From the NCBI RefSeq assembly GCF_002940685.1, contig NZ_PNFP01000007.1, positions 1 to 64,000 of the forward strand: DNA of 64,000 nt, in the 5' to 3' direction. The notes under the pieces are model-generated. The model ran no database searches, was not told the origin of the DNA, and worked only from the letters and a program-made list of their open reading frames with translations. Of this stretch, positions 1 to 64,000 are shown piece after piece. Numbering within the stretch: position 1 is the first letter of the stretch; every line of letters begins with the position of its first letter. The stretch comes from Ensifer adhaerens. Its GTDB lineage: Bacteria; Pseudomonadota; Alphaproteobacteria; Rhizobiales; Rhizobiaceae. The translations under genes were made by a program, and so were the position numbers.

Positions 1-110
1 ATCAGAACCAGCCAGCTCAGCGTGATCCCGAGCGACAATCCAAATCCAGGCAAAACACTCGGCTGGCGAAATCGCCAGGGTGCAGTCTTCGTCGCATCCG
101 TCAATGGCAC
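1..110 (-). CDS. cysT: Sulfate ABC transporter permease CysT, N-terminal fragment
   Basis: The window opens inside this gene; only about 36 N-terminal codons are present and the rest lies beyond base 1. The fragment reads WRFRQPSVLPGFGLSLG and then enters a first membrane helix, the typical opening of rhizobial CysT/CysU, the inner-membrane permease that pairs with CysW. The start is taken as a GTG (complement of 108-110); no ATG lies in frame nearby and the ribosome site is weak (AAAGG just upstream). It follows sbp on the same strand after about 115 bases, the usual sbp-cysT order. Identity is inferred from this short stretch and the neighbour. Confidence 0.75.
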   Translation of the reverse strand, partial: MPLTDATKTAPWRFRQPSVLPGFGLSLGITLSWLVL

Positions 111-181
111 TACCTTTGCAGACTTTACGAGGCACGATGAAGCGCGCTTCGCACCGATGTTCGACACGGTGCGGCGCGAAG

Positions 182-218
182 CAGAGCGCGCGGCCGGGTC
201 GTCCGGCTGCGCGCTCTG
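182..218 (-). other. Intercistronic stem-loop between sbp and cysT
   Basis: Bases 182-197 pair with 203-218 around a 5-base loop, giving a 16-bp stem with one G-T pair. No T-run follows on the minus strand, so it is more likely an mRNA-stabilising or attenuating hairpin that keeps the binding-protein message more abundant than the permease message than a full terminator. Confidence 0.6.
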
Positions 219-225
219 TCATGTC

Positions 226-1251
226 TTATTGACCCGGCTTGTAGAGCGTGTCGAAGACGCCGCCATCGCCGAAGAATTTAGGCTGGGCTTCCTTCCAGCC
301 TCCAAAATCTTCGATGGTGACGAGCTTGAGTTCGCCGAAGCGGGCGATGTCGGCCGGATCGGCTGCCGCCGGCTTGAACGGCCGGTAGTAGTGCTTGGCG
401 GCGATCTTCTGGCCGGTGTCGCTGTAGAGGTAGCCGAGATAGGCCTCCGCCACCTTGCGGGTGCCCTTGGCGTCGACATTGCCGTCGACGAGCGCGACGG
501 GCGGTTCGGCCTTGATCGAGATCGACGGCGTGACGATTTCGAACTTGTCCGGGCCGAGTTCCTCGAGCGACAGATAGGCTTCGTTTTCCCAGGCGAGCAG
601 CACGTCGCCGAGGCCGCGTTGCACGAAGGTCGTCGTCGAGCCGCGTGCGCCGGTATCGAGCACCGGAACGTGCTTGAAGAGTTCCGTCACATATTCCTGC
701 GCCTTGGCATCGTCACCGCCATTGGCGGCGCGGCCATAGGCCCAGGCGGCAAGGAAGTTCCAGCGCGCGCCGCCCGAGGTCTTCGGGTTCGGCGTGATCA
801 CCTGGATGTCGGGCTTGACCAGATCGCCCCAGTCCTTGATGCCCTTGGGGTTACCCTTGCGCACCAGGAACACGATCGTCGACGTGTAGGGCGCGCTGTT
901 GTTTTCGAACTTCGCCTTCCAGTCCGCCGGGATCTTCCCGGTTTCCTTGGCGATCGCGTCGATGTCGGCTTCAAGCGCCAGCGTCACGACATCGGCCTGC
1001 AGGCCGTCGATGACCGAGCGGGCCTGTTTGCCCGAGCCGCCATGCGACGTCTGGATCGTCACCGTTTCGCCGGTATCTGCCTTCCACTTCTCGGCAAAGG
1101 CAGCGTTGAAGTCCTTGTAGAGTTCACGTGTCGGATCATAGGACACGTTCAGGATCGTCGTGTCGGCAAACGCAACACTCGCAGCTCCCAGCTGCAGGCC
1201 TCCGAGCACGATTGCCAGTCCCACCATTCCGGTAATTCGTCCAAAGACCAT
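226..1251 (-). CDS. sbp: Sulfate-binding protein of ABC importer
   Basis: Periplasmic solute-binding protein that delivers sulfate (possibly thiosulfate) to the CysTWA importer. The 341-aa product has a Sec signal peptide (hydrophobic VGLAIVLGGLQLG, cleavage near AFA-DTT) and then the family opening ILNVSYDPTRELY; SHGGSGKQARSV and PKTSGGARWNFLAAWAYG are the oxyanion-binding loops of the Sbp/CysP family. I place the start at 1251, not at the ATG at 1263, because GGAGGT lies 4 bases upstream of 1251 and nothing resembles a ribosome site before 1263. cysT follows in the same direction. The gene is divergent from the ArsR gene; no CysB-type site could be fixed with confidence in the upstream AT-rich stretch near 1270-1310. 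Confidence 0.93.
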   Translation of the reverse strand: MVFGRITGMVGLAIVLGGLQLGAASVAFADTTILNVSYDPTRELYKDFNAAFAEKWKADTGETVTIQTSHGGSGKQARSVIDGLQADVVTLALEADIDAIAKETGKIPADWKAKFENNSAPYTSTIVFLVRKGNPKGIKDWGDLVKPDIQVITPNPKTSGGARWNFLAAWAYGRAANGGDDAKAQEYVTELFKHVPVLDTGARGSTTTFVQRGLGDVLLAWENEAYLSLEELGPDKFEIVTPSISIKAEPPVALVDGNVDAKGTRKVAEAYLGYLYSDTGQKIAAKHYYRPFKPAAADPADIARFGELKLVTIEDFGGWKEAQPKFFGDGGVFDTLYKPGQ

Positions 1252-1471
1252 TTCGACCTCCATTGGTTACCAGATAAAACTATCAATTTTGTCGACTGCT
1301 ACAACGTAAACCGATGACACCAGAAGCAGCTATGGGGAAATGTCCTATCGTTTTGTCGGGCTTTTCGGGAACGGTTTGCCTGCAACCGCCTCCGCGGCCA
1401 CGTCAAGGCAACGACAGAATACATGGAGAGCGCGACGCCGCTGTCCAGCGGAATCGCGTATCGCCCCAAGG

Positions 1472-1506
1472 TATTCCTTGACGTGAATATTCCTTGTGAG
1501 GAATAT
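1472..1506. promoter_or_regulatory. Palindromic operator over the start of the ArsR-family gene
   Basis: A 20-base perfect inverted repeat, ATATTCCT-TGTG-AGGAATAT, lies at 1487-1506 and overlaps possible start codons of the regulator (GTG 1496, ATG 1505). A second TATTCCTTG half-site at 1472-1480 repeats the one at 1489-1497 with a 17-base period. ArsR/SmtB proteins bind imperfect dyads of this kind, so autoregulation is the simplest reading. Confidence 0.6.
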
Positions 1507-2359
1507 GGTCGCCATGGAGAAGATCATGTCAGCCCTCGCGGACAGCGCCCGCTGGCGCATTTTGGAGCTGCTCGCCGAGCGGCCCCGGTCGGTCGGTGAA
1601 CTGGCGGAGCTGACAGGGCTTCGCCAGCCGCAGGCGACAAAACACCTCCAGACGCTCGCCAATGCCGGCCTCGTTACGGTGTTTCCCCTCGGGCAGCGTC
1701 GCGTCTATGCACTAGAGGCAGCGCCCCTCGCCGAAATCGGCGAACGCCTTCGCCTGCTGATCGAGACGGCGGAGACAAACAGCGGCGAGCGCGACGTGGT
1801 CGCGCGCTATCGGGCGGCCATCGAGACCGACGCGGCCAAGGCAGATCGGGACCGTTGGGCGGACGGACGCAGTTTCCTGTTCGAGCGCGCCTTGCCGGCC
1901 CCGCGCGACCTTGTCTGGCGTCACTTCATCGACTCGACGCTGCTTGCTTCCTGGTGGGCGCCGCCTTCGCTGACGGTTAGCGAATGTGTTCTCGAACCCA
2001 AGGTGGGCGGGCGGGCCGTCCTCGAATATCGCGATGCCGAGGGGCGCTATCGTTCAGAGGGCCGCGTTCATGCGGCGCAGGCACCCGAACGCCTCGTCTT
2101 CGACCTCTCGGTACTCGACGGGGCCGGCGGTGTTTCCTTTACAGGCCACTATGAGGTTGGCCTCAAGGAAACGGACGGCGGCACCGCGCTCCGCCTTCGC
2201 CTGAACATCACCGAGACCACCGCCGGAGCCTTGCCCTACATCGCCGGCATCGAAACCGGCTGGCGGCAAGTGCTCGACAACCTCGCACGGGTCGTCGAGG
2301 TCACGCCGCCGATGAAAGCTACGACGAAGAAGAGCAAGGATGAGAACGATCATGACTAG
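1505..2359 (+). CDS. ArsR-family regulator fused to an SRPBCC (AHSA1) domain
   Basis: A DNA-binding regulator with an attached ligand-binding-type domain. Residues about 5-85 form an ArsR winged helix (ALADSARWRILELLAERPRS, then LRQPQATKHLQTLANAGLV as recognition helix). Residues about 115-260 form an AHSA1/START-like domain (FERALPAPRDLVWRHFIDSTLLASWWAPP and GRAVLEYRDAEGRYRSEG). No metal-binding CxC is visible, so sensing is probably through the SRPBCC pocket and not through metals. The ATG at 1505 is used; GAGGA lies too close to it, and the ATG at 1514 is an equally good alternative with wider spacing. A palindrome covers the start region. The end overlaps the reductase gene by 20 bases, so the two are co-transcribed. 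Confidence 0.85.
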   Translation: MVAMEKIMSALADSARWRILELLAERPRSVGELAELTGLRQPQATKHLQTLANAGLVTVFPLGQRRVYALEAAPLAEIGERLRLLIETAETNSGERDVVARYRAAIETDAAKADRDRWADGRSFLFERALPAPRDLVWRHFIDSTLLASWWAPPSLTVSECVLEPKVGGRAVLEYRDAEGRYRSEGRVHAAQAPERLVFDLSVLDGAGGVSFTGHYEVGLKETDGGTALRLRLNITETTAGALPYIAGIETGWRQVLDNLARVVEVTPPMKATTKKSKDENDHD

Positions 2360-2951
2360 GGCGACTGTCCGCCGCGTAACGGCAAACCTGGCGCTCACCC
2401 TCGACGGGCGATACAACGGCCCGGGCGGGGCAGCCGATCTCGGGGCGATCGTCCCTTATGCGATCACCGATGTCGCGCGGAACCATATGGCGCGCATATG
2501 GGAGACGGCGACGACGGCCGTGCTCGGCCGGCTGAACGCGGAGGGCTTCCTCGGCTACTGGTCGGCCATTGCCAGGGACGAGGCGGCCGATCCCCGCGAC
2601 CGCGGCTATGCGAACTGGCTGGTGGGGACGGAAAAGGTGGTGTTTTCCAGGACGCTGACCGAAGCGCCCTGGGAGCGCTCGCGGATCGCGAACGGGTCGG
2701 TGGTGGACGTCGTTTCGAAACTCAAGGCGTCCGGCGAAGGCGACATTCTCGTCAACAGCAGCGCCAGCCTCATCAAGTCGCTTCTTTCGGCCGACATGAT
2801 CGACAGGCTCTATCTGCTGATCTGCCCGGAGATCGCCGGAGGCGGGGAGCGGCTGTTCGAGGATGGTCTGCCGGGCACCTCCTGGTCGGTCGCCCATCAG
2901 GAAGCCGGCAGCCGGGGCGAGATCGCCGTTGTCTATGACCGGGTGCGCTGA
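2340..2951 (+). CDS. Dihydrofolate-reductase-like (RibD C-terminal domain) protein
   Basis: A 203-aa protein of the RibD_C/DHFR-like fold, a group of small NADPH-dependent reductases, many of unknown substrate. It opens with VRRVTANLALTLDGRYNGPGG, where the S/T-LDG core is typical, and has VVFSRTLTEAPWERSRI, GDILVNSSASLIKSLL and LICPEIAGGGERLFEDG, which match the NADPH-binding and C-terminal strands of the YyaP/YwjB type. It overlaps the upstream ArsR-SRPBCC gene, a pairing seen often in proteobacteria, so the regulator probably controls it. ATG 2352 is an alternative start with AAGGA 11 bases upstream. Its reaction cannot be told from sequence. Confidence 0.85.
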   Translation: MRTIMTRATVRRVTANLALTLDGRYNGPGGAADLGAIVPYAITDVARNHMARIWETATTAVLGRLNAEGFLGYWSAIARDEAADPRDRGYANWLVGTEKVVFSRTLTEAPWERSRIANGSVVDVVSKLKASGEGDILVNSSASLIKSLLSADMIDRLYLLICPEIAGGGERLFEDGLPGTSWSVAHQEAGSRGEIAVVYDRVR

Positions 2952-2969
2952 GCGCGGAGCGTCAGGAGT

Positions 2970-2992
2970 AGCGGCGCGGCAGATGCGCCGCT
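2970..2992. terminator. Hairpin between convergent genes
   Basis: AGCGGCGC at 2970-2977 pairs with GCGCCGCT at 2985-2992 across a 7-base loop, lying between the reductase stop and the stop of the facing PLP enzyme gene. There is no T-run, so it is only a possible weak terminator. Confidence 0.4.
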
Positions 2993-3008
2993 CAACTATG
3001 CCGACCGG

Positions 3009-4067
3009 CTAAAGCACGTGGCCGCGCGCCACGACCGGCCAAACGTCCTTGAGCTTGTCGCCTTCGACGATCTGGATGGCGTCGACCATGTTGGTCACGA
3101 CACAGGCGTGGTTCGGCACGATCCTCAGCTGGTCGCCGACCTTGAGATTTATCGGGCCGTCGGTGACGAGGCGGCCGTGCTCTTCCGAAAGCTGGTCGAT
3201 GCGGATGTCGTCGCGGCCAAGCACGTGGCCGTAGCCCGAGAGGCCGAGCAGGTCCGAGGTCAGCACTTTGCTGCCGGCGTCGATGATGGCGCGGTTTTCG
3301 GACGGAACCGAGACGACGGTCGCAAGCACGGTCAGGGCGCACTCGTCCCAGCTCGCGACGCCACGTGAGACCAGCGAACGGTCGTTGTAGATATAGGTGC
3401 CCGGCCGGTACTCGCCGGCGACTGGGGCGCCATCGGCATGCATCATGCTCGGCGTGCCGCCGGAGGTGATGGCCGGGACTACGATACCGTCGGCTTCGAT
3501 CAACTGCTTCGCCTCCGTCATGAAGGCCTGGACCTTCGCCTGGCCGTCGACCGGCGGATAGGTCATCAGGCCGCCGAAGGCGAGCCCCTTTGCATCCTCG
3601 ATCCGGCGGGCGAGTTTCGCCGCCGCCGCCGGAGAGCCGACGCCGCAGCGATCGGCGCCGGTGTTGCATTCGACGAACACATGCAGCGGCTTGTCCTTGC
3701 CGGCGAAATAGCCGGAGAGTCCGTCGATGACCGCTTCGCTGTCGGCGACGACCGAGAGCGAAACGCGGGCATTGAGCCGTTCCAGCCGCGCCATCTTGGC
3801 TTCGCCGAGGATATTGTAGGTGATCAGCACGTCCTTGATCCGGTCGCTGCCCTCGACCATCGCCTCGGCCTCGGTGACCTTCTGGCAGGTAATGCCGATG
3901 GCGCCGGCTTCGAGCTGGAGCTCGGCCATCTGTGGCAGCTTGTGCGTCTTGATGTGCGGCCGCACGCGAATGCCGTGTTCATCCGCATAGGCCTGAAAGC
4001 GCGCGATGTTGCGCTTGGCAATTTCAAGATCGACGAGAACGGCCGGCGTTTCGATCGGCAGGGGCAT
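3009..4067 (-). CDS. D-threonine aldolase / D-serine dehydratase-like PLP enzyme
   Basis: Fold-type III PLP enzyme (alanine racemase N-terminal barrel) of the D-threonine aldolase/D-serine dehydratase group, 352 aa, cytoplasmic. The PLP lysine is K40 in RPHIKTHK, and the glycine-rich phosphate loop SGGTPSMMH is present. The C-terminal PNHACVVTNM carries the His-x-Cys pair (H320, C322) that holds zinc in D-serine dehydratase; classical D-threonine aldolases have His-x-Asp, so a dehydratase-like metal site is suggested. AGGAG lies about 10 bases before the ATG. The gene diverges from an amino-acid ABC importer across a 160-base region with a strong dyad, so uptake and breakdown of a D- or beta-hydroxy amino acid is a reasonable inference. 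The substrate is unproven. Confidence 0.85.
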   Translation of the reverse strand: MPLPIETPAVLVDLEIAKRNIARFQAYADEHGIRVRPHIKTHKLPQMAELQLEAGAIGITCQKVTEAEAMVEGSDRIKDVLITYNILGEAKMARLERLNARVSLSVVADSEAVIDGLSGYFAGKDKPLHVFVECNTGADRCGVGSPAAAAKLARRIEDAKGLAFGGLMTYPPVDGQAKVQAFMTEAKQLIEADGIVVPAITSGGTPSMMHADGAPVAGEYRPGTYIYNDRSLVSRGVASWDECALTVLATVVSVPSENRAIIDAGSKVLTSDLLGLSGYGHVLGRDDIRIDQLSEEHGRLVTDGPINLKVGDQLRIVPNHACVVTNMVDAIQIVEGDKLKDVWPVVARGHVL

Positions 4068-4162
4068 CGCGACTCATCTCCTCTTGGGCGGCGCAGGATC
4101 GGCAGCGAAACTACCTCAACTGCCCTTGACAAGATATGACCGCGGGCCTTTGATACGTCAAT

Positions 4163-4202
4163 CCATTATTCAAGATTACGATACACAGTAATAGAATAAT
4201 GG
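4163..4202. promoter_or_regulatory. Nested dyad between PLP enzyme and amino-acid importer
   Basis: CCATTATTC (4163-4171) and GAATAATGG (4194-4202) form perfect 9-base arms. Inside them ATTAC (4175-4179) and GTAAT (4188-4192) form a second pair. The dyad sits about 30 bases before the start of the binding-protein gene and on the promoter side of the divergent PLP enzyme gene. It is a good operator candidate for a regulator not encoded in view. Confidence 0.55.
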
Positions 4203-4230
4203 TGGGGAGGCTAAAAAAGGGAGGAATGAA

Positions 4231-5070
4231 ATGAACAAGACCATTTTTGCGGCGGCCGCTGTTGCGGCCATGGCTCTCGCCGGCTCGGCTACGGCCCAGC
4301 AGCCGGCGAGCAAGCTGGACGAAGTTCTCGCCCGCGGCCATCTGGTCATGGGCACCGGCAGCACCAATGCGCCATGGCATTTCAAGAGCGCCGAGGACAA
4401 GCTGCAGGGCTTCGATGTCGATATGGGCCGCATCATCGCCAAGGCGTTGTTCGGTGACCCGGACAAGATCGAATATGTCAACCAGTCCTCCGACGCCCGC
4501 ATTCCGAACATCACCACCAACAAGGTGGATATCACCTGCCAGTTCATGACCGTGACCGGCGAGCGCGCGCAGCAGATCGCCTTCACCATTCCCTACTACC
4601 GCGAGGGCGTGGGCCTGATGCTGAAGGGCGACGGCAAGTATGCCGACTATGCCGCGCTCAAGGCCGCCGGCTCGTCCGTCACCGTATCCGTCCTGCAGAA
4701 CGTCTATGCCGAAGACATGGTGCATGCGGCACTGCCGGAGGCGACGGTTGACCAGTACGAGTCCGTCGACCTCATCTATCAGGCGCTGGAATCCGGCCGC
4801 GCCGACACGGTTGCCACGGACCAGTCGTCGCTCGCCTGGTACATGACCCAGAACCCCGGTCGCTACAAGGATGCCGGCTATGGCTGGAACCCGCAGACCT
4901 ATGCCTGCGGCGTCAAGCGCGGCGACCAGGACTGGCTGAACTTCGTCAACACGGCGCTGCACGAGGCGATGACCGGCGTCGAGTTCGATTTCTATGCGAA
5001 GTCGTTCAAGACCTGGTTCGGCAAGGATCTTGCCCCGCCGCAGATCGGTTTCCCGGTCGAATACAAGTAA
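4231..5070 (+). CDS. Polar amino-acid ABC transporter, periplasmic binding protein
   Basis: A 279-aa SBP_bac_3 (cluster 3) binding protein. The signal peptide is MNKTIFAAAAVAAMALAGSA-TAQ. The mature part starts KLDEVLARGHLVMGTGSTNAPWHF, followed by GFDVDMGRIIAKALFGD and SDARIPNITTNKVDITCQFMTVTGERAQ, the standard ligand-contact segments of amino-acid binding proteins. GGGAGGA precedes the ATG by 6 bases. It heads a four-gene operon (binding protein, two permeases, ATPase; 4231-7251). The specificity is not readable; the divergent PLP enzyme suggests a beta-hydroxy or D-amino acid. A stem-loop follows its stop codon. Confidence 0.93.
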   Translation: MNKTIFAAAAVAAMALAGSATAQQPASKLDEVLARGHLVMGTGSTNAPWHFKSAEDKLQGFDVDMGRIIAKALFGDPDKIEYVNQSSDARIPNITTNKVDITCQFMTVTGERAQQIAFTIPYYREGVGLMLKGDGKYADYAALKAAGSSVTVSVLQNVYAEDMVHAALPEATVDQYESVDLIYQALESGRADTVATDQSSLAWYMTQNPGRYKDAGYGWNPQTYACGVKRGDQDWLNFVNTALHEAMTGVEFDFYAKSFKTWFGKDLAPPQIGFPVEYK

Positions 5071-5082
5071 GCCTCTCCGGGG

Positions 5083-5105
5083 CGATCCCGCAGCCTGCGG
5101 GGTCG
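5083..5105 (+). other. Stem-loop after the amino-acid binding-protein gene
   Basis: Bases 5083-5092 pair with 5096-5105 (one G-T pair) with a 3-base loop, 13 bases after the stop codon and before the first permease gene. No T-run follows. It is probably a 3-prime stabiliser that lets the binding protein be made in excess. Confidence 0.5.
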
Positions 5106-5136
5106 TCCTCCGTCCTTCGGCATGGGTGGCTGAATC

Positions 5137-5799
5137 ATGGGTTATACTCTGAACTTCGCCGCGGTCTGGCGCTCCTTCGATCTGCTGCTCGAAGGGCTGG
5201 CGCTCAGTCTCGGCCTCGCCTTCGCGGCGATCCTCGTGGGCTGCCTGATCGGCCTCGTCACCGCTTTCGGGCTGGTGTCGAAGAACCCGTTCCTGCGCAA
5301 GCCGGCCGGTCTCTACGTGACCGTCATCCGCAACACGCCGATCCTGGTGCTGGTGCTGTTCAGCTACTTCGCCCTGCCGCAGCTCGGTGTCCGGCTCGGC
5401 AAGATCGAGAGCTTCGTGCTGACGCTGGCGATCTATTCCGGCGCCTATCTGGCGGAGGTTTTCCGCGGCGGGCTTCTGTCGGTTCCGCCGGGACAGCGCG
5501 AGGCGGGACTTGCGATCGGGCTTACGGAAATGCAGATCCGCACCTCGATCATCCTGCCGTTGATGCTGCGCAACGTGCTGCCATCCTTGAGCAGCACGAT
5601 GATCTCGCTGTTCAAGGACACTTCGCTTGCCGCCGCGATCGCGGTCCCGGAACTGACCTTCGAGGCGCGCAAGATCAACGTCGAGACCTTCCGGGTCATC
5701 GAGACATGGATCGTCGCGAGCTGCCTCTATGTCGCCACCTGCTCCGCGCTTGCCGCTCTTTTGCGCGCGGTCGAGCGTCGCCTGATCGTACCGAGGTGA
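5137..5799 (+). CDS. Polar amino-acid ABC transporter, permease 1
   Basis: A 220-aa inner-membrane permease of the HisM/GlnP type. It has about five hydrophobic helices, beginning with LEGLALSLGLAFAAILVGCLIGL, and the family loop YVTVIRNTPILVLVLFSYFALP. The cytoplasmic EAA-type loop PPGQREAGLAIGLTEMQIRTSIILP docks the ATPase. It lies second in the importer operon, 66 bases after the binding-protein gene, and ends 5 bases before the next start. The ribosome site before ATG 5137 is weak. Confidence 0.93.
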   Translation: MGYTLNFAAVWRSFDLLLEGLALSLGLAFAAILVGCLIGLVTAFGLVSKNPFLRKPAGLYVTVIRNTPILVLVLFSYFALPQLGVRLGKIESFVLTLAIYSGAYLAEVFRGGLLSVPPGQREAGLAIGLTEMQIRTSIILPLMLRNVLPSLSSTMISLFKDTSLAAAIAVPELTFEARKINVETFRVIETWIVASCLYVATCSALAALLRAVERRLIVPR

Positions 5800-5804
5800 T
5801 CGCC

Positions 5805-6467
5805 ATGGATATCCCGGCATTTCTCGACCAGCTCTGGCTCGCCCGCATTCCCTTGCTGAAAGGGCTCGGCGTTTCGATCTCGATCTCCTTCCTGTCGATC
5901 CTGGTCGGAACGGTGCTCGGCGTCTTCGTCGGCCTCGCGCTCACCTATGGCTACCGGCCGGTGCAGTGGATCGTGCGCGGCTACACGGATTTCATCCGCG
6001 GCACGCCGGTGCTGGTGCTCGTTCTTGCGAGCTATTATGTGCTGAGCACCATCGGCATCGATCTCGGCCCCTTCCAGGCGGGCATCCTGGCGCTCTCGAT
6101 CTTCTGCAGTTCCCATGTCGGCGAACTCGTGCGCGGTGCGCTGCAGGCGATCCCGAAGGGACAGACGGAGGCGGCGAAAGCCATCGGCCTGACCTTCCCG
6201 CAGACCTTCGTCTATGTGCTCGGGCCCCAGGCACTCAGGCAGGCGCTGCCGGCCTGGGTCAATACGGCGGCCGAGATGGTCAAGGCCTCGACGCTTCTGT
6301 CGATCATCGGCGTCGCTGAGCTTCTGCTTCGCACCCAGGAACTGATCTCGCGCACCTTCATGAGCCTCGAGTTCTACTTCTTCGCCGGCTTCCTCTATTT
6401 CGTCATCAACTACAGCATCGAGCGCTTCGGCCGTTATGTCGAGCGCAAGACCGCTGTCCCATCCTAA
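5805..6467 (+). CDS. Polar amino-acid ABC transporter, permease 2
   Basis: Second 220-aa permease of the importer and a paralogue of the first. It carries [21 protein letters not shown] and the EAA loop [25 protein letters not shown], followed by [22 protein letters not shown]. The start at 5805 is preferred over longer readings because GAGG lies 8 bases upstream and the previous stop ends at 5799. With permease 1 it forms the heterodimeric channel. Confidence 0.93.
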
Positions 6468-6480
6468 GGCTTCGGCTCCG

Positions 6481-7251
<771 letters not shown>

Positions 7252-7269
7252 CGCGGGCCTTCAGATCGC

Positions 7270-7301
7270 GCCGGCCGCCGCGGAAGCGATGGCCGGCCTT
7301 T
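7270..7301. terminator. Terminator-like hairpin between convergent operons
   Basis: GCCGGCC (7270-7276) pairs with GGCCGGC (7291-7297) and is followed on the plus strand by CTTTGCTT. It lies between the end of the amino-acid importer operon and the end of the facing sugar operon. The loop is 14 bases and the T-run short, so strength is uncertain. Confidence 0.45.
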
Positions 7302-7313
7302 GCTTGGCGGGGC

Positions 7314-8395
<1,082 letters not shown>

Positions 8396-8399
<4 letters not shown>

Positions 8400-9331
8400 G
8401 CGCCGGTCTCCTGAAGGTAGGACGAAAGCGGTTTGCCGTAGCTGCGCGGCAGGGTGGAGATCGCTTCGGAAGCGATGGCGACGCCGGTTCGAAGGCATGC
8501 TTCCACGGGCATTTCGGCGGCAAGTGCCGCGAGGAAACCGGCATTGAAGACGTCGCCGGCTCCGATCGTGTCGACCACGGTGACGACGGGGGCTGATGCG
8601 GTGGAAATCTCGCCGCTGGCATCGATGGCGATCGCGCCGTGCGGGCCGCGCTTGACGACGACGATGGCGCCTTCGGGCATGTGTTTCCGCAGTTCGCGTG
8701 CGGCCCCGATCGGGTCGGCAACACCGGTCAGCGTGGTCGTCTCGACCTCGTTGAAGAGGGCCAGCCGGCAGCGCTTCAGCCAGCCGATGGTCGCGGCGCA
8801 GTTTGCCGCGGTCCACCCGTCGAGCGGCCAGCCGGTGTCGAGGGCGACGGTGACGTCGTGCGCGTCGGCCCAATCGAAGAAGCGCTCGTAGTCGGAGGTC
8901 AGCGCGTCGGTCAGGAACGAACCGGTCAGAAGCGCGTAGCCGCCCCGCAGTTTCTCGCCGTCGAGCATCGCTCGGACTTCCTCGAAAGTGAGGAGCGGCA
9001 GATGGCCGCGCGTGGTGAAGAAGGTGCGCTCGCCGTCGGGATGGGTGATGCCGACCGACAGCGTGGTCCCGACAGTCTCGACCGGCCAGGACCTGGATCG
9101 CTCGGGAAAGGCTTGCCTCAGCCAGATGCCGAACTGGTCGTTGCCGACATTGGCGGCGATCGCGTAGTCGACGCCGAGCGAATCCCAGGCGAGCGCGCTG
9201 TTGCCGGCGCAGCCGCCGACGCGCAGCTCGTCATGGTCGACGATGATTTCCGTTCCGGCTTTCGGCCAGGGGGCCGCCGGCCCGAGGATGAGATCGACAT
9301 TGGCGTTGCCGATCACGGCAAGAGCACGCAT
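8396..9331 (-). CDS. PfkB-family sugar kinase
   Basis: A 311-aa ribokinase-like kinase that phosphorylates the imported sugar or sugar conjugate with ATP. It begins with IGNANVDLILG and has GGCAGNSALAWDSLGVDYAIAANVG, the PfkB signature-1 region. The C-terminal DTIGAGDVFNAGFLAAL is signature 2 with the catalytic Asp and anion hole. Between the SIS gene and the ATPase gene (ATGA overlap with the latter), its best-known analogue is FrlD, fructoselysine 6-kinase. That assignment is inferred from context; ordinary fructokinase-like activity is the alternative. Confidence 0.88.
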
Positions 9332-9334
9332 CGT

Positions 9335-10351
9335 CTATTCGCTCCGGGTGATCTTGGTCGAGCGCACGGGGGTGCCGGCATTCTCGACGCGGGCCGCCGC
9401 AAAGGCGATCATGAAGGACTGGGCGACCGGCAGCATGGCAAAGATTGCCGCAAGGCCAGCGGCCGGCGCAAAGGAAATGGTGGTGACGCCTTCGATGGGC
9501 GCCTCGCCCGAAGCATCGAAAACGATGATCGGCGAGCCGGCTTCCGCGGCGGAGATGGCCATCGCCCGAACGAGCCCGGCAGTCGGATCCGCTCCGCGGA
9601 AGAGCACGACACCGACCGAGGGCCCGAGCATTTCCATCGGGCCGTGCCGGAGCTGGCCGCCTTCGAGCGAGAAACAGGGCAGGCGCGAGAGTTCGGTGAG
9701 GCCAAGGCCGATCGCTTCGGCGAGGCCCTGCAGGCGGCGGCCCGAGGTGACGACGGAGTGGACGCCGTTCAGGGTTGCAAGTGCTGCGGACGTATCCGGC
9801 GCTTGCGGGTTTTCCAACGCATGAAGCGCGGCGCTCGGGTCGTCACCGAGGGCGGCGAGGATGGCGAGGTGCAGGGCAAAACTGATCGTCAGGCTGCGGG
9901 TGGCGGCAAAAGCCTTTTCGGTCCCGCCGACACCGACGAGCGACGCCGCGTTCGTCGCGAGAAATGAACCACCTTCCAGCGTCAGGCCGAAGGTATGCGG
10001 CGTTCCGCCATTGGTCTCGGCGAACCAGCGCAGCACCTCGGCGCTTTCGCCGGACTGGGAGGTGATGAGGATAGTCTTGTCCTCGATCGACAGCGGCTGG
10101 CCGAGCTGTTCCGAGAGCGGCAGGGCGACGGCGTCGATGCCATGGGCGCGGTAGAGCGGTTCAACGGCGCGGCCGACGGCGTGCGAGCCGCCCATGCCGA
10201 GCAGCAGGAGCTTGCCGGTCGCCCTCAGCGAGCGGGCAATCTCTGCGGCGCGCGGTGCATTGCCGGAGACGGAGGCAACCGCATCGGCCGCCTGGCGCGC
10301 CATTTCACGATCGATCGCGACGAGCCCCGCAGGGCGTTCCGAAGTGGTCAT
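9335..10351 (-). CDS. SIS-domain sugar isomerase / deglycase (FrlB-like)
   Basis: A 338-aa protein with two SIS (sugar isomerase) domains of the GlmS C-terminal type. First SIS: LLLLGMGGSHAVGRAVEPLYRAHG and ILITSQSGESAEVLRW. Second: VVTSGRRLQGLAEAIGLGLTEL and SLEGGQLRHGPMEML, the E-x-x-H/HGP loop of GlmS-like proteins. Size and partners (kinase, CUT1 importer) fit a fructosamine-6-phosphate deglycase, which splits a phosphorylated Amadori compound into sugar phosphate and amine. ATG 10351 has AAGGG 9 bases upstream; ATG 10360 overlaps the upstream stop as ATGA but leaves no spacing for that site. Confidence 0.85.
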   Translation of the reverse strand: MTTSERPAGLVAIDREMARQAADAVASVSGNAPRAAEIARSLRATGKLLLLGMGGSHAVGRAVEPLYRAHGIDAVALPLSEQLGQPLSIEDKTILITSQSGESAEVLRWFAETNGGTPHTFGLTLEGGSFLATNAASLVGVGGTEKAFAATRSLTISFALHLAILAALGDDPSAALHALENPQAPDTSAALATLNGVHSVVTSGRRLQGLAEAIGLGLTELSRLPCFSLEGGQLRHGPMEMLGPSVGVVLFRGADPTAGLVRAMAISAAEAGSPIIVFDASGEAPIEGVTTISFAPAAGLAAIFAMLPVAQSFMIAFAAARVENAGTPVRSTKITRSE

Positions 10352-10356
10352 GGCCG

Positions 10357-11202
10357 TCATCCCTTCACACCGCCGCTGGTGAGCCCGGAGATCAGGGCGC
10401 GTTGCATGACGAGGCCGATCAGAACCGGGGGCAGGGCGGCCAGCACCCCGGCTGTGGCGATCAGCCCGTAGTCGGAGACACGGCCGCCGGCGAGGTCGGA
10501 AATGGCAACCGTAAGCGTCTTGGCGCGCAGATCCGAGGTGAAGAGCAGCGCGTAGAAGAATTCGTCCCAGGCAAGCAGGAAGGCAAAGAGCGCCGAGGTT
10601 GCCATGACCGGTGCGGCGAGCGGTAGGGTAATCAGCCGCAGGATCTGGTCGAGGCGGGCGCCGTCGATCATCGCAGCACTCTCGATCTCCTTGGGAATGG
10701 AATCGAAGCCGGATTTGAGCAGCCAGGTGGTGAAAGGCGCCAGAATGGTAAGGTAGACGAGCGCCAGGCCGAACACTGAATTGAGGAGGCCGAGATAGGC
10801 AAGCCCCATGTAGAGCGGCACGGCGAGCGCCACCGGCGGCAGCATGTAAGTGGCGATCACCGCATAGAGCGACCAGGAGACGTTCGAGGTGCGCGACACC
10901 GCCCAGGCGGCCGGAATGGCAACCGCGATCGCCGCCAGCGTCGCCATACCGGCAACCTTCAGGCTGTTGAACAGCGAAGCGGTGAAGGCCGCACCCGCGC
11001 TGTTTTCGATCGTCGACAGGAGCAGCCGGTAGCGCGACAGGTCGATTTCCTCCGGCCACCAGTTGAGCGGCTTTGTCGAAAGGTCGGCTGCGGACGAAAT
11101 GCTCATGACGAAGAGCCAGAGGATCGGGGCGAGGATGACCGCGGCCAAGAGCAGGGCCGCGGCATAGACGAAGACGGTGAAGACAGCGCTTTGGCGTTCC
11201 AT
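10357..11202 (-). CDS. Sugar ABC transporter permease (UgpE/MalG type)
   Basis: A 281-aa CUT1 inner-membrane permease with six predicted helices. The EAA loop is IPKEIESAAMIDGARLDQILRLITLP. The C-terminus GLTSGGVKG is characteristic of MalG-type permeases. It overlaps the preceding permease gene by one base (TGATG), so translation is coupled. It works with the second permease, binding protein and ATPase of the same operon to import a sugar-type substrate. Confidence 0.94.
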   Translation of the reverse strand: MERQSAVFTVFVYAAALLLAAVILAPILWLFVMSISSAADLSTKPLNWWPEEIDLSRYRLLLSTIENSAGAAFTASLFNSLKVAGMATLAAIAVAIPAAWAVSRTSNVSWSLYAVIATYMLPPVALAVPLYMGLAYLGLLNSVFGLALVYLTILAPFTTWLLKSGFDSIPKEIESAAMIDGARLDQILRLITLPLAAPVMATSALFAFLLAWDEFFYALLFTSDLRAKTLTVAISDLAGGRVSDYGLIATAGVLAALPPVLIGLVMQRALISGLTSGGVKG

Positions 11203-12083
11203 CACGAGGCTCCCGCGGCTTTGCGCACCATGGCCGCGTAGGCGACGGCGAGCACGGTGACGAGCAGGGTGACGATCAGCGCCAGCGACGCTCCGGATCC
11301 GGCACGCTGGAAGGAGAAGGCTTCCTGGTAGACGAGGATCGACAGGGTGCGGGTGCTGTTTGCCGGCCCCCCGCGCGTCATCACCCAGATGATGTCGAAG
11401 ACCTTGAAGGCCTCGATGGTGCGCAGCACCAGGGCGACGAGCAGCGGGCCTGCCAGATAGGGCATGATGACGTAGCGAAAGCGGTTGAACGGGCCGGCGC
11501 CATCGACGAGCGAGGCGGCGGTGATGTCGCGTGGTACAGCCTGAAGGGCGGCAAGCGCGATCAGCGCGACCAGCGGGAAATTCTTCCAGCAATCGGCGAC
11601 GATCAGGGCGGCCAGGGCGGAGCCGGGCTCGCCCAGCCAGGAGCGATAGCTGTCGATCAGTCCGAGCTGCAGCAGGGCGGCGTTGAGCGCACCGTATTCG
11701 GGATTGTAGATCAGTCGCCAGAGCGTGGCGTTGACGACCGTCGGCAGCGCCCACGGCAGGATCATCAGCGCTCTCAGCGCCGTTCGGCCACGAAATTGCT
11801 GGTTGAGAAGCAGGGCTGCGAGTACGCCGAGCACCATTTCGGCAGTGACCGAGACGACCGCGAACCAGGTCGTCGTGATAAACGCGCGCTGGAAGTTCGA
11901 GCCGCCGAGCATCTTCGCGTAGTTGTCGAAACCGACGAACGTGCCCTCCGTGCCGACGAGCCTGGCGTCGGTGAAGGAAAGCCTGACGGTATCGACGAGC
12001 GGCCAGCCGATGACGGCGATCATCACCGCCAGCAGCGGCAGCATGAGCAGCCATGCGCGCGTTGTTATCCAGGTGCCGGACAT
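11202..12083 (-). CDS. Sugar ABC transporter permease (UgpA/MalF type)
   Basis: A 293-aa CUT1 permease, the MalF-like partner. It has the usual opening (TTRAWLLMLPLLAVMIAVIGWPL, then VRLSFTDARLVG), ALMILPWALPTVVNATLW in the core, and EAA loop AVPRDITAASLVDGAGPFNRFRYVIMP. The late segment FDIIWVMTRGGPANSTRTLSI is typical of the family. It follows the binding-protein gene after a 176-base gap that contains a strong stem-loop. Confidence 0.94.
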   Translation of the reverse strand: MSGTWITTRAWLLMLPLLAVMIAVIGWPLVDTVRLSFTDARLVGTEGTFVGFDNYAKMLGGSNFQRAFITTTWFAVVSVTAEMVLGVLAALLLNQQFRGRTALRALMILPWALPTVVNATLWRLIYNPEYGALNAALLQLGLIDSYRSWLGEPGSALAALIVADCWKNFPLVALIALAALQAVPRDITAASLVDGAGPFNRFRYVIMPYLAGPLLVALVLRTIEAFKVFDIIWVMTRGGPANSTRTLSILVYQEAFSFQRAGSGASLALIVTLLVTVLAVAYAAMVRKAAGAS

Positions 12084-12212
12084 AGGATGGAAACCTTCTC
12101 GGGCCTCGGGAGCCCCGTCATGCTATCGCATATTGCCCCGGACCGTCATCGATCCAAGCGAATGATGCGCCAATCAAAGTGTTGAAACGCAAATTCCGGC
12201 ACTGCCGCTGAC

Positions 12213-12254
12213 CCTCTCGATCCCCGGGCGGTTGTCCGCCCGGGGCTTGAGAGG
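12213..12254 (-). other. Long stem-loop after the sugar binding-protein gene
   Basis: CCCCGGGCGG (12222-12231) pairs with CCGCCCGGGG (12236-12245) around TTGT. An outer CCTCTC/GAGAGG pair (12213-12218 with 12249-12254) extends the stem. It lies 6 bases past the binding-protein stop codon, before the permease genes, with no T-run. This matches intercistronic stabilising structures such as that after malE. Confidence 0.6.
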
Positions 12255-12259
12255 CCGGC

Positions 12260-13498
12260 TCAAAGGCCGCTGTTTTCGGCCGCCGTCTTCAGGGCGTCTT
12301 CGGCCGAGGCCTGGCCGAGAAGCGCTTCCTGGATCGCCTGCTGAAGGGCAGTCGAAAGTTCCTGGTACTTCGGGGTCGTCGGGCGCGGATACATGGCCGC
12401 AAGACCAAGCTTGGCAGCGCCGATCAGCTCTTCCTGGCCCTTGGTGACGCTGGCGTCCTCATAAGACGAGGCCCAGATCGGCAGGCTGAGCTTGGCATAG
12501 GCGTTCTGCGTCTGCTGCGAGGTCATGTAGACGATATACTTCCAGGCCGCGTCCGGGTTCTTGCTGGTCGAGGTGACGCCGAGACCCATGGAACCGTTGA
12601 CGGCCGAGACTTCGCTCTTGCCGGCAACACCCGGCGCCGGCACGACGCCGACCTTGCCAGCGACCTTGCTTTCCTTCGGATCGTTGGCGAGGTTGTACAT
12701 ATAGGTCCAGTTGAGTGCGAAGGCGGCTTCGCCGTTCTGGAACACCTTGCGCACGTCCTCCTCCAGGAATTCCTTGGAGTTCGGATTGGTGAGGCCCGAG
12801 GTGTAGCTCGTCACCATGTAGTTGAGCGCATCGAGACCGCCACCGGTGGCAAAGGCCGGCTTGCCGCCGTCGATGAACTTGCCGCCATAGGCGCTGACGA
12901 GCGTGGTGTAATCGCAGATCGCGGCTTCGGCCTGCGACCAGCTCCAGGCGATCGGGGTTGCGAGCAGACCCTTGTCCTTGATCACCTTGGCCTGTTCGGC
13001 AAGCTCGTCCCAGGTCTTCGGCGGTACCTTGATGCCGGCCTTCTCCAGGATTTCCTTGTTGTAGAACAGGTATTTGGTGTCGAGGATCCAGGGCATGCCG
13101 TAGCGCTTGCCGTCATATTCGACCGTCGTCCAGGCGCCCGGCAGCACGCCGGACTTCATCTCGTCGCTGATGCGGTCGGTCACGTCGACGAGCACCTTGT
13201 TGGCGGCATATTCCGCCGGCCAGATCACGTCGAAGAGCACGACGTCATAACCGCCGCCGGAGCCCTGAGCGAGCACGGTCTTGTCGTGCAGGCCTTCGTA
13301 AGGCACGAACTCGAGATTGACCTTCACGTCCGGATTGGCCTTGGTGAAGGCCTCGGTCATGGCGCGCACATCCGCCTCGCTATAGGCGGCCTGGGCCATG
13401 AACAGTGCGTTGAGTGTCGTTTCCGCGTGCGCGTGGCCAGCAAAGGAGACGCCGGCAAGGGTCGCGCAAAGCAGCGTCGTTCTTATGGATTTCAACAT
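12260..13498 (-). CDS. Sugar ABC transporter, periplasmic binding protein
   Basis: A 412-aa extracellular solute-binding protein family 1 (CUT1) member and first gene of the sugar operon. The signal peptide is MLKSIRTTLLCATLAGVSFAGHAHA-ETT. Later segments include YDVVLFDVIWPAEYAANK, YGMPWILDTKYLFYNKEILEKAG, QNGEAAFALNWTYMYN and the C-terminal TPKYQELSTALQQAIQEAL. ATG 13498 is chosen because GGGAG lies 6 bases upstream; the ATG at 13504 abuts that site. The exact ligand is unknown; the downstream SIS and PfkB genes favour a fructosamine. Expression is probably controlled by the divergent ROK protein through the dyad at 13668. Confidence 0.93.
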   Translation of the reverse strand: MLKSIRTTLLCATLAGVSFAGHAHAETTLNALFMAQAAYSEADVRAMTEAFTKANPDVKVNLEFVPYEGLHDKTVLAQGSGGGYDVVLFDVIWPAEYAANKVLVDVTDRISDEMKSGVLPGAWTTVEYDGKRYGMPWILDTKYLFYNKEILEKAGIKVPPKTWDELAEQAKVIKDKGLLATPIAWSWSQAEAAICDYTTLVSAYGGKFIDGGKPAFATGGGLDALNYMVTSYTSGLTNPNSKEFLEEDVRKVFQNGEAAFALNWTYMYNLANDPKESKVAGKVGVVPAPGVAGKSEVSAVNGSMGLGVTSTSKNPDAAWKYIVYMTSQQTQNAYAKLSLPIWASSYEDASVTKGQEELIGAAKLGLAAMYPRPTTPKYQELSTALQQAIQEALLGQASAEDALKTAAENSGL

Positions 13499-13667
13499 TT
13501 CCATCTCCCAATGACATAAGCGTTTCAGATTTCCCGGCATGCCTTATGCGGCACGCCGCATGCGAGACGTCCGCCCTTCACGAAAGCGGCTGTCGACATA
13601 TCAATTGGAGCGCTCGCGGTGGTCCTGCCGCCGCTGTCGTTCCCCCGAAGCTCTTTTCGGCTTCTAT

Positions 13668-13688
13668 TAAGTCAATTGTCTTGACTTA
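13668..13688. promoter_or_regulatory. Dyad operator between sugar operon and ROK regulator
   Basis: TAAGTCAA (13668-13675) and TTGACTTA (13681-13688) are perfect 8-base arms with a 5-base centre. The right arm overlaps a TTGACT -35-like hexamer directed toward the ROK gene. Its position in the divergent region suggests it is the ROK protein's binding site for both transcription units. Confidence 0.6.
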
Positions 13689-13730
13689 TTTTTTGTTCAA
13701 TATTCTAACAGTGTCAAGAGGGGTTTTTGG

Positions 13731-14960
13731 ATGAACGATATGCGCCTGATCCGGGCGAAGAGCGGCACCAATCAGGAGGGGACGAGCGCGCATAACCGCC
13801 GCGTCATGATCGACGCGTTGCGGCTGAACGGGCAATTGTCCCGCGCTGACCTCGCCCGCGCAACAGCGCTGACGAAGCAGACCGTTTCCAACATCATCGA
13901 GGATCTGGAGCGCGACGGGCTGGTCGAGTCGCTGGAAGCCGTACGCAACGGCCGTGGGCAGCCTTCGACGCCCTACCGGCTGGTGCCGGAGGGTGCGTTC
14001 GCGATTGGGCTGCAGATCGACCGGCACGTGACGCGTACGATCGCGGTCGATCTCGTCGGCCGGGTGCTCGCCCGCGGCGAGGCCAATTTGCCGGCCGGCG
14101 GGCCGGCGACCGGGGTCAGGACCATCCTTGAGCTGATCGAAAAGACCCGCCGCGACCTGACGGCGCTTGCGCCGCATTCGGAAGATCGCCTCGTCGGGCT
14201 TGGCGCGGCCATGCCCGGTCCCTTCGGAGTGGAGGCCGATGCCGACGACCCCTGGATGATGGCGGCCTGGCAGAACTTTCCGCTGCTCGAAACCCTTGCC
14301 GCCGGCACCGGGCTCGATGTCGGCCTGCAGAACGACGCCGCCGCCGCTGCGACCGCCGAACGCATGGTCGGGGCGGCGCATGGCGTCGATCACGCGATCT
14401 GCATCTATTTCGGTTATGGTCTCGGCGCCGGCCTGATCCTCAACGGCGAACTTTATCGCGGCGCCAACGGCAATGCCGGCGAGATCGGCATGATCCTCAG
14501 CCTGCCGCGCGGAGCGAGCTCGGACGAGCGCATGCCGCTCGAACATCGCGCCTCGATCGCGTCGCTGTGCAAACTGCTCGACCTCGATCCCGCCGACCCG
14601 GACCTCTATGCGCGCATCGATGCCGCGGCGGCCAACCCGGACCAGGGGCTGGTTCGATGGATCGACGCGGCCGCCTTCGAAATGCGCGCAGCCGTCCAGG
14701 CGCTGGAAACGATCTTCGATCCGCAGACGGTAATCCTCTGCGGCGGCTTGCCGTCGGGGCTCGCGCGCCTGCTGATCCAGGCGATGGTGCCGCTGCTGCC
14801 GTCGATTGCTGATCGGCGCGACCGCACGCTTCCCCGGCTGCAGGTCGGCTTCACCGATCCCTGGGCGGTGGCGATCGGCGCGGCGGCCGAGCCGATCAGC
14901 CGCACCTTCGATCCGCGCTTTTCCGCTATCCTCAAGACCCGGGTCAGTGCCGCCGTCTGA
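13731..14960 (+). CDS. ROK-family transcriptional regulator
   Basis: A 409-aa NagC/Mlc/XylR-type repressor. Residues about 20-85 form a winged helix (HNRRVMIDALRLNGQLSRADLARATALTKQTVSNIIEDLERDGLV). The rest is the sugar-kinase-like ROK fold with GLGAAMPGPFG, LQNDAAAAATAE and YFGYGLGAGLILNGELYRGANGNAGEIG. The zinc motif (GH...CxCGxxGCxE) usual after this last stretch is missing; the sequence runs GMILSLPRGASSDERMPLEHRAS instead, so zinc-dependent folding as in Mlc is unlikely. It is divergent from the sugar operon and presumably senses its sugar or sugar phosphate. Confidence 0.92.
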   Translation: MNDMRLIRAKSGTNQEGTSAHNRRVMIDALRLNGQLSRADLARATALTKQTVSNIIEDLERDGLVESLEAVRNGRGQPSTPYRLVPEGAFAIGLQIDRHVTRTIAVDLVGRVLARGEANLPAGGPATGVRTILELIEKTRRDLTALAPHSEDRLVGLGAAMPGPFGVEADADDPWMMAAWQNFPLLETLAAGTGLDVGLQNDAAAAATAERMVGAAHGVDHAICIYFGYGLGAGLILNGELYRGANGNAGEIGMILSLPRGASSDERMPLEHRASIASLCKLLDLDPADPDLYARIDAAAANPDQGLVRWIDAAAFEMRAAVQALETIFDPQTVILCGGLPSGLARLLIQAMVPLLPSIADRRDRTLPRLQVGFTDPWAVAIGAAAEPISRTFDPRFSAILKTRVSAAV

Positions 14961-14977
14961 TCGCCGGCTTTCGAGGG

Positions 14978-15898
14978 TCAGGTCCGAGGCTCGTCCAGAC
15001 GGGCGAGTTCCGCAAACTCCGCGCCAAGAAAATCGAGCAGGGCGCGGACCGAGGGAAGCAGGCCGCGGCGCGACGGGAAGGCCGCGTGAATGATGCCGGC
15101 CTTCGGCGCCCAGTCGGGCAGCACATCGACAAGCGTGCCGTCCTTCAGGTCCTGGCGCACCACCATGGTTGGCAGCTGGCAGATGCCGACGCCATTGAGG
15201 GCCGCCAGCCGCAGGGCCACCATATCCTCTGTCACGAGCCGCGGCCGGTGTCGCACGACCGCGGTCGCGCCGTTGGGGCCGTCGAGCCGCCAGTCGTGGC
15301 TCTGGCGATCGGGGTTCCAGGCGAGGCTCGGAAGGGTGCCGAGATCGGCCGGCGCCGGCGGCTTGCTCATGCCGGCAAGCAGCCTGGGGCTGGCGACCAG
15401 CCGTTGGGTGCTCTCGGCGAACCGCTTGACGACGAGATCGCTTTCCTCGAGTGGCGGGAAGCGCACGCGGATCGCGACGTCGATGCCTTCGCGCAGGACA
15501 TCGACGCGCCTGTTGGTGCTTTCCAGCACGACCTCGACCTTCGGGCATTCGGCCATGAACCGCGCGATCATTTCGCCGACCTGGAAGTAGACGACCGACG
15601 ACGGGCAGCTGACATGGACCACGCCCTGCGGCTCGGAGCGGGTGCGGTCGATCATTTCCTGCGCCGCCTCGGCCTCCACCAGCATGGCGACGCAATGGCG
15701 ATAATATTCGCGCCCGATCTCGGTGATGACGAAGTGACGGGTCGAACGCTGCACCAATCGTACCCCGAGCCGTTCCTCCAAAAGGCCGATGCGGCGGCTC
15801 AAGCGCGAGCGCGGCATGTTGAGCCTGCGGGCGGCCGCAGCAAATCCGTTCTGCTCGACCACGTCGACGAAGAGCTTGAGATCGTTCAAATCCTGCAT
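14978..15898 (-). CDS. LysR-family transcriptional regulator
   Basis: A 306-aa LTTR. The N-terminal winged helix reads DLKLFVDVVEQNGFAAAARRLNMPRSRLSRRIGLLEERLGVRLVQRSTR, followed by a linker helix and a substrate-binding-protein-like effector domain (RVRFPPLEESDLVVKRFAES). It belongs to the AaeR/YhaJ-like subgroup often found divergent from a pirin gene, as here. A perfect T-N11-A-containing palindrome (15906-15923) lies just upstream of its start and between it and the pirin gene. Confidence 0.92.
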   Translation of the reverse strand: MQDLNDLKLFVDVVEQNGFAAAARRLNMPRSRLSRRIGLLEERLGVRLVQRSTRHFVITEIGREYYRHCVAMLVEAEAAQEMIDRTRSEPQGVVHVSCPSSVVYFQVGEMIARFMAECPKVEVVLESTNRRVDVLREGIDVAIRVRFPPLEESDLVVKRFAESTQRLVASPRLLAGMSKPPAPADLGTLPSLAWNPDRQSHDWRLDGPNGATAVVRHRPRLVTEDMVALRLAALNGVGICQLPTMVVRQDLKDGTLVDVLPDWAPKAGIIHAAFPSRRGLLPSVRALLDFLGAEFAELARLDEPRT

Positions 15899-15905
15899 GG
15901 GCCTT

Positions 15906-15923
15906 TGTCCTGTTTTCAGGACA
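15906..15923. promoter_or_regulatory. LysR-box palindrome in the LysR-pirin divergent region
   Basis: TGTCCTG-TTTT-CAGGACA is a perfect 18-base palindrome 8 bases upstream of the LysR start codon and about 100 bases before pirin. It contains the T-N11-A pattern of LysR sites. It is the likely autoregulatory and activation site for the pair. Confidence 0.6.
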
Positions 15924-16019
15924 CTATAGCCCGATACGGCCGGCTACCGCCAGATTTGGTGCGGGCATATCTTCCCTCCAACGCTCTCGCTGAAACCGCG
16001 AGGCCAAGGAGAAACTGCC

Positions 16020-16889
16020 ATGAGAAAGATACTCGGCATCTTCGGGAACACGCATCCGCATTGGGTTGGCGATGGCTTCCCGGTTCGTTCCCTGCTGGCG
16101 CGCGATCGCGCCGGCGATCACGCCAGCCCGTTCCTTCTGCTCGATTATGCAGGTCCGATGAATTTTGCGCCGGGTGTCACGCCGCGCGGCGTTGGCGTCC
16201 ATCCGCACCGCGGCTTCGAGACGGTGACGATCGTCTACCAGGGCGAGGTCGACCACCGCGATTCCGCCGGCAATGGCGGCCATATCGGCCCGGGCGACGT
16301 GCAATGGATGACAGCTGCCGGCGGTATCCTGCATGAGGAGTTCCATTCGGAGCGCTTCACCCGGGAGGGCGGCACGCTTGAAATGGTGCAGCTCTGGGTC
16401 AACCTGCCGGCCGCCCACAAGAGCGTCGATCCCGGCTACCAGACCCTGCTCGATCGCGACATTCCGACGGTCGGCCTGCCGGATGGCGCCGGATCGTTGC
16501 GCGTGATCGCCGGAAGCTACGGTGGAGCGCAGGGACCTGCGCGCACCTTCACGTCCCTCAACCTTTGGGATCTGCGCCTGAAACAGCAGGGCTCGCTGAG
16601 CCTCGATCTGCCCGAGGGCCATTCGCTCGGCCTGGCGGTCCTGCGCGGCAATGTGCTCGTCAATGGCAGCGATCTCGTCGGGGAGGCGCAATTCGTCCTT
16701 TTCGGCCGCAACGGCGGCGGTGTTTCGCTGGATGCCAGTTCGGATGTGACCGCGCTCGTCTTGAGCGGTGAGCCGATCGACGAGCCTGTCGCCATGCACG
16801 GCCCGTTCGTCATGAACACCGAAGAGGAAATCCGGCGGGCGATGACGGACTTCCGGTCGGGCCGCTTCGGGAGGATTGCGAGCGTCTAA
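16020..16889 (+). CDS. Pirin-family bicupin protein
   Basis: A 289-aa pirin with two cupin domains. The N-terminal cupin has the iron site GVHPHRGFETVTIVYQGEVDHRDS and, further on, GDVQWMTAAGGILHEEF, giving the conserved His-x-His and Glu/His ligands. The C-terminal cupin (about 185-275) lacks obvious ligands, as usual. Bacterial pirins have been linked to quercetin dioxygenase activity and redox sensing; the real role here is unknown. AAGGAG lies 9 bases before the start. It is divergent from a LysR gene, and the isochorismatase-type hydrolase follows 180 bases later on the same strand. Confidence 0.92.
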   Translation: MRKILGIFGNTHPHWVGDGFPVRSLLARDRAGDHASPFLLLDYAGPMNFAPGVTPRGVGVHPHRGFETVTIVYQGEVDHRDSAGNGGHIGPGDVQWMTAAGGILHEEFHSERFTREGGTLEMVQLWVNLPAAHKSVDPGYQTLLDRDIPTVGLPDGAGSLRVIAGSYGGAQGPARTFTSLNLWDLRLKQQGSLSLDLPEGHSLGLAVLRGNVLVNGSDLVGEAQFVLFGRNGGGVSLDASSDVTALVLSGEPIDEPVAMHGPFVMNTEEEIRRAMTDFRSGRFGRIASV

Positions 16890-16981
16890 CGGCGCCTTCC
16901 CACGCAAGATCGCATCGCGAACACGCAATGCCGAACCGCGACTGAGCAGAACACCGGGCGCTGCGCCCCTCAATCTCAACG

Positions 16982-17005
16982 CCGAAGCGCAAGGACGCGC
17001 TTCGG
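16982..17005 (+). other. Stem-loop upstream of the YcaC-like gene
   Basis: CCGAAGCGC (16982-16990) pairs perfectly with GCGCTTCGG (16997-17005) around AAGGAC. It lies about 65 bases before the start of the hydrolase gene and after pirin. With no T-run it may be a processing or attenuation structure. Confidence 0.4.
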
Positions 17006-17069
17006 GGAACCCGAACGCATGCCTGTTGTCCGAATGCGGCATGCAATCAAGCCAACAAGGAGCAAGACC

Positions 17070-17747
17070 ATGACCCCTGCAAACTTCAATGGACAGCGCC
17101 CGGTTATCGATCCCGATGATGCGGTGATGCTTCTGATCGACCACCAGAGCGGCCTGTTCCAGACCGTCAACGACATGCCGATGCCGAAGCTGCGCGCCCA
17201 TGCGGCAGCCCTGGCCAGCATGGCGACGCTGACGAAGATGCCGGTTATCACCACGGCCTCCGTGCCGCAGGGCCCGAACGGTCCGCTGATCCCGGAAATC
17301 CACGCCAATGCACCGCATGCCAAATACATCGCCCGCCGCGGCGAGATCAACGCCTGGGACAATCCGGACTTCGTCGCCGCCGTCAAGGAAACCGGCCGCA
17401 AGACGCTGATCATCGCCGGCACGATCACCAGCGTCTGCATGGCCTTCCCGGCGATCAGCGCCGTTTATGACGGCTACAAGGTCTTCGTCGTCGTCGATGC
17501 CTCGGGCACCTATTCGAAGATGGCCGAGGAGATCACCCTTGCCCGCGTCGTCCAGGCCGGCGTCGTGCCGATGGATACGGCAGCGGTCGCCTCCGAACTG
17601 CAGCGCACCTGGCATCGCGACGACGCCCAGCAGTGGGCCGAGATCTACACCAAGATCTTCCCGGAATACCAGCTGCTGATCGAAAGCTACCTCAAGGCCC
17701 AGCAGGTCGAGAAGGACCACGAACAACTGGACTCGCAGCGCGGCTAA
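17070..17747 (+). CDS. YcaC-type isochorismatase-family hydrolase
   Basis: A 225-aa cysteine hydrolase of the isochorismatase fold, closest in layout to YcaC. The catalytic triad is visible: D24 in LLIDHQSG, K85 in HAKYIARRGEINAWDNPDF, and C123 in IAGTITSVCMAFPA with the preceding cis-peptide-type TIT. YcaC relatives are octameric hydrolases without a firmly known substrate. ATG 17070 has AAGGAG 8 bases upstream. A strong rho-independent terminator follows the stop. Co-regulation with pirin by the LysR protein is likely but not shown. Confidence 0.9.
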   Translation: MTPANFNGQRPVIDPDDAVMLLIDHQSGLFQTVNDMPMPKLRAHAAALASMATLTKMPVITTASVPQGPNGPLIPEIHANAPHAKYIARRGEINAWDNPDFVAAVKETGRKTLIIAGTITSVCMAFPAISAVYDGYKVFVVVDASGTYSKMAEEITLARVVQAGVVPMDTAAVASELQRTWHRDDAQQWAEIYTKIFPEYQLLIESYLKAQQVEKDHEQLDSQRG

Positions 17748-17771
17748 GGGCCAGCGCAAAAATGCACGAAG

Positions 17772-17804
17772 CACCCACGGCAGATGCCCTGCCGTGGGTG
17801 TTTT
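17772..17804 (+). terminator. Rho-independent terminator
   Basis: CACCCACGGCAG (17772-17783) pairs perfectly with CTGCCGTGGGTG (17789-17800) across a 5-base loop and is followed by TTTTG. It ends the plus-strand hydrolase unit and probably also stops the facing minus-strand operon. Confidence 0.88.
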
Positions 17805-17814
17805 GCCTTGACCG

Positions 17815-19068
17815 TCAGCGGCGGTCGATTTCCAGAATGGTCTGGAACAGGACCTCGGCGCCGCGGGCACATTCCTCGGGCGCGGTGTATTCCGCCTCGT
17901 TGTGCGAGAGCCCGTCCTTGGACGGCACGAAGATCATGGCGGTCGGGGTGATCGTCGCGATATGCGCGGCATCGTGGCCAGCGCCGGAGACGATGTCGGT
18001 CGCCGAATAGCCGAGTGCGTCGGCGCTGTGACGCACGGCCTCGACGATCGCCGGATCGAAAACGACCGGCGCCTTCGACCAGATGTGCTTCAACGCGACG
18101 CCCGCGCCGGCCTTGCGCGCAGCACTCTCCAGGGCAAGTTGCATCTGGTCGAGGCCGGCATCGGAGGGATGGCGCATGTCGATCTGGAGTCGAACGGAGC
18201 CCGGCACGACATTGCGCGAATTGGGGCCGACCTCGGCAAAGCCGACGGTGCCGACGCCCGGCGGATTTTGGCGGGCGATGTCGCGCACCGCAAGGATGAT
18301 CTCGGCCGCGGCTACGAGCGCATCGTCGCGCTGCGCCATCGGCGTGCTGCCCGCATGCGCCTCGGTGCCGGTGATGACGACATCGAACCAGCGCAAGCCC
18401 TGGATGCCGGAGACGACACCGATCTCGGTTGCCGACGCTTCAAGCAGCGGCCCCTGCTCGATGTGGAGCTCGACATAGGCGGCGAAGGCCGCGGGTTTGA
18501 CGTCCGCTTCGCCACGGTAGCCGATGGCGTCGAGGGATGTGCCGACGGTTATGCCCTCGCGATCGGCGAGCGCCTGCGCCGCGTCGAGCGCAAGCGCGCC
18601 GGCAAAGACGCCGGACCCCATCATCGCCGGCGAGAAGCGCGAGCCTTCCTCGTTGGTCCAGTTGACGACCATAAGGGGATGACGGAGCCGGGTGGCGCTC
18701 TCCTTCAGGGTGCGCAGCACCTCAAGTCCGGCAAGCACGCCAAGGATGCCATCGAACCGGCCGCCCTGCGGCTGGGTGTCGAGATGGCTGCCGACGGCGA
18801 TCGCCGGCAGCGACATGTCCTCGCCCGCATAGGTCGTAAAGATATTGCCGATGCCGTCGACCTCGACCGTGCAGCCGAGCGCCCGGCATTCGGCGACGAA
18901 CCAGTCCCGGACCTGCCGGTCCTCCTCGGTCAAGGTCAGGCGGGTGACACCGCCCTTGTCCGCAGCGCCGAAGCGCGCGGTCGAGACGATGTCGGCCCAC
19001 AGCCGGTTGCCGTTGGTTGCCGGCGTGTTGATGCGCCGCTCGTCGGCGCGCAAGGCTTCCACGCTCAT
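17815..19068 (-). CDS. Zn-dependent N-carbamoyl-L-amino-acid hydrolase (AtcC-like)
   Basis: A 417-aa M20-family amidohydrolase that removes the carbamoyl group from N-carbamoyl-L-amino acids. Metal ligands and signature are present: AVGSHLDTQPQGGRFDGILGVLAGLEVL, NWTNEEGSRFSPAMMGSGVF, ELHIEQGPLLE, EAHAGSTPM and the late SGAGHDAAH. Its start overlaps the stop of the upstream ATC-hydrolase gene as ATGA, so the two are translationally coupled. In pseudomonads the same pair, AtcB and AtcC, opens 2-aminothiazoline-4-carboxylate and frees L-cysteine from N-carbamoyl-L-cysteine. The amidohydrolase family also includes hydantoin- and ureide-pathway enzymes, so the AtcC role rests on the partner. Confidence 0.88.
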   Translation of the reverse strand: MSVEALRADERRINTPATNGNRLWADIVSTARFGAADKGGVTRLTLTEEDRQVRDWFVAECRALGCTVEVDGIGNIFTTYAGEDMSLPAIAVGSHLDTQPQGGRFDGILGVLAGLEVLRTLKESATRLRHPLMVVNWTNEEGSRFSPAMMGSGVFAGALALDAAQALADREGITVGTSLDAIGYRGEADVKPAAFAAYVELHIEQGPLLEASATEIGVVSGIQGLRWFDVVITGTEAHAGSTPMAQRDDALVAAAEIILAVRDIARQNPPGVGTVGFAEVGPNSRNVVPGSVRLQIDMRHPSDAGLDQMQLALESAARKAGAGVALKHIWSKAPVVFDPAIVEAVRHSADALGYSATDIVSGAGHDAAHIATITPTAMIFVPSKDGLSHNEAEYTAPEECARGAEVLFQTILEIDRR

Positions 19069-19601
19069 TTCGGCTGCTCCGGCGCGTCCTTGTTGAGCCG
19101 GTAGCGGAAGTCGCAATGGGAGGCGCCCTGCATCACGGTCTGGGTGCGCTCCAGCGTGATGCGCGGGTCGTAGCCGGTGCAGAAGACGCCGTCGCGGTTG
19201 CAGGACAGCAGGTGTCCGATATGGCCGAGCCCCATTTCGCGATAGGTCTCGGCGTAGCGACAGCGCTTGACGTTGTAGTGAAATTCCTCGTCCGTCGCCT
19301 TGGTGACCTCGATGACAAGCGCGTCGTCCTGCGTCCAGAGATCCTGCAGCTCCTGGAAGGTGCGAAGACTGGTACCGCCGGGCGTCTTGGCGGCAAAGGT
19401 TCTGCCGGCTTCGATCGCGGCCCTGGTGATCGCCTTGTCGAGGATCGCCTGGGCGCGTTCTTCGCCGATCTCCTCGCGCATCGCCTCATAGATCGGCGCG
19501 ATGATGCCGGCCTCGATACGGCGGCGCGCGAGAATGCCGATCTCGCCATCCATCGCCGCGCGCGAGTTGGCGTCGGGGTTGGGTTTGTCCGTCTTTTCCA
19601 T
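19065..19601 (-). CDS. L-2-amino-thiazoline-4-carboxylate hydrolase family protein (AtcB-like)
   Basis: A 178-aa protein of the ATC-hydrolase family. The recognisable C-terminal core is GHLLSCNRDGVFCTGYDPRITLERTQT with HCDFRYRL after it. AtcB opens the thiazoline ring of L-ATC to give N- or S-carbamoyl-L-cysteine. GGGAGG lies 7 bases before the ATG. It is first in a two-gene operon with the carbamoyl hydrolase. No dedicated racemase or transporter is visible beside it. Many family members are uncharacterised, so a related thiazoline or cyclic amide substrate is possible. A perfect 21-base palindrome lies about 100 bases upstream. Confidence 0.85.
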   Translation of the reverse strand: MEKTDKPNPDANSRAAMDGEIGILARRRIEAGIIAPIYEAMREEIGEERAQAILDKAITRAAIEAGRTFAAKTPGGTSLRTFQELQDLWTQDDALVIEVTKATDEEFHYNVKRCRYAETYREMGLGHIGHLLSCNRDGVFCTGYDPRITLERTQTVMQGASHCDFRYRLNKDAPEQPK

Positions 19602-19700
19602 GGAAATGCCTCCCTGTCTGCCATAGGGCAGAGCAACAGGAAGAGGATACTACGCCGGCGATGCCCTGGTGTTGCAAATTCGTGCCGGAGTGGTTGGGCG

Positions 19701-19721
19701 TGGCGCAAATAATTTGCGCCA
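19701..19721. promoter_or_regulatory. Perfect 21-base palindrome upstream of the atcBC-like operon
   Basis: TGGCGCAAAT (19701-19710) and ATTTGCGCCA (19712-19721) are exact complements around one central base, in the 206-base gap between the ATC-hydrolase start and the end of the MFS fusion gene. It is a strong candidate operator for the thiazoline operon; its regulator is not obvious in the window. Confidence 0.6.
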
Positions 19722-19807
19722 TTCGTCGGCTGTGCAGGAATTACTCCCGCCCCATTGCAGAAGGTGCAAAGCTGCGTGGTGTCGTGTTCGGAATCGGCGT
19801 TGCGCCG

Positions 19808-22363
19808 TCACAGCTCGCTGCTTGAAACGAACCAGCGATAATAGGGATTGTCCGGCTCCACCCGCATCAGCAGTTCCATGTCGCGCGCCCATTCGTCGCG
19901 ATAGCCGGCATAGGCGTTGAGCGAGGCCTGATAGAAGAGCATCAGCCGGTTGTGAGCCTCCGCCACCGACTTGTCGAACGCGGCGTCGCCGCCGGCAATT
20001 GGCGCCTTCGAGCGCAGGGCAACAAGGGCCGGAAGCGTGCGCTGCAATTCGTCGGGGCGAACCCAGCTTGCATATTCGATCCGCGGCTGGTCGTCGGTGA
20101 CGGGCAGAGTGGAGCCGGCGTAACGCTCGAGCCCGGCGCGATCGGTCATCCAGGTGGCGAGCAGGTCGGCCGGCCCGGAAATGCCGACGTCGCGAAGCGC
20201 CGTGGCAAGCGTGGGGTCGGCGATCCGCGCAGCGATACGGGAAGCGTCGAGCTCCTGCGGCTCGATGGAGCCAATCAGCAGCATCTCGTGCAGTTCGGTC
20301 GACCAGAGCGTCGCATGCGGGAAGCTGTCGAGGAAGCTGCGCACGAGCGCACGGGTGTCCTCGTCGTTCTGGGTGGCGATCGGCAGCCACTGTGCGACAA
20401 GCCCATTCGGCTCGAGGCGTTCGCGCGCCAGGCGGTAGAAGTCGGATGAATAGAGATTGACGACGCCGGCGGCCGATGGCGGCGGCGGCTCGAGCGTGAT
20501 GAGATCGTAGCGCTCTTGGCTTCGCATCAGTTCGCGCCGGCCATCCGCGACGCGCACGTCGAGGCGGCTATCGCCGGCCGCATTGAAGTTGCCGGCAAAA
20601 AGGGCGGAAGCACGCGCCACCGAAGGCAAGAGTTCGGCGGCAACACGCCGGTCAAGGCCGGGATAGGCGAGAAGAGAGCCGGCGGTGATGCCCGTGCCGA
20701 GGCCGATGACCAGAGCTGATTTCGGTTCGCCCTTGTGGATGACGAGCGGCAGCAGCGCCTGCAGCCGCATGTAGCGCAGCGACGGCATGGCGTCGCCGGT
20801 GTTGGAAACGCCCTGGATGTAGAGGCGGCGGAAACGGCGGTCGGGCTGGCCCTGCTCGATGACGGCGACGGTGGCGCCGAGACCCTCTTCATAGGAAACG
20901 ATCGTACCATTTCCGCGCGAAAGGTTGAGCAGGCTCGCCAGCCGGTCCGACGGCACGATGACGGCGATCAGCACGGTGAGGGTGCCGAAGGCCGGCGCGA
21001 GTAGCCGCCAGCCCATCCAGCCGCCCTGTCCGCGACTGACGGCGACGAGCCCGATTGCGGCTGCGGCAATGGCGAGGACGGAAAAGCTTCTGACGATACC
21101 GAGAGACGGGATCAGCACGAAGCCGGTCAGAAGCGTGCCGAAAATGCCGCCGAGCGTGTTCAAGGCAAGAACCCGGCCGGTGTCGCGGCCGGTATGTTCA
21201 GGACTGACGGCGAGCCTGAGGGCGACCGGGAAGGCGGCGCCGAGGATCAGCGTCGGGATAAAGACGATGGTCAGCGCGGCAACGAGGAAGCGCGCACACA
21301 TGCCGGCGAAGATGCTGCCGGTGATATCTGCAACGGCGGCCTCAGCGCTGGTCTGTAGCGCCGTCAGCCAGGGCCCTAGCAGCGCAAGTTCGGCGAGCGC
21401 CACCAGGCCGGCGAGCGTAATCAGCAGGCCGAAGGTCCACCAGGGATCGGAGAGTCGCTCGGTCCGGCGGGCAAAAAGGGCAGCGCCGAGGGCGAGACCG
21501 GTGAGATAGGTGGCAAGCACCACCGAAAAGGCGAAGGAGCGGGTGGAGATGAACTGCACGATCGCCTGCGACCAGGCGACTTCATAGCCAAGGGCAATAC
21601 CGCCGGCGATCGCATAGAGGATGAGCGCCAGCCACGAACCGCTGGCGCCACGCATCTCTGCGGGCAGTCTTGCTTGAACCGGCTCGCGAGCAGTCAGTTT
21701 GTTCAGCGAAAGCGCGATGACCGCGGCGACAAGCCCGAGCCCTGAGGCTGCAAGCCCGGTCGCCCGAACGCCGAGCGCGGGAACGAGGAGGAAAGAGACA
21801 GAAAGGCAGCCGACGATGGCGCCGAGCGTATTGGCGGCATAGAGCCGGCCGCCCTTTGTCGCGACACCGCCCGGCGACGCGTTCAGCGCTCGCAGGAGAA
21901 CGGGCAGGGTGCCGCCCATCAGGAAAGCGGGTGTTGCGACGATCACGATCAGCAGCGCCCAGGCGGCCAGCGGGCTGGTGCCCTCAATCGCGACGAAGAC
22001 CGGCGCAATCCTGGAAAGGATGAAGGTGACGCCGGCGCCGAGCATGGCGACCCCGGTTTCAAGCAGGGCATAGAGGCGGAGCGGCTGGCGGGAACGGTCG
22101 CCGGCGCGGCCAAGGACAAAACTGCCGAGCGCAAGGCCGAGGAAGAAGGCGCTGATCCCTGTGCTGACCGCATAGACATCGACGCCGGTGACCAGCGAAA
22201 GCTGCTTGATCCAGAGCACCTGGAAGACCAGGGCGGCCGTGCCGGAGAGGAAAAGCATGAATGCAGCGGCTGCCGGAGCGAAGTGCACCACTTCTTCCGC
22301 CATCGCGTCTTCATTCGACGCCTCCATGGCAACCGTTCGAGCGGGCGGAATGGTTTTCGTCAT
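19808..22363 (-). CDS. MFS-like membrane domain fused to a spermidine-synthase-like domain
   Basis: About 851 aa. Residues about 15-500 form two sets of hydrophobic helices (for example LFLSGTAALVFQVLWIKQLSLV and GTLPVLLRALN) of the membrane part found in fused MFS/spermidine synthases. Residues about 520-760 resemble the Rossmann methyltransferase fold of spermidine synthase (ALVIGLGTGITAGSLLAYPG, DGRRELMRSQERYDLITLEPPPP), but the acidic GxExD-type start is altered to AAELLP, so aminopropyl transfer is doubtful. The C-terminal 90 residues are extra. ATG 22363 is chosen because longer readings begin in the terminator hairpin behind the sulfatase gene. It is same-strand downstream of the sulfatase. 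Confidence 0.8.
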   Translation of the reverse strand: MTKTIPPARTVAMEASNEDAMAEEVVHFAPAAAAFMLFLSGTAALVFQVLWIKQLSLVTGVDVYAVSTGISAFFLGLALGSFVLGRAGDRSRQPLRLYALLETGVAMLGAGVTFILSRIAPVFVAIEGTSPLAAWALLIVIVATPAFLMGGTLPVLLRALNASPGGVATKGGRLYAANTLGAIVGCLSVSFLLVPALGVRATGLAASGLGLVAAVIALSLNKLTAREPVQARLPAEMRGASGSWLALILYAIAGGIALGYEVAWSQAIVQFISTRSFAFSVVLATYLTGLALGAALFARRTERLSDPWWTFGLLITLAGLVALAELALLGPWLTALQTSAEAAVADITGSIFAGMCARFLVAALTIVFIPTLILGAAFPVALRLAVSPEHTGRDTGRVLALNTLGGIFGTLLTGFVLIPSLGIVRSFSVLAIAAAAIGLVAVSRGQGGWMGWRLLAPAFGTLTVLIAVIVPSDRLASLLNLSRGNGTIVSYEEGLGATVAVIEQGQPDRRFRRLYIQGVSNTGDAMPSLRYMRLQALLPLVIHKGEPKSALVIGLGTGITAGSLLAYPGLDRRVAAELLPSVARASALFAGNFNAAGDSRLDVRVADGRRELMRSQERYDLITLEPPPPSAAGVVNLYSSDFYRLARERLEPNGLVAQWLPIATQNDEDTRALVRSFLDSFPHATLWSTELHEMLLIGSIEPQELDASRIAARIADPTLATALRDVGISGPADLLATWMTDRAGLERYAGSTLPVTDDQPRIEYASWVRPDELQRTLPALVALRSKAPIAGGDAAFDKSVAEAHNRLMLFYQASLNAYAGYRDEWARDMELLMRVEPDNPYYRWFVSSSEL

Positions 22364-22390
22364 TGCGGCACGCCATCTCTTAGCAAAGGC

Positions 22391-22422
22391 AAGAGGAGAA
22401 AGGCGGCGCACCGGGCGCCGCC
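22391..22422 (-). terminator. Terminator behind the sulfatase gene
   Basis: On the minus strand GGCGGCGC pairs with GCGCCGCC (forward 22415-22422 with 22402-22409) across a 5-base loop and is followed by TTTCTCCTCTT. It sits 10 bases after the sulfatase stop and 28 bases before the MFS fusion gene start, so read-through into that gene is probably limited. Confidence 0.65.
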
Positions 22423-22432
22423 TCCGAGAGTG

Positions 22433-24076
22433 TTATTGAGCCGGTTGCGACTTGGCCAGGATCTCGTCGATCTTCTGGTGCACGCTTTCTTCGATCTGGT
22501 CGACCGAGAAGCTTGCCGGCTTTTGGCTCGGCGGATACTCGATGAAGGTCTCAAGGAAGGCCGCCGATTTCCCGACCGCTTGGGCGGTCAGGTAGACGTT
22601 CTTCGTCCGCCAGTCGTTGTACTGGTCCGAAACGATATCGGCCCGCTCATAGGGGTCCATGCGCAGGTTGAAGATCTTCGGAACGCGCAGGCAGGTGAAC
22701 GGATCCTGCCAGACGTCGAAGCCGCCGGGCTTGCGCATCTCGCAGAAGACGTATTTCCAGTTCTCGAAGCGCATACCGACGAGCTTGGCGTCGTCGTTGA
22801 AGTAATAGAACTCGCTGCGCGAGCCCTTCGGCTGCTCTCCCGTCAGGTACGGCAGCTGGTTGTAGCCATCGAGATGAACCTTGAAGGTCTTCCCGCCAAG
22901 GTCGGTGCCTTTCAGCAGGCGCTCCTTGACATCCTTGTCGCCGGCAGCCGCAAGCAGCGTCGGGAACCAGTCGAGACCGGAGAACATCTCTGTAGAAATA
23001 CCGGGCTTGATCTTGCCGGGCCAGCGGATCATTGCAGGCACGCGGAAGGCGCCCTCCCAGTTGCTGTCCTTTTCGCTGCGGAACGGCGTGGTTGCCGCGT
23101 CCGGCCAGGAGAACTGGTTCGGCCCATTGTCCGTCGTATAGACCACGATGGTGTTGTCGGCGATCTTCAACTCGTCGAGCAGGTCGAGCAGCTTGCCGAC
23201 GTCGTTGTCATGTTCGACCATGCCGTCGGCATAATCGTTGCCGGGCATGCCGCTCTGGCCCTTGTACTGGTCGCGCACGTGGGTGAAGAGGTGCATGCGC
23301 GTGGTGTTCATCCAGGTGAAGAAGGGCTTCTTCGCCTCCGTCTGCTTCTTGATGAACTCCATCGCCGCGGCCGTCGTCTCGTCGTCGATGGTCTCCATGC
23401 GCTTGGAGTTCAGCGCGCCGGTGTCCTCGACCTTGCCGTCGGCGAAGGAGTGCAGCACGCCACGCGGCGCATAGGACTTCAGGAAAGCCGGGTCGTCCTT
23501 CGGCCAATAGGGCCGCTCGGGCTCCTCCTCGGCGTTGAGGTGATAAAGGTTGCCGAAAAACTCGTCGAAGCCGTGCGCCGTCGGCAGGAAGCGGTCCTGG
23601 TCGCCGAGATGATTCTTGCCGAACTGGCCGGTGGCGTAGCCCTGCGCCTTAAGCGCCTGGGCAATCGTCACGTCGCGGTCTTGGATGCCAACCGGAGCGC
23701 CGGGCACGCCGACCTTGGACATGCCGGTACGCAACACCGTCTGGCCGGTGATGAAGGTGGAACGGCCGGCCGTGCAGCTGTTTTCGGCGTAGTAATCCGT
23801 AAACATCATGCCGTCCCGGGCGATCCGGTCGATGTTCGGTGTCTTGTAGCCCATGACGCCGAAGGAGTAGGCGCTGATGTTGGTCTGGCCGATATCGTCG
23901 CCGAAGATCACCAAGATGTTGGGCTTGGCTGCGTCCTGCGCGAAGGCGGGCAGGGCCGAGGCAGTTATGGTCGACATCAGCACGGTGCCGGCCAGCGCCA
24001 GCGCCTTCGGCTTCATGGACCGCCCGACCGCGTTCGCGGCGAGCCGGCCGAGCCTGTTCTTCAAATCGATACTCAT
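22433..24076 (-). CDS. Periplasmic Cys-type arylsulfatase
   Basis: A 547-aa type I sulfatase. A Sec signal (KALALAGTVLMSTITASALPAFA-QDA, residues about 22-47) is followed by the metal site PNILVIFGDDIGQTN and the formylglycine motif CTAGRSTF with C101 as the residue to be oxidised; alanine replaces the common proline. GKNHLGD and the TTDNGPN segment supply further metal and sulfate contacts. The C-terminal NLRMDPYERAD is typical of arylsulfatases. GGGAGA lies 6 bases before ATG 24076. Its maturase (FGE, 30935) is encoded nearby and both promoters carry the same 18-bp motif. The sulfate ester cleaved is unknown. Confidence 0.93.
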   Translation of the reverse strand: MSIDLKNRLGRLAANAVGRSMKPKALALAGTVLMSTITASALPAFAQDAAKPNILVIFGDDIGQTNISAYSFGVMGYKTPNIDRIARDGMMFTDYYAENSCTAGRSTFITGQTVLRTGMSKVGVPGAPVGIQDRDVTIAQALKAQGYATGQFGKNHLGDQDRFLPTAHGFDEFFGNLYHLNAEEEPERPYWPKDDPAFLKSYAPRGVLHSFADGKVEDTGALNSKRMETIDDETTAAAMEFIKKQTEAKKPFFTWMNTTRMHLFTHVRDQYKGQSGMPGNDYADGMVEHDNDVGKLLDLLDELKIADNTIVVYTTDNGPNQFSWPDAATTPFRSEKDSNWEGAFRVPAMIRWPGKIKPGISTEMFSGLDWFPTLLAAAGDKDVKERLLKGTDLGGKTFKVHLDGYNQLPYLTGEQPKGSRSEFYYFNDDAKLVGMRFENWKYVFCEMRKPGGFDVWQDPFTCLRVPKIFNLRMDPYERADIVSDQYNDWRTKNVYLTAQAVGKSAAFLETFIEYPPSQKPASFSVDQIEESVHQKIDEILAKSQPAQ

Positions 24077-24118
24077 TTCAAGTCTCCCTGAGGCAGCAGA
24101 CAAATCGCTCTCGGAATG

Positions 24119-24140
24119 CCGGCAAAGTTCAATTTGCCGG
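24119..24140 (-). other. Stem-loop in the sulfatase leader
   Basis: CCGGCAAA (24119-24126) and TTTGCCGG (24133-24140) are perfect arms with a 6-base loop, between the shared promoter motif and the sulfatase start codon. It could be an operator or a leader hairpin. A similar palindrome, CCGGCAA-A-TTGCCGG, occurs at 58544-58558. Confidence 0.45.
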
Positions 24141-24170
24141 GGCAATCTGCGCGGAGACACACCAACGGGT

Positions 24171-24188
24171 AAGTACGTAACAGTTACG
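24171..24188 (-). promoter_or_regulatory. Shared 18-bp motif, site 1 (sulfatase)
   Basis: Read toward the sulfatase gene the site is CGTAACTGTTACGTACTT, 94 bases before the start codon. It matches four other sites in the window (30745, 30834, 33252, 45179) in sequence and in orientation to the gene. Here the GTAAC-N-GTTAC core is a true palindrome. Confidence 0.75.
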
Positions 24189-24227
24189 ATGCGGCCGCGC
24201 GGCGGTTAAGCGCTGCCTGAAAGGGGA

Positions 24228-25595
24228 TCAGAGCGTTCTGCGCCCGGCGTTTTCGAAGCGCGGATTGAGATCGGGTAAATCGCCTGTTTCCTGTCCGCCG
24301 CCGGAGGTCTTTTGTAGCCACCGCCGTCGCGCCGTCTTCAGGCCCCGCAGCAGTCGCCCAAGGTCGATCACGTCGTGGTGTGCGCGAGAAGCGCCGTATC
24401 GGCCCTCACGGTAGCGCGCAAAACCGGCCTTCGTTTCCGGGTCGGCAAAGCGATCGATCCACTTTGAAAGCGGCACGTTTCCGGTCTGGCGCGACCAGCG
24501 GTCGAGGGCTGCGTCCAGCCCCGCCGCATCGTGCTTCATGCAGGCATCTACCACGCGGCGATACGCCGTCGCCTCGGACTGCTCCTTGCGGGCAAGGACA
24601 GCGGTCAACCAGACTTCCAGCCGTCCGCAGAGATTGGCGGCGAGCTGGATGAACAGGCCGATGGCGAGGAGCGTGGCGGCGCAGCCGCCCCACCAGAGCC
24701 AGTCAAAAGGCTCCTCGGCCGGGGGCGGTGCGGGTGGGGCGAGCGTCCCCTCGGTCACCGGTGCCGCGCCGACCGTGACCAGGGCGCCATCCGCCTCTGC
24801 TGTTTCCGTCTGCCCGCTTGTGGGGTTGAACCATTGCAGTGCGATTGCCGGCAGGGTGAAATGGCCGGGCTTGGTGAAGACGTAGGTCGCCGTATCGGTG
24901 CGCAGCCCGGCGGTAACATCGCCGCGCGAGGTGCGCTCCTGCGACAGGACCGGGTCATGGACATAAACCTGCACGCCCGCCGGCGCATCGAGGGTTGGCA
25001 CCGGGATCATCATCGGCGCGAGACCGGCGGCATGAATGGAGACCGTGCGCACAAGCGCATCACCGGCCCGCAGCCCCGCAGGATCGCGGTCGAAGGTCTG
25101 GGTGATGGTGATCTCTCCGGCCGTCACGCCGGGTGTCCCGCCTTCGCCGCCCGGAACCGCGGCAACCGTGAACCTGAGCGGCGGCAGCGTCACCTTTCCC
25201 TGGCTTGTCTGGCCGGGCACGGCGGCATAGCCGAACGGAATGACCGCGGCCGGCAGGGCATAGTCGCCGGCGGTCTGCGGGGTGATGGCGTAGGTCTTGC
25301 GAATGCCGGAGAAGGCCTCGCCGTTGACGGTCTCGTTGAGGTTCAAGCCGCGGTCGTCGGGCATGGTGACGACGGAGCCGGGAAGATCGAACAGGGGAAA
25401 CTGCGGCGGCGAGAGGAAGTAGTTCGGCACGAAGACGTCGACATCGACCTCTACCTGCTGGCCGGCGTAGATCGTGCCCTTGGTCGTGAGCGTCGCGCGC
25501 GCAAAGGGATCCGCGGCTATGGCAGTGCCGACAGGCAAGAGCAGAAGACCGACGATGCAGACGAGCAGACGCGTCAGGGCGGGGAGGGCTGTCAC
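24228..25595 (-). CDS. BatD-like protein (oxygen-tolerance family)
   Basis: A 455-aa membrane-anchored periplasmic protein. Signal or first helix LLVCIVGLLLLPVGTAIA-ADP is followed by BatD-type beta domains (YAGQQVEVDVDVFVPNYFLSPPQFPLFDLPG), a helix near residue 300 (WGGCAATLLAIGLFIQLAA) and a cytoplasmic tail rich in basic residues. BatD proteins work with MoxR ATPases and VWA proteins in aerotolerance or envelope-stress systems in other bacteria. The start is the GTG at 25595, overlapping the previous stop as GTGA. It is the last gene of the moxR/bat operon (30703 down to 24228). Confidence 0.85.
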   Translation of the reverse strand: MTALPALTRLLVCIVGLLLLPVGTAIAADPFARATLTTKGTIYAGQQVEVDVDVFVPNYFLSPPQFPLFDLPGSVVTMPDDRGLNLNETVNGEAFSGIRKTYAITPQTAGDYALPAAVIPFGYAAVPGQTSQGKVTLPPLRFTVAAVPGGEGGTPGVTAGEITITQTFDRDPAGLRAGDALVRTVSIHAAGLAPMMIPVPTLDAPAGVQVYVHDPVLSQERTSRGDVTAGLRTDTATYVFTKPGHFTLPAIALQWFNPTSGQTETAEADGALVTVGAAPVTEGTLAPPAPPPAEEPFDWLWWGGCAATLLAIGLFIQLAANLCGRLEVWLTAVLARKEQSEATAYRRVVDACMKHDAAGLDAALDRWSRQTGNVPLSKWIDRFADPETKAGFARYREGRYGASRAHHDVIDLGRLLRGLKTARRRWLQKTSGGGQETGDLPDLNPRFENAGRRTL

Positions 25596-27163
25596 GGTGC
25601 CGCCTCCTTTGCTTCGATGGCAAACTTTCGCGCCAGCAGTTCGGCCGGCGACACCTGGATGTTGCGCATCCACATGTCGGCCGTCTGCGGTCCGCCCTGA
25701 ACGGTGGCTTCCGTCCCCTTTTTGCCCTTGTCGTCGAACTGGACCTGATCGGGGTCGATGCCGGCCTGTTCCTGCTGCGCGTCCTGTTCCTGCTTGTCCT
25801 TGTCGGCCTTGCGCTTCCTGGCGATCTCGAGGTTCTTCTTGGCATCGGGCCAGTCGGGATGGCGCTTCAACGCCTGCCCGTAGGCGGCGATCGCCTCTTC
25901 GGCCTTGTCGAGATGCAGGAGGGCATTGCCCTGGTTGTAGTAGCTTTCCGCCGTATCGCTCTCGGCAAAGGCATCGATCGCATCCTGGAAGCGGCCGGCG
26001 CGGTAGAGCGCCGCGCCGCGCCAGTCTGGATCGGCGAATTTTTCGGACGCAGCCGGGAAATCGCCCCGTTCGAAGGCGCGGCGGCCCTGTTGGTCCGGTG
26101 TCAGCCACAGGTCGAGAAAGCGATTGTCCGCCGCTTCCGCGCGTTCGTTGCCGGCAAGCAGCGTGGCGGCGAGCAGATAGACGGCCCAGCGTATGGTCCA
26201 GCCGCGCCGGAACCAGAAGAGGCCGAAGACGGCGATCGGGATCGTCAGCCACCAGCCGAGATCGTGCCAGCGCGTCAGTCCCTCGGCGGTCTTCGCGGCA
26301 AAATTCGTCTGGATGCGCCGGATGATCCAGCCAACGTCGGCATCGTCGGATGTTATGGTCGCAACCTCGGCCTTGGATGCGGACTGCAGCGCCTTCAGGC
26401 CGTCGATATCGAGCTTCGCCCTGACATGCGCACCGGTCGCGTCGCTCAGGAACCCGCCGTCCGCCGTCTTGACCGGCCCGCCCTCGGCCGTGCCGATGCC
26501 GAGCACCATGAGCGCGTTGCGCCCCTGATACTGACCGAAGGCCTGGAAGGCCGAACGTTCGACGCCGTCGGTCATGAAGAGGATCGTGCCGGGCACGGTT
26601 TCGTTGGCGAGCGCCTTTTCGACCTCCTGCAGAGCCTTGGCCGTATCCTTGCCGTCGACGGGCATGATCTGCGGCGACAGCGCGGCGAGATAGGTTTTGA
26701 CCAGCGCGGCATCGTCGCTGAGCGGCAGCACCATGTGGGCGGAGCCGGCATAGGCGAACAATGCGGTGCGCGAGCCCTTCCTGCGGGTGAGAATATCCTG
26801 GACCTTCAGCTTGGCGCGTTCGAGCCGTGTCGGCGAGATATCGGTCGCGTTCATCGTCGCGTTGAGGTCGATGGCGATCGCCAGCGGTGCCGTGTCCTCC
26901 ACGAAGGGCGGCCGCTCGCGCTGCCAGGTCGGACCGGCGGTGGCGATCGCCGCGACGGCAATCAGCGCCGCGGTGATGTGCACCGGCTGGAAACGCCGCT
27001 TCCCGCCCTTGTCGATCAGCAGATGATCGAGCAGGTGGGGGGCGATCATGTCCTGCCATTGCGAGCGGACGTCGCCACGCCGGGTGACGAGATAGATCAG
27101 CAGCGGGACGGCGGCGAGCGCCAGCAGCCAGAGCGGCCTCAGAAAGTGGAAATCCGAGATCAT
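25592..27163 (-). CDS. VWA-TPR protein (BatB/BatC type)
   Basis: A 523-aa membrane protein. Two N-terminal helices (FHFLRPLWLLALAAVPLLIYLV and VHITAALIAVAAIATA) flank a short loop. A von Willebrand A domain follows (about 85-290), then a helix, then TPR-like repeats (AESYYNQGNALLHLDKAEEAIAAYGQALKRHP) and a charged tail. The MIDAS loop, normally DxSxS, reads DLNATMNAT, so metal binding may be weakened; the partner BatA keeps a normal loop. This BatB+BatC fusion layout is common in proteobacteria. The start overlaps the preceding stop as ATGA. Confidence 0.86.
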   Translation of the reverse strand: MISDFHFLRPLWLLALAAVPLLIYLVTRRGDVRSQWQDMIAPHLLDHLLIDKGGKRRFQPVHITAALIAVAAIATAGPTWQRERPPFVEDTAPLAIAIDLNATMNATDISPTRLERAKLKVQDILTRRKGSRTALFAYAGSAHMVLPLSDDAALVKTYLAALSPQIMPVDGKDTAKALQEVEKALANETVPGTILFMTDGVERSAFQAFGQYQGRNALMVLGIGTAEGGPVKTADGGFLSDATGAHVRAKLDIDGLKALQSASKAEVATITSDDADVGWIIRRIQTNFAAKTAEGLTRWHDLGWWLTIPIAVFGLFWFRRGWTIRWAVYLLAATLLAGNERAEAADNRFLDLWLTPDQQGRRAFERGDFPAASEKFADPDWRGAALYRAGRFQDAIDAFAESDTAESYYNQGNALLHLDKAEEAIAAYGQALKRHPDWPDAKKNLEIARKRKADKDKQEQDAQQEQAGIDPDQVQFDDKGKKGTEATVQGGPQTADMWMRNIQVSPAELLARKFAIEAKEAAP

Positions 27164-28164
27164 GGCGCTGCCTCCCGGCGCTGGCGGCGATCGGCGAGCG
27201 AAGAGAGGAGCCACATGGCGGCGTGATAGGCGAGCACGATCAGGAGTGCAGCACCAAGCGGGTAGTAGAACAGTTCGATGCGCGGCCGCCAGGAGAGCGT
27301 CTTCTGGTTTGCCGGCGTCAACTGGTCGAGCAGTTCGTAGATATTCTGCAGGCCGGCCTGATCCTGGCCGAAGAAGTACCGCCCCTTCGTCGCCTCGGCG
27401 ATCTGCTGCAGTGCCGCGGTGTCGAGCTTCTGTTCGCCTTGAGCGTTGGGATCGCCGATGCCGACCGTGTGGATGACCACCTTCTTCTCCGCCGCGATAT
27501 CGGCGGCCTTGTCGGGTGGCATCTTGCTCGCGGTGTCGTTGCCATCGGTCAAGAGGATCATCACCTTGTCCGGTGCGGTGCTCACATCGAACATCTTGAT
27601 CGCGAGCCCGATGGCGTCACCGACCGCGGTGCGGGGGCCTGCCATGCCCGGCAGGCTGTCGGCCAGCATCAGCTTGACGGTCTTGTGGTCGAGCGTGAAC
27701 GGCACCAGCGGATAGGGCGCATCGCCGAAGGCGATCAGGCCGAGCCGATCGTTCGGCCGGCGGTCGATGAACTCGGCGACCACCTTGTGCACCGCCTCGG
27801 CGCGGGTCTGCAGGTTGCCGGCGGGATCGCGAAAATCGCGCGTGTCCATGGATTGCGACAGATCGATCGCCAGCATCAGGTCGCGCTGCGGCTCGGTCTT
27901 CTCGATCGGCGGTTCGACATATTGCGGCCGCGCCAGCGCCAGCACGATCAGCGTCCAGCAGATCGGCGCGATCACCTTCTGGCCGAGATTGGTCCTCGGA
28001 ACGACAGAGCCTTCGGTCGGGCCGAGATTGGCGGCCGCGGTGATGTCCTTGAAGAACGGCACCCTGACGGCGGCCGACTGCTCGCGGTAGGGCGGCAGCA
28101 TCCACCAGACGAGGAAAGGCAGCGGCAGGAGGATCAGCGCCCAGGCGTAGTCAAGCACGTACAT
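27160..28164 (-). CDS. VWA-domain protein (BatA type)
   Basis: A 334-aa inner-membrane protein. The N-terminal helix is LDYAWALILLPLPFLVWWML, a second helix ends near residue 80, and a VWA domain with an intact MIDAS motif (MLAIDLSQSMDTRDF, later LLTDGNDTASKMPP) follows. A C-terminal helix (YYPLGAALLIVLAYHAAMWLL) anchors it. ATG 28164 lies 14 bases inside the end of the DUF4381 gene, which indicates coupling. BatA proteins are thought to receive MoxR action. Confidence 0.9.
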   Translation of the reverse strand: MYVLDYAWALILLPLPFLVWWMLPPYREQSAAVRVPFFKDITAAANLGPTEGSVVPRTNLGQKVIAPICWTLIVLALARPQYVEPPIEKTEPQRDLMLAIDLSQSMDTRDFRDPAGNLQTRAEAVHKVVAEFIDRRPNDRLGLIAFGDAPYPLVPFTLDHKTVKLMLADSLPGMAGPRTAVGDAIGLAIKMFDVSTAPDKVMILLTDGNDTASKMPPDKAADIAAEKKVVIHTVGIGDPNAQGEQKLDTAALQQIAEATKGRYFFGQDQAGLQNIYELLDQLTPANQKTLSWRPRIELFYYPLGAALLIVLAYHAAMWLLSSLADRRQRREAAP

Positions 28165-28681
28165 GGTGCGCCTCGATCCAGTGACGTGCCGCGGCGGCAT
28201 AGGCCCGCGCCTCGGGCTCCGGAACCGTCGCGAGCGCCTGGCTGCCGCGATATTCCGCTTCCTCGAAGAAACGCGCAGAGGCGATCGGAAAGACGGGGCC
28301 GCCGGAATGGGCGTCGAGGAACCCGGTCCAGCCGGTGCCATGCAGGCCGGCAACGGATTCGCGCGGCCAGATCGACAGCGCTGTCCGCTTCAGGAGGACG
28401 GGCAGGGCAACGAGCGCTTCGCCGCGGGTCGTGGTTGCCGCAAGCCCGGCCTCGATCTTCCGGAGGTCCACGAGCGCCTCCCGGCGGTAGCGGTTGGCCT
28501 CCCAGCGCCGGTACCAGCGCCAGCAGGCAAAGGCGATCAGCAGCAGTATCAAGAAGCCCAGCACTGCCCACGCCGTGGTCTGCGGCATCATCGAGACAGG
28601 CTGAGGCAAGGCGATATCCGCAAGCCCCCGAAGGGCGGCCTCGAGTAGCGGGTCTTTCGGGGGAGGCGCCGTCGCCATCAT
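28151..28681 (-). CDS. DUF4381 membrane protein
   Basis: A 176-aa protein of the DUF4381 family found in moxR/bat operons. It opens DPLLEAALRGLADIALPQPVSMMPQT, has one transmembrane helix (WAVLGFLILLLIAFACWRWY) and then a cytoplasmic helical domain (LVALPVLLKRTALSIWPRESVAGLHGTGWTGFLD). Its biochemical role is unknown. The start codon at 28681 overlaps the DUF58 stop as ATGA. Confidence 0.85.
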   Translation of the reverse strand: MMATAPPPKDPLLEAALRGLADIALPQPVSMMPQTTAWAVLGFLILLLIAFACWRWYRRWEANRYRREALVDLRKIEAGLAATTTRGEALVALPVLLKRTALSIWPRESVAGLHGTGWTGFLDAHSGGPVFPIASARFFEEAEYRGSQALATVPEPEARAYAAAARHWIEAHHVRA

Positions 28682-29673
28682 CGCCTCCGTTGCCGGCTGG
28701 CAAGTTGACCGAGCATCGTGCGCAGCTGCGGTGCCACTTCTTCCGCCGCTGAAATCGGCAGCATCGGCAGGCCGAGTTCCTCCTGCCAGGCGCGCAGTGC
28801 CCGCCCGCGCTTGCGCGCAAAACTGTCGATCGCCTCGCGCGCGTCGCCATGGCCGAACTGCACCTCGGCCTGAAGCAGCCCACCGCTGAAGACGATATCG
28901 CCCTTGCGTGGCAGTTCGAGCAGGAAGGGGTCGTAGATCAGCACGGAGATCACGTCGTTGTGGGCCGAGAGCTTCAGGAGCATGTCGCGGGTTTCGAGGC
29001 TGTAGCCGTCGAAATCGCTGATGACGATGACAAGGTGGTCGTGCCGCGCGATGTTGGCGACGGTCGTCAGCACGACGTCGAGCTGCTCGGCGCCGTGCGG
29101 CGCCTGCGAACGCGCCTGCAGTGCCGTGTTGTGGCGAACGATGCTGTCGGCGAGCCGGATCACCGCTTCGCGGCTGCGGTAGGGGCGCACCTCGGTGACC
29201 TCCTCGTCGCCGAAGACGAAGCCGCCGACCCGGTCGCCGAGTGCCAGAACACGCCAGGCGGAAAGCGCTGCGACCTCCGCCGCGGCGACGGATTTCATCG
29301 CGCGGCGACTGCCGAAGAACATGTTGATGCGCTGGTCGACGAGGATCAGCGCCGGCCGATCCTTCTCCTCGTCATAGACCCGGACGACTGGCTTGCCGGT
29401 ACGCGCCGTCACCCGCCAGTCGATCGCGCGGATATCGTCGCCGGGCAGGTAGTTGCGCAGTTCCTCGAAGGAGAGGCCGCGGCCGCGCATGCGCGATTCA
29501 TGGCGCCCGGCAAGCAGACGGCGCACCGGCGCCTTGCGCAGGAACGTCAGGTCGCGGGCCATGGCTTCAAGGCCGACCAGCGCGTCCACGGACGTATAGA
29601 CGCCGGTCGTTTCGACGGCGCGGGACTTTATGATGCCGCGGGAACGGGCGAGAGCCGGCAGGGACATGGCCAT
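28678..29673 (-). CDS. DUF58 domain protein
   Basis: A 331-aa cytoplasmic DUF58 protein (VWA-like fold) of the MoxR partner type. The family signature RGRGLSFEELRNYLPGDDIRAIDWRVTAR is at about 63-91, followed by YDEEKDRPALILVDQRINM, the VWA-like core. GGAGG lies 7 bases before ATG 29673. It starts 16 bases after the MoxR stop. DUF58 proteins probably link the ATPase to membrane VWA partners. Confidence 0.9.
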   Translation of the reverse strand: MAMSLPALARSRGIIKSRAVETTGVYTSVDALVGLEAMARDLTFLRKAPVRRLLAGRHESRMRGRGLSFEELRNYLPGDDIRAIDWRVTARTGKPVVRVYDEEKDRPALILVDQRINMFFGSRRAMKSVAAAEVAALSAWRVLALGDRVGGFVFGDEEVTEVRPYRSREAVIRLADSIVRHNTALQARSQAPHGAEQLDVVLTTVANIARHDHLVIVISDFDGYSLETRDMLLKLSAHNDVISVLIYDPFLLELPRKGDIVFSGGLLQAEVQFGHGDAREAIDSFARKRGRALRAWQEELGLPMLPISAAEEVAPQLRTMLGQLASRQRRR

Positions 29674-29689
29674 CGGCGAACCTCCATCC

Positions 29690-30703
<1,014 letters not shown>

Positions 30704-30744
30704 GAACTTTTGTAAGAGCTTATTGTCAAATCAGCCCGATTGGA

Positions 30745-30762
30745 AAGCACGTAACAGTAACG
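30745..30762 (-). promoter_or_regulatory. Shared 18-bp motif, site 2 (moxR operon)
   Basis: Read toward moxR the site is CGTTACTGTTACGTGCTT. It contains the direct repeat GTTAC-T-GTTAC and differs from the others only in the G of GTGCTT. It shares the divergent moxR/FGE region with site 3, which points the other way. Confidence 0.75.
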
Positions 30763-30833
30763 AAGGCCTGAGCGGCGATGGCGGCCGTGCCCCATGGCGC
30801 GTTGCTTGCGCGCCCAATGGTTTCGAGCGGCTG

Positions 30834-30851
30834 CGTAACGGTTACGTACTT
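30834..30851 (+). promoter_or_regulatory. Shared 18-bp motif, site 3 (FGE gene)
   Basis: CGTAACGGTTACGTACTT lies 83 bases before the FGE start codon and is oriented toward it. The two sites in this intergenic region therefore each face their own gene, which argues for orientation-dependent action such as activation. Confidence 0.75.
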
Positions 30852-30934
30852 TGGCCGGCAGGCATTTGGCGCTACCTTGCCTTCTGCCGTTCGCATGTTC
30901 GGTTGCCGACGGTGCCCAGGGAGATGAGAGCCAT

Positions 30935-31906
30935 ATGCAAATGTCCCCGAAAATGCCCCTCGTCGACGAAACGCCGGCGGCCATCAGCGCCCGCAAGCAA
31001 GTCTGGATCGAGGGCGGGACCTTCCTCATGGGCTCGGACAGGCACTATCCGGAGGAAGCGCCGGCCCACCCGGTGAAAGTCGACGGCTTCTGGATCGATG
31101 TCACGCCTGTCACCAACCGGCAGTTTGCAGCCTTCGTCGAGGCGACCGGCTACGTGACGGAGGCCGAGAAGGTGCCGGACCCGAAGGACTATCCCGGCGC
31201 CCTGCCGGAGATGATGCGGGCGGGCTCGGTGATCTTCGATCCGCCGAAGCGGGTGACCAGCAACAGCCCTTCGCAATGGTGGAACTTCAAGTTCGGCGCC
31301 GATTGGCGACGGCCCTACGGGCGGCAGAGCAACATCCGCGGCAAGCTCGACCATCCGGTCGTGCAGGTCTCCTATCTCGACGCCAAGGCCTATGCCGCAT
31401 GGGCGGGCAAGGACCTGCCGACGGAGGCCGAATGGGAGTTTGCCGCCAAAGGCGGGCTCGAGGGCGCGGAGTTTGCCTGGGGAGACGAACTGGTGCCCGA
31501 GGGACGCTTCATGGCGAACACCTGGCACGGCATGTTCCCGACGGAAAACCTGAAGCCCGACGGTTTCGAGCGGACCTCGCCGGTCGCGAGCTTTCCCGCC
31601 AACGGCTACGGCCTCTACGACATGATCGGCAACACCTGGGAATGGACCAGCGACTACTGGTCGACCCGTCACCCGGCCCCGGCGCAAAAGAGCTGCTGCA
31701 TTCCCTCCAACCCGCGCGGCGGCGACCGGGAGGCAAGCTTCGACCCGCGGCAGCCGACGATCCATATCGCCCGCCGCGTGGTGAAGGGCGGTTCGCATCT
31801 CTGCGCGCCCAACTATTGCCGCCGCTACCGGCCGGCGGCGCGCCATGCGCACGAGGAAAACGCGGCGACGACCCATATCGGTTTCCGTTGCATTCGGCGG
31901 CCCTGA
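30935..31906 (+). CDS. Formylglycine-generating enzyme (sulfatase maturase)
   Basis: A 323-aa FGE-sulfatase domain protein that oxidises the active-site cysteine of type I sulfatases to formylglycine before export. It begins WIEGGTFLMGSDRHYPEEAPAHPVKVDGFWID and has FPANGYGLYDMIGNTWEWTSDYW. It ends with GGSHLCAPNYCRRYRPAAR, where C290 and C295 match in spacing the catalytic cysteine pair of human FGE. Both cysteines being present supports true FGE activity, not the lectin-like use of this fold. No signal peptide is seen, as expected for cytoplasmic action. ATG 30935 is used; GGGAGA upstream is somewhat far. The nearby Cys-type sulfatase is the obvious substrate. Confidence 0.92.
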   Translation: MQMSPKMPLVDETPAAISARKQVWIEGGTFLMGSDRHYPEEAPAHPVKVDGFWIDVTPVTNRQFAAFVEATGYVTEAEKVPDPKDYPGALPEMMRAGSVIFDPPKRVTSNSPSQWWNFKFGADWRRPYGRQSNIRGKLDHPVVQVSYLDAKAYAAWAGKDLPTEAEWEFAAKGGLEGAEFAWGDELVPEGRFMANTWHGMFPTENLKPDGFERTSPVASFPANGYGLYDMIGNTWEWTSDYWSTRHPAPAQKSCCIPSNPRGGDREASFDPRQPTIHIARRVVKGGSHLCAPNYCRRYRPAARHAHEENAATTHIGFRCIRRP

Positions 31907-31947
31907 GCCGGCCAGAGATCTTGAGAATCGTAGCGCCAGGAGGATGG

Positions 31948-33015
31948 ATGATGACGGCAACAGCGATGCGATCCGGTTCTGTGCCGGACAAGAACTCCCG
32001 AGGACGGCGACGCCGTTTCGGTCTGGCCGGTCTGCTGCTCCTGTTCGCCGCGGTCTTTGCGCCGCCTGCTGCCCTCGTGGCGGCCGATGCACCGGCCGAC
32101 GTTCTCCCATCGTGGAACGATGGCGCGGCGAAAACCCAGATCGTCGATTTCGTCACGCGGGTTACGAGCGAGGGCAGCGCCGACTTCGTGGCGCCCGCGG
32201 AACGGATCGCGGTCTTCGACAACGACGGTACGCTCTGGACCGAGCAACCGAACTATTTCCAGGGGATGTTTGCCATCGACCGCGTCAAGGCGATGGCGCC
32301 TGACCATCCGGAATGGAAGGACAAGGAGCCGTTCGCATCGCTGCTGAAGGGCGATATGGCCGGGGTTGCCGCGGCCGGCGAGAAAGGCATCGTCGAGCTT
32401 GTGATGGCGACCCATGCGGGCATGACGACGGATGCCTTCACGAAAACGGTCAAGGATTGGTTCGCGACCGCGAGGCACCCGCGCTTCGACCGTCCCTATA
32501 ACGAGATCACCTTCCTGCCGATGCGCGAGCTGCTCGATTATCTCCGGGCAAACGGCTTCAAGACCTATATTGTCTCCGGTGGCGGCATCGAGTTCATGCG
32601 TCCGATGACCGAACAGATGTATGGCATCCCGCCTGAACAGGTCGTCGGCAGCAGCATCACGACGAAGTACGAGCTTGATGGCGACGCACCGGTGCTGATG
32701 CGTGAACCCAAGATCGACTTCATCGACGATGGTGCCGGCAAGCCGGTCGGGATCAACACCTTTATCGGCCGCAGGCCGATCTTCGCCGCAGGCAATTCCG
32801 ATGGCGACTACGAGATGCTGCGTTGGGTAACGGCAGGCCCGGGCGCGCGCTTCGGCCTGATCGTGCACCATACGGACGGAGAGCGCGAATGGGCCTATGA
32901 CCGGCAATCGCCCGTCGGCAAGCTGGACAAGGCGATGACCGAGGCCGAGCAGAGGAATTGGCTGCTGGTCGACATGAAAAACGACTGGCGCAAGATCTAC
33001 GCCTTCGAAAAATAG
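31948..33015 (+). CDS. Exported HAD-superfamily phosphatase
   Basis: A 355-aa HAD hydrolase with an N-terminal export signal: a basic RGRRRR patch then FGLAGLLLLFAAVFAPPAALVA, which could be Sec or Tat-like. Motif I is VFDNDGTLWTE (nucleophile and acid Asp). Motif II region: YLRANGFKTYIVSGGG. Motif IV: GNSDGDYEMLRW. This resembles phosphoserine-phosphatase-like periplasmic HAD proteins. AGGAGG lies just before the ATG pair at 31948/31951. It follows FGE by 41 bases on the same strand and is probably under site 3. The substrate is unknown. Confidence 0.88.
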   Translation: MMTATAMRSGSVPDKNSRGRRRRFGLAGLLLLFAAVFAPPAALVAADAPADVLPSWNDGAAKTQIVDFVTRVTSEGSADFVAPAERIAVFDNDGTLWTEQPNYFQGMFAIDRVKAMAPDHPEWKDKEPFASLLKGDMAGVAAAGEKGIVELVMATHAGMTTDAFTKTVKDWFATARHPRFDRPYNEITFLPMRELLDYLRANGFKTYIVSGGGIEFMRPMTEQMYGIPPEQVVGSSITTKYELDGDAPVLMREPKIDFIDDGAGKPVGINTFIGRRPIFAAGNSDGDYEMLRWVTAGPGARFGLIVHHTDGEREWAYDRQSPVGKLDKAMTEAEQRNWLLVDMKNDWRKIYAFEK

Positions 33016-33447
33016 GCGGGCCCGACCGCCGGCGCCGACGGGCGCCAGCGCTCGATGCCGAAAGCCAGGTGTCAGGAGCCACGTGCGGACCTTGGCCGGC
33101 CACCCCTGCGCGGAGGGGCTAAACTGTACGCCCATCCCTGTCGCTGTGCATTTGCCAGGATCCATCGCGTGGCGCCAGCTGTCTGGCGGTGATCGCAGAT
33201 TCCATCCGATTCGAGATGGAGATCCTGAAGGCGCCGGCCAATCCGAGCCAATGTTACTGTTACGTACTTCCGAAAATCGGCGTTCGTGCCACTTTTCGCT
33301 GAGGGGAGAGGCAAGCAAGGGCCGGATTGGCCACAAAGCGCCGACCGGCGAGCCGATGCCCCGCCCGTAACGGTGTCTGGTCGTCATGGACACCCCAGGG
33401 AATGTCAAAGCATGAGCATCGATTGTCGTTCAGACGGATGGTAACCC
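33016..33447. other. Intergenic region after the HAD gene
   Basis: 432 bases with no convincing gene. It holds a GGCGCC-GACG-GGCGCC hairpin at 33031-33046 soon after the HAD stop, which may end that transcript. It also holds a copy of the shared motif at 33252-33269 and a possible ten-codon leader (ATG at 33412, ending TAA at 33444) just before the small protein gene. Confidence 0.5.
33252..33269 (+). promoter_or_regulatory. Shared 18-bp motif, site 4
   Basis: TGTTACTGTTACGTACTT, identical to site 5 except for the first base, points toward the 86-aa protein gene 178 bases downstream. The longer distance leaves room for a leader or small RNA. Confidence 0.7.
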
Positions 33448-33708
33448 ATGCCCAGCGCAGCCTCTCAACGGGGACTTCTGAAGCTTATGCTCAAGCTGCC
33501 GGCCTTGCGCGGCCAGCTGCAATTGCTCAGCGCCAAGAATCAGTCCTTGGCAAGCCTCTGCGAAGCCTATGAGGAGGCGAGCTCGATGCTCGACCGGCAG
33601 AGGCGTCTCGCCCCTCTGGATCATTCGATCATCTCGGAGTATGAATTGATCTGTCGAGAGATCGAAGAAGAGGTCATTTCCGTCTGTATCGCCGATACGG
33701 GGACGTGA
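33448..33708 (+). CDS. Small helical protein of unknown function
   Basis: An 86-aa protein with no recognised domain. The sequence is rich in heptad-like helices (GLLKLMLKLPALRGQLQLLSAKN, then SLCEAYEEASSMLDRQRRL) and an acidic end (EYELICREIEEEVISVCI), which suggests a soluble coiled coil. No signal or membrane segment is visible. The ribosome site before ATG 33448 is weak. Support for a real gene comes from its compact helical composition, its codon use and the shared promoter motif upstream. Confidence 0.6.
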   Translation: MPSAASQRGLLKLMLKLPALRGQLQLLSAKNQSLASLCEAYEEASSMLDRQRRLAPLDHSIISEYELICREIEEEVISVCIADTGT

Positions 33709-33828
33709 GACTAGTCCATTGTGATTAATGATTACCTCCTCTTGAGCTTGTCGGCTCGACGAAAACCCCACAAGAATTCTATGGGAATTGTCGGTAGTTC
33801 CTGTTCCGATATGAAATGATTCAATTGT

Positions 33829-33857
33829 TTGACAAAAATATTTTGTGACGGTGCGAT
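33829..33857 (+). promoter_or_regulatory. Possible sigma-70 promoter for the TPR regulator gene
   Basis: TTGACA (33829-33834), a 17-base spacer and TGCGAT (33852-33857) lie about 85 bases before the start codon in an unusually AT-rich stretch. The -35 is perfect and the -10 poor. A CAAAA-ATA-TTTTG palindrome overlaps the spacer. Confidence 0.4.
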
Positions 33858-33942
33858 ATTCTTCTTCCTGCAACGGTAGCTCTCGTCTAGAGTTCGCCTC
33901 GCGTTGCACTCTCTTTGGGGTTGTGGCAGTTGGGAGCGCATC

Positions 33943-35715
33943 ATGGAAGCCAGCAGAAATGCGGGTCATATGAATTGCAGTGCCGTTGCAGAATGCGAGG
34001 CGCGAGCCGCCCTTGAACGCATTCTTGCCGACAGCCAGTTTCACGCGACCGAACGTCATCGCAAGCTGTTGCGATACCTGGTCGACGAGTTTTTCGCTGG
34101 CCGTTCGGGTCAGGTGAAAGCCTATACGATCGCCATAGACGTCTTCGGACGGCCCGCCTCCTTCGATCCCGCGACCGATCCGATCGTGCGCGTGGAGGCG
34201 TCGCGCCTGCGCGCCGCAATGGCACAGTATTACGAGGCGCTCGGCGAAAGAGCCGAACTTCGGATCGAGTTGCCGAAGGGCAATTACGTTCCGCAATTCG
34301 TGATCGGCAGCGAGCCCTTGAGGGGGCTGCCCGAGAGCGTGGCGCCGGCTGCTGAGCTGGCAGGCGAACAGCCCGTCGAACTGGCGATTGCGCCGCCCGT
34401 CGCTTCGCGCAGATTGCTCCCGCTCGCCGGCTTCGCCGCGCTCGGGGCCGGCCTGGTGCTCATGGCCGGCGCCTTCTACATGTCCGTTGTCGATCGCCTG
34501 CCCTGGCAACCGGTATTCTCGGCCAAGCCGACGATCGTCATTGACGTGCCGATGCGGCAGGGGGCCGACGACGACGTGCAGAAGAAGGCGGGAGACTATC
34601 TGGTCCATGCGCTCTCCCAGTTTTCCGCCGTCCGCACACTCGCGCAGCCCTCGCCGGCGGGCGTGGACGTGGCGTCGATAACGGGATGGGTCTCGTCCGC
34701 GCCGCCGGTCAAGTTGGAGGGCAGCAAGGAATACAGGCTGTCGGTCGCCTACAGCACCGACGAGCGCAAGCATGAGGTCTCCTGGCAGGTGATCGATGTG
34801 CAGAGCAACGAGGCCTTGAGGGCGGGCAGCGCGAAGGCGGCGCTCGACAGCGGCGATGCGCGGGAGATCCGGGAAAAGCTGCTCTCCCGTCTTGCCCTTT
34901 CGCTTGCCGGTGAAGAGGGCGTCATTGTCAGCCTGGAGGCTGCGCGGCAACTGGTGACGCCGTCGATCGGTTACGGTTGCGTGCTTCAGGCGGATGTCGC
35001 GCTGGCGCGGATCGACGCCGAGGGACTGGCCTTGGCCCATGGCTGCCTCGAGAAAACGGTGGCCTACCAGGTTGCCGACGCCGACGTCTTGGCCAGCTTG
35101 GCGATAGTTCTGGTTGCGACCGGCGAGGCGAGTGCCGCACCGACGGTGGCTGAGCGTGCGCTGAAGCTGGCAGACAAGGCCGTTGCGCTGGCGCCGCAAT
35201 CGAGCCAGAGCTACGTCGCCCAGATGCAGGCGCGCTTTGCGGCCGGCGAGACGGAAGCGGCGTTCATCTCCGGCCGCCGTGCGGCGGCGCTCAATCCTCT
35301 CGACGACGCGATCCCGGCGCGGCTCGGCCTGCTGCTTTTCGTAAGCGGCGCCTATTCCGAGGGGGTCAACCTTGCCCGTGCGGCGGACGCCGGCAGCGAG
35401 TATCTGCATCACGACGCCGCGCTGACCCTAGCACTCGAAGACTATCGGAGCGGCCGTTACCGTGAAGCGCTCAGGCGCGCCCGGGAGCTTGCCAATCCGG
35501 CGGACACGACCGTCAACCTGCTGCGCGTGGCAGCGGCGGGTCAGCTCGGCCTGATGCGGGAAGCGACCGGCGCCATGGACGGTTTGCGCTTGAACGAAGC
35601 GCGCACGACGCAGCCGCACGAAACGGAACTGGCCGCCCGCGGCTATGCACCGGAGCTGATCACTCTCCTCGATGACGGTCTCGCCAAGGCCGGCTTGCAT
35701 CCGGCCGCCCGCTAA
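33943..35715 (+). CDS. Membrane TPR protein with a cyclase-associated N-terminal domain
   Basis: A 590-aa protein. Residues about 10-110 contain the segment seen in many alphaproteobacterial adenylate-cyclase/TPR proteins: FHATERHRKLLRYLVDEFFAG, then FGRPASFDPATDPIVRVEASRLRAAMAQYYE, probably a winged-helix-like module. One transmembrane helix follows (LLPLAGFAALGAGLVLMAGAFYMSVV, about 165-190). The rest is a TolB-N-like domain and TPR-like helices. No nucleotide cyclase catalytic domain is present, although this N-terminus often accompanies one. GGGAG lies 8 bases before ATG 33943. Function is probably regulatory. The stop codon lies in a rhizobial repeat. Confidence 0.75.
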   Translation: MEASRNAGHMNCSAVAECEARAALERILADSQFHATERHRKLLRYLVDEFFAGRSGQVKAYTIAIDVFGRPASFDPATDPIVRVEASRLRAAMAQYYEALGERAELRIELPKGNYVPQFVIGSEPLRGLPESVAPAAELAGEQPVELAIAPPVASRRLLPLAGFAALGAGLVLMAGAFYMSVVDRLPWQPVFSAKPTIVIDVPMRQGADDDVQKKAGDYLVHALSQFSAVRTLAQPSPAGVDVASITGWVSSAPPVKLEGSKEYRLSVAYSTDERKHEVSWQVIDVQSNEALRAGSAKAALDSGDAREIREKLLSRLALSLAGEEGVIVSLEAARQLVTPSIGYGCVLQADVALARIDAEGLALAHGCLEKTVAYQVADADVLASLAIVLVATGEASAAPTVAERALKLADKAVALAPQSSQSYVAQMQARFAAGETEAAFISGRRAAALNPLDDAIPARLGLLLFVSGAYSEGVNLARAADAGSEYLHHDAALTLALEDYRSGRYREALRRARELANPADTTVNLLRVAAAGQLGLMREATGAMDGLRLNEARTTQPHETELAARGYAPELITLLDDGLAKAGLHPAAR

Positions 35716-35814
35716 AGCGCGTCGCGATCCTTCAGATTCGCTCCGTGCGCTTTAAGTTATTGATTTAGCGCATGTCGTTATCGCAAAACCGCTGCGCACT
35801 TTTGTGCGACATGC
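35713..35814. repeat. Two-hairpin rhizobial intergenic repeat
   Basis: The first hairpin pairs TAAAGCGC (35713-35720) with GCGCTTTA (35747-35754) and includes the TPR gene stop codon. The second pairs GCATGTCG (35770-35777) with CGACATGC (35807-35814), with an inner CGCAAAA/TTTTGTG stem. I recognise this layout as a dispersed intergenic element of Rhizobiaceae genomes (RIME-like), but cannot check its family name. Only one copy is in the window. It lies between convergent genes and may act as a terminator. Confidence 0.65.
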
Positions 35815-35842
35815 TCCAGCAACCATTGGCCCGAGCGGATGG

Positions 35843-36868
35843 TCAGCTTTCAGCGGCGACCCGGATCACCAGCTTGCCGAAGTTACGGCCTTCGAGCAGG
35901 CCGATGAACGCGTCCGGCGCATTCTCGATGCCGTCGACGACGTCTTCGCGGTAGCGGACCGCACCGCTTTTGATCCAGCCGGCCATCTCCTGATAGAAGG
36001 CGGGCCGCTGATCGGCGAATTCGCGCTGGATGAACCCACGGATGAGCAGGCTCCGGCTCAGCACCTCGCGCATGACGCCCGGCAGCCGGTCTTGGCCGCC
36101 TTGCGCGCCGGCGGGCTGATTGTAGTGCGCGATCAGGCCGCAGACGGGCACGCGGGCGAAGTCGTTCAACAGTGGGAACACCGCATCCCAGACGTGGCCA
36201 CCGACGTTCTCGAAATAGACGTCGATGCCCTTGTGGCAGGCGGCGGCGAGTTGTTCGGCGAAATCAGGCGCGCGGTGGTCGATCACGGCATCGAAGCCGA
36301 GCGTGTCGCGAACGAAGGCGCATTTGTCCGCACCGCCGGCGATGCCGACGGCACGCGCGCCCTTGATGCGGGCGATCTGGCCGACCGCCGAGCCGACGGC
36401 CCCGCTCGCAGCCGCCACGACGACCGTCTCGCCAGGCTTCGGCTGGCCGATCGTCAGCAGTCCGGCATAGGCTGTGAAGCCGGGCATGCCGAGAATGCCG
36501 AGTGCTGTCGAGAGGGGGGCTGCATCCGGATCGAGCTTGCGTAGCTCGGCGCCGCGCGACAGCGCATAGCTTTGCCAGCCGGAATGGGAGAGCACGAAAT
36601 CGCCGTCGCTGAAGTCCGGGTGGCGCGAGCGGACGACGCGCGCGACGGTGCCACCCTCCATGACAGCGCCGATCTCCACCGGTTTTGCGTAGGACCGGCC
36701 GGCATTCATCCGGCCGCGCATATAGGGATCGAGCGAAAGGTAGAGGACCTTCAGGAGAACTTCGCCGTCCGCCGGCTCCGGGATCGCCGTCTCGACGATG
36801 CGGAAATCGCTCGGCGCCGGTTTTCCGGATGGCCGGGCGGCAAGCAGGACCTGGGTGTTCTTGCTCAT
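35843..36868 (-). CDS. NADPH-dependent MDR oxidoreductase (CurA/YncB-like)
   Basis: A 341-aa zinc-free medium-chain reductase of the leukotriene B4 dehydrogenase/CurA group, which reduces conjugated alkenals and enones with NADPH. It has LDPYMRGRMNAGRSYAKPVEIGAVMEGGTVARVV at the N-terminus, the cofactor loop AASGAVGSAVGQIARIKGARAVGIAGG, and GFDAVIDHRAPDF and YFENVGGHVWDAVFPLL. GGAAGGA lies 7 bases before ATG 36868. It seems monocistronic, reading toward the repeat at 35713. Confidence 0.92.
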   Translation of the reverse strand: MSKNTQVLLAARPSGKPAPSDFRIVETAIPEPADGEVLLKVLYLSLDPYMRGRMNAGRSYAKPVEIGAVMEGGTVARVVRSRHPDFSDGDFVLSHSGWQSYALSRGAELRKLDPDAAPLSTALGILGMPGFTAYAGLLTIGQPKPGETVVVAAASGAVGSAVGQIARIKGARAVGIAGGADKCAFVRDTLGFDAVIDHRAPDFAEQLAAACHKGIDVYFENVGGHVWDAVFPLLNDFARVPVCGLIAHYNQPAGAQGGQDRLPGVMREVLSRSLLIRGFIQREFADQRPAFYQEMAGWIKSGAVRYREDVVDGIENAPDAFIGLLEGRNFGKLVIRVAAES

Positions 36869-37039
36869 TGTCTTTTCCTTCCTGTCTGTGCCCCGATGCG
36901 CCGCGGCGACTGGCCGCGCGACACGCGCCTCTTTTCGCATGAAACGGAACAAAGGCCTACAGGCCTCGATTTGAACCCAAAACGGTTCCGCGGGCTCGCC
37001 CTGATGGGTGAGCCCGCGGCAATCGCGAAGACAGCGCGT

Positions 37040-38401
37040 TCAGGCGGCGTCGATCGCCTGTCTGAGGTCGGCGATGATGTCGTCCGGATGTTCGATGCCG
37101 ATCGAAAGCCTGACATAGCCGGGGGTGACGCCGGTTTTGAGCTGGTCGATTTCCGACAGCTGCGAATGCGTCGTTGTTGCCGGATGGATGGCCAGCGAGC
37201 GTGCGTCGCCGATGTTGGCAACATGATAGAGCAGCTTCAGCGCGTCGATGAAACGGCGCCCCGCCTCGCGTCCGTCCTTCAGTTCGAAACCGACGAGCGC
37301 ACCGTAGTGGCCGTTCCGCAGGTATTTTGCGGCACGCGCCTCGGCCTCGCCGTCCTGGAACTTCGGGAAGATCACCCGCGCCACCTTGGGGTGGGTGCGG
37401 AGGAACTCGGCCACCTTGATGGCATTGTCGTTGTGCTGGCGGATGCGGAGCGGCAGCGTTTCCAGGCCCTGGATGAACTGGAAAGCGTTCAGCGGACTGA
37501 TGGCGGCGCCAAGGTCGCGCAGGAGCACCGCGCGGGCGCGCAGGATATAGGGATGAAAGGCGATCGTGGCGGCCTTTTCGAGCCAGGTCTTGCCCTGGTA
37601 GCTCGGATCCGGCTCGTGCAGGTTCGGGTGGCGCGCCTCATGTTCGTGCCAGGGGAACTGGCCGCTGTCGATGATCGCGCCGCCGATCGAGGTGCCGTGA
37701 CCGCCGATGTATTTGGTCGTCGAATAGACGACCACCGCGGCGCCGTGATCGAACGGCCGGATCGTCAGCGGTGCTGCCGTGTTGTTGACGATCAGCGGGA
37801 CGCCGAAGCGCTTGCCGATCTCGGCGACCTCGGCGATCGGGAAAACCTCCAGCTTCGGGTTCGGCAGGGACTCGGCATAATAGGCCCGCGTCCTGTCGTC
37901 CGTCGCACGGGCGAAGGCCTCGGGGTCGGCGGCATCGACAAAACGCACCTCGATGCCGAAGCTTTTGAGCGTGGCGGCAAACAGCGCCCAGGTGCCGCCA
38001 TAAAGGCCCGCGGCGCTGACGATGTTGTCGCCGGCGCGCGCAAGGTTCAGCAGCGCGAAGGCCGAGGCCGCCTGGCCGGAGCCGAGCGCCAGCGCCGCCG
38101 CGCCGCCTTCGATTTCCGCCAGCCGCTGTTCGAAGGCGTCCTGCGTCGGGTTGGAGACGCGGGTATAGAGATGTCCCGGCGCCTCCAGCGCAAAGAGCTT
38201 GTCGGCGCCGTCGGTGCCGGGCAGCTGATAGGAGGTCGTCTGGTAGATCGGCACGGCGACGGCGCCGCTTGCCGGATCGAAGCGATAGCTGCCGCCGTGC
38301 AGCGCCAGCGTTTCGGGATGTAGCCGCGAGCCGGCCTCGCGCAGCCCGGTCGGCGCCTTGATCTCGGCTGCGGCTTCCTCCGGCTTTTGATGGATCGTCA
38401 T
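37040..38401 (-). CDS. metY: O-acetylhomoserine sulfhydrylase
   Basis: A 453-aa PLP enzyme of the Cys/Met metabolism family that makes homocysteine from O-acetylhomoserine and sulfide. It has the long MetY form: ALHGGSYRFDPASGAVAVPIYQTTSYQL, LYTRVSNPTQDAFEQRLAEIEGG, and the PLP lysine in VVYSTTKYIGGHGTSIGGAI. The C-terminus reads HPATTTHSQL and GYVRLSIGIEHPDDIIADLRQAI. AAGGAG lies 7 bases before ATG 38401. It follows the 2OG-Fe(II) oxygenase gene by 49 bases on the same strand and is presumably co-transcribed. No SAM-II-type riboswitch was recognisable upstream. Confidence 0.92.
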   Translation of the reverse strand: MTIHQKPEEAAAEIKAPTGLREAGSRLHPETLALHGGSYRFDPASGAVAVPIYQTTSYQLPGTDGADKLFALEAPGHLYTRVSNPTQDAFEQRLAEIEGGAAALALGSGQAASAFALLNLARAGDNIVSAAGLYGGTWALFAATLKSFGIEVRFVDAADPEAFARATDDRTRAYYAESLPNPKLEVFPIAEVAEIGKRFGVPLIVNNTAAPLTIRPFDHGAAVVVYSTTKYIGGHGTSIGGAIIDSGQFPWHEHEARHPNLHEPDPSYQGKTWLEKAATIAFHPYILRARAVLLRDLGAAISPLNAFQFIQGLETLPLRIRQHNDNAIKVAEFLRTHPKVARVIFPKFQDGEAEARAAKYLRNGHYGALVGFELKDGREAGRRFIDALKLLYHVANIGDARSLAIHPATTTHSQLSEIDQLKTGVTPGYVRLSIGIEHPDDIIADLRQAIDAA

Positions 38402-38450
38402 CGCATGTCTCCTTGGCTCTTCGGGTTGGGGGGATCGGCAGCGTCGTTGG

Positions 38451-39488
38451 TCATGCGGGCACGGCCGCCTTCTGCTGTTCCAGCAGATCGGCGTGGTGGG
38501 CGGCGGCGACATCGGGGTGCGAGCGCAGCCGGGATTTCAGCACGTTGCGCCCGACTTCGTGGAAGAGCGGGTTTTGTGGGTCCTGGGTGACGCCACGCAC
38601 CTCGGCTGCAAGCTCCTTCGGCAGGTCGAGCACCGGGATGGTCGAGGCGAGGTTGGCGCCGAGGAAGAAGGCGACCGAAAGCCGGTCGCCGCCGGCCGGC
38701 GGCGTGACCACCCGATGGATGTTGGCGAGCAGATAGCCGTTCGATGCCAGTTCCAGCAGTTCGCCGACATTGATGACGAAGGTGCCGCGCTTCGGCGGCG
38801 CATCGATCCAGCCGCCCTTGCCGTCGTCGACCTGCAAACCGCCGACCACGTCCTGCAGCAGGATGGTGACGAAGCCGCCGTCCTTGTGGGCGCCGACGCC
38901 CTGATCGCTTTCGGTCTTGTCGCGGCCGGGATAGCGGATGATCTTCAGCAATTGGTTTGGGCCGTCGCGATAGATCGGTCCGAAGACATCGGGCCTCTGG
39001 CCGAGCGCCTCGGAAAATATCTCGATCAGCCGGATGCCGAGCCCGGTCACGGCTTCGATGTAGCCGAGGATCGCCGGTTTCAGCTCCGGCAGGGCGTCCG
39101 GAAACTGGTTTGGGCCGACGAGCCGCTTCCACGGCGCGTCACTGGTCGCGATATCGAGGCTCTGGCGTTCCGGGCCGAAGTCGACCTGTTCGCGCCAGTC
39201 CTGGGTGCCGCGCGTAAACTCGAGGCCGGCGCGATTGTAGCCGCGGAAATGTGGCGACTTGCGCATCTCGATCGCCAGCTTGTCATCCTCCGGCAGCGCG
39301 AAGAAGCGACGCGAAAGCGAGAGAATGCCATCGATCTCCTCCTGCGGAATGCCGTGGCCCTGGAGATAGAAGAAGCCCACCGAGCGGGCAACGCTGCGCA
39401 GTCCGTCGAGCGCTGCGGCCCGCTCGGGATGGCCCGCCGCAAAACGCGCGAGGTCAAGGACGGGTAGGGTCGGATTTGTCTGGCTCAA
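38451..39488 (-). CDS. 2-oxoglutarate/Fe(II) oxygenase, isopenicillin-N-synthase family
   Basis: A 345-aa non-haem iron oxygenase. N-terminal DIOX_N segment LPVLDLARFAAGHPERAAALDGLRSVARSVGFFYLQGHGIP, then GYNRAG. Iron ligands are the HKD of VGAHKDGGFVTILLQD and the His of LLANIHRVVTPP, with the 2OG-binding RLS in GGDRLSVAFFLG. This bacterial group acts on varied small substrates and is not a beta-lactam synthase by itself. It heads a two-gene unit with metY, which hints at a sulfur compound or methionine-related substrate, but that is only context. Confidence 0.9.
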   Translation of the reverse strand: MSQTNPTLPVLDLARFAAGHPERAAALDGLRSVARSVGFFYLQGHGIPQEEIDGILSLSRRFFALPEDDKLAIEMRKSPHFRGYNRAGLEFTRGTQDWREQVDFGPERQSLDIATSDAPWKRLVGPNQFPDALPELKPAILGYIEAVTGLGIRLIEIFSEALGQRPDVFGPIYRDGPNQLLKIIRYPGRDKTESDQGVGAHKDGGFVTILLQDVVGGLQVDDGKGGWIDAPPKRGTFVINVGELLELASNGYLLANIHRVVTPPAGGDRLSVAFFLGANLASTIPVLDLPKELAAEVRGVTQDPQNPLFHEVGRNVLKSRLRSHPDVAAAHHADLLEQQKAAVPA

Positions 39489-39942
39489 GCTGGTCTCCCT
39501 TCGTCATTCGGGTGCTTAGGGCAGTGGGTGAGAATTGGTCCTGCCGCGGGTCGCACATGATGCACGAAGCCTAACCGGAGGCGGCACTTTCACTCAATAT
39601 TGTCTATGGAAAATATGGACTAAATTTCAACGAAAGCGCGAAGCATGCTTTCGAACGGAAACGGTTCACGGGAAATTTCCGTCCTGACCGACTGATTTCC
39701 GATTTTTTCCGGGCAGTCGCTCGGTCCAACGGCGACGATGGCTTCGACCGCGAAGCCGCCTGTCATCGCAGCGAGGGGCGCATGCCCGCAAAACGAGCAA
39801 CAGCAATAGCCCCGCTTCGCCTGGAGCGAAACGGGGCTATTCTGTCATTGGCCTCGACACCGTCCAGGTTTCGTCGTTCATCCGCGAAACCAACGATCCG
39901 CGGAGGTCCGCGATGACGGCATCCCAGTATACGCGCGACGGC
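39489..39942. other. Intergenic region upstream of the oxygenase-metY operon
   Basis: 454 bases without a convincing gene. The part next to the oxygenase start holds AT-rich promoter-like sequence near 39595-39630. A CGAAAGC/GCTTTCG inverted repeat follows in the 39625-39660 stretch. The distal part ends with the terminator at 39805-39841 and the last bases before the small gene at 39943. Confidence 0.5.
39805..39841 (-). terminator. Rho-independent-type terminator
   Basis: AATAGCCCCG (39805-39814) pairs with CGGGGCTATT (39832-39841), with an inner TCGC/GCGA stem. The flanking A/T pairs supply the T-run in either direction. It lies about 100 bases beyond the stop of the 78-aa gene and would end the transcript of the YcaO/TfuA side. 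Confidence 0.7.
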
Positions 39943-40179
39943 TCAGCAGCGGCCGAGGCTCGGGCGTGTCATCAGTTCGTTGGTGAGATGCGCTCTCTGG
40001 CTGCCGCAGTCCTCGGCTTCCTTGAGCAGCGACGCCAGCGCCAGCTCGAGGCAGTATTGGACGCCTTCGACGTTGAGGGTCTTGGCGGAGTCGCGCGCAT
40101 AGGTGACAAGACGAGCCAGTGCCAAGAGCTCCTTTTCCTTGTCTTCCGGTTCCACCGGTACAGCAAATGAAGATAGCAT
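39943..40179 (-). CDS. Small protein of unknown function downstream of tfuA
   Basis: A 78-aa protein with no recognised domain. It is largely helical: EDKEKELLALARLVTYARDSAKTL, then NVEGVQYCLELALASLLKEAED, ending TNELMTRPSLGRC. ATG 40179 has GGGGAG about 6 bases upstream, which is why it is preferred over longer readings. It lies on the same strand 119 bases after tfuA, with its own candidate promoter region (direct repeats at 40255-40272), so membership in the RiPP locus is possible but unproven. A terminator lies beyond its stop. Confidence 0.6.
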   Translation of the reverse strand: MLSSFAVPVEPEDKEKELLALARLVTYARDSAKTLNVEGVQYCLELALASLLKEAEDCGSQRAHLTNELMTRPSLGRC

Positions 40180-40234
40180 GATTCTCCCCAGCTCCCTTTG
40201 GATCAACAGATCCTGTCCAGCGTGGCCAATCATA

Positions 40235-40272
40235 GCGTGACTTCGCGGCAGTGCGCGTGACATGAGCGTGAC
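40235..40272. promoter_or_regulatory. GCGTGAC direct repeats upstream of the 78-aa gene
   Basis: GCGTGAC occurs at 40235-40241, 40255-40261 and 40266-40272. The last two are 11 bases apart, about one helical turn, the spacing of OmpR-type response-regulator sites. They lie between tfuA and the 78-aa gene. Confidence 0.4.
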
Positions 40273-40298
40273 ACACGTTGTATCTGAAAACCGCATCC

Positions 40299-41024
40299 TT
40301 AAGATGAAGCGTCAGGTTGACTTAGCAACCTCTTCCACATGCTGGTAGAATTGAATTTCCAGCTTTGCGCTACAACCGTCCGTTGGGCCGGTGTGCGTCG
40401 CAGCATATCGAGCAACTGCTCAGCGTCGACGCGCTTCTGATCGACATATTCGGTCGCTAGCAGCGTGACGAGACGGTGAGCATCGATCCCCGCCGGCAGC
40501 GTGACGCCCGCGACGATGCGGGCCCAGTTGCGCTCCTTGTAGAACATGTCCGACGCTGTCGCGTCGAGCGACGCGATCAGTTCCGGAGCAAGGGCCCGGC
40601 TATGCAAAAGGCGCTTGAGCGTCGCATCGACGTTGACGAGGGGCAGGGTCAGCGGCAGATAGCCGAGTTCGGTGGGGCCGTGGATGAGTGCGACGTCGGC
40701 GTCGTCCACGCGCGCACCTTCGGCGTACTGCCGGTAGATTTCGCCAAGGCCGACCATGCCGTAGGCAGCACATTCCGCCGCGCGAAGCGCGCCCATGCTG
40801 GCGGCGCCGAAGACCTGCACGCCCAACGACAGCGCGTAGAGGATCTCCTTGTGCCAGACGGGCGCGACGTTCTCGAAATTGCCGTCGACCAGTCCGATGG
40901 CGGTCGCGCCGTCTTCGACCGCGCGCAGGACGTCGCCCTGAACGGCGGGCGGGCGGACGATGAGATCCCTGTTTGCCGCGTGGCGTGCGTCCGGCAGCGT
41001 CGGGCCAATGAAGACGACGTTCAT
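40299..41024 (-). CDS. tfuA: TfuA-like protein (YcaO partner)
   Basis: A 241-aa TfuA-core protein. Family hallmarks are plain: VVFIGPTLPDA, DGATAIGLVDGNFENVAPVWHKEILYALSLG, VFGAASMGALRAAECAAYGMVGLGEIYRQYAEG and HGPTELGYLPLTLPLVN. In methanogens and in thioviridamide-type clusters, TfuA works with a YcaO enzyme to turn a backbone amide into a thioamide, probably by helping deliver sulfur. The start at 41024 overlaps the YcaO stop as ATGA, so the two are coupled. It is the last gene of the XRE, SARP-TPR, small peptide, YcaO, TfuA run. Confidence 0.93.
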   Translation of the reverse strand: MNVVFIGPTLPDARHAANRDLIVRPPAVQGDVLRAVEDGATAIGLVDGNFENVAPVWHKEILYALSLGVQVFGAASMGALRAAECAAYGMVGLGEIYRQYAEGARVDDADVALIHGPTELGYLPLTLPLVNVDATLKRLLHSRALAPELIASLDATASDMFYKERNWARIVAGVTLPAGIDAHRLVTLLATEYVDQKRVDAEQLLDMLRRTPAQRTVVAQSWKFNSTSMWKRLLSQPDASS

Positions 41025-42268
41025 CCAGCCTCCAGCGCACGGGCGAGCGCCCGTTCTCCAAAGCGGCGCTTGCGCGCACCGTCGGGATTTTCGAGAGCCG
41101 GCACGACAACCTTGACCACGGAAAAAGGCGCAGCGTCTTCCGTGAGCGGGACGACGACGACCGTCCGGATACAGGCCGCTTCGAGCCGCCGCAGCACGAA
41201 GTCGAGCAGCGGCTGCGGCCCGGTCGGGGCTTCTGTCGATGCCACGGTTCTGCGTTGCGGCATGGCCGCAAACAGGCGTTGCGTTTCCTCGGGCAAGTTT
41301 CGGGCGAATGTTTCCGGGAAGACGTCGTCGCGGGCGCCGCTGATATAGGTCAATCGCGACTGGGCGGCCTCGGTCACTGCGCGGATGGCCGCGCGGCGCG
41401 CCAGCGGATGGGCGCCATGGCCGATGGTCACGTCGTGATAGCGGGGCTGCCTGGCCGACAGGATGCCCGCTTCGGCCAAGGTTGCCGCATAGCAGGGAAC
41501 ACCGATGTCGCTGGTCATGTCGAACAGGCGCAGATCCAGGCCCGAAGACATGATCCGCTTTGCAAGGCCGTCGAGAACGGGGTCCTCCAAGCATGCCGGA
41601 TCGATGCAGCCCCGGTGCTTGCCGCCAAGCGGCAGCAGCCGCCAGAGCGTTTCGGCGTCGCGCTCGATGCGCTCCAGCAATCCGTGCAGGATCGCCTCGG
41701 CCTCGATATTGCCCGAGGCCAGTCCATCGGAGGATTGCCAGTAGCGGCAGCCGTCAATCGTCCGGTCAAGGATTGCCGCTTCGCGCGGAACCCACGTCGT
41801 CGCGCCGTCTAAGAGATCAAAGCCCCGGAGCCAGTCGATCGTTTCGTCGTCCTGAAGATCCGCTTGCCCGGCCGCGATGAGCCCGGCAAGCGGCAGCGCC
41901 CGATCGCCGGTTTCAAACAGCGCCCGGGCGGTCGCCGTTCTTGCCGGCACCAACGGCGCGCAGGCTATGGCGCGCTCGATCGCTTCCATGGCCGCCGAAA
42001 CCTTGGCGTCGATATCGGTGACGCCCTTTCCCTGGTTGATGACGATCGATCGCGCATTGGGCGATACCGCGCTCCAGACGGGGATGCCGATCCGGTCGAG
42101 CCCGGTCAGTCGCGCAAGCCGGCTGACGCCGAGCGCCGGCAAGAATGCCTCGATCCGCCGGAACGTTTCCTCGGGCGGGCAAGCGCGATCGCTGTAGGAA
42201 AGTGGGCCGGCCACCGGGCGGCTGAAATGCCCGTCCGGCGGCCGGCCAATTTCGGTGGTTTGCGCCAC
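41021..42268 (-). CDS. ycaO: YcaO-domain protein (peptide backbone-modifying enzyme)
   Basis: About 415 aa, an ATP-dependent enzyme that phosphorylates a peptide amide oxygen to allow azoline or thioamide formation. Conserved YcaO segments are GKGVTDIDAKVSAAMEAIERAIA, NIEAEAILHGLLERIERDAETLW, IGVPCYAATLAE and LARRAAIRAVTEAAQSRLTYISGARDD. These include the Glu-rich ATP/Mg helices (EAIER, ERIERD). No E1-like or ocin-ThiF domain is attached. The TfuA partner points to thioamidation. No ATG is in frame at the 5-prime end; GTG 42268, 7 bases after the small peptide stop, is taken as start and implies translational coupling with that peptide. Confidence 0.92.
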   Translation of the reverse strand: MAQTTEIGRPPDGHFSRPVAGPLSYSDRACPPEETFRRIEAFLPALGVSRLARLTGLDRIGIPVWSAVSPNARSIVINQGKGVTDIDAKVSAAMEAIERAIACAPLVPARTATARALFETGDRALPLAGLIAAGQADLQDDETIDWLRGFDLLDGATTWVPREAAILDRTIDGCRYWQSSDGLASGNIEAEAILHGLLERIERDAETLWRLLPLGGKHRGCIDPACLEDPVLDGLAKRIMSSGLDLRLFDMTSDIGVPCYAATLAEAGILSARQPRYHDVTIGHGAHPLARRAAIRAVTEAAQSRLTYISGARDDVFPETFARNLPEETQRLFAAMPQRRTVASTEAPTGPQPLLDFVLRRLEAACIRTVVVVPLTEDAAPFSVVKVVVPALENPDGARKRRFGERALARALEAG

Positions 42269-42275
42269 GCGTGGA

Positions 42276-42497
42276 CTAGCCGTCCATGAACCCGCCGGAA
42301 ACGGAGTCGGACGAGGCTGCAGCCACGGCGAGATTGACGCCCTTGTGTACCGTTGCGCCACTGCTGATGCGCAGGTCGTTGGCCACGGCCAGCGGTCCTT
42401 GCTTCGGCTTCGCGATCTGCGACACCGTGCCCGCGTCCAGATCCGCAACCCAAAGCCTGTCGTCGCCCGCCAAGCCGATCACTACCACTTTCGCCAT
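42276..42497 (-). CDS. Candidate RiPP precursor peptide, 73 aa
   Basis: A 73-aa peptide encoded between a regulator and ycaO, 29 bases after the regulator stop and 7 bases before the ycaO start. GGAGG lies about 6 bases before its ATG, the strongest ribosome site of the locus, as expected for a highly made precursor. The N-terminal 30 residues (MAKVVVIGLAGDDRLWVADL then DAGTVSQIAK) look like a structured leader. The C-terminal part is small-residue-rich (VNLAVAAASSDSVSGGFMDG) and may be the core. It has no cysteine, so Cys-derived thiazoles are excluded; backbone thioamide or Ser-derived oxazoline remains possible. It resembles no family I can name. Confidence 0.8.
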   Translation of the reverse strand: MAKVVVIGLAGDDRLWVADLDAGTVSQIAKPKQGPLAVANDLRISSGATVHKGVNLAVAAASSDSVSGGFMDG

Positions 42498-42526
42498 CTG
42501 CCCCTCCTGTTGCTTGATGTGAGAAA

Positions 42527-44398
42527 TCAGAAGCCCGCCTTGCGCAGGCCTTCGCAATAGTGAATTCGCTGCCATTCCTCTCTGAAGGGAACGATGGCGA
42601 TCCATTTGTCGAGATCGAAATCCGGGTGCACGTCGAAAGTCTTGCGGACGAACTGACGGGCCTTTTTCTGGTTGCCGAGCATGCCCCAGCTCGCTGCCGA
42701 CAGGCGATCGGCCGGCGTTGGGTCGCGCATGCGCTCGATATAGGCGATGGCCTGTTCGTATCGGCCGAGCGAGTAGCTGGCGCCGGCCGCGGTCCAGAAA
42801 TACTCGTCCGGCGCAATCGGGTTGAGGTCGAGTGCCGCCTCTATCTTGCGCAGCCCGCCTTCCGGCCGCGAGGCCTGCACCAGCGTATCGGCGTAGCTCG
42901 CAATCACGTTGGCATGCTGCGGGCTCAGCGCTTCCGCCTTGTCATGGAATTCCATGCTCTCGTCGAACTGCCGGAGGTAAAGTTTGACGACGCCGAGTTC
43001 GCGGTAGCCCGTCGCCAGCGTGTCGTCGGCGACAACCGCGTCGCGTGCATGCCGTTCGGCGAGTGCCAGCAATTCTGCATCGCCGCGGGCCGTCAGCAGC
43101 CATTCGACGAAGTAGCTGCGCGCCAGGCCGCTCATCGCGGGCGCGAAGTCGCCGTTCTGGTAGAGCGCCTCGCGGAAACTCTTGCGGGCGCGCCGCACCT
43201 CCGGAAGGTTGAGCTGCTTGAGATAGCGCTGCCCGAGCAGGAAGCTGCGGTAGGAGCCGACATTGGTCTCGTAGGTCTTGCGATGGGTCTCGTTGCGGTC
43301 CACCTGGCTCGCGATGGCCAGCGCGATCTGGCGCGCGATTTCGCGTCGCGAGGTCATCAGTCCGTCGCCGTCGAGATTGAAGCGGTCGGCCCAGATCACC
43401 TCGTCATTGGCAAAGAAGATCAACTGCGTGAAGAGCGTCAGCCGGTTGCCTTCGTTGGTGAGGCGCGTGTCGAGAATGTAGCTGATGGCGTGCTTCTGGT
43501 ACGTGTTGGCCTTGTCGGCCTGGAGGCTGATCTGGGCGGCGGTATAGGGCGCGATCACCGAAACCGAGCGAAGCGCGCAGAGCCCGATGGTCACGTCCTC
43601 GATCAATGCGCTCGCAAACTGTGTTGCCGGACTGTCGATCGCGCCGTTGTTGGGCGGCAACAGGACGACGCGCGGCAGGCGCGTGTCGACAGCCGGCTCC
43701 GGCGTCGGCGCGTATACCGTCGAGACCGGCCGCCACTCCGGGCCGGCCGACGCGACCGCAGTGCCGCTGTTTAAGACTGCCCGCGCCTCCAGGTGGTTGC
43801 CTTCGAGCTGGAACGCCTGCGTCAGGATCTTGCGGACGTCCTCGTCGAGCGGGTTGCGCTCGAGCAGCCGGGTCGCGGCCGCCTTGACCAGCTTGCGGTG
43901 ATTGTTCGTCGCATCCGGCGCGGCCAGAAGCAGGCTTTCGCGCAAGAGCGCCATGTGCTCGCACCGCTGCCGCTCGATCCAGCCATGCAGTGCCTGGCCC
44001 TGGGATTTCAGGTCCTTGAGGAAGTCCTCCTGGAAAGTCTCTACCGCCCACTGGAGACGGGAAAGCGGATCGCCCGCCTCACGCCCGATGGTATCGAGAT
44101 CGCTCTTGAGCAGGGTGGTATCGAGACGCACCACCGACGGCGAAAAACTCAGGAAGTGACAACCGAGTTCTTGCTGGCGTGCGCTGATGCGGGAGATCGT
44201 CTTGCGCAGATTGACGAAGGCCTGGCTCGGGACGATCTCGTCCCACAACAGCTTGGCGACTTCGTTTCTGGACTGCTCGCTGATCCCGCCGACGATCAGA
44301 TGACACAGGATCAGCAGACCTTTTTCCGGGAAAGCAACTTCACGCCCGTCGCCATCGACGAGCTGCAAACGCCCGAGGGTCTGCAGTCTGAATGTCAT
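42527..44398 (-). CDS. SARP-like winged-helix/TPR regulator
   Basis: A 623-aa protein. Residues about 1-95 form an AfsR/SARP-type winged helix (FRLQTLGRLQLVDGDGREVAFPEKGLLILCHLIVGG, then LLWDEIVPSQAFVNLRKTISRI). Residues about 95-215 form a bacterial-transcriptional-activation-like helical domain. A TolB-N/FlgO-like domain follows at about 240-370 (RVVLLPPNN, SALIEDVTIGLCALRSVSVIAPYTA, RLTLFTQLIF). The rest is TPR helices up to the C-terminus. No membrane helix is seen. It lies 24 bases after the XRE gene and 29 before the small peptide, so it probably activates the peptide operon that it belongs to. Confidence 0.85.
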   Translation of the reverse strand: MTFRLQTLGRLQLVDGDGREVAFPEKGLLILCHLIVGGISEQSRNEVAKLLWDEIVPSQAFVNLRKTISRISARQQELGCHFLSFSPSVVRLDTTLLKSDLDTIGREAGDPLSRLQWAVETFQEDFLKDLKSQGQALHGWIERQRCEHMALLRESLLLAAPDATNNHRKLVKAAATRLLERNPLDEDVRKILTQAFQLEGNHLEARAVLNSGTAVASAGPEWRPVSTVYAPTPEPAVDTRLPRVVLLPPNNGAIDSPATQFASALIEDVTIGLCALRSVSVIAPYTAAQISLQADKANTYQKHAISYILDTRLTNEGNRLTLFTQLIFFANDEVIWADRFNLDGDGLMTSRREIARQIALAIASQVDRNETHRKTYETNVGSYRSFLLGQRYLKQLNLPEVRRARKSFREALYQNGDFAPAMSGLARSYFVEWLLTARGDAELLALAERHARDAVVADDTLATGYRELGVVKLYLRQFDESMEFHDKAEALSPQHANVIASYADTLVQASRPEGGLRKIEAALDLNPIAPDEYFWTAAGASYSLGRYEQAIAYIERMRDPTPADRLSAASWGMLGNQKKARQFVRKTFDVHPDFDLDKWIAIVPFREEWQRIHYCEGLRKAGF

Positions 44399-44422
44399 CC
44401 GGTCGTTCCTGTCGCGCGGTGC

Positions 44423-44878
44423 TTAGCCGTGCAGGTCCTGAGCGTGGCTCGCCGCAGCGCGGGGGCTCTCGGTCTCTGGCGTCTGGGCAACGGCTGCTAC
44501 CAGCGAGATGATCTTCTTGCGCAGCACCGGGTCCGTGATCTTCAGGAACGCGCGATTGAGCGCGATGCCTTCCTTCGACGAAACGAAGGACGAGATTTCG
44601 CTCGGTTCGCGCGTCGTGTCGCCCGCACCGTTGCGCGCGCCGGCGGGGTCTTCACCCTCCTGGAAGAAGAAGCTCGGGTGCACGCCGAGGATATCGGCGA
44701 TCGCCTGCAGACGGCTCGCGCCGATGCGGTTGGTGCCTTTTTCGTACTTCTGTACCTGCTGGAATGTGATCCCGAGACCGTCGGCCAGCTTTTCCTGGCT
44801 CAGTCCGGCCATCAACCGACGCATCCTGACGCGGGAACCGACAAAGACATCGATCTGGCTGGGGGCTTTCGTGTTCAC
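44423..44878 (-). CDS. XRE-family HTH regulator
   Basis: A 151-aa Cro/CI-type regulator of a form common in Rhizobiales. The HTH is at residues 11-67: VGSRVRMRRLMAGLSQEKLADGLGITFQQVQKYEKGTNRIGASRLQAIADIL, followed by GVHPSFFFQEGED. A linker and a C-terminal helical piece (ALNRAFLKITDPVLRKKIISLVAAVAQ) follow, probably for dimerisation. The start is a GTG at 44878 with GGAGGA 8 bases upstream. It is first of the same-strand run leading to ycaO and tfuA. Confidence 0.92.
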   Translation of the reverse strand: MNTKAPSQIDVFVGSRVRMRRLMAGLSQEKLADGLGITFQQVQKYEKGTNRIGASRLQAIADILGVHPSFFFQEGEDPAGARNGAGDTTREPSEISSFVSSKEGIALNRAFLKITDPVLRKKIISLVAAVAQTPETESPRAAASHAQDLHG

Positions 44879-45029
44879 TTGTATTTCCTCCGCACGTAGG
44901 AGTGGTCAATTCATACATATGAGTTTGCTTGAATAAATGGCCTGATGCAATCACTACGGGCTAAAACACAAAGATTTGCGACGCTTTGGTGATTTTGCCC
45001 GGGGCGCATGGGACAATGACCGTCGCGAT

Positions 45030-45060
45030 CGGGACATGTCCCGGCATGATGGCATGCCGG
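45030..45060. promoter_or_regulatory. Two adjacent palindromes upstream of the XRE gene
   Basis: CGGGACATGTCCCG (45030-45043) is a perfect 14-base palindrome. CCGGCAT (41-47 of this block, 45041-45047) and ATGCCGG (45054-45060) form an overlapping second dyad. They are candidate sites for the XRE protein or for a regulator of the divergent gene. Confidence 0.45.
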
Positions 45061-45178
45061 CAGGCGCGCGGAGACGGCGTTGGTCGCTGTCGCGCGGCGA
45101 ATCGGTCCTGTGGCGGGATGCCGCCCCGAGCAGCAGCTCTTCGTCGTACAAGCCTTCTCGGCGACCCGTTACGGTCGC

Positions 45179-45196
45179 CGTTACTGTTACGTACTT
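45179..45196 (+). promoter_or_regulatory. Shared 18-bp motif, site 5 (SH3-protein operon)
   Basis: CGTTACTGTTACGTACTT lies 114 bases before the SH3-protein start and faces it. An extra CGTTACG 12 bases upstream makes three GTTAC units in a row here, which suggests cooperative binding of a direct-repeat recogniser. Confidence 0.75.
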
Positions 45197-45310
45197 GCGC
45201 TACGGCAGCGGGCAAAGATGCTGATGGTTCAATCGGTTCCGGTGTCAGCTTCGGCCAAAGGTCGTCGTCGGCCCGCCGAACCGGACCGCCCGGGATCTCG
45301 GAGAACCGAA

Positions 45311-47881
45311 ATGCACAGATTGACACTCGCCTTGACGCTCTTCGCGATCGCCACGGTTCCGGCGCAGGCCGGGCCGGCGACGACCAGCGCCTCCGTCAAT
45401 TTCCGCGAAGGACCGGGAACAGGCTTCGGCAGTCTGGGCACGCTTGCGGAGGGAAGCGAGGTCGACGTCAAGGAATGCGACGATGCAGGCACCTGGTGCG
45501 CGGTGAGCTTCAACGGCCAGAACGGCTTCGTCAGCGGCAAGTACCTGAACGATGCCGATCCCAAGGGACTTGGCTGGCCGCGCGCCTTCAAGACCGAAGG
45601 CGGCGCGACCATCACGCTCTTTCAGCCGCAGATCAACGCCTGGAAGGATTTCACCGAGCTCGATGCGCTGATCGCTGCCGAATACAAGCAGTCCGACGAT
45701 GCCAAGCCGATTTTCGGAGTGGTCGGTGTCACCGGCAAGACCGATGCCGACAACGCCGCGGGCCAGGTGGTCGTTTCCGACATCAAGGTGACCGAGATCA
45801 ACTTCTCCGTCCTCGACCGGAAGGAACTGGCGGATCTGGCGCTTGAAGTCGGCAAGCTGATGCCGGTCGGAACGATTACCGTTTCGGAGGACAAGCTGAC
45901 GGCGAGCCTCGCCGACTACCAGCGGCTCGGCAATGTCGAAGGGTTGAAGGCCGATGCGCCGCCGATCTTTATCAGCAGGAAGCCTGCGATCCTGGTGCAG
46001 ACCGACGGCAAGGCGGTGTTTGCCCCGGTCAAGGGCGTCGAAGGGCTCTCCTTTACGGTCAACACCAATTGGGACCTGTTCAAGGTCGAGGCTGACGCAA
46101 CCTATTACCTGCGCAACGACAGGGCATGGCTACGGTCGAAGGATCTCGCCTCGGGATGGGAGCCCGCCTCGTCGCTTCCCGACATTCTCAGCAAGCTGCC
46201 GGACGACGACAACTGGAAGGATGCCAAGGCGGCGATCCCGCCGCAGGCGGACAAGGTCATCGTGCCCGACGTCATCTATTCGGACAAGCCGTCGGAACTG
46301 ATCGCTTTCGACGGCGAGCCGAAACTCGAGCAGGTGCCGGGCACCGGTCTCAAGGTTGCGAGCAACACCGAGAGCGACGTCTTCTTTCGCGATGCGGATT
46401 CCAACTGGTACGTCCTCGTGTCCGGTCGCTGGTTTGCGAGCACCGCGCTCGAAGGGCCCTGGACCTTTGCGACGCCCAAGCTGCCGGCCGACTTCCAGAA
46501 CATTCCACAGGATGCCGCCTATTATACGGTGCGTTCGTCCGTTCCCGGCACGTCTGAAAACGCAGAGGCACGGCTGAAGGCCAGCATTCCGGAAAAGGCG
46601 CGTGTCTCGCTCGACGGCTCGGTCAAGGTGGATGTGGCCTATAGCGGCGACCCGAAGTTCGAGGAGATCGACGGAACGTCCGTTGCCTACGCCGTCAACA
46701 CCAACGAGACCGTCATCAAGGTCGCAGACAAGTACTTCGTGCTGAAGGATGGCGTCTGGTTCGTCGGCGATACTCCGACCGGGCCTTTCAGCGTCGCCAA
46801 GGCGGTGCCGGACGCGATCTATGCCATCCCGCCATCGTCGCCGGTCTACAATGCCACCTATGTGCGCATCTACGACACCGAGCCCGATGCGGTCTGGTTC
46901 GGATACACGATGGGCTATCTCGGCGCCTATCTCGCCTGGGACACCTTCGTCTATGGCACCGGCTGGTACTATGACGACTATTGGGACTATGGCTGGGCCG
47001 GCGGCGGTTACTGGCCCTATTATCCGCGCCCGGTGACCTATGGCGTCGGTGCGTTCTACAATCCGGCGATCGGCACCTTCGGCCGTTACGGCTATGCCTA
47101 TGGCCCCTACCGCGGGATTGCTGCCGGCGCCGCCTACAACCCGCGCACGGGCACCTATGTTCGCGGTGCGGTCGGCTACGGGCCGAACGGAGACCGCGGT
47201 TTCGTCGCAGCCTACAATCCGCGCACCGGCAACGCGGCGATCGCCCGTGGCGGCCATAACGTCTACGGAAGCTGGGGCACGGCGGCCGTCAAGCACGGTT
47301 CCGATTTTGCCCGCATCAGCGGCGGGTCGACCGCCAACGGTGCCGGCGCCCACTGGCGCACGTCCGACGGCAACCATGGCTTTGTCGCCGGCGGCAAGGG
47401 CGGCGATATCTATGCCGGCCGCGACGGAAACGTCTATCGCCGCGACGACGGACAATGGCAGAAACACACGCCCGACGGTTGGCAACCGGTACAGAAACCC
47501 CTGGTCCAGGACAGGGCAAAGGCAGGCCAGCAATTTTCCGCCAACCATCCGGATGCGGCCGCGAACCTGAACCAGCGGATCGACGCGGGCCGGCAAGCCG
47601 GTCATGGTGTTGCGCCAGACCACCTGGCGATCGACAATATCGGGCGTCAGCTCGGCAACCAGCGCACCTTCGAGCGCCAGTCCTTCGACCAGCGGCCGTT
47701 GAACTTCCCGACCGGCGGTGGCGGCGGCTTTGACCGCCCGGGTGGTTTTGGCGGCGGTGGTTTCAACGGGGGCGGCGGCTTCCACGGAGGAGGTGGCTTT
47801 GGTGGTGGCGGCGGGTTTAGCGGCGGTGGCTTCCAGGGAGGCGGTGGGTTCCATGGCGGTGGCGGTTTCCGCCGCCGTTGA
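45311..47881 (+). CDS. Exported SH3-domain, aromatic- and Gly-rich surface protein
   Basis: An 856-aa exported protein. Signal peptide MHRLTLALTLFAIATVPAQA-GPA. A bacterial SH3 domain follows (ASVNFREGPGTGFGSLGTLAEGSEVDV to GFVSGKYL, about 27-80). The middle (about 215-510) has three related modules with W-Y/F-L...W-F...GPW patterns, for example WYVLVSGRWFASTALEGPW and YFVLKDGVWFVGDTPTGPF. Then comes a Tyr/Trp/Gly-rich stretch (YDDYWDYGWAGGGYWPYYPRP) and NPRTG-containing repeats; the end is Gly-Phe-rich, closing in RRR. This looks like a cell-wall- or polysaccharide-associated protein. GGAG lies 8 bases before the ATG. It heads an operon-like set with MscS and MltF-like genes. Confidence 0.82.
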   Translation: MHRLTLALTLFAIATVPAQAGPATTSASVNFREGPGTGFGSLGTLAEGSEVDVKECDDAGTWCAVSFNGQNGFVSGKYLNDADPKGLGWPRAFKTEGGATITLFQPQINAWKDFTELDALIAAEYKQSDDAKPIFGVVGVTGKTDADNAAGQVVVSDIKVTEINFSVLDRKELADLALEVGKLMPVGTITVSEDKLTASLADYQRLGNVEGLKADAPPIFISRKPAILVQTDGKAVFAPVKGVEGLSFTVNTNWDLFKVEADATYYLRNDRAWLRSKDLASGWEPASSLPDILSKLPDDDNWKDAKAAIPPQADKVIVPDVIYSDKPSELIAFDGEPKLEQVPGTGLKVASNTESDVFFRDADSNWYVLVSGRWFASTALEGPWTFATPKLPADFQNIPQDAAYYTVRSSVPGTSENAEARLKASIPEKARVSLDGSVKVDVAYSGDPKFEEIDGTSVAYAVNTNETVIKVADKYFVLKDGVWFVGDTPTGPFSVAKAVPDAIYAIPPSSPVYNATYVRIYDTEPDAVWFGYTMGYLGAYLAWDTFVYGTGWYYDDYWDYGWAGGGYWPYYPRPVTYGVGAFYNPAIGTFGRYGYAYGPYRGIAAGAAYNPRTGTYVRGAVGYGPNGDRGFVAAYNPRTGNAAIARGGHNVYGSWGTAAVKHGSDFARISGGSTANGAGAHWRTSDGNHGFVAGGKGGDIYAGRDGNVYRRDDGQWQKHTPDGWQPVQKPLVQDRAKAGQQFSANHPDAAANLNQRIDAGRQAGHGVAPDHLAIDNIGRQLGNQRTFERQSFDQRPLNFPTGGGGGFDRPGGFGGGGFNGGGGFHGGGGFGGGGGFSGGGFQGGGGFHGGGGFRRR
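47716..47878 (+). repeat. Low-complexity GGNGGNGGNTTY coding repeat
   Basis: The last 165 bases of the SH3-protein gene are a tandem of short units coding GGGGF/GGGF with Asn, His, Ser, Gln and Arg interruptions. Such tracts change length easily by slippage and form flexible, possibly adhesive or phase-separating tails. Confidence 0.75.
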
Positions 47882-47990
47882 CCGCGACGCTTTTTGACAT
47901 TGGCGCAACAGCCCGGTGGTATGTTAGCCTTTGTAATGATTGAGAGTCGTGCCGGTCGGGGGACGGGCATGCGCGTCGGGGGTGTTGAGA

Positions 47991-50126
47991 ATGGGCTGTG
48001 TCGGGTCGTCGGGTCGCTTGCTTATGGGGCCGGTCTTCGGTCTCCTTGTCTTTCTTTCGGTTGCCTTCGGGCTGGCTTCGCCAGGGCTGGCGCAGGAGGC
48101 CGCGCCTGCCGCTCCGCCGGCAAAGGTCCAGCAGCTGATCCAGCTCCTCGATGATCCGGAAGTGAAGCAGTGGCTGTCGACGAAACAGGCCCCGCCCGCC
48201 ACTGCGGCCGAAGCTCCGGCCGGAACGCCCGCAACCGGTGTCGTGGCGCGCTGGACCGCCGAAATCAGGCGTCATCTCACCGGTATCGGCAATGCCGTGC
48301 CGCGTGTTCTTCCGGAAATGCAGGCGGCGCGCCAGCGCCTTTCCGGCGACATGGAGAGCCATGGCGCGGCACCCATTCTCAAGGGATTTTTCCTGATCCT
48401 GGCGATCGGCTACGGCGCCGAATATCTCCTGCGCTGGCTGCTGGGGCGCAGCCTGAAGGGGGCGGTGCTGACGGGGCCGGCCCGCACCATGCTCACACGG
48501 GTTCTACCGCTCATCGTTTTTGCGGCTGCCAGCATGTCGGTGCTGGCGATCGCCGACTGGCCGACGCGGCTGGAAACGACGATCGCGCCGCTGCTCGGCG
48601 CCTGGATCGGAGCGCGCCTTTTGATGATCATCGCCTCGGCCGTCCTGACGGGGGGACCGGTCAACGAGGAGAATGCGGACGGGCGAGGGGGCTACCTCTC
48701 GCTCACGCCCGATGAGGCCAGCTTCTGGCACCGGCATGCCCTGTGGCTGATCGGTGGCGGGGCACTCGTCTGGGGCGTCGGCGACGCAATGAGCGCGCTG
48801 TCGATTTCTGCGGACGTGCGCAATCTCATCACCGCGCTTCTTGGGCTCGTGGTCCTGGCGCTCGGGATCCTCACCGTCGTGCGGCGTCCGGCCGGCGCCG
48901 TGGTTGGCTCGCGCCGTATCGTCGGCAACGTGTTCCTCGTCGCCTTCCTGGTCGTGCTTTGGCTGCTTTGGGTCGCCGGCATGGACGTGCTGTTCTGGAT
49001 CGGCCTTTACCTGATCGGCTTGCCGCCGCTGTTGCGCTTCACCAGTGCCTTCACCAGGACGATGCTGGCTAGCTCGGCAGAGGACGATCCGCGCGTGGTG
49101 CGCAACATCTTCATCGAGCGCGGCGCACGGCTGCTGGTGATCGCGCTCGCCGCCGGCTGGCTGGCGCTCGTCTTCAAGGTCAGCGCCACGTCGATGATGC
49201 AGGACGACGCCTTCAATAGGGTGTTCCGCGGCGTCCTTGCGGGCATCGTCATCCTGCTGGCTGCAGATCTGGTCTGGCAGCTCGTCAAGGGTTTCATCAA
49301 CCTGCGCGTCAAGCAGGCCAATCACGCGACCGAAGACCCGGCCGAGCGCGCCCGCAATACCCGCCTGATGACGTTGCTGCCGATCCTGCGCAACTTTCTG
49401 GCGGCCTTCATTGCCGTCGTCGCGGTGCTGATGGTGCTCTCCGGCCTGGGCGTGGAAATCGGCCCGCTGATCGCCGGCGCCGGCGTCTTCGGCGTCGCGA
49501 TCGGCTTCGGCTCGCAGACGCTGGTCAAGGACGTCATCAGCGGCATCTTCTACATGATGGACGATGCCTTCCGTATCGGCGAATACATCCAGAGCGGCAG
49601 CTACAAGGGCACGGTCGAGTCCTTCAGCATTCGTTCCGTCAAGCTCCGGCATCACCGCGGCCCTGTCTTCACGGTGCCTTTCGGCTCGCTCGGCGCCGTG
49701 CAGAACATGAGCCGCGACTGGGTGATCGACAAGTTCCTGATCAACGTTTCCTTCGATGCCGACGTCGCCAAGGTGAAGAAACTGGTGAAGGGCATCGGCG
49801 CCAAGCTGCTCGAGGATCCGGATATCGGGCCGTTGATCCTGGAAACGGTCAAGATGAAGGGCGTCGAGAATTTCGGCGACTACGGTATGACCTTGAGCTT
49901 CGCCATGAAGACCAAGCCGGGGGCCCAGACCCAGGTCAGGCGTCGGGCGCAGGTCATGATCAAGGAGTCCTTTAAGGAAAACGGCATCAACTTCGCCTCG
50001 CCGACGGTGCAGGTGGCGGGCGACGAGCAGCAGCAATCCGTCGCTGCAGCCGCTGCGACCCGCGACGCGATCGCCAAGAAGAATGCGGCCGCCGCGCTCG
50101 GCGAAGGCGGTCCGCCGCAGGAATAG
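47991..50126 (+). CDS. MscS-family mechanosensitive channel
   Basis: About 711 aa, a large MscS homologue of the multi-helix (YbiO/MscK-like) type that protects against osmotic downshift. A signal-like helix (LLVFLSVAFGLASPGLA-QEA) precedes a periplasmic helical region, about ten transmembrane helices and the pore helix IGPLIAGAGVFGVAIGFGSQTLVKDVISG. The beta domain (YIQSGSYKGTVESFSIRSVKLRHHRGPVFTVPFG) and C-terminal alpha/beta domain follow. ATG 47991 is preferred; a TTG at 47940 in frame is possible but less likely. It follows the SH3-protein gene by about 110 bases and precedes the lytic-transglycosylase gene by 36. Confidence 0.9.
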   Translation: MGCVGSSGRLLMGPVFGLLVFLSVAFGLASPGLAQEAAPAAPPAKVQQLIQLLDDPEVKQWLSTKQAPPATAAEAPAGTPATGVVARWTAEIRRHLTGIGNAVPRVLPEMQAARQRLSGDMESHGAAPILKGFFLILAIGYGAEYLLRWLLGRSLKGAVLTGPARTMLTRVLPLIVFAAASMSVLAIADWPTRLETTIAPLLGAWIGARLLMIIASAVLTGGPVNEENADGRGGYLSLTPDEASFWHRHALWLIGGGALVWGVGDAMSALSISADVRNLITALLGLVVLALGILTVVRRPAGAVVGSRRIVGNVFLVAFLVVLWLLWVAGMDVLFWIGLYLIGLPPLLRFTSAFTRTMLASSAEDDPRVVRNIFIERGARLLVIALAAGWLALVFKVSATSMMQDDAFNRVFRGVLAGIVILLAADLVWQLVKGFINLRVKQANHATEDPAERARNTRLMTLLPILRNFLAAFIAVVAVLMVLSGLGVEIGPLIAGAGVFGVAIGFGSQTLVKDVISGIFYMMDDAFRIGEYIQSGSYKGTVESFSIRSVKLRHHRGPVFTVPFGSLGAVQNMSRDWVIDKFLINVSFDADVAKVKKLVKGIGAKLLEDPDIGPLILETVKMKGVENFGDYGMTLSFAMKTKPGAQTQVRRRAQVMIKESFKENGINFASPTVQVAGDEQQQSVAAAAATRDAIAKKNAAAALGEGGPPQE

Positions 50127-50162
50127 CATTTCGGCAACAGGGTTCTCGGGCTGGGGGCTGAC

Positions 50163-51617
50163 ATGAAACGCGTTTTCTTGGGGCTGCTGCTTCTCGTGTT
50201 CTTCACGGGAAGCGGTGCCTTGGCACAGTCGAACGATCAATTCCTTCGCTCGATGTTCGTCCCCCACAAGGACGACTTCGACGGAATGGAAAAGCGGCGG
50301 TTAATCCGCATCATCGTGCCGTTCAGCAAGACGATCTACTTCGTCGATCGCGGCCAGCAGCTGGGCACGGCCGTCGAGTTCGGCACGGCGCTTGAAAACG
50401 AGCTCAACAAGGGGAAGAAGAAGCAGATCGACAAGATCCGCGTCGGGTTCCTGCCGATGCCGCGGGCGCGGTTGCTCTCGGCGCTCGAAGAGGGGCTTGG
50501 CGACATCGTCATGGCCAATCTGACGATCACCGAGGCAAGGCTTGCAAAGGTCGATTTCACCGCACCGCTCTTCGACGAGGCGCAGGAGGTGCTCGTCACC
50601 GGTCCTTCGGCGCCGGCGATCGCCGGCATCGACGATTTGAGCGGGCAGGAACTGCACGTGCGCCGATCGAGCAGCTACTACGAGCATCTGGCGGCGATCA
50701 GTTCCGGCTTCGAAAAGGCCGGTCGCGCGCCGATCGTGCTGAAGGACATGGATGAGAACCTCGAGGACGAAGACGTTCTGGAGATGATCAATGCCGGCCT
50801 GCTGCCCTGGACGGTGGTCGACAAATACAAGGCGGACATCTGGACGAAGGTTTTCACCGACCTCAAGGTGCGCGACGACATCGTTGTCTCCGACCACGGT
50901 CAGGTCGCCTGGGCGATCCGCAAGGATAGCCCGAAGCTCAAGGCGACCCTCAACGCCTTCGTCAAGACCCACAAGGTCGGAACCACCTTCGGCAACATTC
51001 TGAGAAACACCTACTACAAGGGCGACAAGATGCTGAAGCGCGCCTATGCGCCAGCCGATGTCGAGCGTTTCAAGCAACTGGTGGAGATCTTCCGCATCCA
51101 CGGCAAGACCTATTCCTTCGATCATTTGATGCTGATGGCGCAGGGTTACCAGGAATCGCAGCTCGACCAGTCTCGTCGCAGCCACCGGGGCGCGGTCGGC
51201 ATCATGCAACTGCTGCCCTCGACCGCCGCGGACAAGGCGGTCAACATAAGCGGCATCGACAAGGACGAGAACCTCAATGTCGAAGCCGGCGCGAAGTATC
51301 TGCGCTATCTCGCCGATACCTATATCGACGATCCGGCCGTCACGCCGAAAAACCAGATGCTGTTTGCTTTTGCGGCCTACAATGCGGGGCCGGGAAACCT
51401 GCGCAAGTTCAGGGCCAAGGCCAAGGAGATGGGGCTCGATCCGAACCTCTGGTTCGGGAATGTCGAGAACGCGGCCGCCGCAATCGTCGGGCGCGAGACG
51501 GTTCAATACGTCAGCAACATCTACAAATACTATGTCGCCTATGGCCTGCTCTCGGAGCATGATGCGGAAACATCGGCTGCGAAGGCCGGCAGCGCAGGGG
51601 TGGTCGCAACGCCATAG
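50163..51617 (+). CDS. MltF-like membrane-bound lytic transglycosylase
   Basis: A 484-aa exported protein. Signal MKRVFLGLLLLVFFTGSGALA-QSN. Residues about 45-270 form an SBP_bac_3-type domain (RIIVPFSKTIYFVDRGQQLGTAVEFGTAL). The SLT domain (about 315-450) has the catalytic Glu in LMLMAQGYQESQLDQSRRSHRGAVGIMQLLPSTA and the usual FAFAAYNAGPGNLRKFR and YVSNIYKYYVAY. MltF enzymes cleave peptidoglycan glycan strands, and their regulatory domain senses muropeptides. There is no lipobox. Its place beside MscS and SH3 genes implies a joint role in envelope turnover or stress. Confidence 0.92.
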   Translation: MKRVFLGLLLLVFFTGSGALAQSNDQFLRSMFVPHKDDFDGMEKRRLIRIIVPFSKTIYFVDRGQQLGTAVEFGTALENELNKGKKKQIDKIRVGFLPMPRARLLSALEEGLGDIVMANLTITEARLAKVDFTAPLFDEAQEVLVTGPSAPAIAGIDDLSGQELHVRRSSSYYEHLAAISSGFEKAGRAPIVLKDMDENLEDEDVLEMINAGLLPWTVVDKYKADIWTKVFTDLKVRDDIVVSDHGQVAWAIRKDSPKLKATLNAFVKTHKVGTTFGNILRNTYYKGDKMLKRAYAPADVERFKQLVEIFRIHGKTYSFDHLMLMAQGYQESQLDQSRRSHRGAVGIMQLLPSTAADKAVNISGIDKDENLNVEAGAKYLRYLADTYIDDPAVTPKNQMLFAFAAYNAGPGNLRKFRAKAKEMGLDPNLWFGNVENAAAAIVGRETVQYVSNIYKYYVAYGLLSEHDAETSAAKAGSAGVVATP

Positions 51618-51729
51618 CCCGCACCGGTGGCGGCCCTGAGACCTGGCCGCGCGCTGGAAGACGAGAAACGAAACAAGGAGTGGCAGGCAAGGAGCGGTCG
51701 GCAGACGGCGAGGGGCCTGTCAGGTGGTC

Positions 51730-52008
51730 ATGGTGAAAGATATCCGTAGTCTCGGTGGGCTCGCTGGCCTGCTTGTCCTGTGCGCGATGACGCTTGCGAG
51801 CTGCACGACGCCGGACCTCGAGCCGATCCCCGGCAGCATCACCTATGGCGGTCAGCCGCGCACGAAGCTGACGAAGGCGCCGGTCGGCAGCATCGTCCCG
51901 CACCGCTTCACCAGCGGCAACAGCTTCGTTCAGGAGACCTACGTCATCGAGCCGGACCGCTCGCTGAGGCTCATCCGCCGGGACTACTACGATTTGCCGA
52001 TCGACTGA
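51730..52008 (+). CDS. Small lipoprotein
   Basis: A 92-aa protein with a lipoprotein signal: LAGLLVLCAMTLASC-TTP, with Cys of the LASC lipobox as lipidation site. The mature part is about 66 residues (SITYGGQPRTKLTKAPVGSIVP, then ETYVIEPDRSLRLIRRDYYDLPID), probably a small beta domain. No family is recognised. ATG 51730 is used; a GTG at 51724 is also in frame. It follows the MltF-like gene by 112 bases and may be the last gene of that operon. Confidence 0.75.
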   Translation: MVKDIRSLGGLAGLLVLCAMTLASCTTPDLEPIPGSITYGGQPRTKLTKAPVGSIVPHRFTSGNSFVQETYVIEPDRSLRLIRRDYYDLPID

Positions 52009-52158
52009 CGAACCGGTGGCGCGACCGCGGCCTTGCGTTCCTTTGAGCACAGGCGGACGTAAGAGCACCTTTTGGGGTCGGGCGATCCCATGGGAAAGCG
52101 CAAGCTCCCGGGGCTGTCGGTTGACAGTCCGCTGCAGAGAAACGATAGCTCGCTTTGG

Positions 52159-53256
52159 ATGAAGATCGCCTTTTACGCACCGCTGAAATCTCCTGACCAT
52201 CCGGTTCCATCGGGTGACCGGCTGATGGCGCGCATGCTGGTTGCGGCGCTGCGTGCGGGAGGACATGAGGTTACGGTCGTCTCGGCCCTGCGCAGCTTCA
52301 TGGCAGCCGCATCGGCTGCGGACTTTCATGAACTGGAGCGGGCAGCGGCAGACGAAATCGCGCGGCTTCGGGATGGCTGGAAGCGCGACGGCGCCCCCGA
52401 TCTCTGGTTCTGCTACCATCCCTACTACAAGGCGCCTGATCTTCTCGGCCCGGTGCTCGCCGCCGAATTCGCCATCCCTTACGTGACGGCCGAAGCCTCC
52501 TATTCCATGCGGCGAAACGAAGGCGTGCGCGCGATCGCCCAACACCACGTTCTCTTGGCCATCGAGCAAGCCGCGGTCAACGTCTGCCTGACGCGACGGG
52601 ACCGGGATGGCTTGCTTGAAGCCGCACCCACATGCCGCCACGCGATGCTTGCGCCATTCATCGACGCAACCCCTTTCGCGCCGGGCGGTGCCCGCGGGGA
52701 TGATCTCTGCCGCATGGTCGTGGTCGCGATGATGCGCAGCGGCGACAAGCTGGACAGCTACCGCATGCTTGCGCAATCGCTGCTGCCGATTGCCGACAGT
52801 CGCTGGACCCTGACGATCGTCGGCGATGGTCCGTGCCGCGACGAGGTACGGCAGGCCTTCTCGGCCCTGCCGTCCGACCGGCTGGAATGGCTCGGCGAAA
52901 GAAGCGCTGCCGACCTGCCGGCCATTCTGGCGCGCAGCGATCTCTACGTCTGGCCCGGCTGCGGCGAAGCCTACGGGCTTGCCTATCTCGAAGCACAGGC
53001 CGCGGGCTTGCCGGTCGTTGCACAGCATACGGCCGGCGTGCCTGAGGTGGTCAGGCACGGCGAGACTGGGGTTCTCACGCCCGACGGCGACGTCGCCGCC
53101 TTTGCCGCGGCGATGCGCCTGCTGATCGAGGATCCGGTCCATCGCCGGAGACTGGGCGCGGCGGCCGGACAGTTCGTGCACGACGAGCGCTCCTTCCCGG
53201 CTGCGGCGCGGCGGCTCGGCGCCATATTTGACGAGCACCTGGAGACGACGGCATGA
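52159..53256 (+). CDS. Glycosyltransferase, group 1 (GT4-like)
   Basis: A 365-aa GT-B-fold glycosyltransferase. It begins MKIAFYAPLKSPDHPVPSGDRLMARMLVAALRAGGHEVTVVS and has the C-terminal donor-binding LEWLGERSAADLPAILARSDLYVWPGCGEAYGLAYLEAQAAGLPVVAQ, with the E-x7-E motif in GEAYGLAYLE. No signal or membrane helix is present, so it acts at the cytoplasmic face. The ribosome site before ATG 52159 is weak; earlier in-frame starts are less family-like. The downstream deacetylase-like gene overlaps as ATGA, so the two probably modify one saccharide. Confidence 0.9.
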   Translation: MKIAFYAPLKSPDHPVPSGDRLMARMLVAALRAGGHEVTVVSALRSFMAAASAADFHELERAAADEIARLRDGWKRDGAPDLWFCYHPYYKAPDLLGPVLAAEFAIPYVTAEASYSMRRNEGVRAIAQHHVLLAIEQAAVNVCLTRRDRDGLLEAAPTCRHAMLAPFIDATPFAPGGARGDDLCRMVVVAMMRSGDKLDSYRMLAQSLLPIADSRWTLTIVGDGPCRDEVRQAFSALPSDRLEWLGERSAADLPAILARSDLYVWPGCGEAYGLAYLEAQAAGLPVVAQHTAGVPEVVRHGETGVLTPDGDVAAFAAAMRLLIEDPVHRRRLGAAAGQFVHDERSFPAAARRLGAIFDEHLETTA

Positions 53257-54029
53257 GACAAACCCATTGGCAGCAGCTTGCCGACGCGCTCGACCGCGTG
53301 GCTGCATCCGGGCGACAGGTGGATTTCTGGTTGCGGGACGACGACGCCGCCGAGCCCTCGGCGGCGCTCGACCGCCTGGTCTCACTGGTCGACAAATACG
53401 AGGTTCCGGTAGTCATCGCCGCGCCGCCGGCGCTTGTGGGCGAGGCGCTTGCGCGCCGCCTCGATGGTCATGCCGGCGTCGGCGTCGCGGTGCACGGCTG
53501 GGCGCATCGCAACCACGCCCCGCCGGAGGAAAAGAAACAGGAACTCGGCGCGCACCGCTCGCGCGTCGCGGTTCTCGACGAACTCGCCGAGGGGCATGCG
53601 CGGCTCCAGACGCTGTTTCCGCGCAGTTTCGTGCCGATGCTCGTGCCGCCGTGGAACCGGATCGATCCTTCGCTCCTGGATGGCCTGCCCGGGATCGGGT
53701 TCGTAGCGCTATCGGTATTCGGACCGGAAAAGCCGTCGCCGTTCAAGCTCGTCAACACCCACGTCGACGTGATGGACTGGCACGGAACGCGCGGGTGCCG
53801 CGACCACGGATCGATCGTCGCCGATATCATCGCCAGGCTCAGGCAGGTTTGCGGCGATGACGAGAAGAAGCTGGACCAGACTGGACGCACCATCGGGCTC
53901 TTGACCCATCATTTGGTTCACGACGAGGCCGTCTGGTCGTTCATGGAAGCGCTATTCACCAGAACGGCGAAGCATCCGGCCTGTCGTTGGCGCACGGGCG
54001 TCGATCTCATCAACAGGTCATCTGACTGA
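53253..54029 (+). CDS. Polysaccharide-deacetylase-like protein (NodB fold)
   Basis: A 258-aa CE4-like protein. VDFWLRDDDAAEPSAALDRLVSLVDKYEVPVVIAAPPA carries the catalytic Asp pair, and VAVHGWAHRNHAPPEEKKQELG carries the H-x3-H-type metal site. Later VPPWNRIDPSLLDGLPGIGFVALSVFGP is the conserved barrel strand, and LLTHHLVHDEAVW gives the last His. No signal peptide is seen, unlike typical exported deacetylases, so it may act on a nucleotide- or lipid-linked sugar in the cytoplasm together with the coupled glycosyltransferase. A stand-alone polysaccharide deacetylase is the alternative. Confidence 0.85.
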   Translation: MRQTHWQQLADALDRVAASGRQVDFWLRDDDAAEPSAALDRLVSLVDKYEVPVVIAAPPALVGEALARRLDGHAGVGVAVHGWAHRNHAPPEEKKQELGAHRSRVAVLDELAEGHARLQTLFPRSFVPMLVPPWNRIDPSLLDGLPGIGFVALSVFGPEKPSPFKLVNTHVDVMDWHGTRGCRDHGSIVADIIARLRQVCGDDEKKLDQTGRTIGLLTHHLVHDEAVWSFMEALFTRTAKHPACRWRTGVDLINRSSD

Positions 54030-54131
54030 GCGGCTGGCGATTGCCGCCGTCGGCCTGTTTGCCGAGCAGCGCGCTATTTTCCGGATGGATCGAGCGCATC
54101 AAGCGGTCTTCGGCGTTTTTCGCACGTCGCT

Positions 54132-54314
54132 TCAGCCGCTCCCGGGCACGACACTTTCTTCGTCCTTATCCGGCAGCAATCCGGTGCCAGGCGTCTTGCT
54201 CTTGTCGGTCAGCCGGTCCTTTGCGTGAGGTCCTGCGGTCGGAAGGTGCTTTCCGCCCGAGGGCTCCTTGCCCGTTTCTTCGATCGCCTGTTGTGCCTTC
54301 TTGTCCTTGCCCAT
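54132..54314 (-). CDS. Small hydrophilic stress protein candidate
   Basis: A 60-aa, strongly polar, probably disordered protein: MGKDKKAQQAIEETGKEPSG, then HLPTAGPHAKDRLTDKSKTP and an acidic tail. No known domain is seen. AGGAG lies about 6 bases before the ATG. Its promoter region has a GGAAC-N18-TT element (54341-54365) that fits the RpoE2/EcfG general-stress consensus of rhizobia, so induction under desiccation, heat or stationary phase is predicted. Confidence 0.75.
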   Translation of the reverse strand: MGKDKKAQQAIEETGKEPSGGKHLPTAGPHAKDRLTDKSKTPGTGLLPDKDEESVVPGSG

Positions 54315-54340
54315 CTGAAACTCCTGTCTTGCACAGGAGG

Positions 54341-54365
54341 AATCCGCGGAGCGTGAAATGGTTCC
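54341..54365 (-). promoter_or_regulatory. RpoE2/EcfG-type promoter
   Basis: On the minus strand GGAAC (complement of 54361-54365) is followed by 18 bases and TT (complement of 54341-54342), matching the GGAAC-N18/19-TT general-stress sigma consensus of Sinorhizobium. It ends 26 bases before the 60-aa gene start. Confidence 0.6.
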
Positions 54366-54551
54366 GGATCGAAGGCTGTTCACAGCGGCAAAGGGGCGAC
54401 CTCGACAAGCCCGCGAGCAGAACGATTGAGCCTTTAGCCAAGGCGGACCGCGGTTCGTGCAGAACCGGTTGAGGCGATGCAATCACGGACCGCACTTCCG
54501 AGGGAAAAGCCGCTCGGCCCGAGGGAAACATCCCCGACCGTCTTCCGACGT

Positions 54552-55385
54552 TTAATCCAGATCGATGATCTGTCCGTCGCGGGCGGCAAAGGCGCCGGCG
54601 AAGGTCGCTTGAACGTCACGCTCCATGGCGGCCAATGCCTCGTCGGTGCGCGACGGGTCGTGGTGGAACATGGCGAGCTGTTTGACGCCGGCGGCCATCG
54701 CCAGTCGCGCGCCGTGCATGCCGGTCGAGTGCCCGTAACCCTGGAAATGCTCCATCTCGCTTTCGAGATAGGTGCAGTCGTAGACGAACAGGTCGGCGCC
54801 GGCGATCAGTTCGAGCACGCCGGGATCGAGAACACCCGGCTCGTGCTCGGTATCGTAGACGAGCGCGACGGCGCGGCCGTTCCATTCGATCCGGTAGCCG
54901 ACGCAGCCGCCGGGATGATTGAGGCTCGTCGTGCGGATGGTGACGCCGGCGCGCGGGGTCAGCACGTCACCGGGTTTGAAGTCCATGCCGTCGAGGCTTG
55001 CCTGACAGATGTCCGGATCGACCGGGAACCACGGCGGGCGCATGAAATCGCGGATCATCTCCCGCGTGGTCATGGTTCCGTGCAGATGGCCGGACCAGAA
55101 GCGCACCGAATTGCGACACTTGTAGATGGGCTTGAAGTAGGGAAGGCCGATGATGTGGTCGTAGTGGCTGTGGGTAAAGAACAGATCGAACTCTTCGACG
55201 CCCTCGGCGATCAGGGCATAACCCGCCTCGCGCAGCCCGGACCCGGCATCGAACAGCAACACGTCCTTTCCGCATCGAACCTCGATGCAGGATGTATTCC
55301 CCCCATAGGCAAGGTATTGTTGGCCGGAGACCGGCAAACTTCCTCTTACGCCCCAGAACCGCACTCGAAAGTTGTCGTCACGCAT
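54552..55385 (-). CDS. Metallo-beta-lactamase-fold hydrolase
   Basis: A 277-aa MBL-fold metal hydrolase. The signature FFTHSHYDHIIGLPYF gives the H-x-H-x-D-H zinc site. SLNHPGGCVGYRIEW, YDTEHEP and MFHHDPSRTDEAL supply the remaining ligands. It begins VRFWGVRGSLPVSGQQYLAYGGNTSCIEV, a start shared with phosphodiesterase-like (PhnP/cpdP-type) members. It is divergent from a DUF3095 gene, and a class III cyclase lies 3 kb away, so a cyclic-nucleotide phosphodiesterase role is attractive but unproven. Confidence 0.88.
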   Translation of the reverse strand: MRDDNFRVRFWGVRGSLPVSGQQYLAYGGNTSCIEVRCGKDVLLFDAGSGLREAGYALIAEGVEEFDLFFTHSHYDHIIGLPYFKPIYKCRNSVRFWSGHLHGTMTTREMIRDFMRPPWFPVDPDICQASLDGMDFKPGDVLTPRAGVTIRTTSLNHPGGCVGYRIEWNGRAVALVYDTEHEPGVLDPGVLELIAGADLFVYDCTYLESEMEHFQGYGHSTGMHGARLAMAAGVKQLAMFHHDPSRTDEALAAMERDVQATFAGAFAARDGQIIDLD

Positions 55386-55664
55386 TCAGTTTCGGCTTCA
55401 CTACGCACGCTTGGATCATTTTGATCCTTGTGTGACTGTTAAACAAGCACAGATGGCCATACCCCTGCAACGCCATGGGTTATTATTTGGAAACTAACCT
55501 TCGCGTCGCCAAGTCCCGCTCCGGTCAAATCCGCTCCCCGCGCATGTTGTAGGCGGCTGAAGCGGACAGAGGTGTCCCCTTGGTAACAGCCAATGAAACT
55601 TTTTGTTGCGCTCGCGCGTGAATTATCTGACGAACGTTAAGGGGGAGCGAAGATCGAGGCGCAG

Positions 55665-56858
55665 ATGACCGAGGCAATGGAAGGGCAATTTTACGACAGC
55701 GTGCCGCTTTTCGACGCCTTCGAAGGCGTTGCGGACGAGGCGAATTACCGGCCGTTGCCGGACGGCTGGCTGCTGGCCGTCGCCGATATCGTCAATTCGA
55801 CCGGTGCGATTGCCGAAGGTCGCTACAAGACGGTCAATATGGCCGGCGCGAGCGTCATTTCCGCCCTGATGAACGTTCTCGAAGAAAAGACGATGCCCTT
55901 CGTATTCGGGGGGGATGGCGCGTTGGCGGCGCTGCCTGCATCGATGGCCGGCAGGGCGCGGGACGCGCTTGCCGCGGTGAAGACCTGGGTGGCGGAGGAA
56001 CTTGATCTTGAGTTGCGGACGGCGCTGGTTCCGGTCAGCGACATTCGCCAGCACGGGCTCGACATGCGTGTCGCCCGCTTCAAGGCCAGCGACGAGGTTT
56101 CCTACGCGATGTTCGCAGGCGGAGGCGCAAGCTGGGCGGAGGCCGCAATGAAGGCCGGGCGCTATCATGTCGCCGCGGCGCCGGCCGGCAGCCGGCCGGA
56201 CCTGACCGGCCTTTCCTGCCGCTGGAACCCGATCGAGTCCCGCCATGGCACCATCGCGTCGATCATCGCGGTGCCGGGGGCGAAAGGCAACGGTCCGCAG
56301 TTCCAGGCGCTGATCGCCGACATCGTCGCGCTTGCCGACGAGGAGGATCGCAACGGCCACCCCGTTCCCGCGCTCGGGCCTAACCCGCGCTTCTCTTTCC
56401 GCGGGATCGAGACGGAAGCGCGTGCTGCAGCACCCCGGGGACGTCGCGTCGGCGCGCGCGTCTGGATCACGCTGCAGACGCTGGCGCTTTTCGTCTGCCT
56501 CAAGATGGGCTGGAACCTCGGCACTTTCGACACGAGCCGTTACCGTCGCGATCTCGCCGACAACACCGACTTCCGCAAGTTCGACGACGGCCTGAAAATG
56601 ACGGTCGACATCAGCGCCGAGCGTCTCCGGCGGATCGAGGCGCGATTGCAACAGGCGGCGGCAGAAGGGGTGGGCCACTATGGCCTGCACCAGCAGGATT
56701 CGGCGCTGATGACCTGCATCGTGCCGACGCCGATGTCCCGCGATCACATGCATTTCGTCGACGGCGCCTCGGGCGGCTATGCGGTGGCGGCGAGCAAGCT
56801 CAAGGCCGCGCTGGTGCGTGACAAGGCCGCCCAGCCCTTCGCCGGCGGAGCAGCCTAG
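55665..56858 (+). CDS. DUF3095 family protein (cyclase-like fold)
   Basis: A 397-aa DUF3095 protein. It opens FYDSVPLFDAFEGVADEANYRPLPDGWLLAVADIVNSTGAIAEGRYKTVNMAGASVISAL and has PFVFGGDGALAALP. These resemble the two metal-Asp loops of class III cyclases (VADIVNST and FGGDGA), which is why relatives are sometimes called adenylate cyclases. The rest (WNPIESRHGTIASIIAVPG, CLKMGWNLGTFDTSRYRRDL) is family-specific. Activity is unknown. GAGG lies 5 bases before ATG 55665. It is divergent from the MBL hydrolase gene. Confidence 0.85.
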   Translation: MTEAMEGQFYDSVPLFDAFEGVADEANYRPLPDGWLLAVADIVNSTGAIAEGRYKTVNMAGASVISALMNVLEEKTMPFVFGGDGALAALPASMAGRARDALAAVKTWVAEELDLELRTALVPVSDIRQHGLDMRVARFKASDEVSYAMFAGGGASWAEAAMKAGRYHVAAAPAGSRPDLTGLSCRWNPIESRHGTIASIIAVPGAKGNGPQFQALIADIVALADEEDRNGHPVPALGPNPRFSFRGIETEARAAAPRGRRVGARVWITLQTLALFVCLKMGWNLGTFDTSRYRRDLADNTDFRKFDDGLKMTVDISAERLRRIEARLQQAAAEGVGHYGLHQQDSALMTCIVPTPMSRDHMHFVDGASGGYAVAASKLKAALVRDKAAQPFAGGAA

Positions 56859-56893
56859 CCTTCAGCCTCGGGCGGCGCGCGCCGGCTGTTCGG

Positions 56894-58279
56894 CTACGCC
56901 TTGATGATGTGATCGCCGGTCAGGCCGTTGCGGTGGAAGACGTTGCGGGTGTCGACGAGGAGCGGCGCCCAGTTGGAAAGCGCTGCATAGTCCACCTGAT
57001 CGTGGTCGGTGGCGATCAGCACGGCGTCGAACGTACTCACCGTGGTCTCGTCGAGCACAATCGAACGCCGGCCTTTGAGGGCGGCATATTCGCGCGTCGG
57101 CGGGATCTCGGCGACGTAGGGATCGTGATAGGCGGTGCGGCCGCCGCGCTCCTCGATCAACTCGATCAGGCGGAGCGAAGGGCTTTCGCGAATATCGGGA
57201 ACGTTTTTCTTGTAGGCGAGGCCGATGACGAGGACGTTGGAACGGCTGAGCGCCTTGCCCGCATGCCGGTCCAGCGCCTCGGCCAGCCGGCTGACGACGT
57301 GGCGCGGCATCGCCGAGTTGATTTCGCCGGCAAGCTCGATGAAGCGCGTCGGCAGTTCGTATTCGCGCGACTTCCAGGTGAGGTAGAAGGGGTCGATCGG
57401 AATGCAGTGGCCGCCGAGACCGGGGCCCGGATAAAACGGCATGTAACCGAACGGCTTGGTCTTTGCCGCCTCGATCACTTCCCAGACATCGATGCCCATT
57501 GCCTCGTAGACGATCTTCAATTCGTTGACGAGCGCGATGTTGACCGAGCGGAAGATGTTCTCGGTGAGCTTCACGGCCTCCGCCGTGGCGTTGGAGGAGA
57601 CCGGAACGACGGTCTTCACCACGGATGCGTAGAAGGCCTCCATCAGCTTTGCAGCCTCGAGCCCGTCGCCGGCGACCACCTTCGGAATGCTCACGGTTTC
57701 GTAGACCGGATTGCCCGGATCCTCGCGCTCCGGCGAAAAGCCGACGAAGAACTCGGCGCCTGACCTCAGTCCGGTGTCTTCGAGGATGCTGCGCACGACG
57801 CCGTCGGTCGTTCCCGGGTAGGTGGTCGATTCCAGCACGACGAGCTGTGCCGGCCGCAGGGTCGCGGCGATCGCGCGCGACGTGTTTTCGACGAAGGACA
57901 GGTCCGGGTCGCGGTGTTTGGTGAGCGGCGTCGGTACGCAGATGATGATGACGTCGCAATCCGCAAGGTTTCCGAAATCCGTCGTCGAGCGGAACCGGCC
58001 GGCATGGCTCTCCTGCGAAAGGACTGTATCCGGTACGGCCGCGATATAGGACTTGCCGGCGTCCAGCGCGACGATCTTGCCCGGGTCGATATCGAAGCCG
58101 ATGACGGAGTAGCCCGCGCGTGCCGCCGCGATCGCCAACGGCAGGCCGACATAGCCAAGGCCGATGACGCCGACCTTGGCGCTGCGGGCAGAAATGGACG
58201 ACAGCAGGCTTTCGAAGTGAGGTGAGGTCAAGTTTCGGTTCCGGATCTCGTGGACAGGCGGACAATGCCGCGCGAACAT
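56894..58279 (-). CDS. UDP-N-acetyl-hexosamine dehydrogenase (WecC/WbpA type)
   Basis: A 461-aa nucleotide-sugar dehydrogenase that oxidises C6 of a UDP-N-acetylhexosamine to the uronate for surface polysaccharide synthesis. The NAD loop is VGVIGLGYVGLPLAIAAARAGYSVIGFDID. ESTTYPGTTDGVVR, FFVGFSPEREDPGNP and KLTENIFRSVNIALVNELK follow. The catalytic Cys is in GPGLGGHCIPIDPFYLTWKS. The N-terminal 16 residues are atypical; a TTG at 58231 (LTSPHFESL) may be the real start. Overlapping nothing, it stands between two cyclase-like genes on the opposite strand. Confidence 0.92.
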   Translation of the reverse strand: MFARHCPPVHEIRNRNLTSPHFESLLSSISARSAKVGVIGLGYVGLPLAIAAARAGYSVIGFDIDPGKIVALDAGKSYIAAVPDTVLSQESHAGRFRSTTDFGNLADCDVIIICVPTPLTKHRDPDLSFVENTSRAIAATLRPAQLVVLESTTYPGTTDGVVRSILEDTGLRSGAEFFVGFSPEREDPGNPVYETVSIPKVVAGDGLEAAKLMEAFYASVVKTVVPVSSNATAEAVKLTENIFRSVNIALVNELKIVYEAMGIDVWEVIEAAKTKPFGYMPFYPGPGLGGHCIPIDPFYLTWKSREYELPTRFIELAGEINSAMPRHVVSRLAEALDRHAGKALSRSNVLVIGLAYKKNVPDIRESPSLRLIELIEERGGRTAYHDPYVAEIPPTREYAALKGRRSIVLDETTVSTFDAVLIATDHDQVDYAALSNWAPLLVDTRNVFHRNGLTGDHIIKA

Positions 58280-58615
58280 GTCGTGGTTTGTTGGAGAGAA
58301 ACAAGTCCCAAGTCAAGCGAGCGGCAGTGCCGGGCCGGCCAGCAGGCCGTTGAGCCGGCTATCAAATCTTCGTGCTGCAACAGGTCGGAAAAATCTTCGT
58401 CCGCCTCTGGAAATCGGGGCCTGTCGTCAATATCTGCAATGTATAAGTGCCGCATTCCGGGTGCCTGCACGTCATCGACGCCGGAATCGGTTGGAGCATT
58501 TTCTTAACGGGCACGGCTCATCATCATCCACCGCGAACATGAACCGGCAAATTGCCGGGGCGTTCGCCGTCTCCGGATGCTGACGCGGGACGGTCTGTCA
58601 TGATGAGGACGCGAA
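58280..58615. other. Divergent region before the class III cyclase gene
   Basis: 336 bases without a convincing gene. It holds an ATTCCGG/CCGGAAT inverted repeat (58454-58460 with 58481-58487) and a 15-base perfect palindrome, CCGGCAA-A-TTGCCGG (58544-58558), about 57 bases before the cyclase start. The latter resembles the stem in the sulfatase leader at 24119. Confidence 0.5.
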
Positions 58616-59965
58616 ATGGGCCCGACGAACGACAACGTATCCGAAATCCTCATCGACAAGGTCGCCGACTGGCTGATGCGCACATCGCTGAGCGACGCGC
58701 CGCTGGAGACGATCGTCAAGGGCTTCTGCGAACGGCTGGCCGCCGCCGGCCTGCCGCTGATGCGTGTCCATCTTTCCTTTTCGATGCTGCATCCGCTTTA
58801 CGACGCGCTCGGTTTTACCTGGGTGCGCGGCAAGGGCGTCGAGGTGAGCGGTCTTCGCCACGAGGAACTGGCGCTTAATCCCGAGCGCTTCCTGCAGAGC
58901 CCCTATTATTACCTGCTAAACAACAATCTCGAGCATGTCCGCCGGCGTATCTACAAGGACACGCCGTCCGAGTTCCCGATCTTCGACGACCTCAAGGAGA
59001 TGGGGGCGACCGATTATCTGGCCTTCATGCAGTCGCTGGGCGCCGATTCCGGCCACGGCATGGTCGGATCCTGGACGACGGACCGTCACGGCGGGTTTAC
59101 CGACGATGTTATCGGCGCGCTCTTGAAGCTGCAGCATCATCTGGCGGTCGCCGCGAAGATGGCGGTGCTCGGCAAGCTCGCCGACAACATGCTGACCACC
59201 TATCTCGGCTCCAGTGCCGGCCGGCGGGTGATGAGCGGCCAGGTGCGCCGCGGCGACGGCGAGACCGTGCGCGCGGTCCTCGTGATGGGCGACATGCGCC
59301 GCTCGACGATGCTGGCGGAAAAGGAAGGGCGCCAGTCCTACATCGAGACGCTGAACACCTATTTCGATGCAATCGCAGCACCGTTCAACCGCAACGGCGG
59401 CCATATCTTGAGTTTCGTCGGTGACGGATTCATCGCCGTCTATCCGTGCGGGCGTCACAAGGAGCCCTCGGAATTTGCCGCCCGCGAGGCCTTTGCCGCC
59501 GTGCGCGCGGCAACGGCGCGCATGGAGATGCTGAACGGCGAGCGGCGCAAGCAGGCACGTGATCCGATCGGCTATGGCATTGGCCTGCATGTCGGCAACG
59601 TGATGTTCGGCAATGTCGGCCTGCGTGACCGGCTGACGTTCTCGGCCTTCGGCTCCGCCGTCAACGAAGTCCAGAGGTTGCAGAACCTGACCAAGAAATA
59701 TGCCCACAGCGTCGTCGCGAGCGAAGCCTTCGTCAATTATTGCGGCGGCGACTGGACGGCGCTCGGCCAGGAAAAACTCAGGGGCGTCCGGCAGAAGTTC
59801 ACGATCCTTTACCCCAACGATGCGGCGCTGCTTGCAAGGGCCGACGAGCGCTTTGACGACGTGTTGCAGGATGGACTTTCCGAGGCGGAGCATGTCATGC
59901 TGCTTCACCGTAATACGCGTCCGCTCCAGCCGCCGCGCGGCCTCATCGACAAGATGCTTCAATAG
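58616..59965 (+). CDS. Class III adenylate/guanylate cyclase
   Basis: A 449-aa soluble cyclase. The N-terminal about 200 residues are a sensor-like region (ADWLMRTSLSDAPLETIVKGFCERLAAAGLPLMRVHLSFSMLHPLY), a form common in Rhizobiales cyclases. The catalytic domain (about 215-400) has both metal aspartates: VMGDMRRSTMLAEKEG and ILSFVGDGFIAVYP. The transition-state Asn/Arg are in FSAFGSAVNEVQRLQN. GIGLHVGNVMFGNVG is the central strand. cAMP is the usual product of this group. GAGG lies 7 bases before the ATG. The lyase gene begins 8 bases after its stop, so the two are co-transcribed. Confidence 0.9.
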   Translation: MGPTNDNVSEILIDKVADWLMRTSLSDAPLETIVKGFCERLAAAGLPLMRVHLSFSMLHPLYDALGFTWVRGKGVEVSGLRHEELALNPERFLQSPYYYLLNNNLEHVRRRIYKDTPSEFPIFDDLKEMGATDYLAFMQSLGADSGHGMVGSWTTDRHGGFTDDVIGALLKLQHHLAVAAKMAVLGKLADNMLTTYLGSSAGRRVMSGQVRRGDGETVRAVLVMGDMRRSTMLAEKEGRQSYIETLNTYFDAIAAPFNRNGGHILSFVGDGFIAVYPCGRHKEPSEFAAREAFAAVRAATARMEMLNGERRKQARDPIGYGIGLHVGNVMFGNVGLRDRLTFSAFGSAVNEVQRLQNLTKKYAHSVVASEAFVNYCGGDWTALGQEKLRGVRQKFTILYPNDAALLARADERFDDVLQDGLSEAEHVMLLHRNTRPLQPPRGLIDKMLQ

Positions 59966-59973
59966 GGGGAAGA

Positions 59974-60924
59974 ATGTTTCGCACCGTCCTTTTCGCCGCT
60001 TCCATCGTCATGGCCGGGAGCGCGATGGCGCAGCCATGGGAAACCAAGCTTATCGACGGTTTCGAGGGGCAGAATTTCGCGCCCGAGGGCGGGCTCTACT
60101 ACCGCGAGAATTTCGAGCAGACCGCCGGCACGGTGGAGTTCCAGAACCAGGTCACGCGCAACGGCAAGGGGGCGCTCAAGCTGAGCGTCGTTCCGACCTG
60201 CCCCGATTCGCTCGACGGTTGCAGCGAACGGGCGGAAATCTGGGAGAAGACAGCGCTGCGCGTACCCTACGACCAGGGGGTCTGGTACGGTTTTGCGGTC
60301 AAGTTTGCCGATCCGATCCCGAACGAGGATCACCGTTACCTGATCGCCCAGTGGAAGCGCGAAATCGACCCGGGTGCCGAAGGCGATTTCAGCCCGTTCC
60401 TCGCCTTGAGGCTCGAGGCCGGCAAGCTCTTTGCCACGGTGGAAACGAACTACATTGCACCGCTGTCGGCCGGGCCTGATGGAAAGCCGGCGGTCTGCAA
60501 GCCCGGCGAGATCCCCGTGTGGGGGCGGCCCGGCGTGAACCAGATGCGCATGCTGGTTGCGGCAGACAGCAACTGGGAGCTCATAGACGGCAGCCTCTTC
60601 AATGCCTGCACCGATGCGATCAAGGTGACGAACCACGGCAATCCGTTGCCCGACCCGAAGTCCGGCTGGATCGACTTTGCCATCTACACGCTGCCGGGCG
60701 CCCATGGCACCGGGCGCATCGAACTCTTCGCCAATGACAAGCCGATCATCACGGTGACGGGGCATATCGGCCATGCCGACAAGGGGCTCGGCAAGAACCA
60801 GTACTTCAAGTTTGGCCCCTATCGGGCAGCCGATAGGACCGACTGGACGCTGTTTTACGATGACTTCCGTCGCTCGCCGAATTGCGCCGATGTCTTGAAG
60901 TCCGGTGCGTGCCCAGCTCTCTAA
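59974..60924 (+). CDS. Secreted polysaccharide lyase (heparin-lyase-I-like)
   Basis: A 316-aa exported protein of the Polysacc_lyase (heparin lyase I-like jelly roll) family. Signal MFRTVLFAASIVMAGSAMA-QPW. Family segments are NGKGALKLSVVP, CSERAEIWEK, GVWYGFAVKFADPIPNEDHRYLIAQWKR and the C-terminal KNQYFKFGPYRAADRTDWTLFYDDFR. It should cleave a uronate-containing glycan, perhaps the cell's own exopolysaccharide or a plant or host polymer. It directly follows the cyclase gene, with GGGGGA 3-4 bases before its ATG. A uronate-making dehydrogenase lies nearby on the other strand. Confidence 0.85.
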   Translation: MFRTVLFAASIVMAGSAMAQPWETKLIDGFEGQNFAPEGGLYYRENFEQTAGTVEFQNQVTRNGKGALKLSVVPTCPDSLDGCSERAEIWEKTALRVPYDQGVWYGFAVKFADPIPNEDHRYLIAQWKREIDPGAEGDFSPFLALRLEAGKLFATVETNYIAPLSAGPDGKPAVCKPGEIPVWGRPGVNQMRMLVAADSNWELIDGSLFNACTDAIKVTNHGNPLPDPKSGWIDFAIYTLPGAHGTGRIELFANDKPIITVTGHIGHADKGLGKNQYFKFGPYRAADRTDWTLFYDDFRRSPNCADVLKSGACPAL

Positions 60925-61047
60925 CCGACTGAAGATGCAGGTGGGTATAGCCTCGGCTGCGACCGGGCGTGCTGGACAGCCCTTAGAAGCTGCGCTAGTC
61001 TTTTTTTAGAGGCGGCGGATAAAAAGCAATGAGGGAAGCGTGCTGCT

Positions 61048-62940
61048 ATGACATCAGGGGCGGACCTGCTTCGAGTTGAAGGTCTGCGGATCACATTCTC
61101 GGTGCTCGGCGGCGAAGTTCAAGCCGTCAATAACGCGAATTTCAGAATTTTGCCCGGCAAGGTCACGGCGCTTGTCGGCGAATCCGGATCGGGGAAATCC
61201 GCAATCAGCCAGGCGGTGATGGGCATTTTGCCCAACGTCGCCAAGGTTGGTGGCAAAATTTTGTTCAACGACCCGACGACGGCGGCAAAGCCGACCGACC
61301 TGCTCTCGCTGGAGCGGGAAGGGGAGGAAATCCGCAGCCTGCGCGGTACGCGCATCAGCAAGATCTTCCAGGAGCCGATGACGTCGCTGTCGCCGCTCCA
61401 CACGATCGGAAACCAGATTTCCGAAGTGCTGAAGATCCACACGGACGCGGAAAAGGCCGAACGCCGCGCGCGCACCGAAGAGTTGCTCGGCTATGTCGGC
61501 TTCGCCAATCCGAAGCGCGCCTACGACATGTATCCGTTCGAGCTTTCCGGCGGCATGCGCCAGCGCGCGATGATTGCCATGGCATTGATCTGCCGACCGG
61601 CGCTGCTGATCGCCGACGAGCCGACGACGGCGCTCGACGTGACGGTGCAGGCGCAGATCCTGAAACTGCTGCGCGAGCTTCAGGTGAAGCTCAACATGGC
61701 GATGCTGCTGATCACCCACGACCTCGGCGTCGTTGCCAACATGGCCGATGAGGTCGTGGTGATCTATCACGGTCAGATCGTCGAGGCCGGCCCAGTCGAA
61801 GCAATCTTCCGCAACCCTCAGCACCCCTATCTCAAGGGGCTGATGGCCGCCGTTCCGCATTTCGACATGAAGCCGGGAGAACGGCTGAAGGCGTTGCGCG
61901 AGGTGCCCGTCAAGGCCGGAACGCTGCTTGGCACGTCGGCGGCCGACAGGCGTCAAGGGCCGGAAGTCCTCCTGTCCGTGCGCAATGTCTCGAAGACCTA
62001 TGGCACGCGGAAGTCGTCGTGGTTCGGCGGCGGCGAGAGTTCGCATCACCGCGCCGTCGACAACGTCAGCTTCGACATCCGCCGCGGCGAATGCCTTGGC
62101 CTTGTCGGTGAAAGCGGCTGCGGCAAGACGACCGTCAGCAAGATCCTGATGCGCGCGGTGACGCCCGACAGCGGTTCGGTGACCTTCGACAATGGCGAGG
62201 GGCCGGTTGACGTGTTGAAGGTGCAGGGCGACGAGTTGCAGGCGATGCGCTCGAAGATCCAGATGGTGTTCCAGGACCCGGTCTCTTCGCTTTCGCCGCG
62301 CATGACGGTCAAGAACATCCTGAGCGAGCCGCTGGAGATCCACGGTCGCGGTACGGCAAAGTCGCGTGTCGAGATGGTGCGCTCGCTGCTGCAGGCGGTC
62401 GGGCTCGACCAGCGCTTCATCAACCGCTACCCGCACAGCTTTTCTGGCGGCCAGCGTCAGCGTATCGGCATTGCTCGCGCCTTGGCGCTGGTTCCGGAAC
62501 TGTTGATCTGTGACGAGCCGGTCTCGGCACTCGACGTTTCCGTTCAGGCGCAGATCCTGAACCTTCTGAAGGACCTGCAGAAGGAGCTTGGGCTTACCTG
62601 CCTGTTCATCTCGCACAACCTTGCCGTCGTCGACTACATGGCGGATCGCATTGCCGTCATGTGCGCGGGCCGCATTGTCGAGGTTGCGCCGCGCGAGGTG
62701 CTGATGCGCAAGCCGGTACACCCCTATACCAAATCGCTGCTGGCGGCTGTACCTTACCCGGATCTGGACCGGCCGCTCGATTTCGACAGGTTGAAGGACA
62801 GCGAAGGTTCCGACATGCGTCGTTGGGGCGCTCAGTTCCGCGAAGATGACGCCAGTGACGCGCTTACCCCTGCCGATCTCGGTGGCGATCATTTTGTGTT
62901 GGCGCGTCGATCCGTGGATGCAAGGGAGTTGCGACCATGA
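61048..62940 (+). CDS. Fused oligopeptide/nickel-type ABC ATPase (DppD-DppF fusion)
   Basis: A 630-aa protein with two ABC ATPase domains, as in YejF/GsiA. First domain (about 1-290): Walker A GESGSGKS, signature [15 protein letters not shown], Walker [17 protein letters not shown], and an OppD-type tail. Second domain (about 305-600): [40 protein letters not shown], plus the [16 protein letters not shown] tail. Both sites look active. ATG 61048 follows GAGGGAA at some distance. It overlaps the binding-protein gene as ATGA; permease genes are expected beyond the window. Confidence 0.94.
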
Positions 62941-64000
62941 TCACCCGTCGAACTGTACTGGCATTGCTTGCAACCGTGGCTCTTCCAAGCCGGCTCTTTG
63001 CCGCTGCCGGCGAGCCGGCATTCCTGGAAACACTGATTGCCGACGGCAAGCTGCCGCCGCTTGCCGAGCGGCTGCCCAAGACGCCCCGCGTCATCAATGT
63101 CGCGGCGATGGGACGCAAGCCCGGCAAGTATGGCGGCGTCGTGCAGATGCTGATCGGCAGCGCCAAGGATATCCGGCTGATGACCGTCTATGGTTATGCC
63201 CGGCTGGTTGGCTTTGATGAAACGCTGAAACTCGAGGCGGACATCCTTGAAAGCTACGAAACCGTCGAGGATCGCATTTTCACCTTCCATCTGCGGGAAG
63301 GGCACAAATGGTCCGACGGAACGCCGCTGACGACCGAGGACTTCCGCTATTGCTGGGAGGACGTTCTCAACAATGAAAAGCTGAGCCCGGCCGGCATGCC
63401 GACGGCGCTCGTCATGGATGGCGAGACCGGCAAGTTCGAGGTCATCGACGAGCGCACCGTGCGTTATTCCTGGTCGACCCCCAATCCGGACTTCCTGCAG
63501 AAGCTGGCGGGGCCGCAGCCGCTGGTCGTGGCGATGCCTTCGGCCTATCTCAAGCAGTTCCATGAGAAGTACCAGGAAGAGGACAAGCTGAAAGCCCTCA
63601 TGAAGGAGGAGAGGGTTAAAAAGTGGAGCCAATTGCATATGCGCATGGCCCGCTCCTATCGTCCGGAGAATCCGGACCTGCCGACGCTGGACCCCTGGCG
63701 CAACACCACGCCACTGCCTGCCGAACAGTTCGTCTTCGAACGCAATCCGTATTATCACCGCGTCGATGAGAACGGGCTGCAACTGCCCTATATCGACAAG
63801 TTCGTGCTGAGCGTCAGCTCGTCTGCACTGATACCGGCAAAGACCGGTACCGGCGAAAGCGACCTGCAGGCAACGGGCATCGATTTTGTCGACTACACGT
63901 TCCTCAAGGACTCCGAAAAGCGGTATCCGGTAAAGGTGCTGCTCTGGAAGAAGACGCAAGGGTCGCGGTTGGCGCTCTTGCCCAATCTCAACTGCTCCGA
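62937..64000 (+). CDS. Oligopeptide-type ABC binding protein, N-terminal part (cut by window end)
   Basis: An open frame runs from ATG 62937 to the end of the window (about 354 codons) with no stop. The product begins [25 protein letters not shown], a signal peptide with a Tat-like RR. It continues as an SBP_bac_5 protein: [65 protein letters not shown] and [23 protein letters not shown]. It overlaps the fused ATPase gene by ATGA. The ligand could be peptides or oligosaccharides; the lyase upstream makes the latter worth considering. Confidence 0.9.

Follow-up and report, generated by a model that had tools for sequence, protein, structure and literature searches.

Six genes lie in a row on the minus strand of the window (the whole 64,000-nt stretch of DNA that was analysed): an XRE regulator, a SARP/TPR regulator, a 73-aa peptide, a YcaO, a TfuA and a 78-aa protein (Table 1). 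This gene set was found in many rhizobia. The first five genes span positions 44878–40299, with spacings of 24 nt (XRE/SARP), 29 nt (SARP/peptide) and 7 nt (peptide/YcaO), and YcaO and TfuA overlap by 4 nt (ATGA). The sequence-only reading had claimed a run of five genes with these gaps, and all five ORFs were located on the minus strand with that spacing. Its view that the locus modifies a peptide and encodes regulators for itself was supported.

Table 1. Genes and sequence elements of the locus (window coordinates)
Feature	Position	Strand	Basis
Conserved block of 35 bp, immediately before the XRE gene	44916..44950	-	Kept in 8/10 aligned upstream regions
XRE regulator, 151 aa, GTG start, first of run	44423..44878	-	HTH_3 1e-14
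SARP/TPR regulator, 623 aa	42527..44398	-	Structure model, Foldseek, Pfam TPR, BTAD in relatives
Precursor peptide, 73 aa	42276..42497	-	Family alignment; 67/80 loci; dN/dS
YcaO, 415 aa, GTG start	41021..42268	-	PF02624 5e-62
TfuA, 241 aa	40299..41024	-	PF07812 1.5e-40
Direct-repeat element TGTGTCACGC-N4-GTCACGC, heptamer, 11-bp period	40255..40275	-	Placement across loci
Small helical 78-aa protein, last of run	39943..40179	-	tblastn relatives in 68/80 loci, alignment

No gene besides the six recurred among the neighbour ORFs of ≥120 aa. An ABC-ATPase cluster touched 31 loci, with neither strand nor position constant, and no exporter stood at a fixed place and strand (ORFs ≥120 aa). No E1-like C protein, fused CD protein or flavin dehydrogenase was found in nine flanking ORFs or among recurring neighbours of ≥120 aa. 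Within this scope, the lack of an E1-like partner and of a dedicated exporter, both noted from the sequence, held. The nine flanking ORFs (≥260 aa, of 31 such ORFs listed for positions 30000–56000) were scanned with Pfam. The matches were a 2OG oxygenase, a Cys/Met PLP enzyme, a zinc alcohol dehydrogenase, an SH3 protein, MscS and a transglycosylase; three ORFs had no Pfam match.

YcaO and TfuA adjoin each other in the window, and each is the only one of its kind in the genome. The best match of the YcaO family profile was MJ1094 (6pe3, 9.9e-61; next match 2.6e-26), which we take to be a thioamidating-type YcaO; azoline-type YcaOs scored 1e-22 to 1e-26. TfuA matched the solved TfuA 6xp8 with 4.2e-26. 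These nearest relatives are consistent with the thioamide type already proposed for both enzymes: YcaO is predicted to be an amide-activating thioamidation enzyme and TfuA its sulphur-delivery partner. The text consulted describes the same pair, whose genes likewise overlap from stop to start codon, for McrA thioamidation of methanogens (PMC5589413), and that system contains the two nearest solved relatives. Its substrate is a large enzyme, whereas the present locus co-encodes a small peptide, and both enzymes missed the NCBIfam equivalog cut-offs for McrA thioamidation (202.6 vs 365 bits; 166.8 vs 235.2). According to the survey text consulted, the known thioamide-making TfuAs belong to clade 1, and most proteobacterial groups belong to clade 2, whose function is unproven (PMC8120280). 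Three TfuA genes are present in the genome examined of R. anhuiense, to which the trifolitoxin strain T24 belongs, so the historic tfuA could not be assigned to the present locus.

The 73-aa peptide consists of a leader (residues ~1–46) and a C-terminal region (residues 47–73) that ends in VSGGFMDG and carries one core copy. At 67 of the 80 best named loci, a relative of it directly precedes YcaO, and dN/dS was 0–0.26 in 18 precursor pairs, which means purifying selection. These two results speak against an ORF present by chance, and the family with its shared leader and core supports the earlier view of the small ORF as a real precursor. The family has a leader of ~46 aa and a C-terminal core built round one invariant Gly. 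In an alignment of 35 chosen rows, mostly single-core, the invariant residues were G8, G11, D19, G23 and G69. Tandem core repeats occurred in 30 of 105 distinct precursors (counted by regular expression and then by eye, with eight false doubles removed and four ASH-type multi-core precursors added). One precursor from Shinella has three cores. A second, distantly related core class (ASHxYY type) has no SG-x motif. The leader was modelled as beta-beta-beta-alpha, confidently in only one of five models. The peptide matched no named family, and nine relatives gave only low-scoring, repeat-driven or sub-cut-off matches, with the exception of a DUF3993 match for one of them, which scored just above the cut-off and fell on a repeat. 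Eight further loci with SARP or YcaO (e.g. L062, L064–L066, L070) carry other small ORFs that were unmatched by the leader model.

In thioviridamide-type thioamitides, a core Cys forms the AviMeCys ring. Unlike these, the window precursor contains no Cys, and a Cys after residue 45 was found in only 4 of the 105 distinct precursors. The missing Cys also speaks against an azole-forming (LAP/TOMM) cluster with a stand-alone YcaO, which we regard as highly improbable. YcaO is homologous to SagD-type enzymes (TIGR03604, 2.1e-29) and the core contains Ser, but YcaO is far closer to MJ1094 than to the azoline YcaOs, TfuA is present and neither a C protein nor a dehydrogenase recurs among the neighbour ORFs of ≥120 aa.

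For the thiovarsolins of Streptomyces varsoviensis (varA, varY, varT, varO), the text consulted states that precursor, YcaO and TfuA suffice (PMC6511847). The putative pathway resembles that one in its minimal set, in the one to several core repeats of the precursor family and in having no dedicated protease. The thiovarsolins are actinobacterial, with other leader and core sequences, and no SARP is mentioned in the text searched. Their core is APR/GPR, whereas the window core is SGGFMDG, and no APR/GPR core was found in the precursors examined. Among the recurring neighbours of the present loci (ORFs ≥120 aa), no VarO heme-oxygenase, VarS, VarL or VarP stood out. An 'iron-containing redox enzyme' lies near a second system on one plasmid.

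The link between YcaO and a small ORF in front of it, as drawn from the sequence, holds in part: 13 of the 80 loci lack the precursor, yet each of these 13 genomes encodes a member of the family at another place. Only XRE, YcaO and the 78-aa gene are left in eight of the 80 loci, and only YcaO and the 78-aa gene in one; YcaO has neither precursor nor TfuA adjoining in nine. For 16 loci, some of them cut by contig ends, there was no TfuA match in the stretch. Six Sinorhizobium loci have the precursor, but TfuA does not directly follow YcaO; it is located elsewhere in all six genomes. The window's own genome carries a second SARP–precursor pair elsewhere, with the precursor at C3:78905–79120, but one YcaO and one TfuA. 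Two or more precursors were found in 11 of 50 genomes, all of which were chosen for having a precursor. TfuA was within 4.5 kb of the precursor in 9 of 14 second loci (L210–L223).

A YcaO match was found in 85 of 397 sampled genomes. The precursor was found in at least 18 of 297 sampled genomes of the order, all 18 with a YcaO match, and, in a class-wide sample searched for precursors outside the order, in at least 1 of 385 genomes, that one being the window's own. Both precursor counts are lower bounds, as the first-look candidates were scored in part. YcaO relatives were present in 180 plasmid records and in no phages. The S. meliloti Ak57 region had a near-identical match in only four plasmid records.

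The reduced loci could also mean that YcaO–TfuA modifies another cellular protein, with the small ORF as an unmodified regulator or chaperone. YcaO enzymes can indeed modify whole proteins (McrA; uL16, in the text consulted of PMC13063428), and the eight XRE–YcaO–78-aa loci and the one with only YcaO and the 78-aa gene fit such a role. We consider it quite improbable: a leader with repeated cores follows the logic of a substrate, the genomes with precursor-less YcaO loci all have a precursor elsewhere and TfuA is close to the precursor in most of the 14 second loci. The nine loci with YcaO alone of the three genes were counted against a thioamidated peptide, as YcaO could serve another substrate there. 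Also counted against it were the missed equivalog cut-offs, the TfuA clade question, the six TfuA-split Sinorhizobium loci and the ASHxYY cores.

A 95% identical copy of the XRE gene product is encoded in an Ensifer adhaerens plasmid, and where SARP and precursor have been lost, XRE still adjoins YcaO in 12 of 13 loci. The 35-bp block upstream of XRE has a single genomic site at ≤3 mismatches and is likely the operon promoter/operator. The SARP/TPR regulator is predicted to contain a winged helix (~3–99), BTAD-like helices (111–210), a TolB-like alpha/beta part (243–342) and TPRs (344–621); the model had a pLDDT of 85.3 and a pTM of 0.58. As to the term 'SARP-like' of the sequence-only reading, the predicted order of secondary structure fits a SARP, but the sequence evidence is weak (BTAD in 5/23 N-termini, best 2.9e-6; Trans_reg_C in 1/23; AfsR E 0.076). 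With Foldseek, the top matches were TPR proteins, and the CadC sensor domain 3ly7 had an E of 1.1e-6. VIA-align listed TPR proteins only. As in large SARP regulators (AfsR, PimR), a predicted N-terminal winged helix and BTAD are followed by C-terminal regulatory domains, though these are TolB-like and TPR where AfsR and PimR have the NOD/ATPase part. In a set of 114 precursor ORFs, in which some loci occur more than once, 107 directly follow a SARP, including all 16 entries (15 distinct) without adjoining YcaO; seven have none.

The 78-aa protein has no Pfam family, and its gene is retained in loci without precursor, SARP and TfuA. We checked the direct-repeat element in front of it across loci. 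A third GTCACGC lies 20 bp past the second and is followed by TATGAT. The element is the sole exact site in the genome, but with ≤2 mismatches and without the TGT prefix, 1.5 chance matches to the 40255 site are expected in the window. A lone site is therefore weak, and only the fixed place across loci counts. The element precedes the 78-aa gene in 50 of the 80 loci (≤2 mismatches, within 400 bp after tfuA/ycaO), compared with 0 of 2959 random 400-bp stretches. The other 30 loci were without it at this threshold; one of them, L082, does carry the element, its TfuA end not having been recognised. The element was found in 46/61 loci with a cis SARP vs 4/19 without, and it was found neither in the second loci L210–L224 nor in many further loci such as L039–L048. 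No sigma-70-like site was called at the window's element.

The product could be a narrow-spectrum antimicrobial peptide whose production is controlled by the SARP and against which the 78-aa protein gives immunity. The nearest RiPP clusters are specialised-metabolite clusters, and presence on megaplasmids varies between strains, as the plasmid records above illustrate. However, the core is conserved across genera with low dN/dS, no exporter stands at a fixed place and strand among ORFs of ≥120 aa and the 78-aa gene persists where precursor, SARP and TfuA are lost, so we find this unlikely.

Another possible reading, still tentative, is that the partner SARP/TPR protein binds the thioamidated peptide as its ligand and then switches on the promoter with the direct repeats in front of the 78-aa gene (perhaps others) in an autoregulatory or quorum circuit. 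The SARP–precursor pairing, the orphan second pair in the own genome and the association of the element with a cis SARP point in this direction. The C-terminal half of the regulator was modelled as TolB-like plus TPR and would resemble the CadC sensor. Known SARP operators, such as those of AfsR and PimR, are heptamer direct repeats with 4-bp spacers in the text consulted (PMC5930380), the same pattern as at the present loci, and the SARP domain of AfsR is described as restrained by its TPR/NOD domains (PMC10936776, in part). Core distances correlated most strongly with the TPR domain (partial r 0.50; YcaO 0.32; TfuA 0.23), but linkage alone yields such correlations, and the TPR-minus-YcaO difference had a 95% range of -0.06 to 0.38. 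Against this reading are also the seven precursors without SARP, the second loci without the element and the position of the window repeat, which is not 8 bp from a -10, the distance of the SARP site in the part consulted of PMC10936776. In RRNPP receptors, a TPR protein binds an adjacently encoded peptide; the likeness here consists of gene pairing and a predicted TPR fold, and no RRNPP-type receptor was among the fold matches listed. A broader form is slightly more speculative. Each SARP/TPR and the precursor following it might be a receptor–ligand pair in Gram-negative modified-peptide signalling, with one YcaO–TfuA serving several pairs in trans. The thioamide would give stability and specificity for sensing, and the direct-repeat promoter would be the conserved output.

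Overall, we consider it probable that this is a minimal locus which both makes a thioamidated RiPP and regulates its production. We infer its chemistry, processing, repeat-binding protein and function as follows. The N-terminal ~46 residues of the 73-aa precursor would be the leader and the C-terminal region the substrate, in which the invariant Gly69 of S-G-G69-F-M-D-G is the leading candidate site of the thioamide. YcaO would use ATP to activate the peptide amide, and TfuA would supply the sulphide. Host peptidases may then release a short modified peptide; by analogy with what is proposed for thiovarsolins, a dedicated protease or exporter would not be needed. Expression would be under XRE and SARP/TPR control, and the probable target of the SARP is the promoter with the direct repeats in front of the 78-aa gene.

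The statement that this is not a described product family was too strong and needs to be divided. The minimal set of precursor, YcaO and TfuA has a proven counterpart in the thiovarsolins (PMC6511847). The cluster class is already catalogued in Rhizobium: a genome survey lists more than 500 TfuA-related clusters (PMC8120280, in part), and such 'thioamitide' clusters occur in Rhizobium plasmids with a role given as unknown (PMC10434180, in part). These surveys concern the same class as the present locus. Their text, as far as consulted and figures and supplements aside, mentions neither a leader family nor core repeats in rhizobia, and neither pairing with a SARP, split loci nor an operator, and no description of the precursor family or layout was found in the literature searched.

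The plasmid survey states that no reason is known for the conservation of thioamitide-related clusters in Rhizobium (PMC10434180, in part). This puzzle can now be put to something definite: a precursor family whose core is predicted, together with a candidate thioamide site, a regulator paired with the precursor and a conserved putative operator, in genetically tractable rhizobia. The small system of precursor, YcaO and TfuA lends itself to the question of YcaO–TfuA site choice in one- vs many-core peptides. It is also a model for one enzyme pair possibly serving precursors encoded elsewhere in the genome, and the locus is a promising candidate source of a novel peptide product or signal.

The ORF positions in the window confirmed the five same-strand genes, their gaps and the ATGA overlap described in the sequence-only reading. 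YcaO, TfuA, XRE and TPR were the families named by Pfam and NCBIfam searches of the locus proteins; the 73-aa peptide had no family match in either. Beyond tfuA, the same strand carries a sixth gene. Its longest ORF is 117 aa, and the gene was taken as 78 aa (start ATG 40179) because a conserved element overlaps the 5′ part of the 117-aa ORF and a ribosome-binding-like stretch precedes this ATG. The genome (7.5 Mb, 81 contigs) contains one YcaO and one TfuA gene, and its YcaO shares 84.8% identity with a copy on a plasmid of Ensifer adhaerens. The XRE-led run has a probable operator upstream (see the table). The genes adjoining the locus at 37040–39488 (2OG-Fe(II) oxygenase and Cys/Met-metabolism PLP enzyme) were not recurring neighbours.

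The best match of the YcaO family profile was MJ1094 (9.9e-61), with azoline-forming YcaOs behind (1e-22 to 1e-26), and TfuA matched the solved TfuA 6xp8 at 4.2e-26. Both proteins scored under the NCBIfam equivalog cut-offs for McrA thioamidation and are therefore relatives of that pair, not enzymes of the same function. The precursor contains no Cys, and a likely precursor thioamide is therefore inferred from enzyme kinship.

Of 397 genomes of the order, 85 had YcaO relatives, and many of these relatives were distant. Across 16-kb stretches surrounding 40 of the YcaO places, the small ORF, SARP (the SARP/TPR regulator gene directly before the precursor), XRE and TfuA co-recurred in the nearer loci. 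The named-genome scan covered the best 80 of 454 confirmed YcaO relatives (Ensifer, Sinorhizobium, Rhizobium, Shinella, Hoeflea, Phyllobacterium and others). A leader HMM trained on 22 precursors located a precursor directly before YcaO in 67 of these 80 loci. With its alignable leader and core and a dN/dS of 0 to 0.26 (18 pairs), the proposed precursor proved to be real and conserved. The leader consensus is MAK-VVVIG-x-x-GE-x-GLW-x-ADL-x-AGTV, the core is preceded by a second motif (G-V-[DN]-[LF]-A-V), and single-core precursors terminate in S-G-x-[FVLMY]-D-G. G8, G11, D19, G23 and G69 were invariant in 35 chosen rows. In the best AlphaFold model, the leader consists of three strands and a helix, and the tail is unstructured; four of the five models were poor. 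More distant SARP–small ORF–YcaO–TfuA loci (L062, L064, L065, L066, L070), with small ORFs unmatched by the leader model, suggest a wider range of SARP-linked YcaO-TfuA systems.

The core was repeated in 30 of 105 distinct precursors (counted by hand from the sequences). A fixed leader with a variable repeat number looks like a multi-core RiPP precursor; thiovarsolin precursors likewise have variable core repeats, according to the available text of PMC6511847. A more distant class (see the table; also L063) has the same kind of leader, but the cores it repeats are of the type RSDAASHIFYG or SEAASHYYYP and not SG-x-F-D.

Sequence features of the locus and of relatives' loci from other genomes (L-numbers)
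Feature	Position or locus	Description
Probable operator of gene run	44916-44950	35-bp block ahead of the XRE gene; conserved among Ensifer relatives, unique in genome
Direct repeat	between tfuA and 78-aa gene	TGTGTCACGC-N4-GTCACGC; conserved across loci
Tandem core	L080 (Shinella)	SGGFMD x3
Tandem core	L111	SGKLE/D x4
Tandem core	L050	GGLFE/SGLFE x6
Tandem core	L077	whole GVDxAV...SGHxD units repeated
Distant precursor class	L051, L052, L055, L056	RSDAASHxxY unit repeats

Only known locus genes recurred at a fixed place, besides antisense shadows, so that no dedicated exporter or protease was seen among recurring ORFs of at least 120 aa near the loci. An ABC-ATPase cluster touched 31 loci, on either strand and in scattered places. 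The lack of a dedicated exporter noted in the sequence-only reading thus stood at this ORF size, and an exporter or protease may be encoded at a distance.

A set of 114 precursor ORFs was drawn from the named, unnamed and second-site loci, with some places entered twice. For 107 of them, a same-strand SARP gene lay no more than 400 nt upstream, and YcaO followed directly in 98; all 16 precursor ORFs without YcaO had the SARP. That a small ORF precedes ycaO did not hold for 13 of the best 80 of 454 loci (SARP missing in all 13, TfuA in nine), yet all 13 genomes carried a precursor elsewhere. In the stretches covered around these second sites, the SARP stood directly before the precursor, with TfuA within 4.5 kb in nine. 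Reduced XRE–YcaO–small gene loci without SARP, precursor and TfuA (L097, L098, L118, L129, L130, L131, L133, L147) occurred in genomes with SARP–precursor pairs elsewhere, several next to a divergent TfuA. A reduced locus and a SARP–precursor pair elsewhere are a split pathway. The window's own genome has an extra pair at a second site (C3), made up of the 649-aa SARP2 and a precursor with the C-terminus SSGHYDG. As neither YcaO nor TfuA is nearby, both precursors probably share a single enzyme pair. At least two precursors were present in 11 of 50 further genomes, which were selected for a precursor at their locus. Rhizobium rhizogenes pC5.7c (142 kb; L226, 3293–13167) carries two systems in tandem, XRE–SARP–precursor(SGGFMDG)–YcaO and multi-core precursor–YcaO–TfuA; beyond the second lies a gene for an 'iron-containing redox enzyme', which may be heme-oxygenase-like, similar to VarO of thiovarsolin. 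Rhizobium anhuiense CCBAU 23252 (L121; the species of trifolitoxin strain T24) has the locus and three TfuA genes, of which the copy at the locus is one candidate for the historic tfuA.

In 50 of the best 80 of 454 loci, the 400 bp that follow tfuA (or ycaO) contained the direct repeat with up to two mismatches. The 61 loci that have a cis SARP accounted for 46 of these and the 19 that lack one for 4; among random 400-bp stretches the count was 0 of 2959. The repeat in the window is the sole exact site in its genome. Many loci have a TATxxT-like stretch downstream; the promoter search called no sigma-70 site at the repeat region. The 7-4-7 layout also resembles that of PhoB boxes, and the SARP is therefore a candidate binder of the repeat, not the assigned one. 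In the available text of PMC5930380 and PMC10936776, SARP operators are heptamer repeats with 4-bp spacers. The repeat shares this form, but its spacing to the -10 differs from their 8 bp.

According to the available text of PMC8120280, there are 2,326 unique YcaO-TfuA clusters (70% proteobacterial, >500 in Rhizobium), and tests of the second TfuA clade are called for; on this text, the RiPP class in Rhizobium is already catalogued. Thioamitide-related clusters on Rhizobium plasmids are described as of unknown role in the available text of PMC10434180. No description of the precursor family, the SARP pairing or the operator was found in the open literature searched, supplements aside.

The SARP model (pLDDT 85.3, pTM 0.58) showed a winged-helix order at the N-terminus, followed by BTAD-like helices with modest sequence support, an alpha/beta part resembling TolB, and TPRs. 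Its fold matches were mainly generic TPR proteins, with the CadC sensor domain (3ly7) at E 1.1e-6. The annotation of Sinorhizobium meliloti Ak57 pSymB (L227, 2900–6170) calls the SARP/TPR gene an adenylate cyclase and lists the products of the precursor gene and of the small last gene as hypothetical proteins. Near-identical matches were limited to four plasmid records, and this region is therefore strain-variable. Core-region distances were best tracked by TPR-domain distances (partial r 0.50; YcaO 0.32; TfuA 0.23; 56 loci, XRE allowed for), with a bootstrap range of the TPR minus YcaO difference that includes zero. For a peptide signal, this tracking is no more than suggestive. The locus represents a family that is real and widespread, best read as a minimal YcaO-TfuA RiPP with likely thioamide chemistry, and its most unusual feature is that each precursor is paired with its own SARP/TPR regulator.
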